Source: an uncultured Chthonomonas sp.
GTDB taxonomy: Bacteria; Armatimonadota; Chthonomonadetes; Chthonomonadales; Chthonomonadaceae
NCBI GenBank assembly: GCA_903859705.1
Contig: CAIONQ010000091.1
Coordinates: 1-46,451, forward strand
DNA length: 46,451 nt
Direction: 5' to 3'
This document shows, one piece after another, positions 1-46,451 of this stretch; position 1 is the first letter of the stretch, and every line of letters begins with the position of its first letter. The notes below the pieces were generated by a model. That model was not told where the DNA came from. It saw only the letters and a list, made by a program, of their open reading frames with translations, and searched no databases. Position numbers and translations under genes: made by a program.

Positions 1-761
1 ACAAGCGGGGTGCTTACCCGCCAAAAAGGCAAGCTGCCGAGCCTTTTGGGCAGGGCCGCATGTACGGGTGGCACGGCAGCAAAGCCACCTGTTTCTGTAA
101 AGTCAGCGGGAATCTGCCAGAAGCCCGTCACGTCTGCGTTCAGCGGTTCCGGCTCCGGCGCTTCTTCCAAACCGTTTGCGGCCGATACGCCAACAATTTT
201 GGATACGATGGCCTCTCGGGTTGACCCGCGCAGCTTGAATATCAGAAACGGATCCCTATCAAACTCTTCACCCAACAAATAGTACACCGCGGCAATGTGT
301 TTGCATGGGTTAGACCAATCCGGGCAGCTGCAATCCGTACTAATCTCCTTCAAGCTTTTGGGAAATAGGCTTAGGCCAGCATCTGCAAAGGCCTCTTCAA
401 TGCTATCTGGCATTTCGCCGCCAATAAGCTTGGCAGCGTAGTAGGTTTGGCTTGCCAGGGTTTCTGCAGCAACCTGCCATTCATCGCTTGAGAGCATTGT
501 GGTTCTTATAGTTACTTTGTAAGGGGTTGCGCGCGAACCCTGTACACGGGCCTGCACTATGCCGGCCTCTATTTGAATTGAGATAACCTGCCCGGAGCGC
601 GCGTACGATCTTCCCCGCACAAGCCGTGAGCCAATATCGAAGGATTCAAGCGTTGCTATCCATCGCCTGGCCCACCAGCTTTGCCCAAATGCCCCCGTTT
701 TGCTTGCGGCTTTTATCCCGCCCGTTACGGTGCGCCGTTTCTTTGTTTCGTACCAGCCCAC
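1..761 (-). CDS. SWIM zinc-finger protein (3' end beyond the window)
   Basis: The frame is open from a GTG at 761 to the left edge, so the C-terminus is missing. Near residues 144-155 it has the SWIM zinc ligands CSC, C and H in the order CxCx6CxH (CSCPDWSNPCKH). SWIM proteins bind zinc and probably nucleic acid or protein partners. In many bacteria one is encoded beside an SNF2 helicase, as here, 50 bp downstream of the helicase on the same strand, so the two are probably one operon. I chose GTG because AGGAGA precedes it by a few bases and an in-frame TGA lies just upstream. The N-terminal WWARRW segment is typical of these proteins. The exact cellular job is unknown. Confidence 0.88.
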   Translation of the reverse strand, partial: MGWYETKKRRTVTGGIKAASKTGAFGQSWWARRWIATLESFDIGSRLVRGRSYARSGQVISIQIEAGIVQARVQGSRATPYKVTIRTTMLSSDEWQVAAETLASQTYYAAKLIGGEMPDSIEEAFADAGLSLFPKSLKEISTDCSCPDWSNPCKHIAAVYYLLGEEFDRDPFLIFKLRGSTREAIVSKIVGVSAANGLEEAPEPEPLNADVTGFWQIPADFTETGGFAAVPPVHAALPKRLGSLPFWRVSTPL

Positions 762-811
762 AGCACTCTCCTGGCCTGTATTTCCTCAGTGTAATTCCTG
801 GGGTTTCGTTC

Positions 812-3800
812 TCAGTCCGAAACGGCCTCGTCGCGCAGTGCAAACATCTCTTTCAGGTCTGTATTGGAGAGCTTTGTAATCCAATCCTCACCGGTTCCCA
901 CCACCTTGGTGGCCAGGGTGTGTTTGCTCTCTATCATAGAATCGATGCGCTCTTCCAGCGTGCCAAGGCACACAAACTTATGCACCTGCACGTTTCGCTT
1001 CTGGCCAATTCTAAAGGCTCTATCGGTTGCCTGGTTCTCCACAGCCGGGTTCCACCAGCGATCGAAATGGAATACATGGTTGGCTGCTGTAAGGTTAAGC
1101 CCGGTGCCGCCTGCACGCAACGATAGGATGAAGAGGGCAGGTCCACCAGATCCCGATTGAAACCGCTCCACCATGCTATCGCGTTGCTTTTTGGATACGC
1201 CGCCATGCAGAAACAGCACCTCTGTGCCAAATGTCTCCTGAAGATGTTTCTTAAGCAGCTCCCCCATCTCTGCAAACTGCGTAAACAGCAGCGCACGGTC
1301 TCCCGATTCTATTACCTCTTCCAGCATCTCAGTAATGCGGGTCAACTTGCCAGATCTATCTGTAAGGCCGCTGTTATCTTTCAGAAACTGCGCCGGATGG
1401 TTGCAGATCTGCTTAATTTTAGAAAGGGCAGCCAGCACCACACCGCTGCGGTGAATCCCCTCTGCACCCTCTATGCCTTGCTCAAGCTCGTTTACTACGG
1501 CCCGGTACAGGGTTGCCTGCTCCGAAGTGAGGGTGCAATACACCTTCATCTCTTGCTTTTCTGGCAGGTCGCTAATAATGGTTTTATCCGTTTTCAGGCG
1601 CCGAAGCAAGAAGGGGGTGGTTAGCTGCTTTAGCTTTGCCGTGGCGGCAGCATCGCCATTTACCTGAATTGGCATAAAAAACTTACGCCGAAAAGCGGCC
1701 TGGCTGCCCAGAAAGCCGGGGTTGGTAAACTCCATGAGCGACCATAGGTCGCCAATATGATTTTCGACCGGTGTGCCTGTTAGCGCTATGCGGAAATCGG
1801 AAGTCAGGCTGCGTGCCGCCTTCGATTGCCTTGTTTCCGGGTTTTTGATGTTCTGAGCTTCATCAAGGATAACTCCGCCCCATTCAACCGTTTTCAGCAG
1901 CTCAATATCGCGGCTCAGCAAGGCATAGCTGGATAAAACCAGGGCTGCGTCCGAAATCTCCTTTTTAAATGCGGCACCCTTTGCCCGTGCAGATCCATGA
2001 TGAACCACCGCACGCAGTTCAGGAGTAAACCGCTGCACCTCTTTTTGCCAGTTACCAATTACAGATGTGGGGCAAACAATGAGCACCGGCTTGGCAGAGC
2101 CAGCTTCTACCTGCCTCTGAACAAGGGCGAGAGTGGTGCAGGTTTTGCCAAGCCCCATGTCGTCTGCAAGGCACGCGCCCAATCCCCACTGGCGCAGAAA
2201 CTCCATCCAGGCATAACCCCGGTGTTGGTAGGGCCTCAGCGTTCCCACAAATTGGCGCGGTATTGCAACCTCCTGGCCATCGGCCTGGCTGTTCAAGCCA
2301 TTCAGAAACCCCTGCATCCAGCCAGTGGCCTTAACCCCCTTAACATCCAGCCCGTTTGCCGCTTCCGATGCCCCAAGGCCAATCCTCACCACATCCCGCA
2401 CAGAGCGCTTCTCTGCCCTATGCTGCTTCCAGAAAGCGATTGCCGCTTCAATTTCTGCAGAATCCAGCTGTACCCACTGGCCCCTTACCTTTACAAGCGA
2501 GCTCTTCTGCCGGGCCACCGCTTCAAGCTCCTCAAGCGTAAGCGCACTCTCACCAAGCACAATCTCCCAGTCTACATCTACAAGGCTATCCAGCGAGAGG
2601 CCAGCCCGGGAAGTCATCTTAGGAGTTTTTACCGAGGCGCGAACACCCAGCTTCGTCCGCATCCCCTTACGGGTCCACCATGCAGGTAATAGCACGCCAA
2701 AACCTGCCTGTTCCAGCATCCAGGCGGTTTCTGTCAAAAAGGTCTGAGCGGTATCAACCCCGCATTCAAACCTACTGGGAGCCTGCGTGCGCAAGCTGTT
2801 TTCAATCTCGGGGCTAACTCTGGCAGCCATTCCAAGGGCAGAAAGCAGATATTCCCGGGGTTTGAACTCTGGCCGGATCAGGTGCTTAGCACCATCACTT
2901 TGCTCTTTCCAGGCATCAGAAACAGGAATCAGGAGGCTCGGATCGTCGCATGCCTGCAACAGGTAGTCTACCGACCACTCTGTTTCCTCGGTTACCCCTT
3001 CAGCACTCTCATCAGTGCCGCTGGCAGGTTCATTGAGGCGAAAGCAGAGCTTAAACGGGGCATCAAGGGATACTCGCAATGGCGAGCGCCACTCAACAAT
3101 CTGAGATGCAAGCTGGCTCAGCTCACGCGTATCGCCAGGCATCTCCCCGGTGCTGGTGCAAAGGGCAAACAACCACTGCTCATGAACGCTTGCAAACGTA
3201 TTGCGTGCGGCGTGCGCTGCCTGGTTTGCAGGAGGCATGCTGCGATAGGGATTGTTTGCATACCGAACAATATAATCGCAATACACAGAAACAAACCGGG
3301 AAAGCAGGGCACCCGCTGCGGTATTAGGAGCCTTTGTGTTGCCCACTTCTGTTACAGCCCGGCAGGCATGCGGCATTGCGGCTGCCAGCTGCTTCATGCG
3401 TTCAGAATTAGGATGGTTGAGGCAGGCCTGCCACCGTGCGACCCAGTTTCGATTTTCGAACACCAGGTTCGGCAAAAACTGCTGTTGTGTAACCAGCCCG
3501 GCAACAAAATTGAGCGCCTGCGCCAGGTATTGGAAGGATGCACCAAAAATAACGCCTGACTCTGCAGAGGCAACCTTCAACACCGATATTGCCTGATCAG
3601 GCGCAAGTGATATGCCTGTAACTTGCCAGCAGCAAATGGATGGGGCGCTGGTGGAAATAGGCAGCTCATCTATGATAGCACTGGACGGGATGGGGCCGTT
3701 CTTTGAAGTTGGTAGCCACGCGAGCACCGGCTGCGGTTTGGGCAAATCCTTTGTTTTGAGAAAGCCTGCCGCTGCAATCACCTTGCTCAGCAGTTTTGAA

Positions 3801-3949
3801 TCGGCATCATATGGCGATGGAAGGGGAGCTTTTGGGCTGCTCTTGCCTGCCGGTGCTGTACCGGGATCTGTACTTGCCGAACGCATTGCCGATTGCTCTG
3901 CCCAAAACACAATATTGGGGCCGCTAAAACTCGCATGAACAATCAGCAT
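812..3949 (-). CDS. SNF2-family DEAD/DEAH helicase-like ATPase
   Basis: This is a protein of about 1045 aa with a long N-terminal SNF2-associated region (about residues 1-560), a SNF2 ATPase domain and a helicase C domain. Visible motifs are Walker A DDMGLGKT near residue 600, motif II DEAQ, motif III LTGTPVEN, and the C-terminal GGTGLNLTAANHVFHFDRWWNP and RAFRIGQ boxes. It is expected to translocate on double-stranded DNA and remodel protein-DNA complexes, with the adjacent SWIM protein as its likely partner. The frame extends four codons further to a GTG at 3961. I prefer the ATG at 3949 because the resulting MLIVHASF N-terminus resembles other members and GAGGAG lies upstream. Length and motifs look complete. 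Confidence 0.93.
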   Translation of the reverse strand: MLIVHASFSGPNIVFWAEQSAMRSASTDPGTAPAGKSSPKAPLPSPYDADSKLLSKVIAAAGFLKTKDLPKPQPVLAWLPTSKNGPIPSSAIIDELPISTSAPSICCWQVTGISLAPDQAISVLKVASAESGVIFGASFQYLAQALNFVAGLVTQQQFLPNLVFENRNWVARWQACLNHPNSERMKQLAAAMPHACRAVTEVGNTKAPNTAAGALLSRFVSVYCDYIVRYANNPYRSMPPANQAAHAARNTFASVHEQWLFALCTSTGEMPGDTRELSQLASQIVEWRSPLRVSLDAPFKLCFRLNEPASGTDESAEGVTEETEWSVDYLLQACDDPSLLIPVSDAWKEQSDGAKHLIRPEFKPREYLLSALGMAARVSPEIENSLRTQAPSRFECGVDTAQTFLTETAWMLEQAGFGVLLPAWWTRKGMRTKLGVRASVKTPKMTSRAGLSLDSLVDVDWEIVLGESALTLEELEAVARQKSSLVKVRGQWVQLDSAEIEAAIAFWKQHRAEKRSVRDVVRIGLGASEAANGLDVKGVKATGWMQGFLNGLNSQADGQEVAIPRQFVGTLRPYQHRGYAWMEFLRQWGLGACLADDMGLGKTCTTLALVQRQVEAGSAKPVLIVCPTSVIGNWQKEVQRFTPELRAVVHHGSARAKGAAFKKEISDAALVLSSYALLSRDIELLKTVEWGGVILDEAQNIKNPETRQSKAARSLTSDFRIALTGTPVENHIGDLWSLMEFTNPGFLGSQAAFRRKFFMPIQVNGDAAATAKLKQLTTPFLLRRLKTDKTIISDLPEKQEMKVYCTLTSEQATLYRAVVNELEQGIEGAEGIHRSGVVLAALSKIKQICNHPAQFLKDNSGLTDRSGKLTRITEMLEEVIESGDRALLFTQFAEMGELLKKHLQETFGTEVLFLHGGVSKKQRDSMVERFQSGSGGPALFILSLRAGGTGLNLTAANHVFHFDRWWNPAVENQATDRAFRIGQKRNVQVHKFVCLGTLEERIDSMIESKHTLATKVVGTGEDWITKLSNTDLKEMFALRDEAVSD

Positions 3950-4183
3950 TCCCTGTAGCACTCCTCAATACGGCCCACGCACAACAGATGGGCGTTGAGC
4001 ATCTGTGGGCAAAAGTATGGATGCCCTGGAAGTAAGTTGGACGCATTGCGTACTGCCCGTGGCACGTGCTCGCCTATTCGAGAAACTGCGCTCACAACCC
4101 TGCAAAGTGTAGCTGGCTGAGGTGTGTAACGGTACATTAGAACAAGACAACGAGCCATTGACCGCACAGTGATTTTGAGGCTT

Positions 4184-4200
4184 GTTCCCGTAGTGGGAAC
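4184..4200. promoter_or_regulatory. Inverted repeat upstream of higB, candidate operator
   Basis: GTTCCC-GTAGT-GGGAAC is a perfect 6-bp inverted repeat ending 16 bp before the higB start. HigA antitoxins with a helix-turn-helix normally repress their own operon through such sites. Binding by this HigA is inferred. Confidence 0.5.
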
Positions 4201-4216
4201 AGAGGTACAATTGTTC

Positions 4217-4516
4217 ATGCGCATTATTGCCAGAAGTACATTGCGGGATTTTTGGGAGCAACAGAACCATCAAAGCGCCGAACAACCACTTCGGGCCTGG
4301 CTCCATGATGCGGAAGGTGCAATGTGGACTTCACCACAGGATATTAAAGATGTGTACAAGAACGCAAGTATTGTCGCCAATAATCGCGTTGTCTTTAATA
4401 TCAAGGGAAACGACTACCGATTGGTTGTAAAGATCCACTACAACCGCGGGATTGTGTACATTCGTTTCATTGGTACTCACAAGGAGTATGATGAAATTGA
4501 ACCAGGTATCGTTTAG
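4217..4516 (+). CDS. higB: HigB-type toxin (ribosome-dependent mRNA interferase family)
   Basis: This 99-aa protein matches the HigB_toxin family along its full length. It begins MRIIARSTLRDFWEQ, has the PLRAW motif and the conserved core NRVVFNIKGNDYRLVVKI, then ends in FIGTHKEYDEI. Family members cleave mRNA, usually in association with the ribosome, and stop growth when the antitoxin is lost. The frame is open upstream to 4169, but the conserved family N-terminus starts at 4217, so I use that ATG. The antitoxin gene follows after 10 bp, in the toxin-first order typical of higBA. The toxin looks intact. Confidence 0.9.
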   Translation: MRIIARSTLRDFWEQQNHQSAEQPLRAWLHDAEGAMWTSPQDIKDVYKNASIVANNRVVFNIKGNDYRLVVKIHYNRGIVYIRFIGTHKEYDEIEPGIV

Positions 4517-4526
4517 GAAATAGTCA

Positions 4527-4964
4527 ATGCAAATCCATCCAATACGCAATAATCAGGATTACCACCTAGCGCTCGCTCGGATCGAGTTGCTTATGGATGC
4601 TGAACCGGACAGCGTTGAAGAAAATGAGCTCGATGTGCTTGCAACGCTTGTTGAAGCCTACGAAAAAAGCGAGCATGAGATACTTCCACCAGATCCGATT
4701 GAAGCGCTAAAATACTATATCGAGAGCCGAGGGTTAACCCTGAGGGATTTGGAATCATGCGTGGGTACAAGGGCCAGAGTGAATGAAATAATGAATCGCC
4801 GCCGGGGCCTAACCTTAAGAATGGTTAGAAAACTCAACAATAATTTTGGCATTAGTGCTGAAGTGCTCATACAGCCATACAGCCTTCTTCGGCCTACCAG
4901 AGAAGCAAAAACCCAAACAAAGATAGCGCCGAAGTCCCGCAAAGTCTCTGATGTCACGGCCTGA
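4527..4964 (+). CDS. higA: HigA-type antitoxin with helix-turn-helix
   Basis: This 145-aa protein follows higB by 10 bp. The N-terminal part (IRNNQDYHLALARIELLMD) is the typical HigA helical leader. A Cro/CI-like helix-turn-helix follows at about residues 55-110, with the characteristic ALKYYIESRGLTLRDLE and MNRRRGLTLRMVRKL helices. HigA neutralises HigB and represses the operon, probably at the inverted repeat upstream of higB. The basic C-terminal tail (KTQTKIAPKSRK) is longer than in many homologues. Confidence 0.88.
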   Translation: MQIHPIRNNQDYHLALARIELLMDAEPDSVEENELDVLATLVEAYEKSEHEILPPDPIEALKYYIESRGLTLRDLESCVGTRARVNEIMNRRRGLTLRMVRKLNNNFGISAEVLIQPYSLLRPTREAKTQTKIAPKSRKVSDVTA

Positions 4965-5055
4965 AGGCAGTTGATTGATCGGGATGCACTCTTCGCCCCT
5001 ATGGTTAGGTAGACACCTGTGCTGATTGTGATCCTGCTGTTGGTGTGCTTGCTTA

Positions 5056-5082
5056 CTAACGATCTGAAGATGGAATCGTTAG
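5056..5082. terminator. Short hairpin between convergent genes
   Basis: CTAACGAT and ATCGTTAG form an 8-bp stem with an 11-nt loop in the gap between higA and the convergent gene at 5088. There is no clear T run, so a terminator role is only a guess from position. Confidence 0.3.
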
Positions 5083-5087
5083 CAAAG

Positions 5088-6401
5088 CTACAGCGCCGGG
5101 TTATCCCTACTGGCGGCATGCCACTCCAGTATCTTTCGCCAGAACGCTGAATAATCTGTCCATTTAATCCAGCTTTGTGTGCCCTGCGGCTGAAATAGAA
5201 TAGCAGTAACCCTGCCAGCGCCAAACCGGCCGCGTGCAATCAGTGGGCCGCTCCCGCTGCCCGTAGTAGCGAGCACCACTGCAGCATCTGGCCTAAGCGA
5301 AGCTGCGTTACTCTCACTCAGCGGTGGCGAAGCCGCCCAATCAATCCCATTGAATGTTGCATCCCCCTCTACAGAACGCACTCTGGTTGGCCCGGTTCGC
5401 ATTACACTCTGCCCTATTGCCGACATATCTGCCGATACAATATTGGCAATATCCTTGCCTGTTAACGCAACATACGCCCTGCCGCCACCCAGGTCTGCAA
5501 TCTGCTTCATAAACTTGATTTCTGGCTTTTCACAATTGTAGGCTACGGTTGAAACAGTTACACCAGCAGCTTTTATTGCCTTGAGAAGTCCGGGCATCTT
5601 ACCAACACCCTCTTCATATATCGCATCCCCATCGCCGACAAGAATAATGTGTTTGACCTTTGCCCCGGTTTTAACAACCTCGCGGTGGGCGTTTCTCAAA
5701 AACTTTTCGTAGGACGATGGGTCGCCGAGGCTGGCGAATTTTTCGATCTTAAAGCGCAGCACATCGGTATCATGAACCAATTCAAGCGGCACCAGCCACT
5801 GCCCTTCGGTTTCTGATTTAGGATCTGGAAGGAAGGAGCCATTGCAATCCAATACTCCAAACCAATCGCAGGGCTCCAATAAACTGGCCGTTAGCTTGCA
5901 AAACTCCTTTGGCCACGTCTCGAAGGCCTGTACCTCCGCTTCTTCTATCACCACGGCCACCGCTGCACTTTCGGGCCGGTCGTCGGGTTTTACATCCATA
6001 CTAACGGGCAGCATTTCCTCTATCTGGGTGCCCCGGTACCCACCGGAGGCAAAACTGTTTCTCCCACCAATCATGCAGAAGCCAACACCATATTCTTTGC
6101 ATGCGATGGCAATGGCGCGCATCTGAACGCGCGAAAACTCCGATGCACGGACGTTATCAATAACAATTAAGTTGTACTTCTTTAGCTCTTCCGCCGATGC
6201 AGGAACGGTTTTGGGGCGAATGAGTTTTATGGCTGATGCCCCGTTCGGAAACAAATCGGTGGGTATTCCAACCTTCTGATCTGGGCCGGCAATATACAGG
6301 ATGGCCCCTCCGGTTTGAAATGCTGAAACCGGCCGGATTGCCGCAGATAACAGAGTGCAAATCAGGAACAAAATTGCAGCGAACAAAGAGTTCTGGCGCA
6401 T
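5088..6401 (-). CDS. Secreted VWA-like / class I amidotransferase-fold protein
   Basis: This 437-aa protein starts with a signal peptide (hydrophobic residues about 7-27, then SAF). The first half holds an amidotransferase-like fold with the segment GGRNSFASGGYRGTQIEEMLPV. This is typical of the large 'VWA plus amidotransferase-like' proteins of BatA type. Around residues 250-300 VKHIILVGDGDA and GVTVSTVAYN resemble a VWA core. The C-terminal RGRFGAGRVTAILF and FWRKILEW are also characteristic of that group. These proteins are usually envelope proteins of unknown substrate. No catalytic Cys-His-Glu triad is evident, so an enzymatic role is not supported. It stands alone, convergent with higA. 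Confidence 0.75.
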   Translation of the reverse strand: MRQNSLFAAILFLICTLLSAAIRPVSAFQTGGAILYIAGPDQKVGIPTDLFPNGASAIKLIRPKTVPASAEELKKYNLIVIDNVRASEFSRVQMRAIAIACKEYGVGFCMIGGRNSFASGGYRGTQIEEMLPVSMDVKPDDRPESAAVAVVIEEAEVQAFETWPKEFCKLTASLLEPCDWFGVLDCNGSFLPDPKSETEGQWLVPLELVHDTDVLRFKIEKFASLGDPSSYEKFLRNAHREVVKTGAKVKHIILVGDGDAIYEEGVGKMPGLLKAIKAAGVTVSTVAYNCEKPEIKFMKQIADLGGGRAYVALTGKDIANIVSADMSAIGQSVMRTGPTRVRSVEGDATFNGIDWAASPPLSESNAASLRPDAAVVLATTGSGSGPLIARGRFGAGRVTAILFQPQGTQSWIKWTDYSAFWRKILEWHAASRDNPAL

Positions 6402-6689
6402 ATTCCCTCCACCTGAATGTATATGAGCTTAACCAGGCACCAGCCTGCATAAAAAGTGCCTCTCGCGAACCGGGCCAAACCAGATTCTACCTGCACAAGT
6501 TGCCATATAGGGCGGCATTCAAATATCGCCTGCCCCAGCTTTGGAAATAATCGGCTCTGTTTACGGCATCCATTTAAGCAAACTTCTCGCCTGTTCTATA
6601 AAGAGCTGAACCCTGTACTTACGGTGCATGGGCAACCCAATAATCCCGTTGGATTGCAGCGGCAGCCGTGCAGAAGGAGGGCACTATTG

Positions 6690-7304
6690 ATGAAACTGGC
6701 AGAGTTTGAGCAGCACTTTGATGCATTTTGGAAGGAAAGATACGCACTGTATGATCCTTCCACCAACCATTGGAGCCGCGCCCGAGCAGACACGGAAGCC
6801 CGGCAGCAGTGCCGAGATATGCTGATGGAATATGCCCGAGAATCACAGAAGGTGGGCATTTCTCGCCAGAACAAGAATAAAGCGCAACGGTTATTTGAAG
6901 AGCTTGGAGTAGATCCCACGACGCTTGAATTTCCAGGTGCAAACCAGGCAGCAGAGCCATGGGCTGCAAAACAAACACTGGCCACCAGCAAGGGCCGGAT
7001 TATGTACCTGGAGCGCAAAACCAGTAAGAATTATGGGGAGGCCGTTATTGGTAGGGTTACAGCCTCCAAAAGTGGCAGAACACTTTACTATGGCGGAATG
7101 GCTTTCCAGCATATCAAAGATGCGGCATCAAACTACCGTTGCGTTGAAACCGGCGAGCACTACTGGATATCTGGCTGCAAGCACGATGGCAGCGATCGCC
7201 TTTTTGGAGAGCGCGTACCTATTTTAATTGATGACGATGTGCGTTCGGAGTACTGGTGCCGCATTCGAAACCTGCCCGAATGCAAGGATAAGAGGGCAGT
7301 GTAG
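6690..7304 (+). CDS. Conserved protein of unknown function ('GRxTxSKxGRTLYY' family)
   Basis: This is a 204-aa protein. The frame is open upstream to 6456, but AAGGAGG at 6674-6680 sits 9 bp before the ATG at 6690, which decides the start. The second half carries IGRVTASKSGRTLYYGGMAF, then YRCVETGEHYWISG and KHDGSDRLFGERVPI. I recall this compact conserved domain from many bacteria, where it is often mislabelled as 1-deoxyxylulose-5-phosphate synthase; nothing here resembles that large enzyme. No signal peptide or membrane segment is seen. The function is unknown. Confidence 0.75.
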   Translation: MKLAEFEQHFDAFWKERYALYDPSTNHWSRARADTEARQQCRDMLMEYARESQKVGISRQNKNKAQRLFEELGVDPTTLEFPGANQAAEPWAAKQTLATSKGRIMYLERKTSKNYGEAVIGRVTASKSGRTLYYGGMAFQHIKDAASNYRCVETGEHYWISGCKHDGSDRLFGERVPILIDDDVRSEYWCRIRNLPECKDKRAV

Positions 7305-7393
7305 GGCAGGGGGAGTTCGATAGATGGAAGTGGTTGAACATGTAGCGCATCGCAGCTAAGTGCGCCTGTCATTACACGAATTCGCTCGAATGT

Positions 7394-7996
7394 TCAGCTC
7401 AAACGCAATCTCTCCTGCGCATTTCTGGCCGTTTCACGCAGGGACAGTGTTTCAGGGAACATCGCCGGGTTCGCGGAAAGCTGGCGTAGTGGCCCGCTCA
7501 TACTCTCATTCCACAACAGCGGTACGCAACTCAAAATAGCTTCTATCAAGCAAATGTCGCTACTCTTGAGTAAGTGGTCAATGGCTTTGTACTCCTTGCG
7601 ATCCAATTTGTAACTCTGTTCGGGTAAACCGCTTTGAAGGATATGCTTAAGGCGGGTTCGGGCTGAGGATGCAATCTCGTTATTCCGGATGCATGCAACC
7701 CGCGCGAGGTCTCCAACGCAAGTGCTGGCCATAATTAGCTCCTCCTCAACCAACCGTGGCAGCCGCAACTTCCGAAAGTGACGAATACAGGAAACAACGG
7801 TGGATGCCCAGACAACAGCCGTTAGGGCCATACCATAGGACCAGTACACTGGCGGTAGCATCCCAATTAAAGTAAGCATCATCGGCACCACCCATACGGT
7901 AAGAACAACGAAGCAAACCAGGTGAAGCGCAGACCTCAACCGGCGCCGCAACTGGCGTTGTTGTATGCTACGAAATAGAGGTGAAGGCGCTGGCAT
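7394..7996 (-). CDS. Small membrane protein of unknown function
   Basis: This 200-aa protein has a basic N-terminus (RQLRRRLR), then two hydrophobic segments at about residues 24-46 and 50-68, and a soluble, mostly helical C-terminal region of about 130 aa. The positive-inside rule suggests both ends face the cytoplasm. I do not recognise a family. The ATG at 7996 has only a distant GGGAG upstream, so a later start cannot be excluded. It is flanked by divergent or unrelated genes. Confidence 0.55.
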   Translation of the reverse strand: MPAPSPLFRSIQQRQLRRRLRSALHLVCFVVLTVWVVPMMLTLIGMLPPVYWSYGMALTAVVWASTVVSCIRHFRKLRLPRLVEEELIMASTCVGDLARVACIRNNEIASSARTRLKHILQSGLPEQSYKLDRKEYKAIDHLLKSSDICLIEAILSCVPLLWNESMSGPLRQLSANPAMFPETLSLRETARNAQERLRLS

Positions 7997-8151
7997 CTAA
8001 AAGTGGTACTCCCTGATTTATGCAAACAAGTGAAGAGTGCCTACTTTTGGCACAATTGTGTGGGTAGTCTCCGGAGCATCATAGCTGACTACTGCAATCA
8101 CTTCCATAATGAAACAACCCGGTAGCCCGGCCGAGGCATCACTGCAGTCGA

Positions 8152-8649
8152 TCATCTTTCTCCGATCGAAGATGCAATGAGCAGCCACACACCACTCTTC
8201 TTAACCCACTTCTCCTTACGCCAGGAATCGCCGATACTGATAGACCTGGCACCACCCCTGGAAACCGCCTTTTCCATTACGAAATCACCCTCATGAATTT
8301 GCAATATCGCCGTATCATTTGTACAGCTTATTGAATCGATATCCACATGGGAATTTATGGGGCCAGAAGAGGCGAAAAATTTGAGCCTTTGCGCGCGATA
8401 TTGAGCATATCCAGACTTGTGCCCACTAGAATCACGCTCAACGAAATCGTTTGAGAACACCGCCATCACACCTTTGATATCTTTTGCATCCTGGGCTTTG
8501 CAATATTTGTTGTATTGCGTCCCGATAGCCTTGCGGGCATCTGCCGTTGGATCGGCGCAAGCAGGAGAACCAGATAACGGCAGCAGGCCTGCTGCCACCG
8601 CAACGAGAACAGCTGCTGTTTGCTTCACGCTTTTCAATCTGCTGGCCAT
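8152..8649 (-). CDS. Exported NTF2/SnoaL-like protein
   Basis: This 165-aa protein has a signal peptide (basic start, hydrophobic AAVLVAVAAGLLPLSG, then CADP). The mature part resembles the SnoaL/NTF2-like fold: an opening helix with YNKYCKAQDAKDIKGVMAVFSNDF, followed by beta strands and a closing WRKEKWVKKSGVWLL strand. These domains form small conical pockets and many are non-enzymatic. GGAG lies 8 bp before the ATG. The product is probably periplasmic; no ligand can be named. Confidence 0.7.
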   Translation of the reverse strand: MASRLKSVKQTAAVLVAVAAGLLPLSGSPACADPTADARKAIGTQYNKYCKAQDAKDIKGVMAVFSNDFVERDSSGHKSGYAQYRAQRLKFFASSGPINSHVDIDSISCTNDTAILQIHEGDFVMEKAVSRGGARSISIGDSWRKEKWVKKSGVWLLIASSIGER

Positions 8650-8884
8650 GGTTTAGGCTCCCTGCGCTACCGCTCTTTAACTACACATGATTCCAATTGT
8701 ACCTTGGGATGATGGAGGGGGTGTGATTCAGGTATTCTTGTATCCTTAGTCCTGTGGCATCCCGCAGGCAACCGTTTTGCCCGGCAGTCAAACCTTTTGG
8801 TGACCTCAATCTGGGTACCGGGTAGGAAATTGAGACGGGATGCACTGTATCTTAAACCACGTACTTTAATAGCGAAACACAGCC

Positions 8885-10861
8885 ATGCAAAACAATGACT
8901 ACTCTGAATTGCCGACAGCTCCTATAGAAGATGCCGACAGCCTGGATGCTGAACCTGAACGGCTGTATAGCGATAGGGAGGCGGAGGCCGTTCACGCTGC
9001 CGTTCTTGCCTCTAAAGAAAGGCGGCGCCTCAGGCTTAAGAAGGCACAGCCGAAGCGCAAAGGCACCGCGAAGGAACCGTTCACCCTACCCCAAATTCTT
9101 GCCTGGGTAGATTCGCACCACAGCAGAACAGGTGCCTGGCCAACGATCACCTCAGGCCCAGTATTTGAATCTCCAACCGATACCTGGAGCATAATTAACG
9201 ATAGCCTGCAGCATGGCCATCGCGGCTGCCCCGGCGGCTCATCTCTCCGTAAACTCCTAATAAGCGAGCATCGCATCCAACGAGCTGGCAATACACGCCG
9301 TGAAAACTGGACTGAAACCGGGATATTAGAGCTGGCAGATCGGTTTTATGCTGAACAGGGTCGTTGGCCCAACCCTAATGATGGGCCACTTGAGGAAGGC
9401 TCAAAAGCGACCTGGGTAGCTGTTGATATTGCTCTCAGAAAAGGCAACCGGGGGCTGCCGGGTGGGTCTTCACTAATTCGTCTGCTTTCAAACAATCGTG
9501 GAGTACCGAACTGTGCGGACTTACCCGACTTTACGTATGACACTATTCTGAAATGGGCAGATAGTCATCATGCCCGCACGGGCAGTTGGCCGAAATCAAA
9601 TAGTGGCCCAATTCTTGAGTGTCCGGGAGAAACCTGGGCAGTTATGGATCAACGCATGCGCAAGGGACAGCGTGGTTTTGATCGCAAATTGCCTCTGGCA
9701 CATTTCCTGCATGCAGAACGCGGAGCGCGTATTTATCACAAAGTACAACCACTGAACATACAGGATATCCGGCAGTGGATCCAGCATCACTATGAAACAA
9801 CCGGCAACTGGCCAACAAATGATAGTGGAGACGTGCTTGCTGCACCGGGAGAGGTATGGAGCTCTGTGGAAGCAGCACTGAACCAGGGTGGTCGTGGTCT
9901 GCCTTATGTATCCAGTCTGGCCAAACTAACCGCAGAGATGGGTGGAAAACGAAAAACAGTAACGCAAAAACACAATCTGACAATGCCTGTTGTTGTTCAG
10001 AAAATCGCAGAATATCATGCACAGCATAATGTATGGCCCACCGCTACTACCAAAAACCCAGTGCCTGGCACGCAGGACACCTGGTGCGCCATCGATCTTG
10101 CCTTGAGGAGAGGCAACAGAGGGCTGCCAGGGGGCACATCCTTGTCCACCCTCATCGCGGATGAATTCGCTGTGGTGAGCCACATTAAACAGCCGACTCT
10201 CACTTTCGATATGATCCTGAACTGGTGCGACTCTCATAAAGCCACTACAGGGGACTGGCCCACAGCAAAAAGCGGCACCGTGTTAGATAGCCCCCATGAG
10301 AATTGGGCCCGCATCGCACGCAGCATGGATCGTGGTCAACGCGGTTTGCCGCAAGCGATCTCGCTATCCAGACTTCTGGAAAGAGAACGGGGTGTGCCAC
10401 ACAAATTCAGGCAGGATCTGACGGTAGAGTTAATTCTGGCCTGGGCAGATGACTATAACGCGACGTTTGGTAGATTACCTAATATGCACAGTGAAGAGAG
10501 TATTCCACAATCCCCCGGAGACAAGTGGCGCCACATCGACCATGCCCTGCGTGACGGCACCAGATCGCTGCCCGGAGGTAGTTCCCTCTCACAGTTGCTC
10601 GTTGAGTACCGTGGTAAGCGTACCCATCAAAACGCGCCGCCGCTATCCCCGGAGCAGATTGAGATCTGGGCCAGGCTGCATTTTGATAGAACAGGTACCT
10701 GGCCATCCTATGCTGCTGGAGGAAGGGTGCTGGATGCCCCGGAAGAGGCGTGGCGATCAATAAATGAGGCGTTGGCCAGAGGCAAACGCGGCTTGAAGGG
10801 CTGCGGCTACCGCTCCCTTGCGGAACTGCTTGACAAACGCATCCGCAAGGCAAATAGATAA
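8885..10861 (+). CDS. Protein made of eight tandem ~74-aa 'TGxWP' repeats
   Basis: After a charged N-terminal stretch of about 70 aa (with RRRLRLKKAQPKRK), the 658-aa chain is built entirely of eight repeats of about 74 aa. Each has the order ILxWxDxHhxxTGxWP, SGxVxxxPxexW, a helix, then GxRGLPGGSSLxxLL and a short linker. Repeats 3, 4, 6 and 8 deviate in the PGGSS turn. I recall similar repeats in large planctomycete proteins but know no defined function. The basic N-terminus and modular helices would fit nucleic-acid binding, which is speculation. No signal peptide is present, so it is probably cytoplasmic. There is no clear ribosome-binding site before the ATG. Confidence 0.75.
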   Translation: MQNNDYSELPTAPIEDADSLDAEPERLYSDREAEAVHAAVLASKERRRLRLKKAQPKRKGTAKEPFTLPQILAWVDSHHSRTGAWPTITSGPVFESPTDTWSIINDSLQHGHRGCPGGSSLRKLLISEHRIQRAGNTRRENWTETGILELADRFYAEQGRWPNPNDGPLEEGSKATWVAVDIALRKGNRGLPGGSSLIRLLSNNRGVPNCADLPDFTYDTILKWADSHHARTGSWPKSNSGPILECPGETWAVMDQRMRKGQRGFDRKLPLAHFLHAERGARIYHKVQPLNIQDIRQWIQHHYETTGNWPTNDSGDVLAAPGEVWSSVEAALNQGGRGLPYVSSLAKLTAEMGGKRKTVTQKHNLTMPVVVQKIAEYHAQHNVWPTATTKNPVPGTQDTWCAIDLALRRGNRGLPGGTSLSTLIADEFAVVSHIKQPTLTFDMILNWCDSHKATTGDWPTAKSGTVLDSPHENWARIARSMDRGQRGLPQAISLSRLLERERGVPHKFRQDLTVELILAWADDYNATFGRLPNMHSEESIPQSPGDKWRHIDHALRDGTRSLPGGSSLSQLLVEYRGKRTHQNAPPLSPEQIEIWARLHFDRTGTWPSYAAGGRVLDAPEEAWRSINEALARGKRGLKGCGYRSLAELLDKRIRKANR

Positions 10862-10922
10862 GAATAGAAGCAGAGGAGAGCTCCTGTATCTGCACGCTAA
10901 GAGAACCAGAATCAAGAGGCAG

Positions 10923-12011
10923 TTAAGGGGTAATGAGAGACGGATTAGGGGGCTTTACCGGCAATACATACATGCCACCTTTGTACATAACAGATACGTC
11001 TTCACCACCTGGCAGCCAGCGAACATCGAATTGGTCTTGATCGAATGCGAACAGCTGAACAGAGGGATTAATTTCCACTCGTGCAAGTTCAACCGCATGC
11101 CCGCCATGCATGTCCGTAGCATAAACTATGTTGGCGCTGCGCTGTAGAATGCACCGCGGCCATGATCGGTCTACATGGCCAACCCAGAGAATGACCGTTT
11201 CGTTCGGTGATACGTTCGGATAATCAAATTTATCATGCGTTGGCGGTTCAACATCGTATTCGCGCAATCTCTTAAACAGATTAGATGCATCGTAGGCAAT
11301 TAACCGGTAGTGTGAGTGTTTGTCACCATAGATAGCGTAGAATGCCTGTTCCCGGTAACAAGGCTGTAACCAGAGATACTCAAATCCCTCGGGGTTGTTA
11401 ATAGTGGCCACCTGAGATATTCGGCCACTTTCCGATTCATGACATTCGAACTTCACGTTACCCTTGCCGGGGCTGGCCCGAACCCAATGTCGGCTGTCAC
11501 CACACCACGTCAAGGAGATAGCTGGGTCAACACTTACATCAGCGTATTTTATGGTGCTATGCGTGGTGTAGTTGATAACATCGATCCCAACCCCTTTATA
11601 GGAGACAACTCCCGTGTTAGCTGCCCTCAACTCACTGTAATTAGGAAATAAGAACCTGGTTCCATCTGGCGAAACACTTAAGAACTCAACACACTTCGTC
11701 CCCGGCTGGCCAACCTTTGCGATCTTTATCGAGGCTCCGACCGGGCGATCATACTGTTCGTCGTACAAATAGTAGCTACCGTCATCAGCAAGGGCAGACT
11801 TCAATACGTGGCCGGGTGCCCTCCAGCCATACCATGAAGCGATATTGTCTTCATCACCCCAGTACATTTGTGATTCTATCAACTTGTGTGCCGATGAAAG
11901 GCTGTTAGAACTGGGGCGAACCACAATTGCAACTGCAGAAACAGTCAAAACTACCAAGACCCCATAAGCTCGTTTAAGCGTAAACTTTCGTCTCGCGGCC
12001 GGCTCAAGCAT
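10923..12011 (-). CDS. Membrane-anchored beta-propeller-like protein
   Basis: This 362-aa protein has an N-terminal anchor or signal sequence (residues about 15-32, AYGVLVVLTVSAVAIVV). The remainder is rich in short beta strands with recurrent turns such as SVSPDGTRFLFP, NVSPNETVILWV and DVRWLPGGEDVSVMYKG. These are typical of TolB/PD40-type propeller blades. It is likely held on the outer face of the membrane. No enzymatic motif is visible, so the role is unknown. It is convergent with the eight-repeat gene, with 61 bp between them. Confidence 0.6.
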   Translation of the reverse strand: MLEPAARRKFTLKRAYGVLVVLTVSAVAIVVRPSSNSLSSAHKLIESQMYWGDEDNIASWYGWRAPGHVLKSALADDGSYYLYDEQYDRPVGASIKIAKVGQPGTKCVEFLSVSPDGTRFLFPNYSELRAANTGVVSYKGVGIDVINYTTHSTIKYADVSVDPAISLTWCGDSRHWVRASPGKGNVKFECHESESGRISQVATINNPEGFEYLWLQPCYREQAFYAIYGDKHSHYRLIAYDASNLFKRLREYDVEPPTHDKFDYPNVSPNETVILWVGHVDRSWPRCILQRSANIVYATDMHGGHAVELARVEINPSVQLFAFDQDQFDVRWLPGGEDVSVMYKGGMYVLPVKPPNPSLITP

Positions 12012-12498
12012 TACATGCTACTCCAATAGTAATCTCGATTGCCCCTGCAAACATTCGGAGCATGCAAAGTGCCAGTTAAGTTCTTTAGGACCATACTGCG
12101 GCGAAGAGCTACCTGCTATCCGCCCTCCGCCAGCATCCGATCACAAACGGCCTGAAGTAACAGCATCGCAAGCATGCATGCATGCCCTTAGTTGCGAAAG
12201 TTTCATGATAGCGATTGTACCGTTGATTGCGCGACAGCTTTGCAAAGGGTGCCTACCTCCATCGCACTCTTGTCATACCTGTCGTACCGGGCATCCACTC
12301 CCAACCGCGCGAAGCGCCCAGCTATTTAACAATTGACGGGTAGCCTCCGTCGATTTTTGGCACGGTAGGCGTATCGTCTCCTTGTTCCCTTGTTTAGGCG
12401 CTGTTATACACTGTTCGTACCTCACAGTTATAGCGAGGGCGTTTTTTTGCTGCATTGCCAGCGTTTTACCGGCAGATCGCTGCTTCCCTCGCTCCCCC
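12012..12498. other. Intergenic region with no recognised gene
   Basis: About 490 bp lie between the start of the propeller gene and the arsR-type promoter. I see no convincing coding frame or RNA gene. It presumably holds the promoter of the leftward propeller gene. Confidence 0.4.
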
Positions 12499-12548
12499 TT
12501 GCAATTCCCACAATCACCTGTTATACTGAACCATATGGTTCAGTATAA
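12499..12548 (+). promoter_or_regulatory. Promoter and perfect 28-bp operator of the arsR-type gene
   Basis: TTGCAA (12499-12504), 17 bp, then TATACT (12522-12527) preceded by TG makes a good extended sigma-70 promoter. A perfect palindrome, TTATACTGAACCAT and its complement, occupies 12521-12548. Its centre is exactly the first base of the ATG at 12535. The expected transcription start falls at or next to the A of ATG, giving a leaderless mRNA. Bound repressor would cover both the -10 element and the start codon. Confidence 0.8.
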
Positions 12549-12900
12549 TAAAATCCAATTCGATTCCTCGTTCGGTGCGCTTTCGGATGCTACCCGGCGC
12601 GGCGTTCTGGAGGAACTCGGCCGGGCGGATACTTCCATCACAGCCCTTGCCGAGAGGTTCCAAATGACCCTTACGGGCATGGGGAAACACATACGCGTGT
12701 TAGAGCAAGCGGGGCTCGTAATTACTGAGAAGATTGGGCGCGTGCGCACCTGCAAGCTGGGGCAGCGCAAACTGGAAGAAGAGGCGGCATGGATCGAAGC
12801 CTATCGGCAGCTCTGGGCCGCACGCTACGACGAACTGGACAACGTTCTTGAAGAATTGAAACAGAAGGAGTATGCGAATGGAAACGTCAGCGAGCAGTGA
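12535..12900 (+). CDS. ArsR-family winged-helix repressor
   Basis: This 121-aa protein has the ArsR winged helix: FGALSDATRRGVLEELGR, then ITALAERFQMTLTGMGKHIRVLEQAGLV, and a wing with GRVRTCKLG. It lacks an evident cysteine metal-binding box. It belongs to the ArsR group commonly paired with an AHSA1/START-domain protein, whose gene overlaps its end. The ATG at 12535 is chosen because the family motif begins there and the operator is centred on it. There is no Shine-Dalgarno sequence, consistent with leaderless translation. It probably represses its own two-gene operon; the inducing signal is unknown. Confidence 0.9.
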   Translation: MVQYNKIQFDSSFGALSDATRRGVLEELGRADTSITALAERFQMTLTGMGKHIRVLEQAGLVITEKIGRVRTCKLGQRKLEEEAAWIEAYRQLWAARYDELDNVLEELKQKEYANGNVSEQ

Positions 12901-13363
12901 ACCTGCAGCCAATGGCACACAGGTGGTGCGGAAATCGGATGTAGAGGTTGAGGTAACCCGCACCTTTGATGCCCCCGCGCATCTCGTATTTGAGGCGTGG
13001 ACAACAGCAGAACTTTTCAAACGGTGGTGGGTGCCAAAATCGTTTGGGCTGAACCTGCTTTCCTGCGAAATGGATGTACAGGTTGGCGGGCAGTATCGAC
13101 TGGTGTTTCCACACGAAGGCTCAACAATGGAGTTCTTCGGCACCTATCTGGAGGTGGTACCCAACACACGCCTGGTGTGGACCAACGATGAGGGGGAGGC
13201 GGGCGTAACCATCACCACGGTAACCTTCGAGGAAACAGAAGGCAAAACTCAGGTAGTGATGCACGATCTTTACCCAACAAAGGAAGCAGTCAACTTCGGA
13301 TCCACAAACGCTATGCCCGAAACGTTTAGCCAGCTTGATGAGCTGCTTGATAGCCTGAGATAA
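12878..13363 (+). CDS. AHSA1/SRPBCC-domain protein
   Basis: This 161-aa protein carries the AHSA1 (START-like) fold: VEVEVTRTFDAPAHLVFEAW, then KRWWVPKSF, VGGQYRLVF, TYLEVVPNTRLVWTN and the C-terminal helix ETFSQLDELLDSL. This fold forms a hydrophobic ligand cavity. In ArsR/AHSA1 pairs it is thought to bind a small molecule or act in stress handling, but substrates are mostly unknown. The start at 12878 is preferred over 12872 because AAGGAG lies 7 bp before it. It overlaps the arsR-type gene by 23 bp, implying translational coupling. Confidence 0.88.
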   Translation: METSASSEPAANGTQVVRKSDVEVEVTRTFDAPAHLVFEAWTTAELFKRWWVPKSFGLNLLSCEMDVQVGGQYRLVFPHEGSTMEFFGTYLEVVPNTRLVWTNDEGEAGVTITTVTFEETEGKTQVVMHDLYPTKEAVNFGSTNAMPETFSQLDELLDSLR

Positions 13364-13415
13364 CGTGCTAACCATGATTGTGCTTGCCAGAGGAAAACTC
13401 AAAATCACAGGCAAG

Positions 13416-13453
13416 GCCGCCGGGCGCGCATTTCTTTGCGTCCCGGCGGCTTT
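13416..13453 (+). terminator. GC-rich hairpin after the arsR-AHSA1 operon
   Basis: GCCGCCGGG (13416-13424) pairs with CCCGGCGGC (13442-13450). Inside that stem GCGCA and TGCG can extend pairing, and TTTAT follows. It lies about 50 bp after the AHSA1 stop and is a good intrinsic terminator candidate. Confidence 0.7.
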
Positions 13454-13630
13454 ATGTGCGGGTACTATGCGTGAATGATGATGATCCTTCTATTGATCGG
13501 CGTGGTTCCTCGCACAATACTGATAGAAACGTGCACAAGCTGGCACCACCTGTTTGTCTGGGCAAATGAACACAAATCCGCATTGAACAACTGGGAGTTT
13601 ACCAGCGCGGATACTCCAGAAAGTACCTGA

Positions 13631-14782
13631 GTGAGCGATTTTTCGGTAGCAACATCCGATGTGTTGGTAATAGGTGGCGGCCTAATTGGCCTATCGATTG
13701 CATGGCACCTTGCCGATTACGGCATCCACGCCACGGTATTGGAACGAGGCAGTATAGGTTCTGGCGCATCCGGTGCGGCAACGGGATTACTGGCACCGGT
13801 AACAGCCTCTGGCCGATTTGGCCACATGGTAGATTTCGGGCTTGAGAGTTTGCGCTATTATAGCGATTTTCTGAGCATCCTCCGTGAGGAAACGCAGCTG
13901 CAGATTGCGCTGCAAACGGAGGGTCTGCTACGGGTAGCTATCGATAAGGGAGCCGAATCCATGCTCTCGAAATTCGATACCTGGCCGCATGCAAAGGCTC
14001 TTGAAATGGTACGCCTCACCGCGTCTGAAGCGCTCTCGATCGCGCCTTACCTTTCTCCCGAAGTTCGTGGCGCGGTAATATCCCCTTTAGAGCGCCAGAT
14101 AAACCCCCGCACCCTATTAGCGTGCCTGCAAAAATCGTGCTTAATGCGCGGGATAACCATCCTTGAAAATACAAAAGTGCTTTCGATAGGCGTCTCCAGG
14201 GGCAGCGATAGCAAGAGAGCCACCACCGTACACACAGAGAATGGCAATTACAGTGTTGGCGCTCTTGTAATTGCAACGGGTGCGTGGAGTGCAGATCTCG
14301 GCAAATCCCTCGGGTATCCGCTGCCAATTAGCCCCAATAAGGGGCAAGTGCTTACAGCCTTACCAGCCACAACGCCTCACAATGTGCGGTTCACGGTATA
14401 TGCAAATCATTCGTACATTATTCCTGGCGAGGATAATGCGCTCATACTGGGCTCCGCGAGTGCTAACTGCGGCTTTGATGCACGGCCAACACTCAAAGGG
14501 ATAACGGATATTGTTGCATCCACGGCGCAAATGATGCCGGGCATTTTAGATGCCGAGTTGCAGCACACCTGGTGCGGCCTGCGGCCAGCAACGCCGGATT
14601 ACTTCCCAATTCTTGGCCGCCTGCAGATGTGCCAGAACGTATTTGTTGCCACCGGCCACTATAAAAATGGAATTCTGCTAACGCCCATCACCGGCAAGGT
14701 AATTGCCAGTGAAATCATCAGTGGGGATGTATCCCCTCTCATCACCAACTACCGGCCAGATCGCTTCAGCACCAGCAATTAG
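13631..14782 (+). CDS. thiO: Glycine oxidase ThiO (FAD-dependent)
   Basis: This 383-aa FAD-dependent amine oxidase has the dinucleotide-binding motif VLVIGGGLIGLSIAWHLA at about residues 11-28. It also has ERGSIGSGASGAATGLLAP, the substrate-domain segment INPRTLLACL, ATGAW and the closing TWCGLRPATPDYFPILG plus GHYKNGILLTP. These match ThiO/DadA-type enzymes, and length and the HYKNGILL ending favour ThiO. ThiO oxidises glycine to an imine that feeds thiazole formation in thiamine synthesis. It starts at GTG with a weak upstream AGAAAG. No other thi gene is nearby. Confidence 0.85.
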   Translation: MSDFSVATSDVLVIGGGLIGLSIAWHLADYGIHATVLERGSIGSGASGAATGLLAPVTASGRFGHMVDFGLESLRYYSDFLSILREETQLQIALQTEGLLRVAIDKGAESMLSKFDTWPHAKALEMVRLTASEALSIAPYLSPEVRGAVISPLERQINPRTLLACLQKSCLMRGITILENTKVLSIGVSRGSDSKRATTVHTENGNYSVGALVIATGAWSADLGKSLGYPLPISPNKGQVLTALPATTPHNVRFTVYANHSYIIPGEDNALILGSASANCGFDARPTLKGITDIVASTAQMMPGILDAELQHTWCGLRPATPDYFPILGRLQMCQNVFVATGHYKNGILLTPITGKVIASEIISGDVSPLITNYRPDRFSTSN

Positions 14783-15001
14783 CATGGATTTGATTATACG
14801 TATGATGCAATTATGATGAAACAACATCCGTATTTTGCTATGTCAAGGGCAATAAAGATGGTGTGCGGCCCAGGCTGGTTGTTGTTGTGTTTGGGAGAAT
14901 CGAATCATGGCGAACCGATCAAGTCCGTTCAATCAGCACATCTACTAAATACTACATGCAGGCCAAAGCCTCAGAATTAATAACTGCCGGTAGCAGGGTT
15001 A

Positions 15002-15030
15002 GACCATCTCAAGAATTCCTTGAGATGGTC
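15002..15030. terminator. Perfect 12-bp hairpin between convergent genes
   Basis: GACCATCTCAAG and CTTGAGATGGTC form a perfect stem around AATTC. It lies between thiO and the convergent PEP-CTERM gene, followed on the plus strand by a T-containing tract. It may be a bidirectional terminator. The rest of the 328-bp gap holds nothing I recognise. Confidence 0.5.
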
Positions 15031-15110
15031 GTATCTTTCCCTTACCAACGGCGAATAAGTAGCGCCAAGAACGTACGGTGCCACGAACTCGTTGGCCGGC
15101 ACGAGAAGCG

Positions 15111-15845
15111 CTACGCGCTGCACAGTGCTCTGCGCCGGCGGAGTATAAGCGTACCGCTAATAGATCCCGTGAAAAGCAGGGCCAGGGTGCCTGGCTCCGG
15201 GGTCTCACTCGTTTCTGTGGCGGTAGTTACGATATTAAGAGTTGGCTGAGCTGTTCCAAATTGATAAGGGTAAAAGTAAGTATTTACTGAGCCATCCGTT
15301 GCACCACTTCCTGTAAGCTCAAGGCCGTAGTTAGCATAGCTGCCATTGATCCATGACTTAACAAGATATGTAACATCAACTGTGTTTACACCAGCCTGAG
15401 GTACAAAGGATGCGTATGCAGTTGATGATGCCGGGTTACCCGCATAGTCACCGCCCTCGGCAACCCAGGCCGTGCCACTTGTTGCGTTGTACCAGGTTAC
15501 CTGTGATCGGTTCCAATCTGATGCGACCCGATATACGTCGATGGCTCCAGGGCCAGGGTTGGAATAACCTGTAGTTAGAGTTAAGCTAGCGCTAACCACC
15601 GATCCTGTAACACCGGATAAATCATATTTGATCAGAGATCTCTGGCGATTGTAGTATGATCCAAAGATAGCCTCGTACACAGAAAGATAGCCATCGTTAT
15701 AGGCATTTCCGTACGGCCCAGCCGATGTAGCAACGATTCTGACCTCGTCGTTTGTTGTTAAATTATATGTTCCCTGCGCGTCAGCGGTATGTACGGCGGC
15801 AGCCAATAGAAACGCACTGATGAGAAACTTATTGATTTTGGTCAC
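15111..15845 (-). CDS. DNRLRE-type PEP-CTERM sorted surface protein
   Basis: This 244-aa exported protein has a signal peptide (KFLISAFLLAAAVHTADA). The middle resembles the DNRLRE beta-sandwich domain, with QRSLIKYDLSGV, ASLTLTTGY, VASDWNRSQVTWYNA, VDVTYLVKSWINGSYANYGLEL. The C-terminus has the PEP-CTERM signal: PEP, a hydrophobic helix and RRRR. PEP-CTERM proteins are processed by an exosortase and displayed at the surface, often with exopolysaccharide. The upstream frame reaches 15929, but the GTG at 15845 has GGAG 6 bp before it and begins the signal peptide. No exosortase gene is in view. Confidence 0.82.
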   Translation of the reverse strand: MTKINKFLISAFLLAAAVHTADAQGTYNLTTNDEVRIVATSAGPYGNAYNDGYLSVYEAIFGSYYNRQRSLIKYDLSGVTGSVVSASLTLTTGYSNPGPGAIDVYRVASDWNRSQVTWYNATSGTAWVAEGGDYAGNPASSTAYASFVPQAGVNTVDVTYLVKSWINGSYANYGLELTGSGATDGSVNTYFYPYQFGTAQPTLNIVTTATETSETPEPGTLALLFTGSISGTLILRRRRALCSA

Positions 15846-15993
15846 ATGGTTCTCCGTGGAAGAGTATAGTCTTGATCCGCAGCGCATGGTTCTGGCTATG
15901 CGCCACAAACAGAAAGTGTGTTCTAACAAGCGTAAGGATGTGCGTTCGTTTTAGCGAAGTTTTGCGTAAGTTTAGTTTTTTGGCAGGGAAAGA

Positions 15994-18312
15994 TCAGTAG
16001 CGGAGGATGGAAAGCAAGCGTGAGCCATTCGGAAATGCAACCTGACCAGTAACAGCAAACCCATCTCTTGCTTTAGATGTGAGATCGTTTATTCTGTTGG
16101 AGAGGTGGGGGCCAACATCGTAAATTGCTATATTCTTAACGTTACCCTGTGGGTTTGTGGTGGCAAGAAAAATAGAGTTGGCAACGTTCATATCGGTAAC
16201 GTTTCCCATGCAGGTGAGGCCAAAAAAGCGCGTGTTTTGCCAGTTGTCGAGGTGGATGCCAAATAAAGTAGAGCTGGATGTTCCTGCAGGTTGGGGTACA
16301 CGAGAGGTGTTGATAAGATTGCCGAGCCAATCAAACCTCGATAGGACTATCCCTTCGGTGCCATCTGATCGGTATTCTGTACCTCCAATCGCGGCATTAC
16401 CGCTTGGGTCCACCGAAACAGCGTTCATGAGTGTTGCCGCGCCTGTGTTTTCAGAACTACGCTTCCAGAGTACTCCACCATCTTTATCGTATTTGTGTAA
16501 GGACAAACCGTTACTGGATGTGTTATTAGTCTGATCGCCAGGCTGTAGCGTCCCAGCCACATATATGTGGTCGGAGCTATCCAGAGCCAGGCGCAAAGAG
16601 CTGTCTGCAGCAGAGGTATCGTTACTATTGGAGCGTACCCAGGCCTTGCCACCCTCGGAATTGAGAGAAGCTACCATCCACTGGTCCTTCATGGCGCTGG
16701 TACCACCGTCCGCCTCGCGCCGTGCAAGCCCACAAATTATTAGCCGACCATCTGTTGTGAGGGCAGCCTGGCAAAATCGCGCTCCAGCCATGTCCGCCAG
16801 GGTTTGAGCCCACGCCAGATCGCCTTTAGCGGTGTACCGCTCAACAAGAATATGGTGCACTCCATTGGCAATCGATGTTCCAACAAGATAACAGCCGCCA
16901 CTATCGTCACTGAGTACCTGTACCCTGTGTTCCTCATTGTGGACTTCCAACTGAGACCTTCGTACCCAGTTCAGTCGTCCGCTGTTCTGATCATAATTCA
17001 GTATAGTTAGCCGCCATCCGCCGCGCACACCAGGTTTGTCCGGGATATATGATTCGCCACCAACATAGAGTTGCCCGGTGTGGCTAAGGCTAAGCGAAAA
17101 TGCGCGGTCGCAATCATGCTCAGGGCTGCTATAGCGCTGTCTCCAGAGATGCTTTCCCTCGTGGGTTATCTTAACTGTGAGAATGTCCGAGTCGTCATGC
17201 TCAGTCTCAATCAAACCCGTAACATAAATTGCATGCACGTCAGCTGCAATTGCTTTGCCTTCGGAGTTGGGCTTTTCTCCCACCTGTGGTGTATCGGTAA
17301 ATACCCACTTTTCCTGCCCACGAGGGCTGGGCTGCCTGGTGGCTGCATGGGTACCTGGGCGCGTGGAACGGAGGTAGACAGCACCTAACACAGAAACGGT
17401 GGCGGCCACTGCCAGAGCCCCACAAACCAGATTGCGAAAAGCAGGTTGTTGATGCACGGTGGGCTGTGAGGTTGTATCGGTACTAACGGTTGTAATGAAA
17501 AGGGCGCTATTGGCAGGCTGCGTTTGCGTTTCTGCTTTTGCAGCCAACGACAATTGCCCACCGGCTCCTTCCCTCAGTTGATTCACCATCCTGAGCGTGC
17601 TGGAAGTAGGTGGAGGCATCGCAGATTCTCTCAGAACTTTTTCCAACGTATGATACTGCTGTTGAATTCGCGCCGGCTGCCCAATCTCGGCGTACAGCCT
17701 CATCAGCGAAACATGATCCTCCTCTTGAAGTGGGCTGTGGTCTACAAGTGCCTGGAGTGCCTCTTCGGCCGCCTCGTAGTTAAGGTTGCGGCGAGAGAGA
17801 TCCGCAAAATCGCGAAGCATCAACTGGTACAGCCTGGTAAAGCGGCTATTCTCGGATATAGCCCACAGCGAACTGAACTCAGATAGAAAACCGGGCCGGT
17901 ATAGAGAGCGGGCAATAGCAACCCATTGCTGTGCCTCAGCCCAATCGGTACAGTTTCTTGCATGATTAGCGGCATCACGGAACCTGTTAGCATCTACTGT
18001 AACGTCCGGCCGCAGGCAAATCTCATCCGTGCCAATTTCAAGGAATGGGTGCGTGGTGGCAGCATCAGGAAACAGGTTCCTGATCTTCATAATCTCTTGC
18101 CGCAAGCGCGTTCGGGAACTGGATAGGTCTGCATCGCCCCACAGCGCAGTAATAATCTTCTTTCGATGGAGTGATTGTGGGAAGTTAAGAGCAACAAATG
18201 CAAGCATCTCTGCTGCTTTGCTGGCTCCCAGCGAAGTTCTCACTCCATCAGGAGAAATCACAACAACCGCATCAAATAGTTGTACTGTCCACACATTATC
18301 ACTGTTAGTCAA
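15994..18312 (-). CDS. Membrane-tethered SARP/BTAD regulator with outside beta-propeller
   Basis: This 772-aa protein has three parts. Residues about 10-100 form an OmpR-like winged helix (SLHRKKIITALWGDADLSSSRTRLRQEIMKIR). Residues about 105-245 are a bacterial transcription activation domain of helical repeats. Residues about 294-314 are one transmembrane helix (CGALAVAATVSVLGAVYL). The last 450 residues are a beta-propeller of SBBP type, with blades such as DSSDHIYVAGTL, DPSGNAAIGGTEY and DSGGCYLVGT. The topology puts the DNA-binding part inside and the propeller outside, suggesting direct one-protein signal transduction, which is inference. The target genes are unknown. Confidence 0.82.
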   Translation of the reverse strand: MTNSDNVWTVQLFDAVVVISPDGVRTSLGASKAAEMLAFVALNFPQSLHRKKIITALWGDADLSSSRTRLRQEIMKIRNLFPDAATTHPFLEIGTDEICLRPDVTVDANRFRDAANHARNCTDWAEAQQWVAIARSLYRPGFLSEFSSLWAISENSRFTRLYQLMLRDFADLSRRNLNYEAAEEALQALVDHSPLQEEDHVSLMRLYAEIGQPARIQQQYHTLEKVLRESAMPPPTSSTLRMVNQLREGAGGQLSLAAKAETQTQPANSALFITTVSTDTTSQPTVHQQPAFRNLVCGALAVAATVSVLGAVYLRSTRPGTHAATRQPSPRGQEKWVFTDTPQVGEKPNSEGKAIAADVHAIYVTGLIETEHDDSDILTVKITHEGKHLWRQRYSSPEHDCDRAFSLSLSHTGQLYVGGESYIPDKPGVRGGWRLTILNYDQNSGRLNWVRRSQLEVHNEEHRVQVLSDDSGGCYLVGTSIANGVHHILVERYTAKGDLAWAQTLADMAGARFCQAALTTDGRLIICGLARREADGGTSAMKDQWMVASLNSEGGKAWVRSNSNDTSAADSSLRLALDSSDHIYVAGTLQPGDQTNNTSSNGLSLHKYDKDGGVLWKRSSENTGAATLMNAVSVDPSGNAAIGGTEYRSDGTEGIVLSRFDWLGNLINTSRVPQPAGTSSSTLFGIHLDNWQNTRFFGLTCMGNVTDMNVANSIFLATTNPQGNVKNIAIYDVGPHLSNRINDLTSKARDGFAVTGQVAFPNGSRLLSILRY

Positions 18313-19386
18313 AATTCAAACCTTGCAAGACGTGGTAGACCTGCACAAACGCAATTGATTATACACTAGCTCTGAATATATCGCGTTCACCAACGGCTAA
18401 TCATGGTACTTACGTAATTGATGGTCGTCACTGTCAAGCTAAACCGGCATTGCATATCAATTGCCCGGATGTAAAAGGAACACTTCCGCAGCCATCCCAA
18501 TTAGCTCGCCGTTTCGTATCCTTGTTTAGGTATTTTAGTATTGCCGTTAATAGAATGGATGTCTCGCGTGATTGGGCGGGCTCTGGTTAATGCCACTGCA
18601 AAGAAAGTGGGATTATCAAAACGCACGTCAGCAACGCGCCGGCCTATCGAAACGACTCAAACGAACCCTTGGTGTGCCTCATGCCTCCAACAAAGCTCGG
18701 ATCACTCATCGCCTGCGCAAAAAGCATACGCCCTTTTGCAGTCAATCTGTATACTGATGTGGCGGCAAGATCTGCCACAAGTAACGATAGTAACAGTATG
18801 TAACGTGCAGGTGTGTATGCTGGGTTTAAACATAAGGCAAAGAATGTGTAACCGGTGTTTTTTGCTCGATTTGCACATCCTACTTTGCGGAACAGGTGCA
18901 TACAAGTGCCAATTGCATGCATGTTCGGCTGTATTGCATTTCGTTGGGGGCGCGGACCAAAATAGCCTTTCGGAGAATGCTGTTGCCTTTTTTCACCAGC
19001 CAAAACCCACTTTATTCTCCGGCTGCCGTAATAGAAACCTTAAGCAAGCCCGTATACCTGCGGCTCACAACGGCGGACTTTCCAACCCGAAAGTGTTCAA
19101 CACCCCTTCACCAACCTGGTCTCAGAATGCGCCCATAGAATATGGCCTCAAACATGCGGTTAGGATATGTTGCGGCTGCCATCTGCGAGCAGAACCTGGG
19201 CCCACGGCACGTTTCGGCCGCACTCTCAGGCCAGCATTCACACGTATTCGGCACGGCTAGGTAGTCCGTAACTCTCATCCAGCGCCGATCGCGCCTGTTT
19301 ACGCACCAACTCCTATGGATCAATGTTAAAGTTGAAATGCACTCCTGCTATTGGCGAATTTCCCAACCATGTCGCTGGCTATTTCC
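18313..19386. other. Long gap with degenerate sequence, no intact gene
   Basis: No frame here looks like a maintained gene. On the minus strand near 18650-18780 a stretch reading VYRLTAKGRMLFAQAMSDPSF resembles the wing of a winged-helix protein and may be a remnant. The segment at about 19009-19230 is a diverged copy of 25564-25770. The rest shows nothing I recognise. Confidence 0.45.
19009..19230 (-). repeat. Diverged repeat copy 1 (pair with 25564-25770)
   Basis: It shares CCCACTTTATTCTCCGGCTG, then GCCCATAGA-ATGGCC and CGAGCAGAACCTGGGCCC with the second copy, in the same order and with similar spacing. On the minus strand both copies can encode GPRFCS, then AI-YG and a final W before a stop. 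They may therefore be remnants of the 3' end of a gene family rather than a pure DNA repeat. Confidence 0.55.
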
Positions 19387-19449
19387 TATACCCTATCTCG
19401 ATAAAACGGACACACCTCCCGGCAGCTGTACAATATTTTCCGAAAAAGG
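19387..19449 (-). pseudogene. Short queG remnant with cassette-boundary motif
   Basis: On the minus strand this reads YSCREVCPFYRDR, matching the second iron-sulfur segment of QueG (CDICQEVCPFN). Reading soon stops. At its 5' edge it carries the sequence ATTTTCCGAAAAAG (plus strand) that also borders four larger queG 3'-end copies. The promoter of the rightward metallopeptidase gene begins about 20 bp further on. Confidence 0.7.
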
Positions 19450-19468
19450 AGTGTCACCGGAATCGCGC

Positions 19469-19497
19469 TTGACACCGGCTGCTAAGGTTGTTACAAT
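19469..19497 (+). promoter_or_regulatory. Sigma-70-type promoter of metallopeptidase-RHS gene 3
   Basis: TTGACA (19469-19474), 17 bp, TACAAT (19492-19497). The last base of the -10 box is exactly 151 nt before the first base of the ATG, as in the two paralogous genes. The bases following the -10 box (GCATAT-GCGCG) are also conserved. Confidence 0.82.
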
Positions 19498-19503
19498 AGC
19501 ATA

Positions 19504-19647
19504 TAGCGCGATGCACTCGCGCCCCGTCCGGGGGAAGGGACCTATTGCCAGTGCATTGATGTTTAACGTTAGCGTGTCCTCATTTAAGAGAACACCTTCT
19601 TTCTGCCTGTATAGCCGGACTGCAGGCCATCACGAAAGGAGGTTGTA
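19504..19647 (+). ncRNA. Structured leader RNA of gene 3 (candidate cis-regulator)
   Basis: The predicted 144-nt leader can form three stems. They are ATGCACT/AGTGCAT, GTGTCCTC/GAGAACAC (one C-A mismatch, 19574-19595) and GCCTG/CAGGC. CCTTCTTTC right after the second stem can pair along its whole length with GAAAGGAGG, the ribosome-binding site before 19648. The two paralogous leaders have the same plan with different bases in stems 1 and 3. This supports an RNA switch that hides or exposes the ribosome-binding site. Confidence 0.6.
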
Positions 19648-21414
19648 ATGCCCCGTAATCTTCCCGCTAATCCAAGCATTGAGCGCCTAAAAAACGAAGC
19701 TCAGACACTTTATAAGCACTGCGCAGTTGGCAATGCTGACGCAATCCACCGCGTCAAACAAAACCTCACCACGTTTAGATTTCAAGCAGATTCTGAGATT
19801 GCAACGAGATTACAGCTGTGCCACGCACTGGATGTGATTGCGCGCGAATATGGCTTCACCCACTGGTCTGCTCTCATCACCTTTTCGACGGCAGAACGCT
19901 CCAACCATCAGGCGCTGAACGAGGCAATGACCGATCCGCGCATGAAGGACCTGGCCTTCCGGTGTGGCCTGGCAAGCAGCAAAGGGCTCCCTGAGACTGG
20001 TACACAGAAAATAAGTGAGCACGGCATGCGGTATTCCGTAACCGACTATGCGCCCGCGCTGTCTCCACGAGGTGGGCAGCGTATAAGAAAAGGCGGACCG
20101 GCGAATCACATTGATGATCTTATGCCTGTAATCGCGTTTCCTGAGATGTCTGAACGTCTTTACGAGTTCTATCTCGAAACCGATTGTGCAACGGCGAGAC
20201 CGCTTGTATTTGTGGATACTTTACCGGATACTCCGCACGGGGTAGGTCTATCCGGCGTTCACCAGGTGCTTGTCTCAGCCTCCCTGCCGGATCTTTACTT
20301 CCTGCTCGACGCCTCGCAGATCCATGAAACCATTCTTGCTCATGAGCTCGGACACATCTGGGTGGAGATGATAGACCGTATAGAGGATTACAGGCATCCG
20401 AAAGAGCAGACTGATCTGCCGAAGATCACACAGTTCTATCAAATTCAGTCGTTTGTGATGGACCTTCGTGTTAACGACCTCCTGGAACGGCTCGGCTTCG
20501 ATATGTCCATCATTGCGAAACACCAGATGGAGGCTATTACCAACATCGGTAAGCAAGCTGCTGCGGGCAATAGACCGGGCAACGCGCGCATTTTGGGTGG
20601 TGTGATTAGCTTCCTTGCCGGGGCTCTGCTGGAAATGGAACGCTTCCCAGCTAAATCAACAGCACGCATGCGAACATCACTGGAATTGATCAAGCTTCAT
20701 CTGCCGGAGGCTTTTGAACCGGCAAAGGCGTTCGTTCACAGCGTGCTCCGCAATGGGTACGACAGTTGTGAGGCAGTGAAGCGAGTAGTAGATGAATGCT
20801 GCGTGGTTTCGTTTGCAGCTACAGGCGACCCGTTCGATCCCGAAACCGATCTGATAGAGATACCGCTCGAAGAGCCCGCGTGGGACAAGCACCCGGAGTT
20901 CCTGCCGAGCTTGCCACGCTCGAACAAGCGTGAGATTCTGCGCTGCTCCGCTCGACACGGTGTCACAGGATCGGCGAAATATGATGTGGTTATTTCTGGG
21001 CGGCAGCACATTACGGCTACTCTCACTTCACCGATGCTGCGGGAACCTATTATATTCGGGATGCCGCTGGACGGGCCGCCGCAGTTAAACCAAATGCCGG
21101 CCTCCCCAACTTTCACACCGCCGGCCAGCGGCGCGCACGCTCCAGCGGCCAATTTGCCCAACAGTGGATTTCCTCCCGTGTTCGGCTTCCAGATTCCTGA
21201 CCCTTTCCAGGGTGTCCCAGAACATGCCCGCGAAATGCTTGGCCTCCAGGGCAAAAACAGGGAACTCTGGCATACAGCGCAAGGCCTCAATATGCAGAGC
21301 CCCACTCCCACATTGGCCCGGAGATCCCTTAGCCCATGCTGGAGCGCCTGTAGGCCCTGCCGGTTTCAGTGGCCCAAATCCCTTGCCGTTCCACAGCGGG
21401 CACGCACAATCTGA
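19648..21414 (+). CDS. HExxH metallopeptidase of the RHS-core family, 5' part (frame-disrupted)
   Basis: Residues about 7-80 form the helical module found before ankyrin-type proteins (IERLKNEAQTLYKH, then ALDVIAREYGFTHW). A metallopeptidase region follows with HELGH at residues 232-236 and a downstream conserved DLRVNDLLERLGFDMS. It is homologous to the genes at 33735 and 42501 but much diverged. AAAGGAGG precedes the ATG. From about 21300 the reading frame seems wrong: the stop at 21414 follows an atypical tail. The next frame instead gives AHAGAPVGPAGFSGP and a charged coil QREQIRRQNAELQRQREEER up to 21523. A +1 frameshift, real or a sequence error, is likely. Confidence 0.75.
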   Translation: MPRNLPANPSIERLKNEAQTLYKHCAVGNADAIHRVKQNLTTFRFQADSEIATRLQLCHALDVIAREYGFTHWSALITFSTAERSNHQALNEAMTDPRMKDLAFRCGLASSKGLPETGTQKISEHGMRYSVTDYAPALSPRGGQRIRKGGPANHIDDLMPVIAFPEMSERLYEFYLETDCATARPLVFVDTLPDTPHGVGLSGVHQVLVSASLPDLYFLLDASQIHETILAHELGHIWVEMIDRIEDYRHPKEQTDLPKITQFYQIQSFVMDLRVNDLLERLGFDMSIIAKHQMEAITNIGKQAAAGNRPGNARILGGVISFLAGALLEMERFPAKSTARMRTSLELIKLHLPEAFEPAKAFVHSVLRNGYDSCEAVKRVVDECCVVSFAATGDPFDPETDLIEIPLEEPAWDKHPEFLPSLPRSNKREILRCSARHGVTGSAKYDVVISGRQHITATLTSPMLREPIIFGMPLDGPPQLNQMPASPTFTPPASGAHAPAANLPNSGFPPVFGFQIPDPFQGVPEHAREMLGLQGKNRELWHTAQGLNMQSPTPTLARRSLSPCWSACRPCRFQWPKSLAVPQRARTI

Positions 21415-21519
21415 TGTAACTCAGGACCCATTCGCGCAGCAGAGAGAGCAAATTCGGAGGCAGAATGCGGAACTGCAAAGGCAGCGGGAAGAGGAGCGGG
21501 CCCGGCGACGCCAGGACAG

Positions 21520-22239
21520 ATGATTATGTCTGAGAGGCAGTATGATTCAGCGAATGGTGCCGATTTGAAGCCGGTGCTCTCAGCAACCGATGAAGAGTAT
21601 GCGGGCCTGAATGCCAGAAAGGCAATAGACCCTTCCACTGGCAGCCGCAACTACATGGGGGGTGTTGGGCTCTTCCTGAGTAGGGCTGGATTCGCGCAAC
21701 AGCGCGCGGGGGAGCATCCGTATGGGTATGCTGCGAACAACCCGGTCATGTATTTGGACCCAACGGGCCTGTTTCCCAGAGCCAATTGTCCTGGGAATCG
21801 GCAGCGAGAACGTCAAATCAACTTAGCCGTTCAAAATCTCTGCAGAGCGTTACAAGCATCTGGTCTCGCGGCTATAGCAAACTCAGGCTGTGTAACACAT
21901 GATGGTAGTTCATCAAAGCAAGGGCAATGTTTGTTGGACTGGTGCAAACAGGGATGCGTTGCTTGTGGAAATATAAAAACATGTAACGATAATAGCTGGT
22001 GTGGTTACTCGCATTCAGGTTATGGCGCTCAGTGCCCCAAACGGTGTGTTTATATTTGCCCACAATCCTGGGACTCGCCCGGCTGCAGCGGTAATAATTG
22101 CAGTTCAGCGCTTCGAGCAACAATTCTTCATGAAATGATCAGTGTTTGCGGTAGTCAGCACAAAGGTGGCAGCGCTCACGGTGATGAAGACGTTTGCGAA
22201 AACCGCGCTCAATGCTTGTGCAGAACACTACACATATAG
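21520..22239 (+). CDS. RHS-core junction and cysteine-rich C-terminal domain (3' part of gene 3)
   Basis: This 239-aa frame starts at an ATG overlapping the TGA that ends the charged-coil frame (ATGA at 21520). It could thus be made by translational coupling or be the continuation of the broken upstream gene. It holds the RHS-core signature YGYAANNPVMYLDPTGL at about residues 67-83. A region with 18 cysteines follows, for example CLLDWCKQGCVACG, and a late LHEM. In RHS proteins the variable toxin domain follows this core, so this is a toxin-like end of unknown activity. Multiple disulfides suggest action outside the cytoplasm. Confidence 0.72.
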   Translation: MIMSERQYDSANGADLKPVLSATDEEYAGLNARKAIDPSTGSRNYMGGVGLFLSRAGFAQQRAGEHPYGYAANNPVMYLDPTGLFPRANCPGNRQRERQINLAVQNLCRALQASGLAAIANSGCVTHDGSSSKQGQCLLDWCKQGCVACGNIKTCNDNSWCGYSHSGYGAQCPKRCVYICPQSWDSPGCSGNNCSSALRATILHEMISVCGSQHKGGSAHGDEDVCENRAQCLCRTLHI

Positions 22240-22268
22240 ATTTCAGTTGACTCTCAAAGGAGGGGATC

Positions 22269-22532
22269 GTGAAAAAAATCTCGTCTCGCAGATCTTTGCT
22301 TATTCTCATAGGTGTTCCTGCAGGCATCGCACTGACCAGTTTCATATTGGCGCAAAATGCCGCGCATCGAGGCCATGGATCGGTGAGTGTCATGCCCATA
22401 TCCGAGTGGGGATTTGGAAAGAGCCCGGATGTTATGACTGGTTGCACTCGATCTACATCCACATCTATCATAACTGGCTATACATACAAACTGCTTGCAC
22501 TAAAGCTGACTCTTCCGAAAACCGCGCCTTAA
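22269..22532 (+). CDS. Small exported or membrane protein behind the toxin-like gene
   Basis: This 87-aa frame starts at GTG, 29 bp after the toxin-like gene, with AGGAGGGG upstream. KKISSRRSLLILIGVPAGIAL is a signal or anchor helix. The rest is short and unrecognised. The strong ribosome-binding site and position make it a candidate accessory or immunity gene, which is inference only. Confidence 0.55.
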   Translation: MKKISSRRSLLILIGVPAGIALTSFILAQNAAHRGHGSVSVMPISEWGFGKSPDVMTGCTRSTSTSIITGYTYKLLALKLTLPKTAP

Positions 22533-22679
22533 GCTGTACTCCACATGCGCTTCGGGGTCAACGAGTCTCGCATGTTACTCAATTCGCTATTAGCGAATAG
22601 GCCCATTCATGTGTTACCAAACACGCATCAACTCCCAGATGACCGTTCACCGGAGATATACCAGGATCTGGAGGTTTCG

Positions 22680-23018
22680 ATGAAAACAATGAGAACAAGG
22701 TGCTTAATCTGTGTGTATGCGATGGTTATGCTGGTTGTATTATCCAGCCAGTGTATTTCATAGCCCCTCGATCCGACGTCTAAATCAAGTCGGCATCATG
22801 TCCACCGCATGGCACTTGATAGGGCTATAGCACGGGCTGTTTCTGTGCTTCGTTGCCAGCCAATCGATACGCTTGACTACCGTCTTGATGCAGTGCGAAC
22901 GGCAGCAAATGATGAGTGGTGGATCAACTTCGTTATCACACCACCTACGCAACAACGGTTACTATCGGTCCGAATATCCGACACTGGAAAGATCAATTTC
23001 CCTGGTGACGCCCAATAG
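22680..23018 (+). pseudogene. Broken small exported protein with in-frame TAG
   Basis: GGAGG at 22670-22674 precedes the ATG. The frame gives a signal-like helix (ICVYAMVMLVVLSSQC), then a TAG at 22761-22763. The same frame continues for another 84 codons with sensible sequence such as IDTLDYRLDAVRTAANDEWW and ends at 23018. The simplest reading is an exported protein of about 112 aa inactivated by one nonsense codon. Readthrough or sequence error is also possible. Confidence 0.6.
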
Positions 23019-23161
23019 AGCGCAGGCAGGGCGCATACACATCTGCTTTCAAGCGCGGTTGTTTGGCACCGACAACTTGCGATAGGAACAAGATGAGCAT
23101 ACAATCGCTCCACGGTAAGCTTGCGCCTGGTTGCCGTGTTGCTCAAGAGGGAGCATGCGTC

Positions 23162-23644
23162 ATGCACATGTGTCCAGGTCTGTGGAAATATCTTTCAGTA
23201 ATAGCCGCCATACTATTCACATTGGTTCCAGGCTCGACGCGAGGCGATACGTATAGCTCTGCGCACATACCTGGCAATCTCATCGGCAATCTTAGCGGGC
23301 CACACGCGCGGGCAGCGAGCCTTGCACTTGGCACGTATGGCGACCAGGATGTATCTTTATTGCTGCGGCACGTTGGTGCTACAGATTGGAGGACACGCTA
23401 TTGGATAGCGGCCGCACTGGGTCAGACTGGCGGCCCCAGGGCAATCAAAGGGCTCGGTGGCTTGTTGCGCGATTGCGACACGCGGGTATGTGTAATAGCG
23501 CTGCTGGCTTGCCGTGAGGCCCCGGCACCGCCCGAGATATTTAAGATATTGAAGCGAGATACATCGAGCAACCCACGTTCCGCTACATTAATGCAAGCGC
23601 TCAAGCTCGTAACTGGCACTCATAGCGATTGCCATCTCGTTTAA
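23162..23644 (+). CDS. Exported HEAT-repeat protein
   Basis: This protein of about 160 aa has a signal sequence (YLSVIAAILFTLVPGSTRG) followed by HEAT-like helices: ARAASLALGTYGDQDVSLLLRHVG, YWIAAALGQTGGPRAIKGLGGLL and ACREAPAPPEIFKILKR. HEAT repeats bind other proteins. The start at 23162 is chosen because GAGGGAG lies 8 bp before it and the signal peptide begins there. A HEAT protein also follows metallopeptidase-RHS gene 1 directly, which hints at a partner or immunity role. That link is inference. Confidence 0.65.
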   Translation: MHMCPGLWKYLSVIAAILFTLVPGSTRGDTYSSAHIPGNLIGNLSGPHARAASLALGTYGDQDVSLLLRHVGATDWRTRYWIAAALGQTGGPRAIKGLGGLLRDCDTRVCVIALLACREAPAPPEIFKILKRDTSSNPRSATLMQALKLVTGTHSDCHLV

Positions 23645-23750
23645 AGCACTGCTGATTTCGGTAGAACAAAGCACGTTGAGGATGCAGATTGTTCCTCGTG
23701 ATAATTGAGATCTGATTTGTCACGACGCAATCCGGGTTGGTGACGCGTAT

Positions 23751-24290
23751 GTGCACCTGTATGGTGATCGGCAGGATGTTGGGACCAGTATGCGTTGCGT
23801 GTGGACAAGCAAACGTGAGGTGCATGAACAGACGGTTCGATTTCCAGAGGGCTGGTATGTATCCAGAGTTGGGCGTACCGAAACACAACGCGTGGCCACA
23901 TGGCAAATAGGCCAAGACGGCATGTTAGTTATACTCCTGAACTCAGCACAATCCGGCAATATAAACCTCTATTGTCCTGCCTGCTATAAGCTGCAACAGG
24001 CTGGCTGGCATCTGGAAAACCCGGACCCGGGCCTATACACGTTCGATGATTTTGGAGACTGTTTTTTCAAAGGGAATTATCTGTATATATACAATGGTGA
24101 CGGGGGTAATAACACAAAGATGGACCCTCAGACATTTATACTCTGGGATTATATTTGGCGATCCGGCAGGTTCAAACTGGCTTCGAAACGCCAGACGGTG
24201 AAACTATACACGCCGGACGGCAAATCTGACCCGCTTGCAGAATTCGGGATAAAAACGCAGAGCTGGCGAGACCACCGGCCACACTGGTAG
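23751..24290 (+). CDS. Unknown protein, probably a 5'-truncated gene
   Basis: The 179-aa frame from GTG 23751 reads as a beta-rich protein with WQIGQDGMLVILLNS, YCPACYKLQQAGW and YLYIYNGDGGN. Coding-like sequence continues upstream (ICHDAIRVGDAYVHLYGD) to a TGA at 23706, and beyond it in the same frame, with no good ribosome-binding site. The true N-terminus, perhaps with a signal peptide, therefore seems lost or interrupted. I do not recognise the family. Confidence 0.5.
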   Translation: MHLYGDRQDVGTSMRCVWTSKREVHEQTVRFPEGWYVSRVGRTETQRVATWQIGQDGMLVILLNSAQSGNINLYCPACYKLQQAGWHLENPDPGLYTFDDFGDCFFKGNYLYIYNGDGGNNTKMDPQTFILWDYIWRSGRFKLASKRQTVKLYTPDGKSDPLAEFGIKTQSWRDHRPHW

Positions 24291-24627
24291 CGACAGTTGG
24301 CCGCTCCGGTACCGTAGTTGCCCGCCGTGCTATTGAAACTCCATGCAACTGTTCCCGCTCCTCTTTCCTATCCCTATTCGCGAAGCGAAGAAAGCAGGAC
24401 TACTATTTTATATGTGGTGCCCGGTCTTGCGTACCACTTAATTCCAATGCTCGGTAACGTGTGCACTATGCACCAACCTACCAATCACCAGCACCCCAGG
24501 AGAGCGCCGCGCAACTCTCCGTGTTCTTCGCGCGCGCACCTAAAACCATCCATCCTGGCACCAGCTCCCGTCCTGCAACCTCCCCTAAATACCTACCTCT
24601 CCTCGCTTCCTCGCCTTCCTCACCCTC
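24291..24627. other. Gap with low-complexity pyrimidine-rich tract
   Basis: No gene is seen. The right end (about 24590-24640) is a tract of CTCCT/CTTCC units that runs into the stop codon of the next gene. It resembles the GA-rich low-complexity family scattered through the queG linkers of this window. Confidence 0.45.
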
Positions 24628-25590
24628 CTAACTTCCGGCGTCTTCAAAGTGCTTCCAATTTATGCGCAGTATTTCATAGTGCAGATCCGTCTTCTTCTTG
24701 GGTCGCGGTTGCGGGTAGATGCCCTCAGTTATCCACTCTTCCAGCCCGGTCCACGATTGATATTTCTGGTTCGTCTTCTCTACGCAAACCACTTCCAGGG
24801 TACCGGGGCGTTGTTGGATCCTTTGCTTGAACTCTGTATATGCGCTGCCGCTATCGCCCAGATCTCTGTTGAGGTAAACCATAAACGTGTTTTGTGCGCG
24901 GGCTTTAAGAGAGATACTCTTGATACAATCCACCCATTTGCCCACCTCTTCGGTGAGCCCACCTTGCTCCCAAAAGTAAGAAAAATAGAAAACGAGTGTG
25001 CCTCCATCATTCACAGAGCTACCCATTTGCTCAAACCAGTGCGGATCTTTGATGTTCGGATAGGCCCCTCGAAACCGATCTCCAAAGAGATCATTCGTGC
25101 TTTTCTTACTGCTGAAATCACGGGCGATATCAGTCATAAAAGATTGAAGATCACACCCCATGTAATCAAGCTCAAGGTGTTTTTTCGGCTGTAAACCTTG
25201 CTGAAAATCCGCGATAGCCACACACGCGGTCATCGGGCCGCAGCCTACGTCAATCATCATAACATTCGAGGGCTTTTGATAGATGTACGGATTGAAAAAT
25301 GTACTGAACTCGCGCTCAATCACCTTCTTGTTACCGTCCATATGCATGGGCATGTAGGTGTAGCTGTACAACAACGCAAGCGCACGAGTTTCGCAGAGAG
25401 TGCGTGCGTACCCCAGTACTTTCATGCGGACATAATGATCAAACGACGAAAACTCTGTTCTGCATTGATCGTAGGCGGCAAGATACTGATTAACTTCATG
25501 GTTGATTTCTGTGTCTTCACGCAGCGGCTTCAACACAACCTCGCGGAACGCTTCCTGATATCCCACTTTATTCTCCGGCTGCCACTCCAC
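24628..25590 (-). CDS. Putative class I SAM-dependent methyltransferase-fold protein
   Basis: This 320-aa protein has a helical first third, then a Rossmann-like motif I VMMIDVGCGPMTACVAIAD at about residues 108-126. An acidic strand-end segment follows (LELDYMGCDLQS), and later GGTLVFYFSYFWEQGG and NTFMVYLNRDL strands. DVGCGP is the usual SAM-binding loop. The substrate cannot be told, and the remainder does not match a methyltransferase I know. The start is GTG at 25590 with only a weak site upstream. The last codons run into a GA-rich low-complexity tract. It lies alone inside the accessory block. Confidence 0.55.
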   Translation of the reverse strand: MEWQPENKVGYQEAFREVVLKPLREDTEINHEVNQYLAAYDQCRTEFSSFDHYVRMKVLGYARTLCETRALALLYSYTYMPMHMDGNKKVIEREFSTFFNPYIYQKPSNVMMIDVGCGPMTACVAIADFQQGLQPKKHLELDYMGCDLQSFMTDIARDFSSKKSTNDLFGDRFRGAYPNIKDPHWFEQMGSSVNDGGTLVFYFSYFWEQGGLTEEVGKWVDCIKSISLKARAQNTFMVYLNRDLGDSGSAYTEFKQRIQQRPGTLEVVCVEKTNQKYQSWTGLEEWITEGIYPQPRPKKKTDLHYEILRINWKHFEDAGS

Positions 25591-25770
25591 CTACCTATTG
25601 AGCAGCCCCTACACCCGTGCCTTAATGCCCGTAAAATGGGGCACTTTCAAACTTGAAGCTGAATAACCGCTCACCATTCTGTGTTCAGAAGGTGCCCATA
25701 GATTATGGCCGCAAACAAGTGAATCGAACACGCCAATGCCTCCAGCAACGAGCAGAACCTGGGCCCGCAG
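25564..25770 (-). repeat. Diverged repeat copy 2 (pair with 19009-19230)
   Basis: It shares the conserved blocks listed for copy 1. Here the copy overlaps the start of the methyltransferase-fold gene. Apart from this repeat, the 470-bp gap 25591-26061 holds nothing I recognise. Confidence 0.55.
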
Positions 25771-26061
25771 CGGATACAGTCTCCTATTCGATAGGACTTC
25801 GCTAACCGAACGGACGCTGCCTGGGCGCTGGCTTTGTTCAAGCACGAATCGCAATCAGGATCGGGGTAAATGGCTTGCCGGTGTCATAGTGCAAACCCTC
25901 TCCACCGCTATCAAGGTCGAGACTGCAAATAGGAGTTCCTTGATCACTGAATTTCAGTGGGAGCAGATCAAATAGGCTCAGTTTTCATAATTGCAGTGCA
26001 ATAATGGTTGCAATAGCTTCAGAGATCAGGCAAGCGCCGGTATGGATTCCTTGCCAGTATT

Positions 26062-27282
26062 ATGGATGGGGATGGTCGAATGCCAGACATGAGCTTTTTT
26101 TCTACCCGGCAAGACATGGAGACAGCTCTTGATGAAGCTGAATCTGCCCAACACGTAATGTATGTTGCTTCGCGATCAGGCGACGGCCATCCATCTGTAT
26201 ACAGGTCGCACCGAGAGATCTCAGACTGGGAATATCAGTTTCGAATATTCTACGTGGTACCTGTCGATACCAGGTTTACATGCAAACGGGATGAAAACAA
26301 CGATACCCCTGACGAGGAGTTGTTCTCTACCCAGATAGCAGAAGGCGTACCCGAATTCAGGATCGCCTTTGGGAGGCGCATGACGGATGACCACGGTGAG
26401 CAATGCCTGATCTGTGGCAGCATTGTTATGGGCCAGGCTAGAACAGATTTCACAACGCTGGAATATGAGCTTTACAGACCATTTGCCACAGCAATCCACC
26501 GACACTTAACACCGATGGGCTGGCAAACATGCTGGTACTCACCCCGAGCGTTACAGCAGGGTGCGGAGGGATGTTACTTCTATAACCACGACCGAACACA
26601 GATATTCAAGGTTCCCGCATCCGGGCCCGCGTGGAATTACAAGGACTTGATCGAATACGAGACAAACAGAAAGCTCATACCAAAATCACCGGAGCGCATG
26701 TCTCTCAACGATACCTGGGATTTCCTGGATGCTGCCGGACAAGAACCCCAGCGTGACGAAGACGGAAATCCGGCTCTGCCTGCTGGAAACATCAATGCGG
26801 AGTTTGACGATGACGACTATGTCGACGACGATGATTATGGACTAAGTTTCTTGAAGGAGTTTGTAACCGCATGCGACTTTTCAAATCTCACCATACCCAG
26901 GATGTCGGTAAATCGTACGGAACTCTCCTATTGTAATTTCCACAACTCGGATTTGAAGGGGTCACGTATTACAGAAGCAGACATACTCGAGTGTGATCTG
27001 TCTGGAGCCGACCTTCAAGATTCGGTTTCAGATTGCAGATACTTTTATTGCAGCTTCGAAAACGCCAACCTTTCCTGTTCAAGCATTAAGGGTTCGTTAT
27101 TTGTTGGGTGCGATTTTACGGGTGCGAATATGGTTGGGTGCCGTGTTGATCCTGCAGAGCTCGAAACTCTCGGGTTATCCTCCGCTCAGATCGCGCAGAT
27201 CTCGGGGCAGAGCAATACTACGGGTCGGAAGTTTCGCTTTAGCGATTTGAAATCGTTATTCCGCCGGCAGAAATCCGATTGA
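26062..27282 (+). CDS. Pentapeptide-repeat protein with an unknown N-terminal domain
   Basis: This is a 406-aa protein. The first 230 residues are an unrecognised mixed domain with QFRIFYVVPVDTRFTC and ICGSIVMGQA. A very acidic stretch follows (about residues 250-268, DDDDYVDDDDYG). Residues about 270-365 are pentapeptide repeats of A(D/N)LxX type: CDFSNLTIPR, CNFHNSDLKGS, CDLSGADLQD, CSFENANLSC, CDFTGANMVG. They form a right-handed quadrilateral helix. Such proteins can mimic DNA or act as scaffolds; the target is unknown. No convincing ribosome-binding site supports the first ATG, so a later start is possible. Confidence 0.7.
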   Translation: MDGDGRMPDMSFFSTRQDMETALDEAESAQHVMYVASRSGDGHPSVYRSHREISDWEYQFRIFYVVPVDTRFTCKRDENNDTPDEELFSTQIAEGVPEFRIAFGRRMTDDHGEQCLICGSIVMGQARTDFTTLEYELYRPFATAIHRHLTPMGWQTCWYSPRALQQGAEGCYFYNHDRTQIFKVPASGPAWNYKDLIEYETNRKLIPKSPERMSLNDTWDFLDAAGQEPQRDEDGNPALPAGNINAEFDDDDYVDDDDYGLSFLKEFVTACDFSNLTIPRMSVNRTELSYCNFHNSDLKGSRITEADILECDLSGADLQDSVSDCRYFYCSFENANLSCSSIKGSLFVGCDFTGANMVGCRVDPAELETLGLSSAQIAQISGQSNTTGRKFRFSDLKSLFRRQKSD

Positions 27283-27412
27283 TACCAATCAAATTTGATC
27301 GGTTCAGAGCATTAAGGCAATGCCAATAAATAAGCGAAGCGAAGCGCCTCCGGCGCTAACTGCCGAGGGACCACTCGTGCTCGCGCCAGCCGCAGCACTC
27401 GCACTTTAATAG

Positions 27413-27781
27413 GTGATCATCGTGCCAACTGACATAACTAACGTAATCGCCTCACGTGACATGACCTGGACCCGGGTTGACGGAGTTGAGTTCCCTGTTG
27501 CAGCCTATGTAGGAGATCTTAACTACGTGGATTCCTCTGATCCAGACATCGAAGGACAGTGGACTGCAAGCATTCAGGTACTCGGACCATCCATAAACTA
27601 TGCTGTAACGACAGTTTACGGGTCAGATAGTGTACAGGCACTCTATCACACCCTGGCACTCGTCAGAACCATACTCTCATCGTCGATGATCGCCTCGCAG
27701 ATCGATTTTGCAATACTACCTAACTTCGGTTTTCCCACTCTGCTAACGACGGGGGACGTGATCGTTCCGACTGACTCATGA
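27413..27781 (+). CDS. Small conserved protein, possibly DUF6968-like
   Basis: This 122-aa frame starts at GTG. The pattern VIASRDMTW, VAAYVGDL, WTASIQVLGP and YGSDSVQALYHTLALVRTIL resembles small DUF6968-type proteins, which have no known function. The match is from memory and weak. No partner gene is obvious. Confidence 0.5.
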   Translation: MIIVPTDITNVIASRDMTWTRVDGVEFPVAAYVGDLNYVDSSDPDIEGQWTASIQVLGPSINYAVTTVYGSDSVQALYHTLALVRTILSSSMIASQIDFAILPNFGFPTLLTTGDVIVPTDS

Positions 27782-27957
27782 ATCGTGCAATCTACCCGTA
27801 GCCAGGTCACGGAAGACTGCTTCGGTCGCCGTGCTACTGATTCGTTTCCTCACCGAACCGGCTCTCGTTTGATAAGTTATGGCAAGTATCAGCGCTCTAC
27901 CGGTATGATCGCTTACGGAGGTAAAGTGAGCCTGTGGGTGATCTTCGGCATTCAAGA

Positions 27958-29223
27958 CTAAGCTGTCTTGTAGTACTTCTCGAATATCTCAAGCGTGTGG
28001 TTGCAGCGTAAACGGATGGTCTCTGCAACCCCCATGCCTGCAGGATGTTCAGGTGTAACATCGGGAAGCTTCGACAGTATGGTTGCGGCGAGGGCCTGTA
28101 CACGCCGCCTAACGCCGGGCTTTGAAAGTCCGTTCTCGTTCGCGAGGCGTTCAAAGTGTCTCGGATAAATCCTTGCTGAGTCATATTCGCCGCCGAGTTT
28201 CATTGCCATGCGTTGTGAAAGTTCTGGATAGTAGGCTGTGCATATGAGATCGTAGAGTGGCGCAAACGAGGTGTTCAGTTTTTGAGCCGAGTCTCTTTGA
28301 TATAGAAGCGAGAAGTTCTTGCCATGCGTATCGTTGTTGCCTATCAGATAGTTATAGATAATCGCGTCTAACAGAGCGGCAATGCCGTTGACGGGAATTG
28401 AACAAGCATCGCGAATCAGTTTGAAACTATTTGCAATAGTGGGGCCTCCTTCTCTTTCATACTTATTCTCACTTAGGATCCCGAGTGCCTGGCAAAAGTC
28501 CTCCTGGTGGAGCCTTTGTAAACAATTTGTGTTCGTAATTGTGCGGTCGTACCGTTCTACAAGCAAGTAGTAGATGCCATCAACCTGGTGCATTGAAACC
28601 GAAGACGTGGGCAAACCTATTGCTTTCGCCAGGCTCATGCACAGATATTCGTTCGCAACAATTCCGCTATAACCAGTAATCTCAGGTTTCAGAATGTGCG
28701 TGCTCGGTGTGCCACCGCGCGGGATGTAGATGCGCCCATATGTTACGACTACTGCAAGTTTGCTTTGCGCGCCCGCCAGAGACATACGGATTTCTTCCTC
28801 TCCAGCCAGCAATGGTCGACGAGGCAGACTTCTAAGAAGGCCCGCCAATTCCTCATCCGTCAGCGCTTCAGGTGCATGCATACTTGCGATTGGCAGGATT
28901 TCTCCCGACGGTACGAAAGTTACTGCTCCTGCGCAGTCGCCACCAATGATTCTTAGCAGTGCGACATCGTTTTTAGCGCTAATGCCTTGCTTGCGCGCGA
29001 TGATCTCGCGGATATCCCCTTCAGGCAATATTCCACCGAAAAACCCCTTGCACTCTCTGTAGTTGAACGGTTCTTGCCTCAAAGGTACTGATTGCGACAA
29101 CGCGAAGGCGTCGGTATTGGTCAGCCAGTCGTCAGCATACTGGAACGCCATGTTGCCATGCATGTCTTGAGAAAGAACACCCACCAATTCTTGATTCAAA
29201 TAGACATCGAGGTTGTGTGCCAC
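27958..29223 (-). CDS. hipA: HipA-type serine/threonine kinase toxin
   Basis: This 421-aa protein has the HipA order: N-terminal subdomain (LDVYLNQELVGVL, FFGGILPEG), the conserved GGDCAGAVTF and the loop MSLAGAQSKLAVV. The catalytic LIGNNDTHGKNFSLLY segment follows, then the HipA C-terminal region. HipA kinases phosphorylate translation factors such as glutamyl-tRNA synthetase and cause growth arrest. Key motifs are present, so it is likely active. It starts at GTG, overlapping the hipB TAG by one base, which implies coupled translation. Confidence 0.93.
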   Translation of the reverse strand: MAHNLDVYLNQELVGVLSQDMHGNMAFQYADDWLTNTDAFALSQSVPLRQEPFNYRECKGFFGGILPEGDIREIIARKQGISAKNDVALLRIIGGDCAGAVTFVPSGEILPIASMHAPEALTDEELAGLLRSLPRRPLLAGEEEIRMSLAGAQSKLAVVVTYGRIYIPRGGTPSTHILKPEITGYSGIVANEYLCMSLAKAIGLPTSSVSMHQVDGIYYLLVERYDRTITNTNCLQRLHQEDFCQALGILSENKYEREGGPTIANSFKLIRDACSIPVNGIAALLDAIIYNYLIGNNDTHGKNFSLLYQRDSAQKLNTSFAPLYDLICTAYYPELSQRMAMKLGGEYDSARIYPRHFERLANENGLSKPGVRRRVQALAATILSKLPDVTPEHPAGMGVAETIRLRCNHTLEIFEKYYKTA

Positions 29224-29504
29224 TATTCTTGTCTCTGTCCTCTAATTCCCGATTCCTGACCCCGAGCATTTCCTCCATGCCCCTGTCCTTTTACCGGTAC
29301 TGGGGGTTCCAGTAACATCTTAACTCCCAGCGTGTTCAACACGGTAAGGGTTTTTTGAAGTTGGCAGGTTGGCTTGCCTTTTTCCAGTTCAATAATGAAC
29401 CTGAGCCCTGTACCGGAAGCCATGGCCAGACTTGCCTGAGTCAGGCCCAGCGCCTTCCGTGTACGCTTTACCAGTTCGCCAACCGATGCGGAGTCGTGTT
29501 TCAT
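29223..29504 (-). CDS. hipB: HipB-type antitoxin with low-complexity tail
   Basis: This 93-aa protein has an XRE helix-turn-helix: VGELVKRTRKALGLTQASLAMASGTGLRFIIELEKG, then KTLTVLNTLGVKMLL. It neutralises HipA and represses the operon. After residue 70 the protein ends in a Gly/Gln/Arg-rich tail (GQESGIRGQRQE). This tail is encoded by a GA-rich low-complexity sequence like that in the queG linkers, so it seems to be an acquired extension. Two TATTCC-N6-GGAATA type sites lie upstream. Confidence 0.9.
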   Translation of the reverse strand: MKHDSASVGELVKRTRKALGLTQASLAMASGTGLRFIIELEKGKPTCQLQKTLTVLNTLGVKMLLEPPVPVKGQGHGGNARGQESGIRGQRQE

Positions 29505-29524
29505 TGCCTATTTACCCTAAATAA

Positions 29525-29542
29525 TATTCCCGCTCAGTAATA
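29525..29542. promoter_or_regulatory. Candidate HipB operator 1
   Basis: TATTCC-CGCTCA-GTAATA fits the same half-site spacing as operator 2 with one mismatch in the right half. It lies about 20 bp before hipB. Confidence 0.5.
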
Positions 29543-29624
29543 TTGTACACCTAAATACGGCAACAAGAACAAAAAGTTACCGAACAGTAATATTATGGAA
29601 GACTGAATGCAAATTGGGCAATAT

Positions 29625-29642
29625 TATTCCTGATCGGGAATA
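29625..29642. promoter_or_regulatory. Candidate HipB operator 2
   Basis: TATTCC-TGATCG-GGAATA is a perfect 6-bp inverted repeat. Known HipB sites are spaced TATCC/GGATA repeats, so this is a plausible HipB site; binding is inferred. Confidence 0.6.
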
Positions 29643-29715
29643 TAAACTGGGAGTGCAGTAGTGGCAGGCCGCGGGAGGGCGGGAATAGCCGATTATCTCT
29701 TGATGCTTATGGAGA

Positions 29716-30187
29716 CTACTTTGGGGTTGGGAGAGAGCGGTCTGGGGCCAGCAAATACGATGCCGCCTGTGCATTCCGCCTCAAGCCAGCCCACTTTGCC
29801 CGTTTCACGGGGCTACCTTTAAACGCAACGCGAAACTGTTCCTCTGTCAACATCAAGATATCCTGAACAGTGCTATGGATAGTGATGTTGCGCGGTTGAA
29901 ATGCTGGCTCAGGCGTGGGTGTGGAACCGTGGGGAATGGATCGGGGTTGGCGTTTTGGGTTTTGCGTTTCGGCAATTGCGGACGCAGCAAGCGGCGCCCC
30001 TACATACCGGGTGGCCATCGGATTTCTGCCTTCCCTTGTTCCCTCGACTCCTTCTTCCCAATCCTGCGCCCCCTCGCCACGCGCAGCGGCCTCACTCCCT
30101 AACTCCCTAACTTCCTCACTCCCTAACTCTCTGTCCCGATTAAACGGACACACTTCCTGGCAGATATCGCACATTTACCATACAAGG
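29716..30187 (-). pseudogene. queG 3'-end copy 1
   Basis: This is an N-terminally missing piece of epoxyqueuosine reductase. It begins CDICQEVCPFNRDR (second iron-sulfur segment), runs through a low-complexity linker and ends with AFQPRNITIHSTVQDILML and FKGSPVKRAKWAGLRRNA, then its own short tail. The linker includes ATRYVGAPLAA, also found in copies 3 and 5. At the 5' edge homology to queG stops and ATTTACC-ATACAAGG (plus strand, 30173-30187) follows. It lacks the cobalamin-binding and first iron-sulfur parts and cannot be a working enzyme. Confidence 0.85.
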
Positions 30188-30291
30188 AATCAGATTGCCT
30201 GGTGAGCCCGAATTGACTTGAGACATGTTGCTTTGCCCGGCCGTTTTGTCTCAAAATGGACCGTTGCGCACATCAATAACAATCACGGCTC

Positions 30292-31521
30292 TCAGGCGCG
30301 GCCCTCCGAAACCGCAGTTGGCATGTCCAACAACGTGTTGCAGTCAGTCAGTATCTCTTCAAACCAGCGCGGCTTCGTCCTGCCGATGTGCCTAAAGATC
30401 GCGTCCATAACTGCCAATGCGTCCACCATGATTGCGACCGCAACTATTCTATTTATGGAGTAGAAGTGTTCGAGCTTGTCATATCCGCCGTAGCCCGTTG
30501 GTGCTGCGAACGGCGACGGGTGCGTCAACGAGTCTCGGAATCGCTTCGCTTTATCGATAAGGCGGTCCAGCTCATCCATCTTCGGGAGTGAAGAACCTGT
30601 AAGGATAACCGGCACATTTAGAAGCTTATCACGCAGCGTTGGCCTTGTCGGCTCCGCCAAGATCTCGCGCTGCTTTGCAGTTAAGTTGGCATGTGAAGCT
30701 AAACCTACCTGTGCAGCCTCCCATACCAGCCCGTTCAGGAAACCCTCTAGTAGACCGAAGCACGATGCGATGCAGGAGCACGATGCGAACCTACTAAGAT
30801 TCCATTGCTGGTCTACCGGCTCAATATCGCTCATTAGAAGCTTGATGGCCATGCGCAGGTCTGAGGCCAGCCAGTATTCAGGGAACAGGAATTCCAAACC
30901 GCGCACCGACATCACAACTGTTGCGTACTGTGGAGCGTCCCCTAAAGTTTTGTCTTTCACGCCCGCATAATTCGCGACGAACTGCTGCAGTCCAAGCGCG
31001 AACACTCCCGATGTCTTAAGGTGCGGCACAGAAGCATCATACAGCTTCGCAAGAGCCGCGACGGTCATCCCCTCGAAGTTGTTTCGGCAGAACTTACCGA
31101 GTTCGGCCTCCATTCGACCTCTAACGTCTCTCGCGCCAGATCTGCGCATTCGCCGAGGAAGTGAAGAATAATCTAGCCTTGCCACGCCAAAGTAATCTTC
31201 AAGGTCTGAAATCTGGCCGAGCATAAGTCGGCCCACCGCAGCTGCTTTGTCCGCCTCGCAAATTGCCGCCGCGTTTTGACTCGATGCCAAAGCAACACCT
31301 CCGTTCAATGTACTCAATGATATAGCCACAAAGAATTGTGTCCTATCTCCGTGTGACATGCTCGTTGTTTGGCCGCTTATCCCCACGTACCCGTTGCACA
31401 TTGCAGTCAAGTACGGTCTTTTACACGGGGGAGCTACGAGACGCAGAAAACTAACGGTTGTTCCGAACCAGCGGCACCGCTGAAATTCTCTGCCGCCTAC
31501 TACAAATCCCCGGGTGTCCAA
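30292..31521 (-). CDS. HEPN-motif protein, putative RNase of a defence-like cassette
   Basis: The frame allows 409 aa. ATG codons at 31401 or 31359 are also possible starts, and none has a clear ribosome-binding site. The C-terminal half has KRFRDSLTHPSPF, containing the HEPN catalytic signature R-x4-H. It also has the helical setting expected for the domain (MDELDRLIDKAKRF before it, FYSINRIVAVAIMVDALAVMDAIF after it). HEPN domains are often RNases in toxin-antitoxin and antiviral systems. The N-terminal 250 residues are unrecognised. The gene lies directly after the HNH gene within one queG-bounded cassette. Activity is inferred from the motif only. Confidence 0.6.
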   Translation of the reverse strand: MDTRGFVVGGREFQRCRWFGTTVSFLRLVAPPCKRPYLTAMCNGYVGISGQTTSMSHGDRTQFFVAISLSTLNGGVALASSQNAAAICEADKAAAVGRLMLGQISDLEDYFGVARLDYSSLPRRMRRSGARDVRGRMEAELGKFCRNNFEGMTVAALAKLYDASVPHLKTSGVFALGLQQFVANYAGVKDKTLGDAPQYATVVMSVRGLEFLFPEYWLASDLRMAIKLLMSDIEPVDQQWNLSRFASCSCIASCFGLLEGFLNGLVWEAAQVGLASHANLTAKQREILAEPTRPTLRDKLLNVPVILTGSSLPKMDELDRLIDKAKRFRDSLTHPSPFAAPTGYGGYDKLEHFYSINRIVAVAIMVDALAVMDAIFRHIGRTKPRWFEEILTDCNTLLDMPTAVSEGRA

Positions 31522-32249
31522 ATGTGAGGGATAGTTTCAACATAGGCAATCTGGGACTGCATATGTCCAGGCGGAAAAACCCAGGCTAGAACTGGGTAGG
31601 CACAGTAGAACGCCATCGCCCACGCAGATGCACCCGGTTTGTCAGTAGCTTCGCCATATATGTACCGAAATACTTGCCCATCGTCGATAACACGTTCTCC
31701 GGGTGTTGAATTGACGAACTGCCGGAACGCCACTGATTCGAAGATCTTAACATTGATGTTTATCCTGAAGTTAATCGTGGCGCCTTCAGGAACAGGACGT
31801 CCGAATTCGTGGTAATGTAAGCCGCGGACTATCTTCTCGACTACCCGCTCGATCCGCTGTGGATCTATCGTGATGGCTTTGTGATCCTCTCTGATCACGC
31901 CACAGCGCGTTTTAACAGCGACGGTCTTTCCTCCACTGCCGATGATCTTCGCGAGCTTGCCCTTGCTTCTCACAAATCCCGGAACACAGCGCTCGTTGAA
32001 CACAGCAACGGCATACGGATTCTCCTGGCACCTGTAGTCCATTGTAATCGTGTGAATTGCATATTCCTCGTCGGCAGAAAACTGGCAGTTACATTTGGCG
32101 CAGGCTGGAACACAAATGGGAATGTAGCCGGCTTTGTGAGACCCGGTTGGAAAAAAGCCCTGCGCTATGACGTGATCACCCTTGCCTGGCTTCGATGGCG
32201 AGCCGCAATATACGCAAGGGTCCGACGACCTAAACACTTTTCCTCTCAT
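31500..32249 (-). CDS. HNH-type zinc nuclease-like protein
   Basis: This is a protein of about 249 aa from the ATG at 32249, which has GGGGGT a few bases upstream. The frame opens further to a TTG at 32303. The N-terminus carries a zinc-bound HNH-like core: CVYCG, then KGDHVIAQGFFP, then CAKCNCQFSADEEY. The two CxxC pairs and the DHV histidine are in place. It may cut DNA or have lost activity. The C-terminal 150 residues are unrecognised. It precedes the HEPN gene with overlap of the reading frames, so the two probably act together. Confidence 0.65.
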   Translation of the reverse strand: MRGKVFRSSDPCVYCGSPSKPGKGDHVIAQGFFPTGSHKAGYIPICVPACAKCNCQFSADEEYAIHTITMDYRCQENPYAVAVFNERCVPGFVRSKGKLAKIIGSGGKTVAVKTRCGVIREDHKAITIDPQRIERVVEKIVRGLHYHEFGRPVPEGATINFRININVKIFESVAFRQFVNSTPGERVIDDGQVFRYIYGEATDKPGASAWAMAFYCAYPVLAWVFPPGHMQSQIAYVETIPHIWTPGDL

Positions 32250-32307
32250 TTGATACCCCCAGGGAAGTAGACAAACGGCGCGTGGATTAAGTTGCACCTC
32301 CAATTGG

Positions 32308-32840
32308 TCACTTACTATTAGTCAGTGAGGAAGTTGCTGCTAGAGCAGCCAACGCGTTCCGCCTCAAACCGGCGCACTTTGCTCTCTTAACGGGGCTGCC
32401 TTTGAACGCAACGCGAAATTGGTCTTCAGTTAGCGCTAGAATATCCTCGACAGTGCTGTTGGTGGTGATGTCTCGTGGCTGGAAGGCGGGATCCGTGGTT
32501 GGGCAGGCGCCGTGAACCGAGCTAGGGACTAGGGGCTGGGGGTTAGGGACCTGGATAACACATGGAATGGCTGCCGCATCATTACCCCTCACCCTACCCT
32601 CTCCCCTTGAAAGGGGAGAGGGCGCTGCGCTAGCTGAGGCGCCGTGCGCGTCGCCAGCCCCTAGCCCACCAGCCCCTAGTCCCTGTATTGGCTTCCCCAT
32701 CGGCATGTATTTCCCCGTCCCCCGACCCCTGACCCCCGACCCCAGCATCTTCCCCGACCCCCAGTCCCCAGCCCCCAGCCCCCCCTGTCCGCATTGAACG
32801 GACACACCTCCTGGCAGATGTCTCACATTTACCGAAAAAG
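32308..32840 (-). pseudogene. queG 3'-end copy 2
   Basis: The 5' edge reads DICQEVCPFNADR in one frame. The linker is a low-complexity tract rich in GGGGACTGGGG-type units (about 32690-32790) with a frame change. The end reads DPAFQPRDITTNSTVEDIL and FKGSPVKRAKCAGLRRNALAA, then a private tail. ATTTACCGAAAAAG (32827-32840, plus strand) marks the edge where queG homology ends. Confidence 0.83.
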
Positions 32841-32905
32841 CGAATAAGGATTGGAAGGTTGGCACCCCGACCTGGTTGAACAACCAAGAGCCGGCGCATC
32901 GGGTT

Positions 32906-33115
32906 CTAATTGTCGCCTAAGATACCTTGCAGCTCAGAGATCGGTTCGCCCGTACCCATGAGCCCGCGAGGTTTGACAACAATGCCAGGCGCTATGCGTT
33001 TCTGCCAAACACAGTAACGTTCTTCTATATTCCGTTTCATCTCCATGCTCGCGCTGCTTCGTTCCAGCTCTTTAAGGACATCAAGCGTAAGGCTACCAGC
33101 TGCATCGCGTTCCAT
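32906..33115 (-). CDS. Small protein of unknown function downstream of the HEAT gene
   Basis: This 69-aa protein is charged and helical at first (LTLDVLKELERSSASMEMKRNIEERY). It is the last gene of a three-gene set: metallopeptidase-RHS gene 1, HEAT protein, this gene, with gaps of 25 and 51 bp. The family is unknown. A weak GAGGG precedes the ATG. Confidence 0.5.
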   Translation of the reverse strand: MERDAAGSLTLDVLKELERSSASMEMKRNIEERYCVWQKRIAPGIVVKPRGLMGTGEPISELQGILGDN

Positions 33116-33166
33116 CGCTCGTGCCCTCAGCCCGCCGATAGCGCAAATACCTGAGAGGCGCCGTCA

Positions 33167-33709
33167 TTAACTGCCAGCCTCTTCTTCAATCTTCGCGATC
33201 ATCTCCTCCGTCGTAAGCGTTCCTACGCCTGCACCCGGATAATATTCGGTATTCACCTCTCGCAGGCTGAGCACAGATGCGTCCAACTCGCGACCTTCGG
33301 GCGTCGATGCCAGCACCTTAAGCCCCTGAAGCGTAACTGGATCCACGCGTCCAATACAAAATAGAGCGCTGTAGGCGTACAAACGGACTCGCGGTGATCG
33401 CGCCGCCGCAACCCGCCGAAGGGGGTCAACGAACAGATCGGACGACGAGCCACATAATGCGGCACACGCCGCCAGTACAACGTCATCGTCCTCGTCGTCT
33501 AAGCACCTGATAAGGGCACCCACAGCTTCTACATTTAACGTCGCTGCGGCAATTTTGCGCACATGCGGTGACGGATCGTCTGTTGCGAGTTTTGCCACCG
33601 CACCTTGATATCGCTTTGCCTTTGCTACGATTAGGACTGCTTTGCTACGATTGCTTGGATTGTCGCTAAGCAGGTCGGCAGCCGCCTCTTTAAGTGTCAT
33701 ACGTGCCAA
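33167..33709 (-). CDS. HEAT-repeat protein next to metallopeptidase-RHS gene 1
   Basis: This 180-aa cytoplasmic-looking protein has about four HEAT repeats: SNRSKAVLIVAKAKRYQGAV, PHVRKIAAATLNVEAVGALI, DDVVLAACAALCGSS and PRVRLYAYSALFCIG. It starts at a TTG with GGGAG upstream, 25 bp after the stop of the large gene, so it is almost certainly co-transcribed. HEAT proteins wrap around partner proteins. This position, and the HEAT gene near locus 3, make it a candidate immunity or chaperone protein. That role is inference. Confidence 0.75.
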   Translation of the reverse strand: MARMTLKEAAADLLSDNPSNRSKAVLIVAKAKRYQGAVAKLATDDPSPHVRKIAAATLNVEAVGALIRCLDDEDDDVVLAACAALCGSSSDLFVDPLRRVAAARSPRVRLYAYSALFCIGRVDPVTLQGLKVLASTPEGRELDASVLSLREVNTEYYPGAGVGTLTTEEMIAKIEEEAGS

Positions 33710-33734
33710 GCTTGTATCTCCCGAACTTCCAAGA

Positions 33735-36389
33735 CTATTCGCCTGAACATACTGAGTCGTAAAACGTCAAACAAATCTCGCGCTCCCTTGGCAGCTTCTT
33801 CTTGCGGTACTCCAAGCACACATTCCAGAGTTCATCACAGAGTGGCCGTCTTAAGTAGGATGCACACATGGCTGCACAGGCGTCTCTGCACGCACTGGCA
33901 GGTGCGTCAGTGGTAGCGCACGCAATCAGGCACTCATCGATGCATTGGCAAAGGTCCACCGGCACCCAATTGTGGCGGGGCGCTCCCGGTAACGCGGGGC
34001 CAGGATTGCCAGGCGCGAATAGCTTGCAGTTCACATGCGAGTTACACTCCAGGTTCGCAATGGCGCACGCCATCTCAGGCGAGCTAGCTGGAAGGGGCGG
34101 AAGATATTGACCTCGGCCGATGGGATGTCTGGATATCCTAAACGCGCACCAAAAGCAAGCTCCTGGCGACATCTTGTAACAAGGTGTAAAAGGCGTTTCA
34201 AATCCCGGGTCATTCGGCCTCGTTGGCTTCCGCGGATCTAATCCGCTCGGGTCCGTCAGAACTACCGGATTGTTCTCTGCGTACACGTACAGATTTGTCG
34301 CGCCGGAATTCATCTGCTGCGCCAGCCTCGTCTCCGCGATCGACCGCGTGAGACCCGCCATGTAACTTCGGCTTGAATCTGGCCACGGAAAGATCGGAGG
34401 TACACCTTGCCCTGGTTCTGCATTGTTCTGGCTCGCCGTATTGTTCGTGAATGGCAGAGCTGAGTGTCCAGGCGGAAACGGCATCATGTAGTCTGGATTG
34501 CCCGGCAATCGTCCGAATTGGTCGGCCCCTGGCGCGTACTCCTGCCTCGGGGTGCCAAAGTGGCCTTGAACGTTGCTTGCACCGATCTGCCGGGCGCTGC
34601 CGTTCATTTCTTGCATCAAAGTAAACGGATCCTTACCGGGCGGATATGATGTATTGTAGCCATTATCTCCCGGAAGCCTGCCATAATCATCCGGAATCAT
34701 GCCTCGAACGCGTGGCCGCTCGTTGTATGGTAAGTGGCGATATGGCGCTTGCGGATCGATTGGCGCTCTTCTGGCGGCCAGTTTCTTCTGTTCGCGAAGT
34801 ACTCGCTCTCTTTCTTGCTCGATGATCCAGTCTGGCGGCCTCATGCGATAGTTAAGCTCAATTGGCCCAATTTGGCCGCCTTCCTCTGGTTCGAAGGTGA
34901 GAACGGCCACTCCTGACGGTGAAGTATTTACATGGATCTGCCCGTACCCTTCGATACCAAGGCGACTCATGGTCTTCCAGATCTCCAGCTTTAGAGGCAC
35001 CTCGTATTTTGTCAGCTCGTCCGGGAACTTATCGTGATTGCATTCGGGACTTGCTGCGTCATTAAAATCGCGCTCCAGGGCCAAGTTGTCCCCGGTAAAT
35101 CCAAACCCGAGGAGAGTACATTCGTCGAGCGCCTCACTCAGCGCCTCACGCGTGTCGAGAGGACGACGGTTTACGATCCTCACAAGCTGTATTGCCGTCG
35201 AATAGATCTCTGGAGCGGCCGCCTCAAAGAACTCCAGCATGCCCGCGAGTTGGAGCCTCATAGCTCGTGAAAGCCGCTGTTGTTCCAATTCGGCTCCGGC
35301 AATCTGCAGCGCATATGTCAGCTGCTCTCGGCGCGTAGGAGGCACAAAGCCAGTCATCATCAGGTTTCGCAGCGCTTCAAGACCGCGAATCTGATCCTCG
35401 CAGATGAGCGACATATCGAATCCGCGCTTCTCAATCAGATCATTCACCCGGATATCCAGTAGGAACGATTGTATAAAGTCGAGTTGGTTACGCTTTGCCC
35501 TGTCACTGCGGTCCTTGAGGGTTTTCTCGCCGCCGTTCCCCTCAACGAACCACATCCACAGGTGCATCAGCTCATGCGCTATCAGGGTTTCGTGTGCGTT
35601 CTGTACATCCAGGAAGACTCGTACCTCCTCAGGGTCAGCATTCATGTTTGCGCAATGGATGTTCTTGCCAAGGCCAAATGGATGCAATGAAGGCATCGTA
35701 TCGAGCAGAACCACGCGCTTGCTGGTGCAGTGATCGACTTCGTAGAAGAGCTTTTTCAACCGCGGTGAGACTTTGAGAGGCATAACGATGGGAAGATAAT
35801 CGCAGTCATCGGGATATCTTGCCATCGTGGGCGGCGCCACAAAGTGCCCATAATCCACCACTTTCCACTCAATGCCTCCCGTCCCGGTATAAGTCGTTCC
35901 GACAGGAGGCATATCGTGTATTTTCGCAGTGTCGTTTAGAGCTTCCTCTAGCGTTAAGCCTCGCTTCTGAGAGATATACAGCGTGCCATTCTCGCGGAAC
36001 GGTCGGCCCTGCTCGTATCTGGCAAGCTTCTCGGCCTGAATGGCAGCGATCTTTTCGCGACCGGCTGAGACCGCGCTGCCGGGAAACGCTAGCAGCGCAG
36101 AAATCTGCTCAGGTGTGAGCGCAGATAGGTCGGCATTTTTGAGAAGGGCGACACGAGCACACAACTCTTGCCAGTTGTAACAGCGGCACTTACGGGCCAG
36201 GGCAAGCTGTGCGTTGTGGAGACACATCTTCTTTTCAAGCTGCTCGCAAGGGAGATGTTCAAACGATGGATGAAGCAGCCGCAATTCATTGATGGCCGCC
36301 GGATCGCCGGCAAGCCAGTGTTTGTGCAACTGCTTGGCCAGATTCTTGATGCGACGAAGGTTTGAGGAAGACGGAGGTTGCGCGGACAT
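33735..36389 (-). CDS. Metallopeptidase-RHS-core toxin-like protein 1
   Basis: This is an 884-aa protein from the ATG at 36389, with GAAAGGGG upstream; the longer open frame is leader sequence. Residues about 10-80 are the helical NLRRIKNLAKQL / ALARKCRCYNWQEL module. HELMH at 272-276 is the zinc-peptidase motif, followed by FLLDIRVNDLIEKRGFDMS. Residues about 520-670 are Pro/Gly-rich with repeats of DYGRLPG and FPPGH. At 676-718 comes the RHS core ending YVYAENNPVVLTDPSGL. The last 165 residues carry 17 cysteines. The layout matches polymorphic toxins, where the end after the RHS core is the variable effector. No signal peptide is seen, and how it is exported is unknown. Confidence 0.8.
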   Translation of the reverse strand: MSAQPPSSSNLRRIKNLAKQLHKHWLAGDPAAINELRLLHPSFEHLPCEQLEKKMCLHNAQLALARKCRCYNWQELCARVALLKNADLSALTPEQISALLAFPGSAVSAGREKIAAIQAEKLARYEQGRPFRENGTLYISQKRGLTLEEALNDTAKIHDMPPVGTTYTGTGGIEWKVVDYGHFVAPPTMARYPDDCDYLPIVMPLKVSPRLKKLFYEVDHCTSKRVVLLDTMPSLHPFGLGKNIHCANMNADPEEVRVFLDVQNAHETLIAHELMHLWMWFVEGNGGEKTLKDRSDRAKRNQLDFIQSFLLDIRVNDLIEKRGFDMSLICEDQIRGLEALRNLMMTGFVPPTRREQLTYALQIAGAELEQQRLSRAMRLQLAGMLEFFEAAAPEIYSTAIQLVRIVNRRPLDTREALSEALDECTLLGFGFTGDNLALERDFNDAASPECNHDKFPDELTKYEVPLKLEIWKTMSRLGIEGYGQIHVNTSPSGVAVLTFEPEEGGQIGPIELNYRMRPPDWIIEQERERVLREQKKLAARRAPIDPQAPYRHLPYNERPRVRGMIPDDYGRLPGDNGYNTSYPPGKDPFTLMQEMNGSARQIGASNVQGHFGTPRQEYAPGADQFGRLPGNPDYMMPFPPGHSALPFTNNTASQNNAEPGQGVPPIFPWPDSSRSYMAGLTRSIAETRLAQQMNSGATNLYVYAENNPVVLTDPSGLDPRKPTRPNDPGFETPFTPCYKMSPGACFWCAFRISRHPIGRGQYLPPLPASSPEMACAIANLECNSHVNCKLFAPGNPGPALPGAPRHNWVPVDLCQCIDECLIACATTDAPASACRDACAAMCASYLRRPLCDELWNVCLEYRKKKLPREREICLTFYDSVCSGE

Positions 36390-36533
36390 AACGACACCCC
36401 TTTCGAAATCGCCCCAAGGTCCGTTATGCGAGGGCGGAAAGAAGGTGTTCTCGTTAGCGAGGACACTAAGAAAGTAAACTATAGTGCGTTCGGCCGCGGG
36501 CCTTTCAACGGACAGATCGCGAACGCTGCGCGA
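36390..36533 (-). ncRNA. Structured leader RNA of gene 1
   Basis: This 144-nt leader has stems GCGTTCG/CGAACGC, GTGTCCTC/GAGAACAC (36445-36466) and CGCCC/GGGCG. ACACC-TT-CTTTC after stem 2 can pair with GAAAG-G-GGTGT, which contains the ribosome-binding site. Stem 1 and stem 3 sequences differ from those of gene 3 on both sides, yet pairing is kept. Confidence 0.6.
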
Positions 36534-36539
36534 TATGCA

Positions 36540-36568
36540 ATTGTAACAATGAATCCTATTAGTGTCAA
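36540..36568 (-). promoter_or_regulatory. Promoter of gene 1, overlapping the queG-copy stop codon
   Basis: TTGACA (36568-36563), 17 bp, TACAAT (36545-36540). The TGA that ends queG copy 3 lies inside TTGACA. Distance from -10 to ATG is 151 nt. Confidence 0.82.
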
Positions 36569-37251
36569 GAGCCGTTTTGCGCCTTTTTCGCCGCCGCCAG
36601 GGCATTGCGCCTTAACCCAGCGTACTTCGCCCTCTTCACCGGGCTGCCTTTAAACGCAACGCGAAACTGTTCCGCTGTCAACATCAAGATATCGTGTACC
36701 GTGCTATGGATAGTGATGTCGCGCGGTTGAAATGCTGGCTCAGGCGTGGGTGTGGAACCGTGGGGAATAGATCGGGGTTGGTGTGTCGGGTTTTGCGTTT
36801 CGGCAATTGCGGACGCAGCAAGCAGCGCCGCTCCATACCGGGTGGCCGTCGCATTTCTGGCTTCCCTTGTTTCCTCGATTCCTTGTTCCCATTCCTCCGC
36901 CCCCTTGCTAAGCGCAGCGTCCTCGCTTGCTCCCTAACTTCCTTGCTAAGCGCTGCGGCCTCGCTTCCTTGCTCCCTCGCTAAGCGCAGCGTCCTCGCTT
37001 GCTCCCTAACTTCCTTGCTAAGCGCTGCGGCCTCGCTTCCTTGCTCCCTCGCTAAGCGCAGCGTCCTCGCTTGCTCCCTAACTTCCTCGCCAAGCGCAGC
37101 GGCCTCGCTTCCTTGCTCCCTCGCTAAGCGCAGCGTCCTCGCTTGCTCCCTAACTTCCTCGCCAAGCGCAGCGGCCACGCTTCCTTGCTCCCTCTCTGTC
37201 CCTATTAAACGCGCACACTTCCTGGCAGATATCGCAGATTTACCTAAAAAG
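36565..37251 (-). pseudogene. queG 3'-end copy 3 with expanded tandem repeat
   Basis: It starts CDICQEV (with CAFN instead of CPFN) and ends EPAFQPRDITIH and FKGSPVKRAKYAGLRRNALAA, then KKAQNGS and a TGA. The tail is nearly the same as that of the full queG at the right edge. The linker has been expanded by four 72-bp repeats and is out of frame with the rest. The 5' edge shows ATTTACCTAAAAAG (37238-37251). Confidence 0.85.
36907..37194. repeat. Four tandem 72-bp repeats
   Basis: Units start at 36907, 36979, 37051 and 37123 with GCTAAGCGCAGCGTCCTCGC and differ by a few bases. Each unit is itself made of two related halves. There are no unique spacers. The unit length is a multiple of three. 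Confidence 0.85.
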
Positions 37252-37488
37252 CAAGTGTAACCCACCTTATTTGATTCTGGTCAATTATTCGAAGGTATGT
37301 TCAGGTAGCATGTGCCTTAGTGCGGAGATACACGTATGGCCAAGTGGTGGGAGGGTACGGCCAGTTACTGAGATTTTACGATGAGACGCTTCACCAGTAA
37401 ACATAATCTGAATGCCAGTGCTGTCCAGAGTGCTTTTGGAGGCTCTGCACATCCGCCTAACATACTTCCTTTCTGGGGTGGAGGGGCC

Positions 37489-38085
37489 ATGCCGGTCCAG
37501 TATCATCTCGAATACGAAGATCATGAATACTACATCCGCTACCGTTGGGGTTGGATATCAATCGACCGTGACGAAGACGAGGTGTTTGAGCGGCGGCTCG
37601 GAGGGGAGTTTGATGGTACGTGGTCCGATGAACAGACGACAGTTTACCTAGGACTTATCAGTGATGCCATTCGACAGGGATCGTTTGAAAAGCTCGAGCT
37701 TCCAAACACAGCGCAAGTTTCTGCGCATCCCTGGTTCCGCACAGGACTATTGCCGGAGGTAGAGGCTGGCATCGTGTGCGGTAAAAAGGCGCCACCGCTT
37801 ATCCTCCTCGGGATGTACAGCAAGAATCACAAAAATCGAGTGCAGAAGCGCGAGGGGATCCACCTTCATTCAGACGAGTGTGTCCTGTACGTGCCCGCAT
37901 CCGAGCTCGATGCATGGATCTGTGAGCACCCTGAACAACACAAAGAATTGCAGACATGGCATAGGGGATGCCTTTCTGAGCGACTCTTGAACCTGTTGAT
38001 ATCGTGCGTGGCAATAATTCTGGTGCCGGGCTTTGCTGTTAAGGATTGGCTCGAGCGAAGGAGGGGGAAGCACTCATCGCGATGA
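37489..38085 (+). CDS. Unknown protein with C-terminal membrane anchor
   Basis: This is a 198-aa protein. GGAGGGG just before the ATG at 37489 decides the start; the frame opens at 37381. The N-terminal half is beta-rich (YEDHEYYIRYRWGWISI), the middle has a LILLGMYSKNHKN segment, and residues about 165-184 form one transmembrane helix (LLISCVAIILVPGFAV) with a basic end (WLERRRGKHSSR). This is a tail-anchored, inside-out layout. It is the only gene between queG copies 3 and 4, so it forms a one-gene cassette. The family is unknown. Confidence 0.6.
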   Translation: MPVQYHLEYEDHEYYIRYRWGWISIDRDEDEVFERRLGGEFDGTWSDEQTTVYLGLISDAIRQGSFEKLELPNTAQVSAHPWFRTGLLPEVEAGIVCGKKAPPLILLGMYSKNHKNRVQKREGIHLHSDECVLYVPASELDAWICEHPEQHKELQTWHRGCLSERLLNLLISCVAIILVPGFAVKDWLERRRGKHSSR

Positions 38086-38137
38086 CTACGAACGAAACCC
38101 GGGTGCGCATGGCACCAAACGATTGCACATAATATGA

Positions 38138-38495
38138 TTACCTCAACCGTTCTACCAGTCGTAAATCGTTAACTTCGGCGGTTGTTGCGGCCGCAGCATT
38201 CCTCTTCAACCCAGCCCACTTCGCCCTCTTTACAGGGCTGCCTTTAAACGCTGTGCGGAAATCTTCTTCGCTCAACAGCAAGATGTCCTCTACTGTGCTG
38301 TTGATAGTAATGGGGCGAGGCTGGAAGGCGGGTTCTAAAGTTGGCGATGCGCCGTGGGGTATGGCGCAGGGATCGGGTTTCGGGCACCGGCATCTGCTTC
38401 CTCGCCACGCGCAGCGGCCTAACTCCCTAACTTCCTCACTCCCTAACTCTCTGTCCAGATTAAACGGACAAACTTCCTGGCACAAATTGAAACAT
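38138..38495 (-). pseudogene. queG 3'-end copy 4
   Basis: It starts CQEVCPFNLDRE and ends EPAFQPRPITINSTVEDILLL and FKGSPVKRAKWAGLKRNAAAA, then a private tail. The linker is the shortest of the copies. Unlike the others, the 5' edge lacks ATTTACC-N-AAAAAG. It has been altered or uses another junction. Confidence 0.82.
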
Positions 38496-38630
38496 AGTAC
38501 ACAGAAACTGAACACGCTGCATCTGCGCAACGAGCGCTTAGAGTTTTCAGCTTGCGCCTGGACCGGGGCAATTTGTGTTGAATAATTCCCACCCCTGGCA
38601 TAAATGTGATATAATATTCCTAATTACACA

Positions 38631-38652
38631 TAATTTCCCAAATGGGAAATTA
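38631..38652. promoter_or_regulatory. Inverted repeat upstream of the AbiEi-like gene
   Basis: TAATTTCCCA-AA-TGGGAAATTA is a perfect 10-bp inverted repeat about 75 bp before the gene. A TATAAT lies just upstream at 38610-38615. AbiEi-type antitoxins repress their own operon at inverted repeats, so this is a likely operator. Confidence 0.6.
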
Positions 38653-38725
38653 GCGTTAATCAGGAAATCTCGCGACGAATTCCGTCGTATTCCCAATATT
38701 GTAATATTTCCCAAACGAGAATACC

Positions 38726-39847
38726 GTGAATAACAGGAAACCACCTACTGTACGCGATATGCTGGTTATGTTAGAGCAGGGTGATATTGAACTTCCGCCT
38801 CTCGAGCTGACGCTGGATAGGACGACGGTGGGCAAAAATATCATTAGCAATACTCAGGTCGATGGGTTCCTGCAGGTCCGATGGAGACATCAGAGCGAAA
38901 CCTTTTTGATTGAGTGTAAATCTGCAAACACGCCAAAAGTTTTGGACGAAGCGATTGCGCAGGCACGGCACTATGCCAATAATCTTAACTTACAGCCTCT
39001 AATCATCGTGCCCTACCTCAGCGAAGAGTCGTTGCGTTGCCTGGAAGAAAATGAAACCAGCGGTGTAGATCTTTGTGGGAACGGCATCCTGATCACAGAA
39101 GACTTCCAGTTTCGGCGTTCAGGGCAAGCTAACCGCTATAAAGATACTCGTCCGATCAGAAATGCATTCAGTGGCGATAGTTCGATCTTCGCGCGGTGCT
39201 TCCTGCTTCGCGATCATTATTCGTCATTGAGGGACCTGGTAGAATTCGCCCATCAACGTACCTTTGGCGTGCACCCTACAAACAAAACAAACGCTCTTAC
39301 ACAAAGCACTGCGTCAAAGGTTGTTCATGCCCTGATTGATGACCTCGCTGTCATTAAAAACGGAGGCAAACTGGAGATACAAGACAAGCGGCGTTTGCTG
39401 AAGCTCTTGCGTCAAGGTTACCGCAAAGCGGCATTGTTGAATGTGACTGGTACTACTCCATTGAGTCAAGATCAAATCTATCAGGTGTTGCGCGAAGAGC
39501 GTACCAAAGGTTCATTACGTTCCGTGGCGACAGGCCCCTCATCTGCGGGTTACTACCAGGTGCTTTCTGGAGACAATCGTCTTGCATTCTATGTTGATAA
39601 TTTGGCTGTGGCTTCCAACAAACTACAGATCCGCCCAGGGAAAGCGTTTGCAAACATCGAACTCCACGAATATAGGTCCAATGCCGTCTACTTTGATTCA
39701 CGCGAGGATGGCGACAAGTTGTGGGCGTCGCCGATCCAGACATGGCTGGAACTGATGGATCAAGGACCACGCGAACAGGAGGCGGCCATCGAAATAGAAC
39801 AGATGTTGCTAAGGCAACATGGAGACACGGGCCAATGTCTGGCTTAA
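38726..39847 (+). CDS. AbiEi-like antitoxin with PD-(D/E)XK-like N-terminus
   Basis: This is a 373-aa protein. Residues 46-65 read VDGFLQV...FLIECKS, the D...ExK arrangement of restriction-endonuclease-like folds. SGVDLCGNGILI (about residue 110-121) and GQANRYKDTRPIRNAF are conserved in this family. The middle, about 150-215, is a winged-helix region (SLRDLVEFAHQRTFGVHPTNKTNALTQSTASKVVHALIDDL). In AbiE type IV systems the first protein represses the operon and blocks the effect of the nucleotidyltransferase toxin. The next gene overlaps by 13 bp and encodes that transferase. Whether the nuclease-like fold is active is unknown. Confidence 0.72.
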   Translation: MNNRKPPTVRDMLVMLEQGDIELPPLELTLDRTTVGKNIISNTQVDGFLQVRWRHQSETFLIECKSANTPKVLDEAIAQARHYANNLNLQPLIIVPYLSEESLRCLEENETSGVDLCGNGILITEDFQFRRSGQANRYKDTRPIRNAFSGDSSIFARCFLLRDHYSSLRDLVEFAHQRTFGVHPTNKTNALTQSTASKVVHALIDDLAVIKNGGKLEIQDKRRLLKLLRQGYRKAALLNVTGTTPLSQDQIYQVLREERTKGSLRSVATGPSSAGYYQVLSGDNRLAFYVDNLAVASNKLQIRPGKAFANIELHEYRSNAVYFDSREDGDKLWASPIQTWLELMDQGPREQEAAIEIEQMLLRQHGDTGQCLA

Positions 39848-40416
39848 GGGATGATCCGCTCTGGCCATATCTTGCCGAGATTATTGCGTGCACTGAAGCA
39901 GAAGGCATAATTTTAGCTGGCGGCTTTGGTTTGCGCTTGAAACAGCATTACCTGAACACACTGAAATCAGCAGACGGAGATATACATATCTCACTGCTGG
40001 CTGAGTTGCCCGAAGCTCGTGCAACTCCTGACCTGGACCTGTTTCTGAACGTGAATATTTGGGTGGATATTGAAAAAGCGCATGCCCTGAGTGCTGCACT
40101 GCGGAACCCACTCAATTATGAGTCGGTCCTCCATAGTTGGCACTTCCGTAAACCGCTGGCTGGATTACCGGAGCGCTTTGTCAAATTAGACTTGCTGGCG
40201 CGCCAGCCTCTCGTGAATGAACCCGTAAAAGTTAAGGGCAACCCAAAACAGGTCGGTCGCGAAATGGGCACTGGGATTGCCGGGCGATTCACACCTGAAG
40301 CATTCGCGATTGACGACACCCCGCTCTTGCTAAAATTCGACGACGCTGGACAGCAATATTCAATTTTGGTCCCACCCTTATTCATGGCTCAATATGAAGG
40401 TGCGCGCCGCATATGA
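39835..40416 (+). CDS. AbiEii-like nucleotidyltransferase, 5' part
   Basis: The start at 39835 is chosen because GGAG lies upstream and the family N-terminus (MSGLRDDPLWPYL) begins there. ILAGGFGLRLKQH and ATPDLDLFLNV are the glycine loop and acidic motif of the minimal nucleotidyltransferase fold. The frame ends at 40416 in the tail QYEGARRI. The expected continuation (MKVRAAYDWIRERKG) is in the +1 frame from 40394. The gene therefore appears split by a one-base shift near 40394. AbiEii toxins transfer nucleotides to targets such as tRNA and arrest growth. Confidence 0.75.
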   Translation: MSGLRDDPLWPYLAEIIACTEAEGIILAGGFGLRLKQHYLNTLKSADGDIHISLLAELPEARATPDLDLFLNVNIWVDIEKAHALSAALRNPLNYESVLHSWHFRKPLAGLPERFVKLDLLARQPLVNEPVKVKGNPKQVGREMGTGIAGRFTPEAFAIDDTPLLLKFDDAGQQYSILVPPLFMAQYEGARRI

Positions 40417-40747
40417 TTGGATCCGAGAGCGTAAGGGGCTCATCGAACCAAAACTGACCAGCGAAGGAGACGCCATCAGGCTAAAGCACGTCTACGATGT
40501 CTACGTCTTAACGGCTATGTTGACCCAGGAAGAACTGATTCAAGCAGCCTCTCTTGCGAAGAAGTACACTGACCACGAAGAGGCGATCAAAACACGCAAA
40601 CAGGCTGTCGAGCTCTATGGGAGAGTTGACGCTGAAGGGACGCAGGCTATAAAGGCGTATTCGCGCCGTTTTATGGGAACTGATCTGACGATCGACTACG
40701 ATCTCTTTTGGACCGAGGGCTTACAAGTGGTGCTCGGAATTGACTAG
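40394..40747 (+). CDS. AbiEii-like nucleotidyltransferase, 3' part (shifted frame)
   Basis: This 117-aa frame starts at an ATG inside the end of the upstream part (overlap 23 bp). It carries the C-terminal helices of the family: MKVRAAYDWIRERKG, then KHVYDVYVLTAMLTQEEL. Either this is a recent frameshift that inactivates the toxin, a sequence error, or re-initiation making a two-piece protein. The sequence around the shift is CAATATGAAGG. Confidence 0.65.
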   Translation: MKVRAAYDWIRERKGLIEPKLTSEGDAIRLKHVYDVYVLTAMLTQEELIQAASLAKKYTDHEEAIKTRKQAVELYGRVDAEGTQAIKAYSRRFMGTDLTIDYDLFWTEGLQVVLGID

Positions 40748-40756
40748 GCCCGTGGT

Positions 40757-41345
40757 TTAATTCGCCTCGTTGATCGCTTCTAACGCCCACTCCGCCGCCT
40801 CCCGTACCAATTCCTCAGGGTCGTTCAGCGCATGCTGAAGAGCTGTGATGGCCTCCGCATCCTCCCGTCCAGCCAACGCAGCTGCGGCATTGCGTAGCAG
40901 CCCGCGCCGCTTCGCACGTTTGACAGGGCTACCCTTGAACGCCGCGCTAAACTCGTCTTGGGTCATGTAAAGCAGATCGGTGAGTTTGCTGGTGGTTGTG
41001 ATGGCGCGGGGCTGAAAGGCGGGCTCAGCCGTGGGTGTAGATCCATGCGGCATGGATCGGGTTTCGGGTTTCGGGTTTCGGGTTTCGGCAACTGCGGGCG
41101 CAGCAAGCGGCGCCCCTACATACCGGGTGGCCATCGCATTGCTGCCTTCCCTTGTTCCCTCGATCCCTAGTTCCCATTCCTCCGTCCCCTCGCTAAGCGC
41201 AGCGGCCTCGCTTCCTCGCTCCCTACCTTTCTCGCTTCCTGCCTCCCTTACTCCCTTACTCCCTGAGCGCAGCGGACTCCCTTCCTCCCTGTCCCTATTA
41301 AACGGGCACACCTCCTGGCAGATATCGCACATTTACCATAGAAGG
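40757..41345 (-). pseudogene. queG 3'-end copy 5, with the longest tail
   Basis: It begins CDICQEVCPFNRDR and ends with AFQPRAITTTSKLTDLLYM and FKGSPVKRAKRRGLLRNAA. It then continues into a HEAT-like tail (LQHALNDPEELVREAAEWAL). Many QueG proteins end in such a HEAT tail, and the other copies and the full gene here lack it. A CGGGTTT heptamer is repeated four times in the linker (41058-41085). The 5' edge has ATTTACC-ATAGAAGG (41331-41345). Confidence 0.85.
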
Positions 41346-41430
41346 TTACACGGGTCCTGCATGGTGAATGCGGCAAGATTCGATATTGTTTTCCCGATCG
41401 CGTCTGAACAAACATCAGCACATTTAGGTA

Positions 41431-42354
41431 CTAATACCGCGGCAGGTGGAGCAAGCTCTCGATCCACTCCTCGTCTCGATAAGCCTGGACATGCCGCAAT
41501 TCAGTGCCCACAACGCGGACGTCGGCGACATGAAGACCGTCAACAACCACTGCCCGGCGCCCAGGGGTTCTCAGCCATGCAACTAATAATTCACGCGACA
41601 TCTCTCCCGACTGGCCGGTGCGAGTGTTCGTCCACCTGAGGCTTACAATATGTTCATGCTTAGTCCCTTCAGCAACACGTACCGATGTTATCTTGATCGT
41701 TTCGGCGACATCAGGTGGCGCTGCGGTCGTTGGTAATGCGGTTAAGTTGACGTTAATTGCTTCACTACCCGTACAGGGGGCGATGTCTGCCGCCGAAGGT
41801 GGTACCGACAGCAGATCAGGGGGCGACATAAGGTCCCACTCATTCGCGATGTTCTCAATCATCGATCGCATTCTGCGTTTTGACTTCAAATTCGAAGATG
41901 TGGCTACAGCTTGCCAGTCGACTGACCTGTTATCAAGCGCTGCTAGTAGATCCGAGCACGCCTGCTTCATTTTATTGAGGCATATGAGCTTTTGTCGGCA
42001 GTAGATAAACGCGGCGAATTTGTAAAGCCAATTGTCACCATCAAGATGCTGCGGCAAAAATCGCTCGTAGGATGGATACTCCCAGCCCTCCGCCTTAATT
42101 GCAAACCACACAGTGCAGTTGTCGGCCATGGGCCATTCTTCGGAACAATAAAGCGCATTTTCTAGTTTAACCATCCACTTGCACATCACAATATCACTTA
42201 TCCACACGAATGAGGCAACATCAGTTTCCATAATCGCTGCGCGTACGAGCATGTCACCATCACGCTCGTCAAACGAGTGTTTGAGCATAGCCGCGGCATG
42301 TCCGCGAAACTTGGGATCATAATGACTGAGGTTCAAGCGCGGATCAAATCGCAT
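41431..42354 (-). CDS. Unknown 307-aa protein downstream of gene 2
   Basis: GAGGA lies 8 bp before the ATG. The first 190 residues are helical with many Trp, Cys and Met (ASFVWISDIVMCKWMVKLENA; FAAFIYCRQKLICLNKMKQA). The C-terminal about 90 residues look like a small beta domain (HIVSLRWTNTRTG, RAVVVDGLHVADVRVVG). No signal peptide is seen and I do not recognise the family. It follows metallopeptidase-RHS gene 2 by 146 bp on the same strand, in the slot where gene 1 has its HEAT protein. A partner or immunity role is possible but unproven. Confidence 0.6.
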   Translation of the reverse strand: MRFDPRLNLSHYDPKFRGHAAAMLKHSFDERDGDMLVRAAIMETDVASFVWISDIVMCKWMVKLENALYCSEEWPMADNCTVWFAIKAEGWEYPSYERFLPQHLDGDNWLYKFAAFIYCRQKLICLNKMKQACSDLLAALDNRSVDWQAVATSSNLKSKRRMRSMIENIANEWDLMSPPDLLSVPPSAADIAPCTGSEAINVNLTALPTTAAPPDVAETIKITSVRVAEGTKHEHIVSLRWTNTRTGQSGEMSRELLVAWLRTPGRRAVVVDGLHVADVRVVGTELRHVQAYRDEEWIESLLHLPRY

Positions 42355-42500
42355 ATTATTTCCTCGACGTGCACAACCTGACGTCTTCCGAGAAGTTTAC
42401 CACTGTAACCAGCTCAGGATCAACGAGTGGCCGATCAATATGATACTGGCATACATTCTCATGCCACATATGCCGGTATCCCCGCTCAATGGGTATCGCT

Positions 42501-45167
42501 CTAGCCAAGAACCTTTTCTGTTAAACAGCTCTCGGCCCATAGCGCCTCGCATGCCTTAGTGCGAAATTCCTCTCCCTGAGTCGTACACCATGTACGGAAT
42601 GCGTCGCATCCCACACGCCTGAGTGTGTTACAAAAGAGTTCACACATCTTAATCTGCCAATCCTTAATTGGATCCGGCACCTCCCCCCGCGTCCCAACGG
42701 CCATCACCGCGAAACATGTGGTATCGCATCCGCCTACTGGATCAAGAACGGTGCCCCAAGGGAAGTTAGTTCCCGCTCCAACGGCTACGCCAACTACAGG
42801 CCACATTGGACCTGTGCGTGGTAAAGGGCACCCGCGTGGTTGCACGTTTGGAGGTTTAACAGGGTCCCGGTCGCACCGTACATGAGAGCCGCATGCGAGG
42901 TTCGCCAACAGGCATGCAGTGGCATAATATCCGAGCGCGAAATAGTAGTCGTATGCGCACTGGTAGCAATTTGCCTTCGGGTGCATAGACTTGCACGGGA
43001 GATTCGGCTTGCCCGGCCGGCTCGGATCCCAGCCTACTGGATCCAGACCGGTCGGATCTGTAAACCTGACTGGGTTGTTCTCCGCGTACGCGTACATATT
43101 TGTCGCGGTCGCCGCCTGCTGAGCCAGTCTTACGTCCACTATGGACCGCGTCAAGCCGGCCATATACCCTCTGTTACTGTCCAGCCATGGGAAAACGGGC
43201 GGATTCGCGACTGGGTTCTGGGTGCAAGGGACTGGGGACTGCTGGGTCGGGTGTCCCGGTGGAAAAGGCGTCATATAATTCGGATCCCCTGGTAATCGGC
43301 CGAACTTGTCGACCCCCGAGGCGTTCCCTTGCCAGGGCCCTACAATTTGACCTTGATTGCCTCCTCCGTTGAGGTGCGCGTTCGCTTCAGCCATCAACGA
43401 AAACGGGTCCTGTCCCGGCGGGTATGACGAATTGTAGCCGTTATCTCCCGGCAGCCTGCCGTAGTCATCCGGAATCATGCCCCGAACGCAAGGCCGCTCG
43501 TTGTAAGGAATGTGTCGATATGGTGCTTTTGGATCGACCGGCACCCTGGAGGCAGCCAGTCTCTTCTGCTCTCGAATTTCTCGCTCTCTTTCTTGCTCGA
43601 TAATCCATTCCGGCGGTGCCATGCGGTAGTTGAGGTGAATTGGCCCGATGAGATCGCCAGCTTCGGGTTCAATTGTAAGCATGGCCATACCCGTGGGAGA
43701 AGTGTTTATGTGGACCTTTCCATCTCCAACGATCCCGAGACGAGTAATGGTTTTCCAGATCTCCAGCTTCAGCGGCACTTCGAACTTCGTCAGCTCATTC
43801 GGAAACTTGTCGTGCATGCACTCGGTGGGATTTCCTTGAATAAAATCACGCTGCAAATCCAGGTCGTCGCCGGTAAATCGGAAGCCGACAAGCGTGCATT
43901 CGTCAAGCACCGCTACCAGTTCCGTTCGAGTGTCGAGAGGGCGACGGTTGACGATCTGAACCAGTTGCATCGCAAAGCCATAGATCCCCGGTGTGGCCGC
44001 CTCGAAGTATTCCAGTATTCCTGAGAGTTTCTTCCGCATGGCCTCGGACTGCCGCTTCTGCTCCACTACGGCTCCGGCAATCTGCAGGCAGTACAATAAC
44101 TGCTCGCGGCGATTTGGCGAGAAGCCCGGCAGCAGCAGCAGTTCCCGAAGCGCCTCCAGACCGCGAATCTGATCGTCGCAGATAACGGACATATCGAACC
44201 CGCGTTTCTCGATCAGTTCGTTCACCCGGACATCTAACACGAACGACTGAATAAAGTCGAGCTGATTATTCATAGCCTTATCGCTTCGGTCTCGCAGCGA
44301 CTTTTCGCCTTCGTGCCCTTCAACAAACCACATCCAGAGATGCATCAATTCATGTGCAATCAAGGTTTCGGGCGCGTTTTGCACATCCAGGAAAACGCGT
44401 ACTTCCTCAGGGTCTGCATTCATATTGGCACAATGAATGTTCTTCCCAAGGCCGAAAGGATGCTTTTCAGGCATGGTGTCGAGAAGAACGATCCGCTTGC
44501 TGGTGCAGTGATCTACTTCGTAGAACAACCTCATTAGTCGCCGAGAAGGATTGTTCGGCATAACAATCGGAAGATAGTCACAATCATTGGGATATCGTGC
44601 CATTGTCGGCGGTGCCACGAAATGTCCATAATCTGCAATGGTCCATTCGATACCAGCCGCACCGGTGTATCTTGTGCCCACTGGCGGCATACCGTGGATT
44701 CTGGCCGTATCGTTTAGCGCCTCTTCGAGGGTTAGACCGCGCTTCTTCGAGATATAGAGGATGCCATCCTCCCGGAAGGGCCGGCCGCGCTCGTATTTGG
44801 CGAGCTTTTCTGCCTGAATGGCAGCGATGCGTGCGGCGCTAATGTCGGATGAAGGATCAGAAGCAATAAGCAGGACAGCTATCTGATCTGAGGTGAGAGC
44901 GGACAGATCAGCATTATTCAAAACAGAAACACGGGCGCACAACTCCTGCCAGTTATGGCAGCAACATTTGCGAGCAAGCGCAAGCTGCGCGTTGTGGAGG
45001 CACATCTTCCTCGGAAGCCGCTCGGCAGACAGATGTTCGAACGATGGATGAAGAAGGCGCAGTTCAAGAACGGCCGCAGGGTCGCCTGCGAGCCACGCTT
45101 TGTGCAACTGTTTAGCCAGGTTCTTTATGCGGCGTAGGTTGGGAGAACTATAAGACTGCCCGGACAT
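42501..45167 (-). CDS. Metallopeptidase-RHS-core toxin-like protein 2
   Basis: This 888-aa close paralogue of the gene at 33735 is collinear over the first 650 residues: the helical module, HELMH at 272-276, VLDVRVNELIEKRGFDMS, DYGRLPG repeats, then the RHS core MYAYAENNPVRFTDPTGLDP. The C-terminal about 170 residues are much more diverged, with 15 cysteines. Yet some cysteine positions match gene 1 (CYQCAY to CFWCAF; LACGSHVRC to LECNSHVNC). A stretch before the core (about 43200-43250) contains GGGACT-type low-complexity sequence translated in frame. The start at 45167 is fixed by homology and GAAAGGGG. Confidence 0.8.
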   Translation of the reverse strand: MSGQSYSSPNLRRIKNLAKQLHKAWLAGDPAAVLELRLLHPSFEHLSAERLPRKMCLHNAQLALARKCCCHNWQELCARVSVLNNADLSALTSDQIAVLLIASDPSSDISAARIAAIQAEKLAKYERGRPFREDGILYISKKRGLTLEEALNDTARIHGMPPVGTRYTGAAGIEWTIADYGHFVAPPTMARYPNDCDYLPIVMPNNPSRRLMRLFYEVDHCTSKRIVLLDTMPEKHPFGLGKNIHCANMNADPEEVRVFLDVQNAPETLIAHELMHLWMWFVEGHEGEKSLRDRSDKAMNNQLDFIQSFVLDVRVNELIEKRGFDMSVICDDQIRGLEALRELLLLPGFSPNRREQLLYCLQIAGAVVEQKRQSEAMRKKLSGILEYFEAATPGIYGFAMQLVQIVNRRPLDTRTELVAVLDECTLVGFRFTGDDLDLQRDFIQGNPTECMHDKFPNELTKFEVPLKLEIWKTITRLGIVGDGKVHINTSPTGMAMLTIEPEAGDLIGPIHLNYRMAPPEWIIEQEREREIREQKRLAASRVPVDPKAPYRHIPYNERPCVRGMIPDDYGRLPGDNGYNSSYPPGQDPFSLMAEANAHLNGGGNQGQIVGPWQGNASGVDKFGRLPGDPNYMTPFPPGHPTQQSPVPCTQNPVANPPVFPWLDSNRGYMAGLTRSIVDVRLAQQAATATNMYAYAENNPVRFTDPTGLDPVGWDPSRPGKPNLPCKSMHPKANCYQCAYDYYFALGYYATACLLANLACGSHVRCDRDPVKPPNVQPRGCPLPRTGPMWPVVGVAVGAGTNFPWGTVLDPVGGCDTTCFAVMAVGTRGEVPDPIKDWQIKMCELFCNTLRRVGCDAFRTWCTTQGEEFRTKACEALWAESCLTEKVLG

Positions 45168-45311
45168 GACGACACCCCTTTCGAAATCGCCCCAAGGTCC
45201 GTTATGCGAGGGCGGAAAGAAGGTGTTCTCGTTAGCGAGGACACAACTGAAGCAAACTATTGTGCGTTCGGCCGTGGGCCTTTCAACGGACAGATCGCGA
45301 ACGCTGCGCGA
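45168..45311 (-). ncRNA. Structured leader RNA of gene 2
   Basis: Nearly the same as the gene 1 leader: GCGTTCG/CGAACGC, GTGTCCTC/GAGAACAC (45223-45244), CGCCC/GGGCG, and ACACCTTCTTTC able to pair with the ribosome-binding-site region. It has the same 144-nt predicted length. Confidence 0.6.
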
Positions 45312-45317
45312 TAAGCA

Positions 45318-45346
45318 ATTGTAACAATGAATCCTATTAGTGTCAA
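45318..45346 (-). promoter_or_regulatory. Promoter of gene 2, overlapping the queG stop codon
   Basis: TTGACA (45346-45341), 17 bp, TACAAT (45323-45318). The queG TGA lies within TTGACA. Distance from -10 to ATG is 151 nt. Confidence 0.82.
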
Positions 45347-46451
45347 GGGCCGTGTTGCACCTTTTTCGCCGCTGCCAGGGCATTGCGCCTGAGCCCAGCG
45401 TACTTCGCCCTCTTCACCGGACTTCCTTTGAACATCACTCGAAACTGTTCCTCAGTTAACATCAGGATGTCTTTAACAGTACTGTTGATGGTGATCTCAC
45501 GGGGCTGAAAGGCCGGCTCCGTAGTTGGCGATGCGCCGTGTATTTCCCCAGTCCCCAACCCCCATCCCCCATCCCCTCTGTCTGCATTAAACGGGCACAC
45601 CTCCTGGCAGATATCGCACCCATAAATGCGCCCGGTTTCTGCTATGGCGGGCTTAAACTCCTCTGGAATTGGGCCTTTGTTTTCTATGGTCAGATACGAG
45701 ATGCAGCGGTTGGCATCCAGCACATAAGGTGCCGGGAAAGCATTTGTTGGGCAGGCATCCAGGCAGCGCCGGCAGGTGCCGCACCCGCCGATGGCCGGTG
45801 AGTCGTACTCCAGAGCCACATCTGTAACCAGCTCACCGAGAAAGAAGTAAGACCCGCGCCGAGTGTTGATCAGCATGGTGTTTTTGCCAAACCAACCTAG
45901 GCCAGCACGCCGCGCCACTTCCCGCTCTAAAACTGGCCCGGCATCCACATACACGCGCCCCTGGGCGCCTGGCACCTGCTCTTGAAGCCAGGCAAGTAGC
46001 TGTTTCAACCGCTCCGTCATCACATCGTGGTAATCATCGCCACGGGCGTAACGGGCAAATATCGCACGCTCTCCTTCGGGAATATCCGTTTCCGGGGTGC
46101 GCGTGTAGTAGTTCATACCCACAACCACTATCGATTTTGCACCTGGCACCAGCTCTCGTGGATCCAGCCTGCGCTCCAGGTTGCGATGCAGATAGCCCAT
46201 CTCCGCTGCATACCCCTTATCCAACCAGGCCACATATTCGGCCGCAAAGGCAGAGGGTTGGGCAGCTGTAATGCCGATCATGTCGAAACCCAGCGAGTAA
46301 GCGAGGGATTTTAGGGAGGGAGCGAGGGAGTTAGGGGGCGAGGGAGGGAGGTCGCTGCGCTCGGGGAGGGAGGGCGAGGACGCTTCGCTCGGCGAGGGAG
46401 CGAGGGAGTTAGGGGGCGAGGGAGGGAGGTCGCTGCGCTCAGAGAGGGAGG
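45343..46451 (-). CDS. queG: Epoxyqueuosine reductase QueG (5' end beyond the window)
   Basis: QueG reduces epoxyqueuosine to queuosine in tRNA, using cobalamin and two 4Fe-4S clusters. The sequence shows the N-terminal LGFDMIGIT, RYARGDDYHDVM, DAGPVLEREVARRAGLGWFGKNTMLI, and cluster ligands CGTCRRCLDACPTNAF and CDICQEVCPFN. The last 80 codons are unusual: a Gly-rich linker, then AFQPREITINSTVKDIL and GLRRNALAAAKKVQ, with no HEAT tail. The ATG at 46281 is internal. The frame stays open to the window edge through SLKSLAYSLGFD and a Pro/Ser-rich low-complexity stretch, so the start lies outside. Confidence 0.9.
   Translation of the reverse strand, partial: SLSERSDLPPSPPNSLAPSPSEASSPSLPERSDLPPSPPNSLAPSLKSLAYSLGFDMIGITAAQPSAFAAEYVAWLDKGYAAEMGYLHRNLERRLDPRELVPGAKSIVVVGMNYYTRTPETDIPEGERAIFARYARGDDYHDVMTERLKQLLAWLQEQVPGAQGRVYVDAGPVLEREVARRAGLGWFGKNTMLINTRRGSYFFLGELVTDVALEYDSPAIGGCGTCRRCLDACPTNAFPAPYVLDANRCISYLTIENKGPIPEEFKPAIAETGRIYGCDICQEVCPFNADRGDGGWGLGTGEIHGASPTTEPAFQPREITINSTVKDILMLTEEQFRVMFKGSPVKRAKYAGLRRNALAAAKKVQHGP
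46316..46451. repeat. GA-rich low-complexity repeat inside the queG N-terminal frame
   Basis: Units of GAGGGAGTTAGGGGGCGAGG followed by GAGGGAGGTCGCTGCGCTC occur twice up to the window edge. They keep the queG frame open and resemble the repeats in the linkers of the 3'-end copies. Confidence 0.75.

Follow-up and report, generated by a model that had tools for sequence, protein, structure and literature searches.

The window, that is, the whole stretch of DNA analysed here (46,451 nucleotides), comprises positions 1 to 46,451 of contig CAIONQ010000091.1 (GCA_903859705.1) from an uncultured Chthonomonas sp. The array gene described here starts with an ATG at 8885, and its stop codon ends at 10861. 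The features of this open reading frame (ORF) are as follows.

8885..10861, + strand: whole ORF, 658 aa plus stop, with leader, charged helix and eight modules
8885..9070, + strand: N-terminal region (aa 1-62), low-confidence tail, then predicted helix aa 30-53
9071..9292, + strand: module 1, profile match
9299..9520, + strand: module 2, profile match
9521..9742, + strand: module 3, profile match, first half of the AlphaFold2 two-module model
9743..9964, + strand: module 4, profile match, second half of the AlphaFold2 two-module model
9968..10189, + strand: module 5, profile match, the weakest at 46 bits (planctomycete-only profile)
10190..10411, + strand: module 6, profile match
10409..10633, + strand: module 7, profile match
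10634..10858, + strand: module 8, profile match

A preliminary description of the locus reported eight tandem modules of about 74 aa, regularly spaced and filling nearly the whole protein, and this is borne out by anchors, profile and shuffles. The G-x-W/L-P anchors are spaced 76, 74, 74, 75, 74, 73, and 75 aa apart. A profile built exclusively from 43 modules of planctomycetes finds exactly eight domains in the window protein (46-86 bits), and the top score of the same profile on 500 shuffled versions of the protein is 5.9 bits. The eight modules share 20-42% pairwise identity and a DNA repeat finder detects nothing beyond scattered 16-18 nt matches between 8700 and 11000, so they are old repeats and not a recent DNA tandem. 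The array has a net charge of about +13.9 and a pI of 9.3, and pI values across four array proteins are 9.1-10.4. The N-terminus, described as basic, is so within aa 30-62 (net charge about +6.9) and not over aa 1-62 as a whole (about -0.4).

Two sets of modules were aligned, a first of 128 modules from 27 frames and a second of 80 modules from 15 frames, the latter unused in choosing columns. Near-constant columns in the first set include W12, G21, W23, P24, G29, W39 (present in 125/125), A45, L46, G49, R51, G52, S58, L59, and L63. Structure prediction had been suggested in the preliminary description. AlphaFold2, given window modules 3 and 4 and 39 two-module rows as input, yields a mean pLDDT of 88.6 and three helices per module, which in the first module of the pair span 6-20, 39-48, and 59-67, with single bridge residues at 30 and 38. 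The predicted order within a module is helix 1, the W-P turn, a small beta bridge, helix 2 starting from the invariant W, the R-G-L turn, and helix 3. The full-length model retains this pattern. Its pTM is 0.23 and its confidence between modules is low, and no inference is therefore made on module stacking.

The same preliminary description could not name the module, and this is still the case after sequence, profile, and fold searches; a match to a well-characterised repeat family was looked for and not found. The window ORF has no sequence match in Pfam, NCBIfam, or PDB, and nothing in PADLOC; its best match in PHROGs is PHROG 3102 (E 0.17). Pfam searches with 65 single modules return nothing credible (best E 0.032, for one module), and the module profile against PDB gives chance-level rows only. 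Among the structural searches, Foldseek against PDB has 0 of 101 rows at E 0.001 (best E 0.57), and a viral structure library has 0 of 94 (best E 0.095). VIA-align reaches a best Z of 3.6, with ribosomal, sigma-factor, and TetR chains, and these matches are common helical arrangements. No HA (helicase associated) domain chain is listed among the PDB rows, an absence without weight for or against kinship. No paper on the repeat was found in the literature searched.

The profile search across bacteria that had been proposed places the module also in Planctomycetota and shows it to be rare in the window's own phylum. Two further array genes are present in the window genome (G000), on contigs 97 and 98. 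The contig-97 paralogue (L007 4783-6900) is 56% identical to the window protein and has eight modules in the same order, the fifth about ten residues shorter, and it also contains the sequence of the window protein's N-terminal region. The contig-98 paralogue has four modules. In the window's phylum, Armatimonadota, the module is found in at least 2 of 291 genomes, these being G000 and one of the same order; it was not found in the genus mate G001 in this phylum search. A consensus scan of genome contigs gave 473 pattern matches and seven confirmed loci, all of them titled Planctomycetota or subgroups (among them Gemmataceae, Limnoglobus roseus, and a Phycisphaerae bacterium). Of 392 genomes sampled evenly from the phylum of Limnoglobus, at least 5 have the module, with the centre genome counted, and in the Limnoglobus family at least 19 of 95, of which four are previously known positives; like the Armatimonadota count, these are lower bounds, as only so many candidates were scored in each genome. 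Plasmids and phages, searched with P0003 and the consensus, and viral contigs, searched with the window protein and the consensus, give no match. Several planctomycete genomes have at least three arrays, and some planctomycete arrays are split or interrupted by stops. In the L033 array, six copies recur every 222 nt with 72-87% DNA identity to the reference copy, and arrays in that place have therefore grown more recently. A four-module array in G028 (L009 4912-6174, - strand) differs at its N-terminus, where a region of about 100 aa has no Pfam match.

This scattered distribution could mean that the window copy is a horizontal acquisition in decay, with no present function. The two positive genomes out of 291 in the phylum, the negative genus mate, and the split or stop-broken planctomycete copies are consistent with this. 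The window copy, however, is intact across eight modules, and module order and 56% identity are kept between it and the contig-97 paralogue. Selection on the module set also argues against decay: 30 disjoint close module pairs give pN 0.174, pS 0.447, and pN/pS 0.39, well under 1, and the module is under overall purifying selection. We consider decay very unlikely.

Genomic neighbourhoods were scanned for seven neighbours in the window and ten flanking frames elsewhere, and no neighbour is common to the array loci examined. The window ORF is surrounded by genes for a SnoaL-like protein, two uncharacterised proteins, and a GATase1-like protein, and no conserved neighbour with known function lies beside it. 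An SNF2 helicase with DUF3670 is located further off (window 812-3961, - strand; about 5 kb from the array), and nothing links it to the array. Scans for promoters, terminators, tRNAs, and Rfam families returned no result relevant to the array. Other arrays are flanked by FtsH, a kinase-tubulin-like fusion, HlyD, a phage-integrase-like protein, an SNF2 helicase, or a TrwC relaxase. For example, the five-module array of L142 (4271-8514) is followed about 200 nt on by an SNF2 helicase on the same strand, and the array of L033 stands beside a protein kinase fused to a tubulin-like domain (Tubulin_2; 6168-9869, - strand). The arrays of L143 (4354-8406) and L038 (2891-5891) adjoin a TrwC relaxase gene and a phage-integrase-like gene, respectively, and these may be mobile neighbourhoods.

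In the window genome, both paralogues lie near genes of AfsR appearance. The contig-97 ORF, as called, starts 3 nt beyond a co-oriented AfsR-like BTAD/NB-ARC/TPR gene (L007 1660-4779), and the contig-98 paralogue follows, at a distance of 2.8 kb downstream, a frame of similar appearance. An involvement of the array in the regulation of neighbouring AfsR/SARP-type genes would fit these two positions. It is contradicted by the window itself, where none of the seven scanned neighbours is of AfsR/SARP type, and by the planctomycete flanks, which vary by locus, and is regarded as most improbable.

Some proteins carry the module together with other domains. Among 35 array frames of three or more modules, most are stand-alone, with no enzyme domain. 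Eleven whole proteins were scanned against Pfam, and eight of these have a recognised helicase or HTH domain, a proportion that reflects the deliberate choice of long frames; no other credible domain was found by Pfam in the window ORF, L009, or L099. Six arrays of 4-6 modules are located C-terminal to SF2 helicases (ResIII/DEAD): L095, L096, and L097, all from one genome, and L098, L131, and L132. Within this set, L095-L098 and L132 have similar helicase parts, with 45-89% mutual identity. That of L131 has no BLAST match to the L095 group better than E 0.55, and matches helicases L109 and L111, which bear HA domains, at E 1e-75 and 4e-63. Since the two helicase groups lack meaningful BLAST similarity, the fusion of module and helicase arose at least twice. 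Cro/C1-type HTH domains (HTH_31) occur at the C-termini of L100 (E 1.5e-6, over the Pfam cut-off) and L101 (E 3e-5, just under it). These fusions provide a nucleic-acid context and do not single out the module over its partner as the part contacting DNA.

One of the fused proteins, L131, is a single open frame of 1142 aa with an Mrr_cat_2 nuclease (E 1e-30), a ResIII/DEAD helicase, and then six modules. The first plasmid match to its first 700 aa is L144 from Rhodococcus qingshengii, an enzyme with 50% identity over 693 aa in which Mrr_cat_2 and ResIII are followed by eight HA domains (PF03457, 8e-113). Two other Mrr-helicase enzymes, L145 and L146, have five HA at the place of the array. In these Rhodococcus proteins (L145 2537-5503; L146 2540-5515), ResIII covers the first half of the helicase and no Helicase_C is found at E 0.01. 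In L147, 39% identical to L131 over the nuclease and motor part, this place is taken by the coupler, methylase, and specificity domain of Type ISP enzymes. Searched with the module profile, L144-L147 yield no credible match. No relative of the L131 enzyme half was found in G000, G001, or G028, in a search run without a positive control. As judged from sequence, one enzyme chassis bears HA, the Type ISP recognition half, or this module at the same place.

Type ISP enzymes consist of an Mrr nuclease, an SF2 ATPase, a coupler, a methyltransferase, and a DNA-recognition domain (PMC4666363). L131 shares the Mrr nuclease and SF2 motor with this class, but a Pfam scan shows neither coupler, methylase, nor Type ISP specificity domain in it. 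The window ORF differs further and has none of the five domains, nuclease and motor included.

HA domains probably bind nucleic acid; in the literature searched, no paper on this binding was found. The module resembles HA in forming tandem arrays at the C-terminus of SF2 helicases, whether or not an Mrr nuclease precedes the helicase, and in occurring also as stand-alone arrays, the form of the window protein (HA arrays L108 and L112 have eight and seven copies). It differs in length, about 74 aa against about 65 aa, and in its W-P and RGLPGGSSL signatures.

It may be asked whether the module is simply a far-diverged HA, with the same fold and ancestry and an eroded sequence, which would be compatible with a role in binding nucleic acid. 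Such kinship is suggested by the same place and tandem habit in homologous Mrr-SF2 enzymes, by a comparable size, by marks that follow one another in a similar order (helix, G, P, W, R, helix), and by the BLAST alignment of L131 with L144, which extends to L131 residue 751, about 50 aa into module 1 against HA 1. The weak matches in the viral structure library include several giant-virus SF2 helicases, and a viral protein named 'Helicase associated domain' has the top query TM-score (0.45, non-significant); against this, all of these matches have E above 0.09. Sequence comparison also goes against kinship. PF03457 matches none of the 65 modules at E up to 10, nor the whole window ORF, and matches all positive controls (L108, L109, L111, L144, L145, and L146). 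In profile-profile alignment, module and HA score 9.86, as compared to 10.1 ± 2.2 for column-permuted HA, with 28 of 60 permutations reaching the score (44 of 60 in global mode); a smaller module profile gives the same result, with no excess over permutations, and two halves of the module family, used as positive control, score 209. HA membership by sequence is rejected on these scores. The module is classed as HA-like in role and not as HA. The two may share a fold, no fold match being significant, and remote common ancestry is judged possible, if rather unlikely.

HNH_repeat (PF18780) was also considered. It is likewise a small tandem helical module, and one record with such repeats is annotated as HNH endonuclease. 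Aligned to the module with hhalign, it scores 13.6 across just 8 columns, a value that the best of 60 permutations also reaches, and a PF18780 search of eight genomes, of which seven carry arrays, picked up no array module; with no Pfam match and a profile score within the permutations, this identity is rejected. A protein with HNH_repeat-like units (PF18780) is encoded on contig 163 of the window genome (L106 1366-2049, - strand), and its sequence is unrelated to the array.

The preferred reading, to which we assign a probability of roughly 0.7, is that the window ORF encodes a stand-alone array of an uncatalogued, putative nucleic-acid-binding module, in the role of HA arrays. In related bacteria the module is found on helicase and nuclease enzymes, at a place usually occupied by a different repeat, and the array therefore most likely grips DNA or RNA. 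The preliminary description had named nucleic acid among possible partners, and the fusions to SF2 helicase, Mrr nuclease, and HTH, together with the exchange with HA arrays, support that proposal. Against it, neither an enzyme domain nor a conserved neighbour with known function accompanies the window protein, and the fold searches yielded no significant match. Alternatively, the array could be a protein-protein scaffold which, in its fused forms, recruits factors to helicases and does not itself touch nucleic acid. The predominance of stand-alone arrays without enzyme domain would be expected of a scaffold, and variable surface positions suit a protein partner too. The scaffold is nonetheless unlikely in view of the methylase and DNA-recognition domains that the Type ISP relative L147 has at the place of the L131 array, the basic pI, and the HTH fusion.

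For a nucleic-acid-binding array, the following mode of action is proposed. Each module would touch a short DNA (or RNA) segment, probably through a surface made of helix 2 and the turn that follows W-P, and the array would lie along the nucleic acid, yielding affinity and perhaps specificity. In fused forms, the array may load or hold the helicase-nuclease on its target, and the stand-alone window protein may bind alone or in trans. Tandem helical nucleic-acid-binding arrays are known in general; the novelty lies in the module and in its interchange with HA on enzymes of Mrr-SF2 type.

Variation among modules was put forward in the preliminary description as a possible code for recognition of a partner, and the evidence on this point is suggestive at most: variable columns cluster in both module sets, but a helix-2 contrast after duplication is not replicated. 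The highest-entropy columns are 48, 40, 26, 50, and 44 in the first set and 26, 48, 44, 50, 27, 25, and 40 in the second, and the columns with most amino-acid change in the first set are 48, 40, 27, 44, and 47. Eight of the top nine variable columns of the second set fall within 25-27 plus 40-50, a region drawn after seeing both sets. Variability is thus highest in the turn that follows W-P and in helix 2 together with the next residue. Columns 40, 44, 47, and 48 have pN of 0.35-0.43 and pS of 0.35-0.43; they are near neutral and do not demonstrate positive selection. Among six duplicate pairs within arrays of the first set, these four positions are kept in 5 of 24 cases, versus 32 of 54 for other variable helix positions. 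In thirteen new within-array pairs from the second set, the values are 20 of 52 and 50 of 117 (p 0.62), and between arrays in that set 25 of 84 and 80 of 189 (p 0.06). The first-set contrast, an earlier divergence of helix 2 after duplication, thus does not recur in the second set, and no recognition code is claimed.

In TALE and PPR proteins, near-equal modules with few variable positions form arrays, and the present arrays are similar in both respects. The module differs from them in length and predicted secondary structure, and no code is shown. A continuous superhelix is unsupported, because the linkers are predicted with low confidence. A more specific proposal would be that the module is a DNA-reading unit, each copy reading one short element via a stripe formed by 40-44-47/48 of helix 2 with 25-27 and 50, and that arrays of 4-9 modules read long sites. 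The arrays would then serve as stand-alone binders in planctomycetes and the window's lineage, and in planctomycetes also to target Mrr-SF2 restriction-type enzymes that lack a methylase. This detailed version is considered quite unlikely.

These results give a context to a repeat family for which no entry was found in Pfam, NCBIfam, PHROGs, PADLOC, or PDB. They indicate that the C-terminal array of a restriction-type helicase-nuclease is exchangeable for a repeat without detectable sequence kinship. If the arrays do read sequence, they would represent a natural modular DNA-binding scaffold made of short, regular units.
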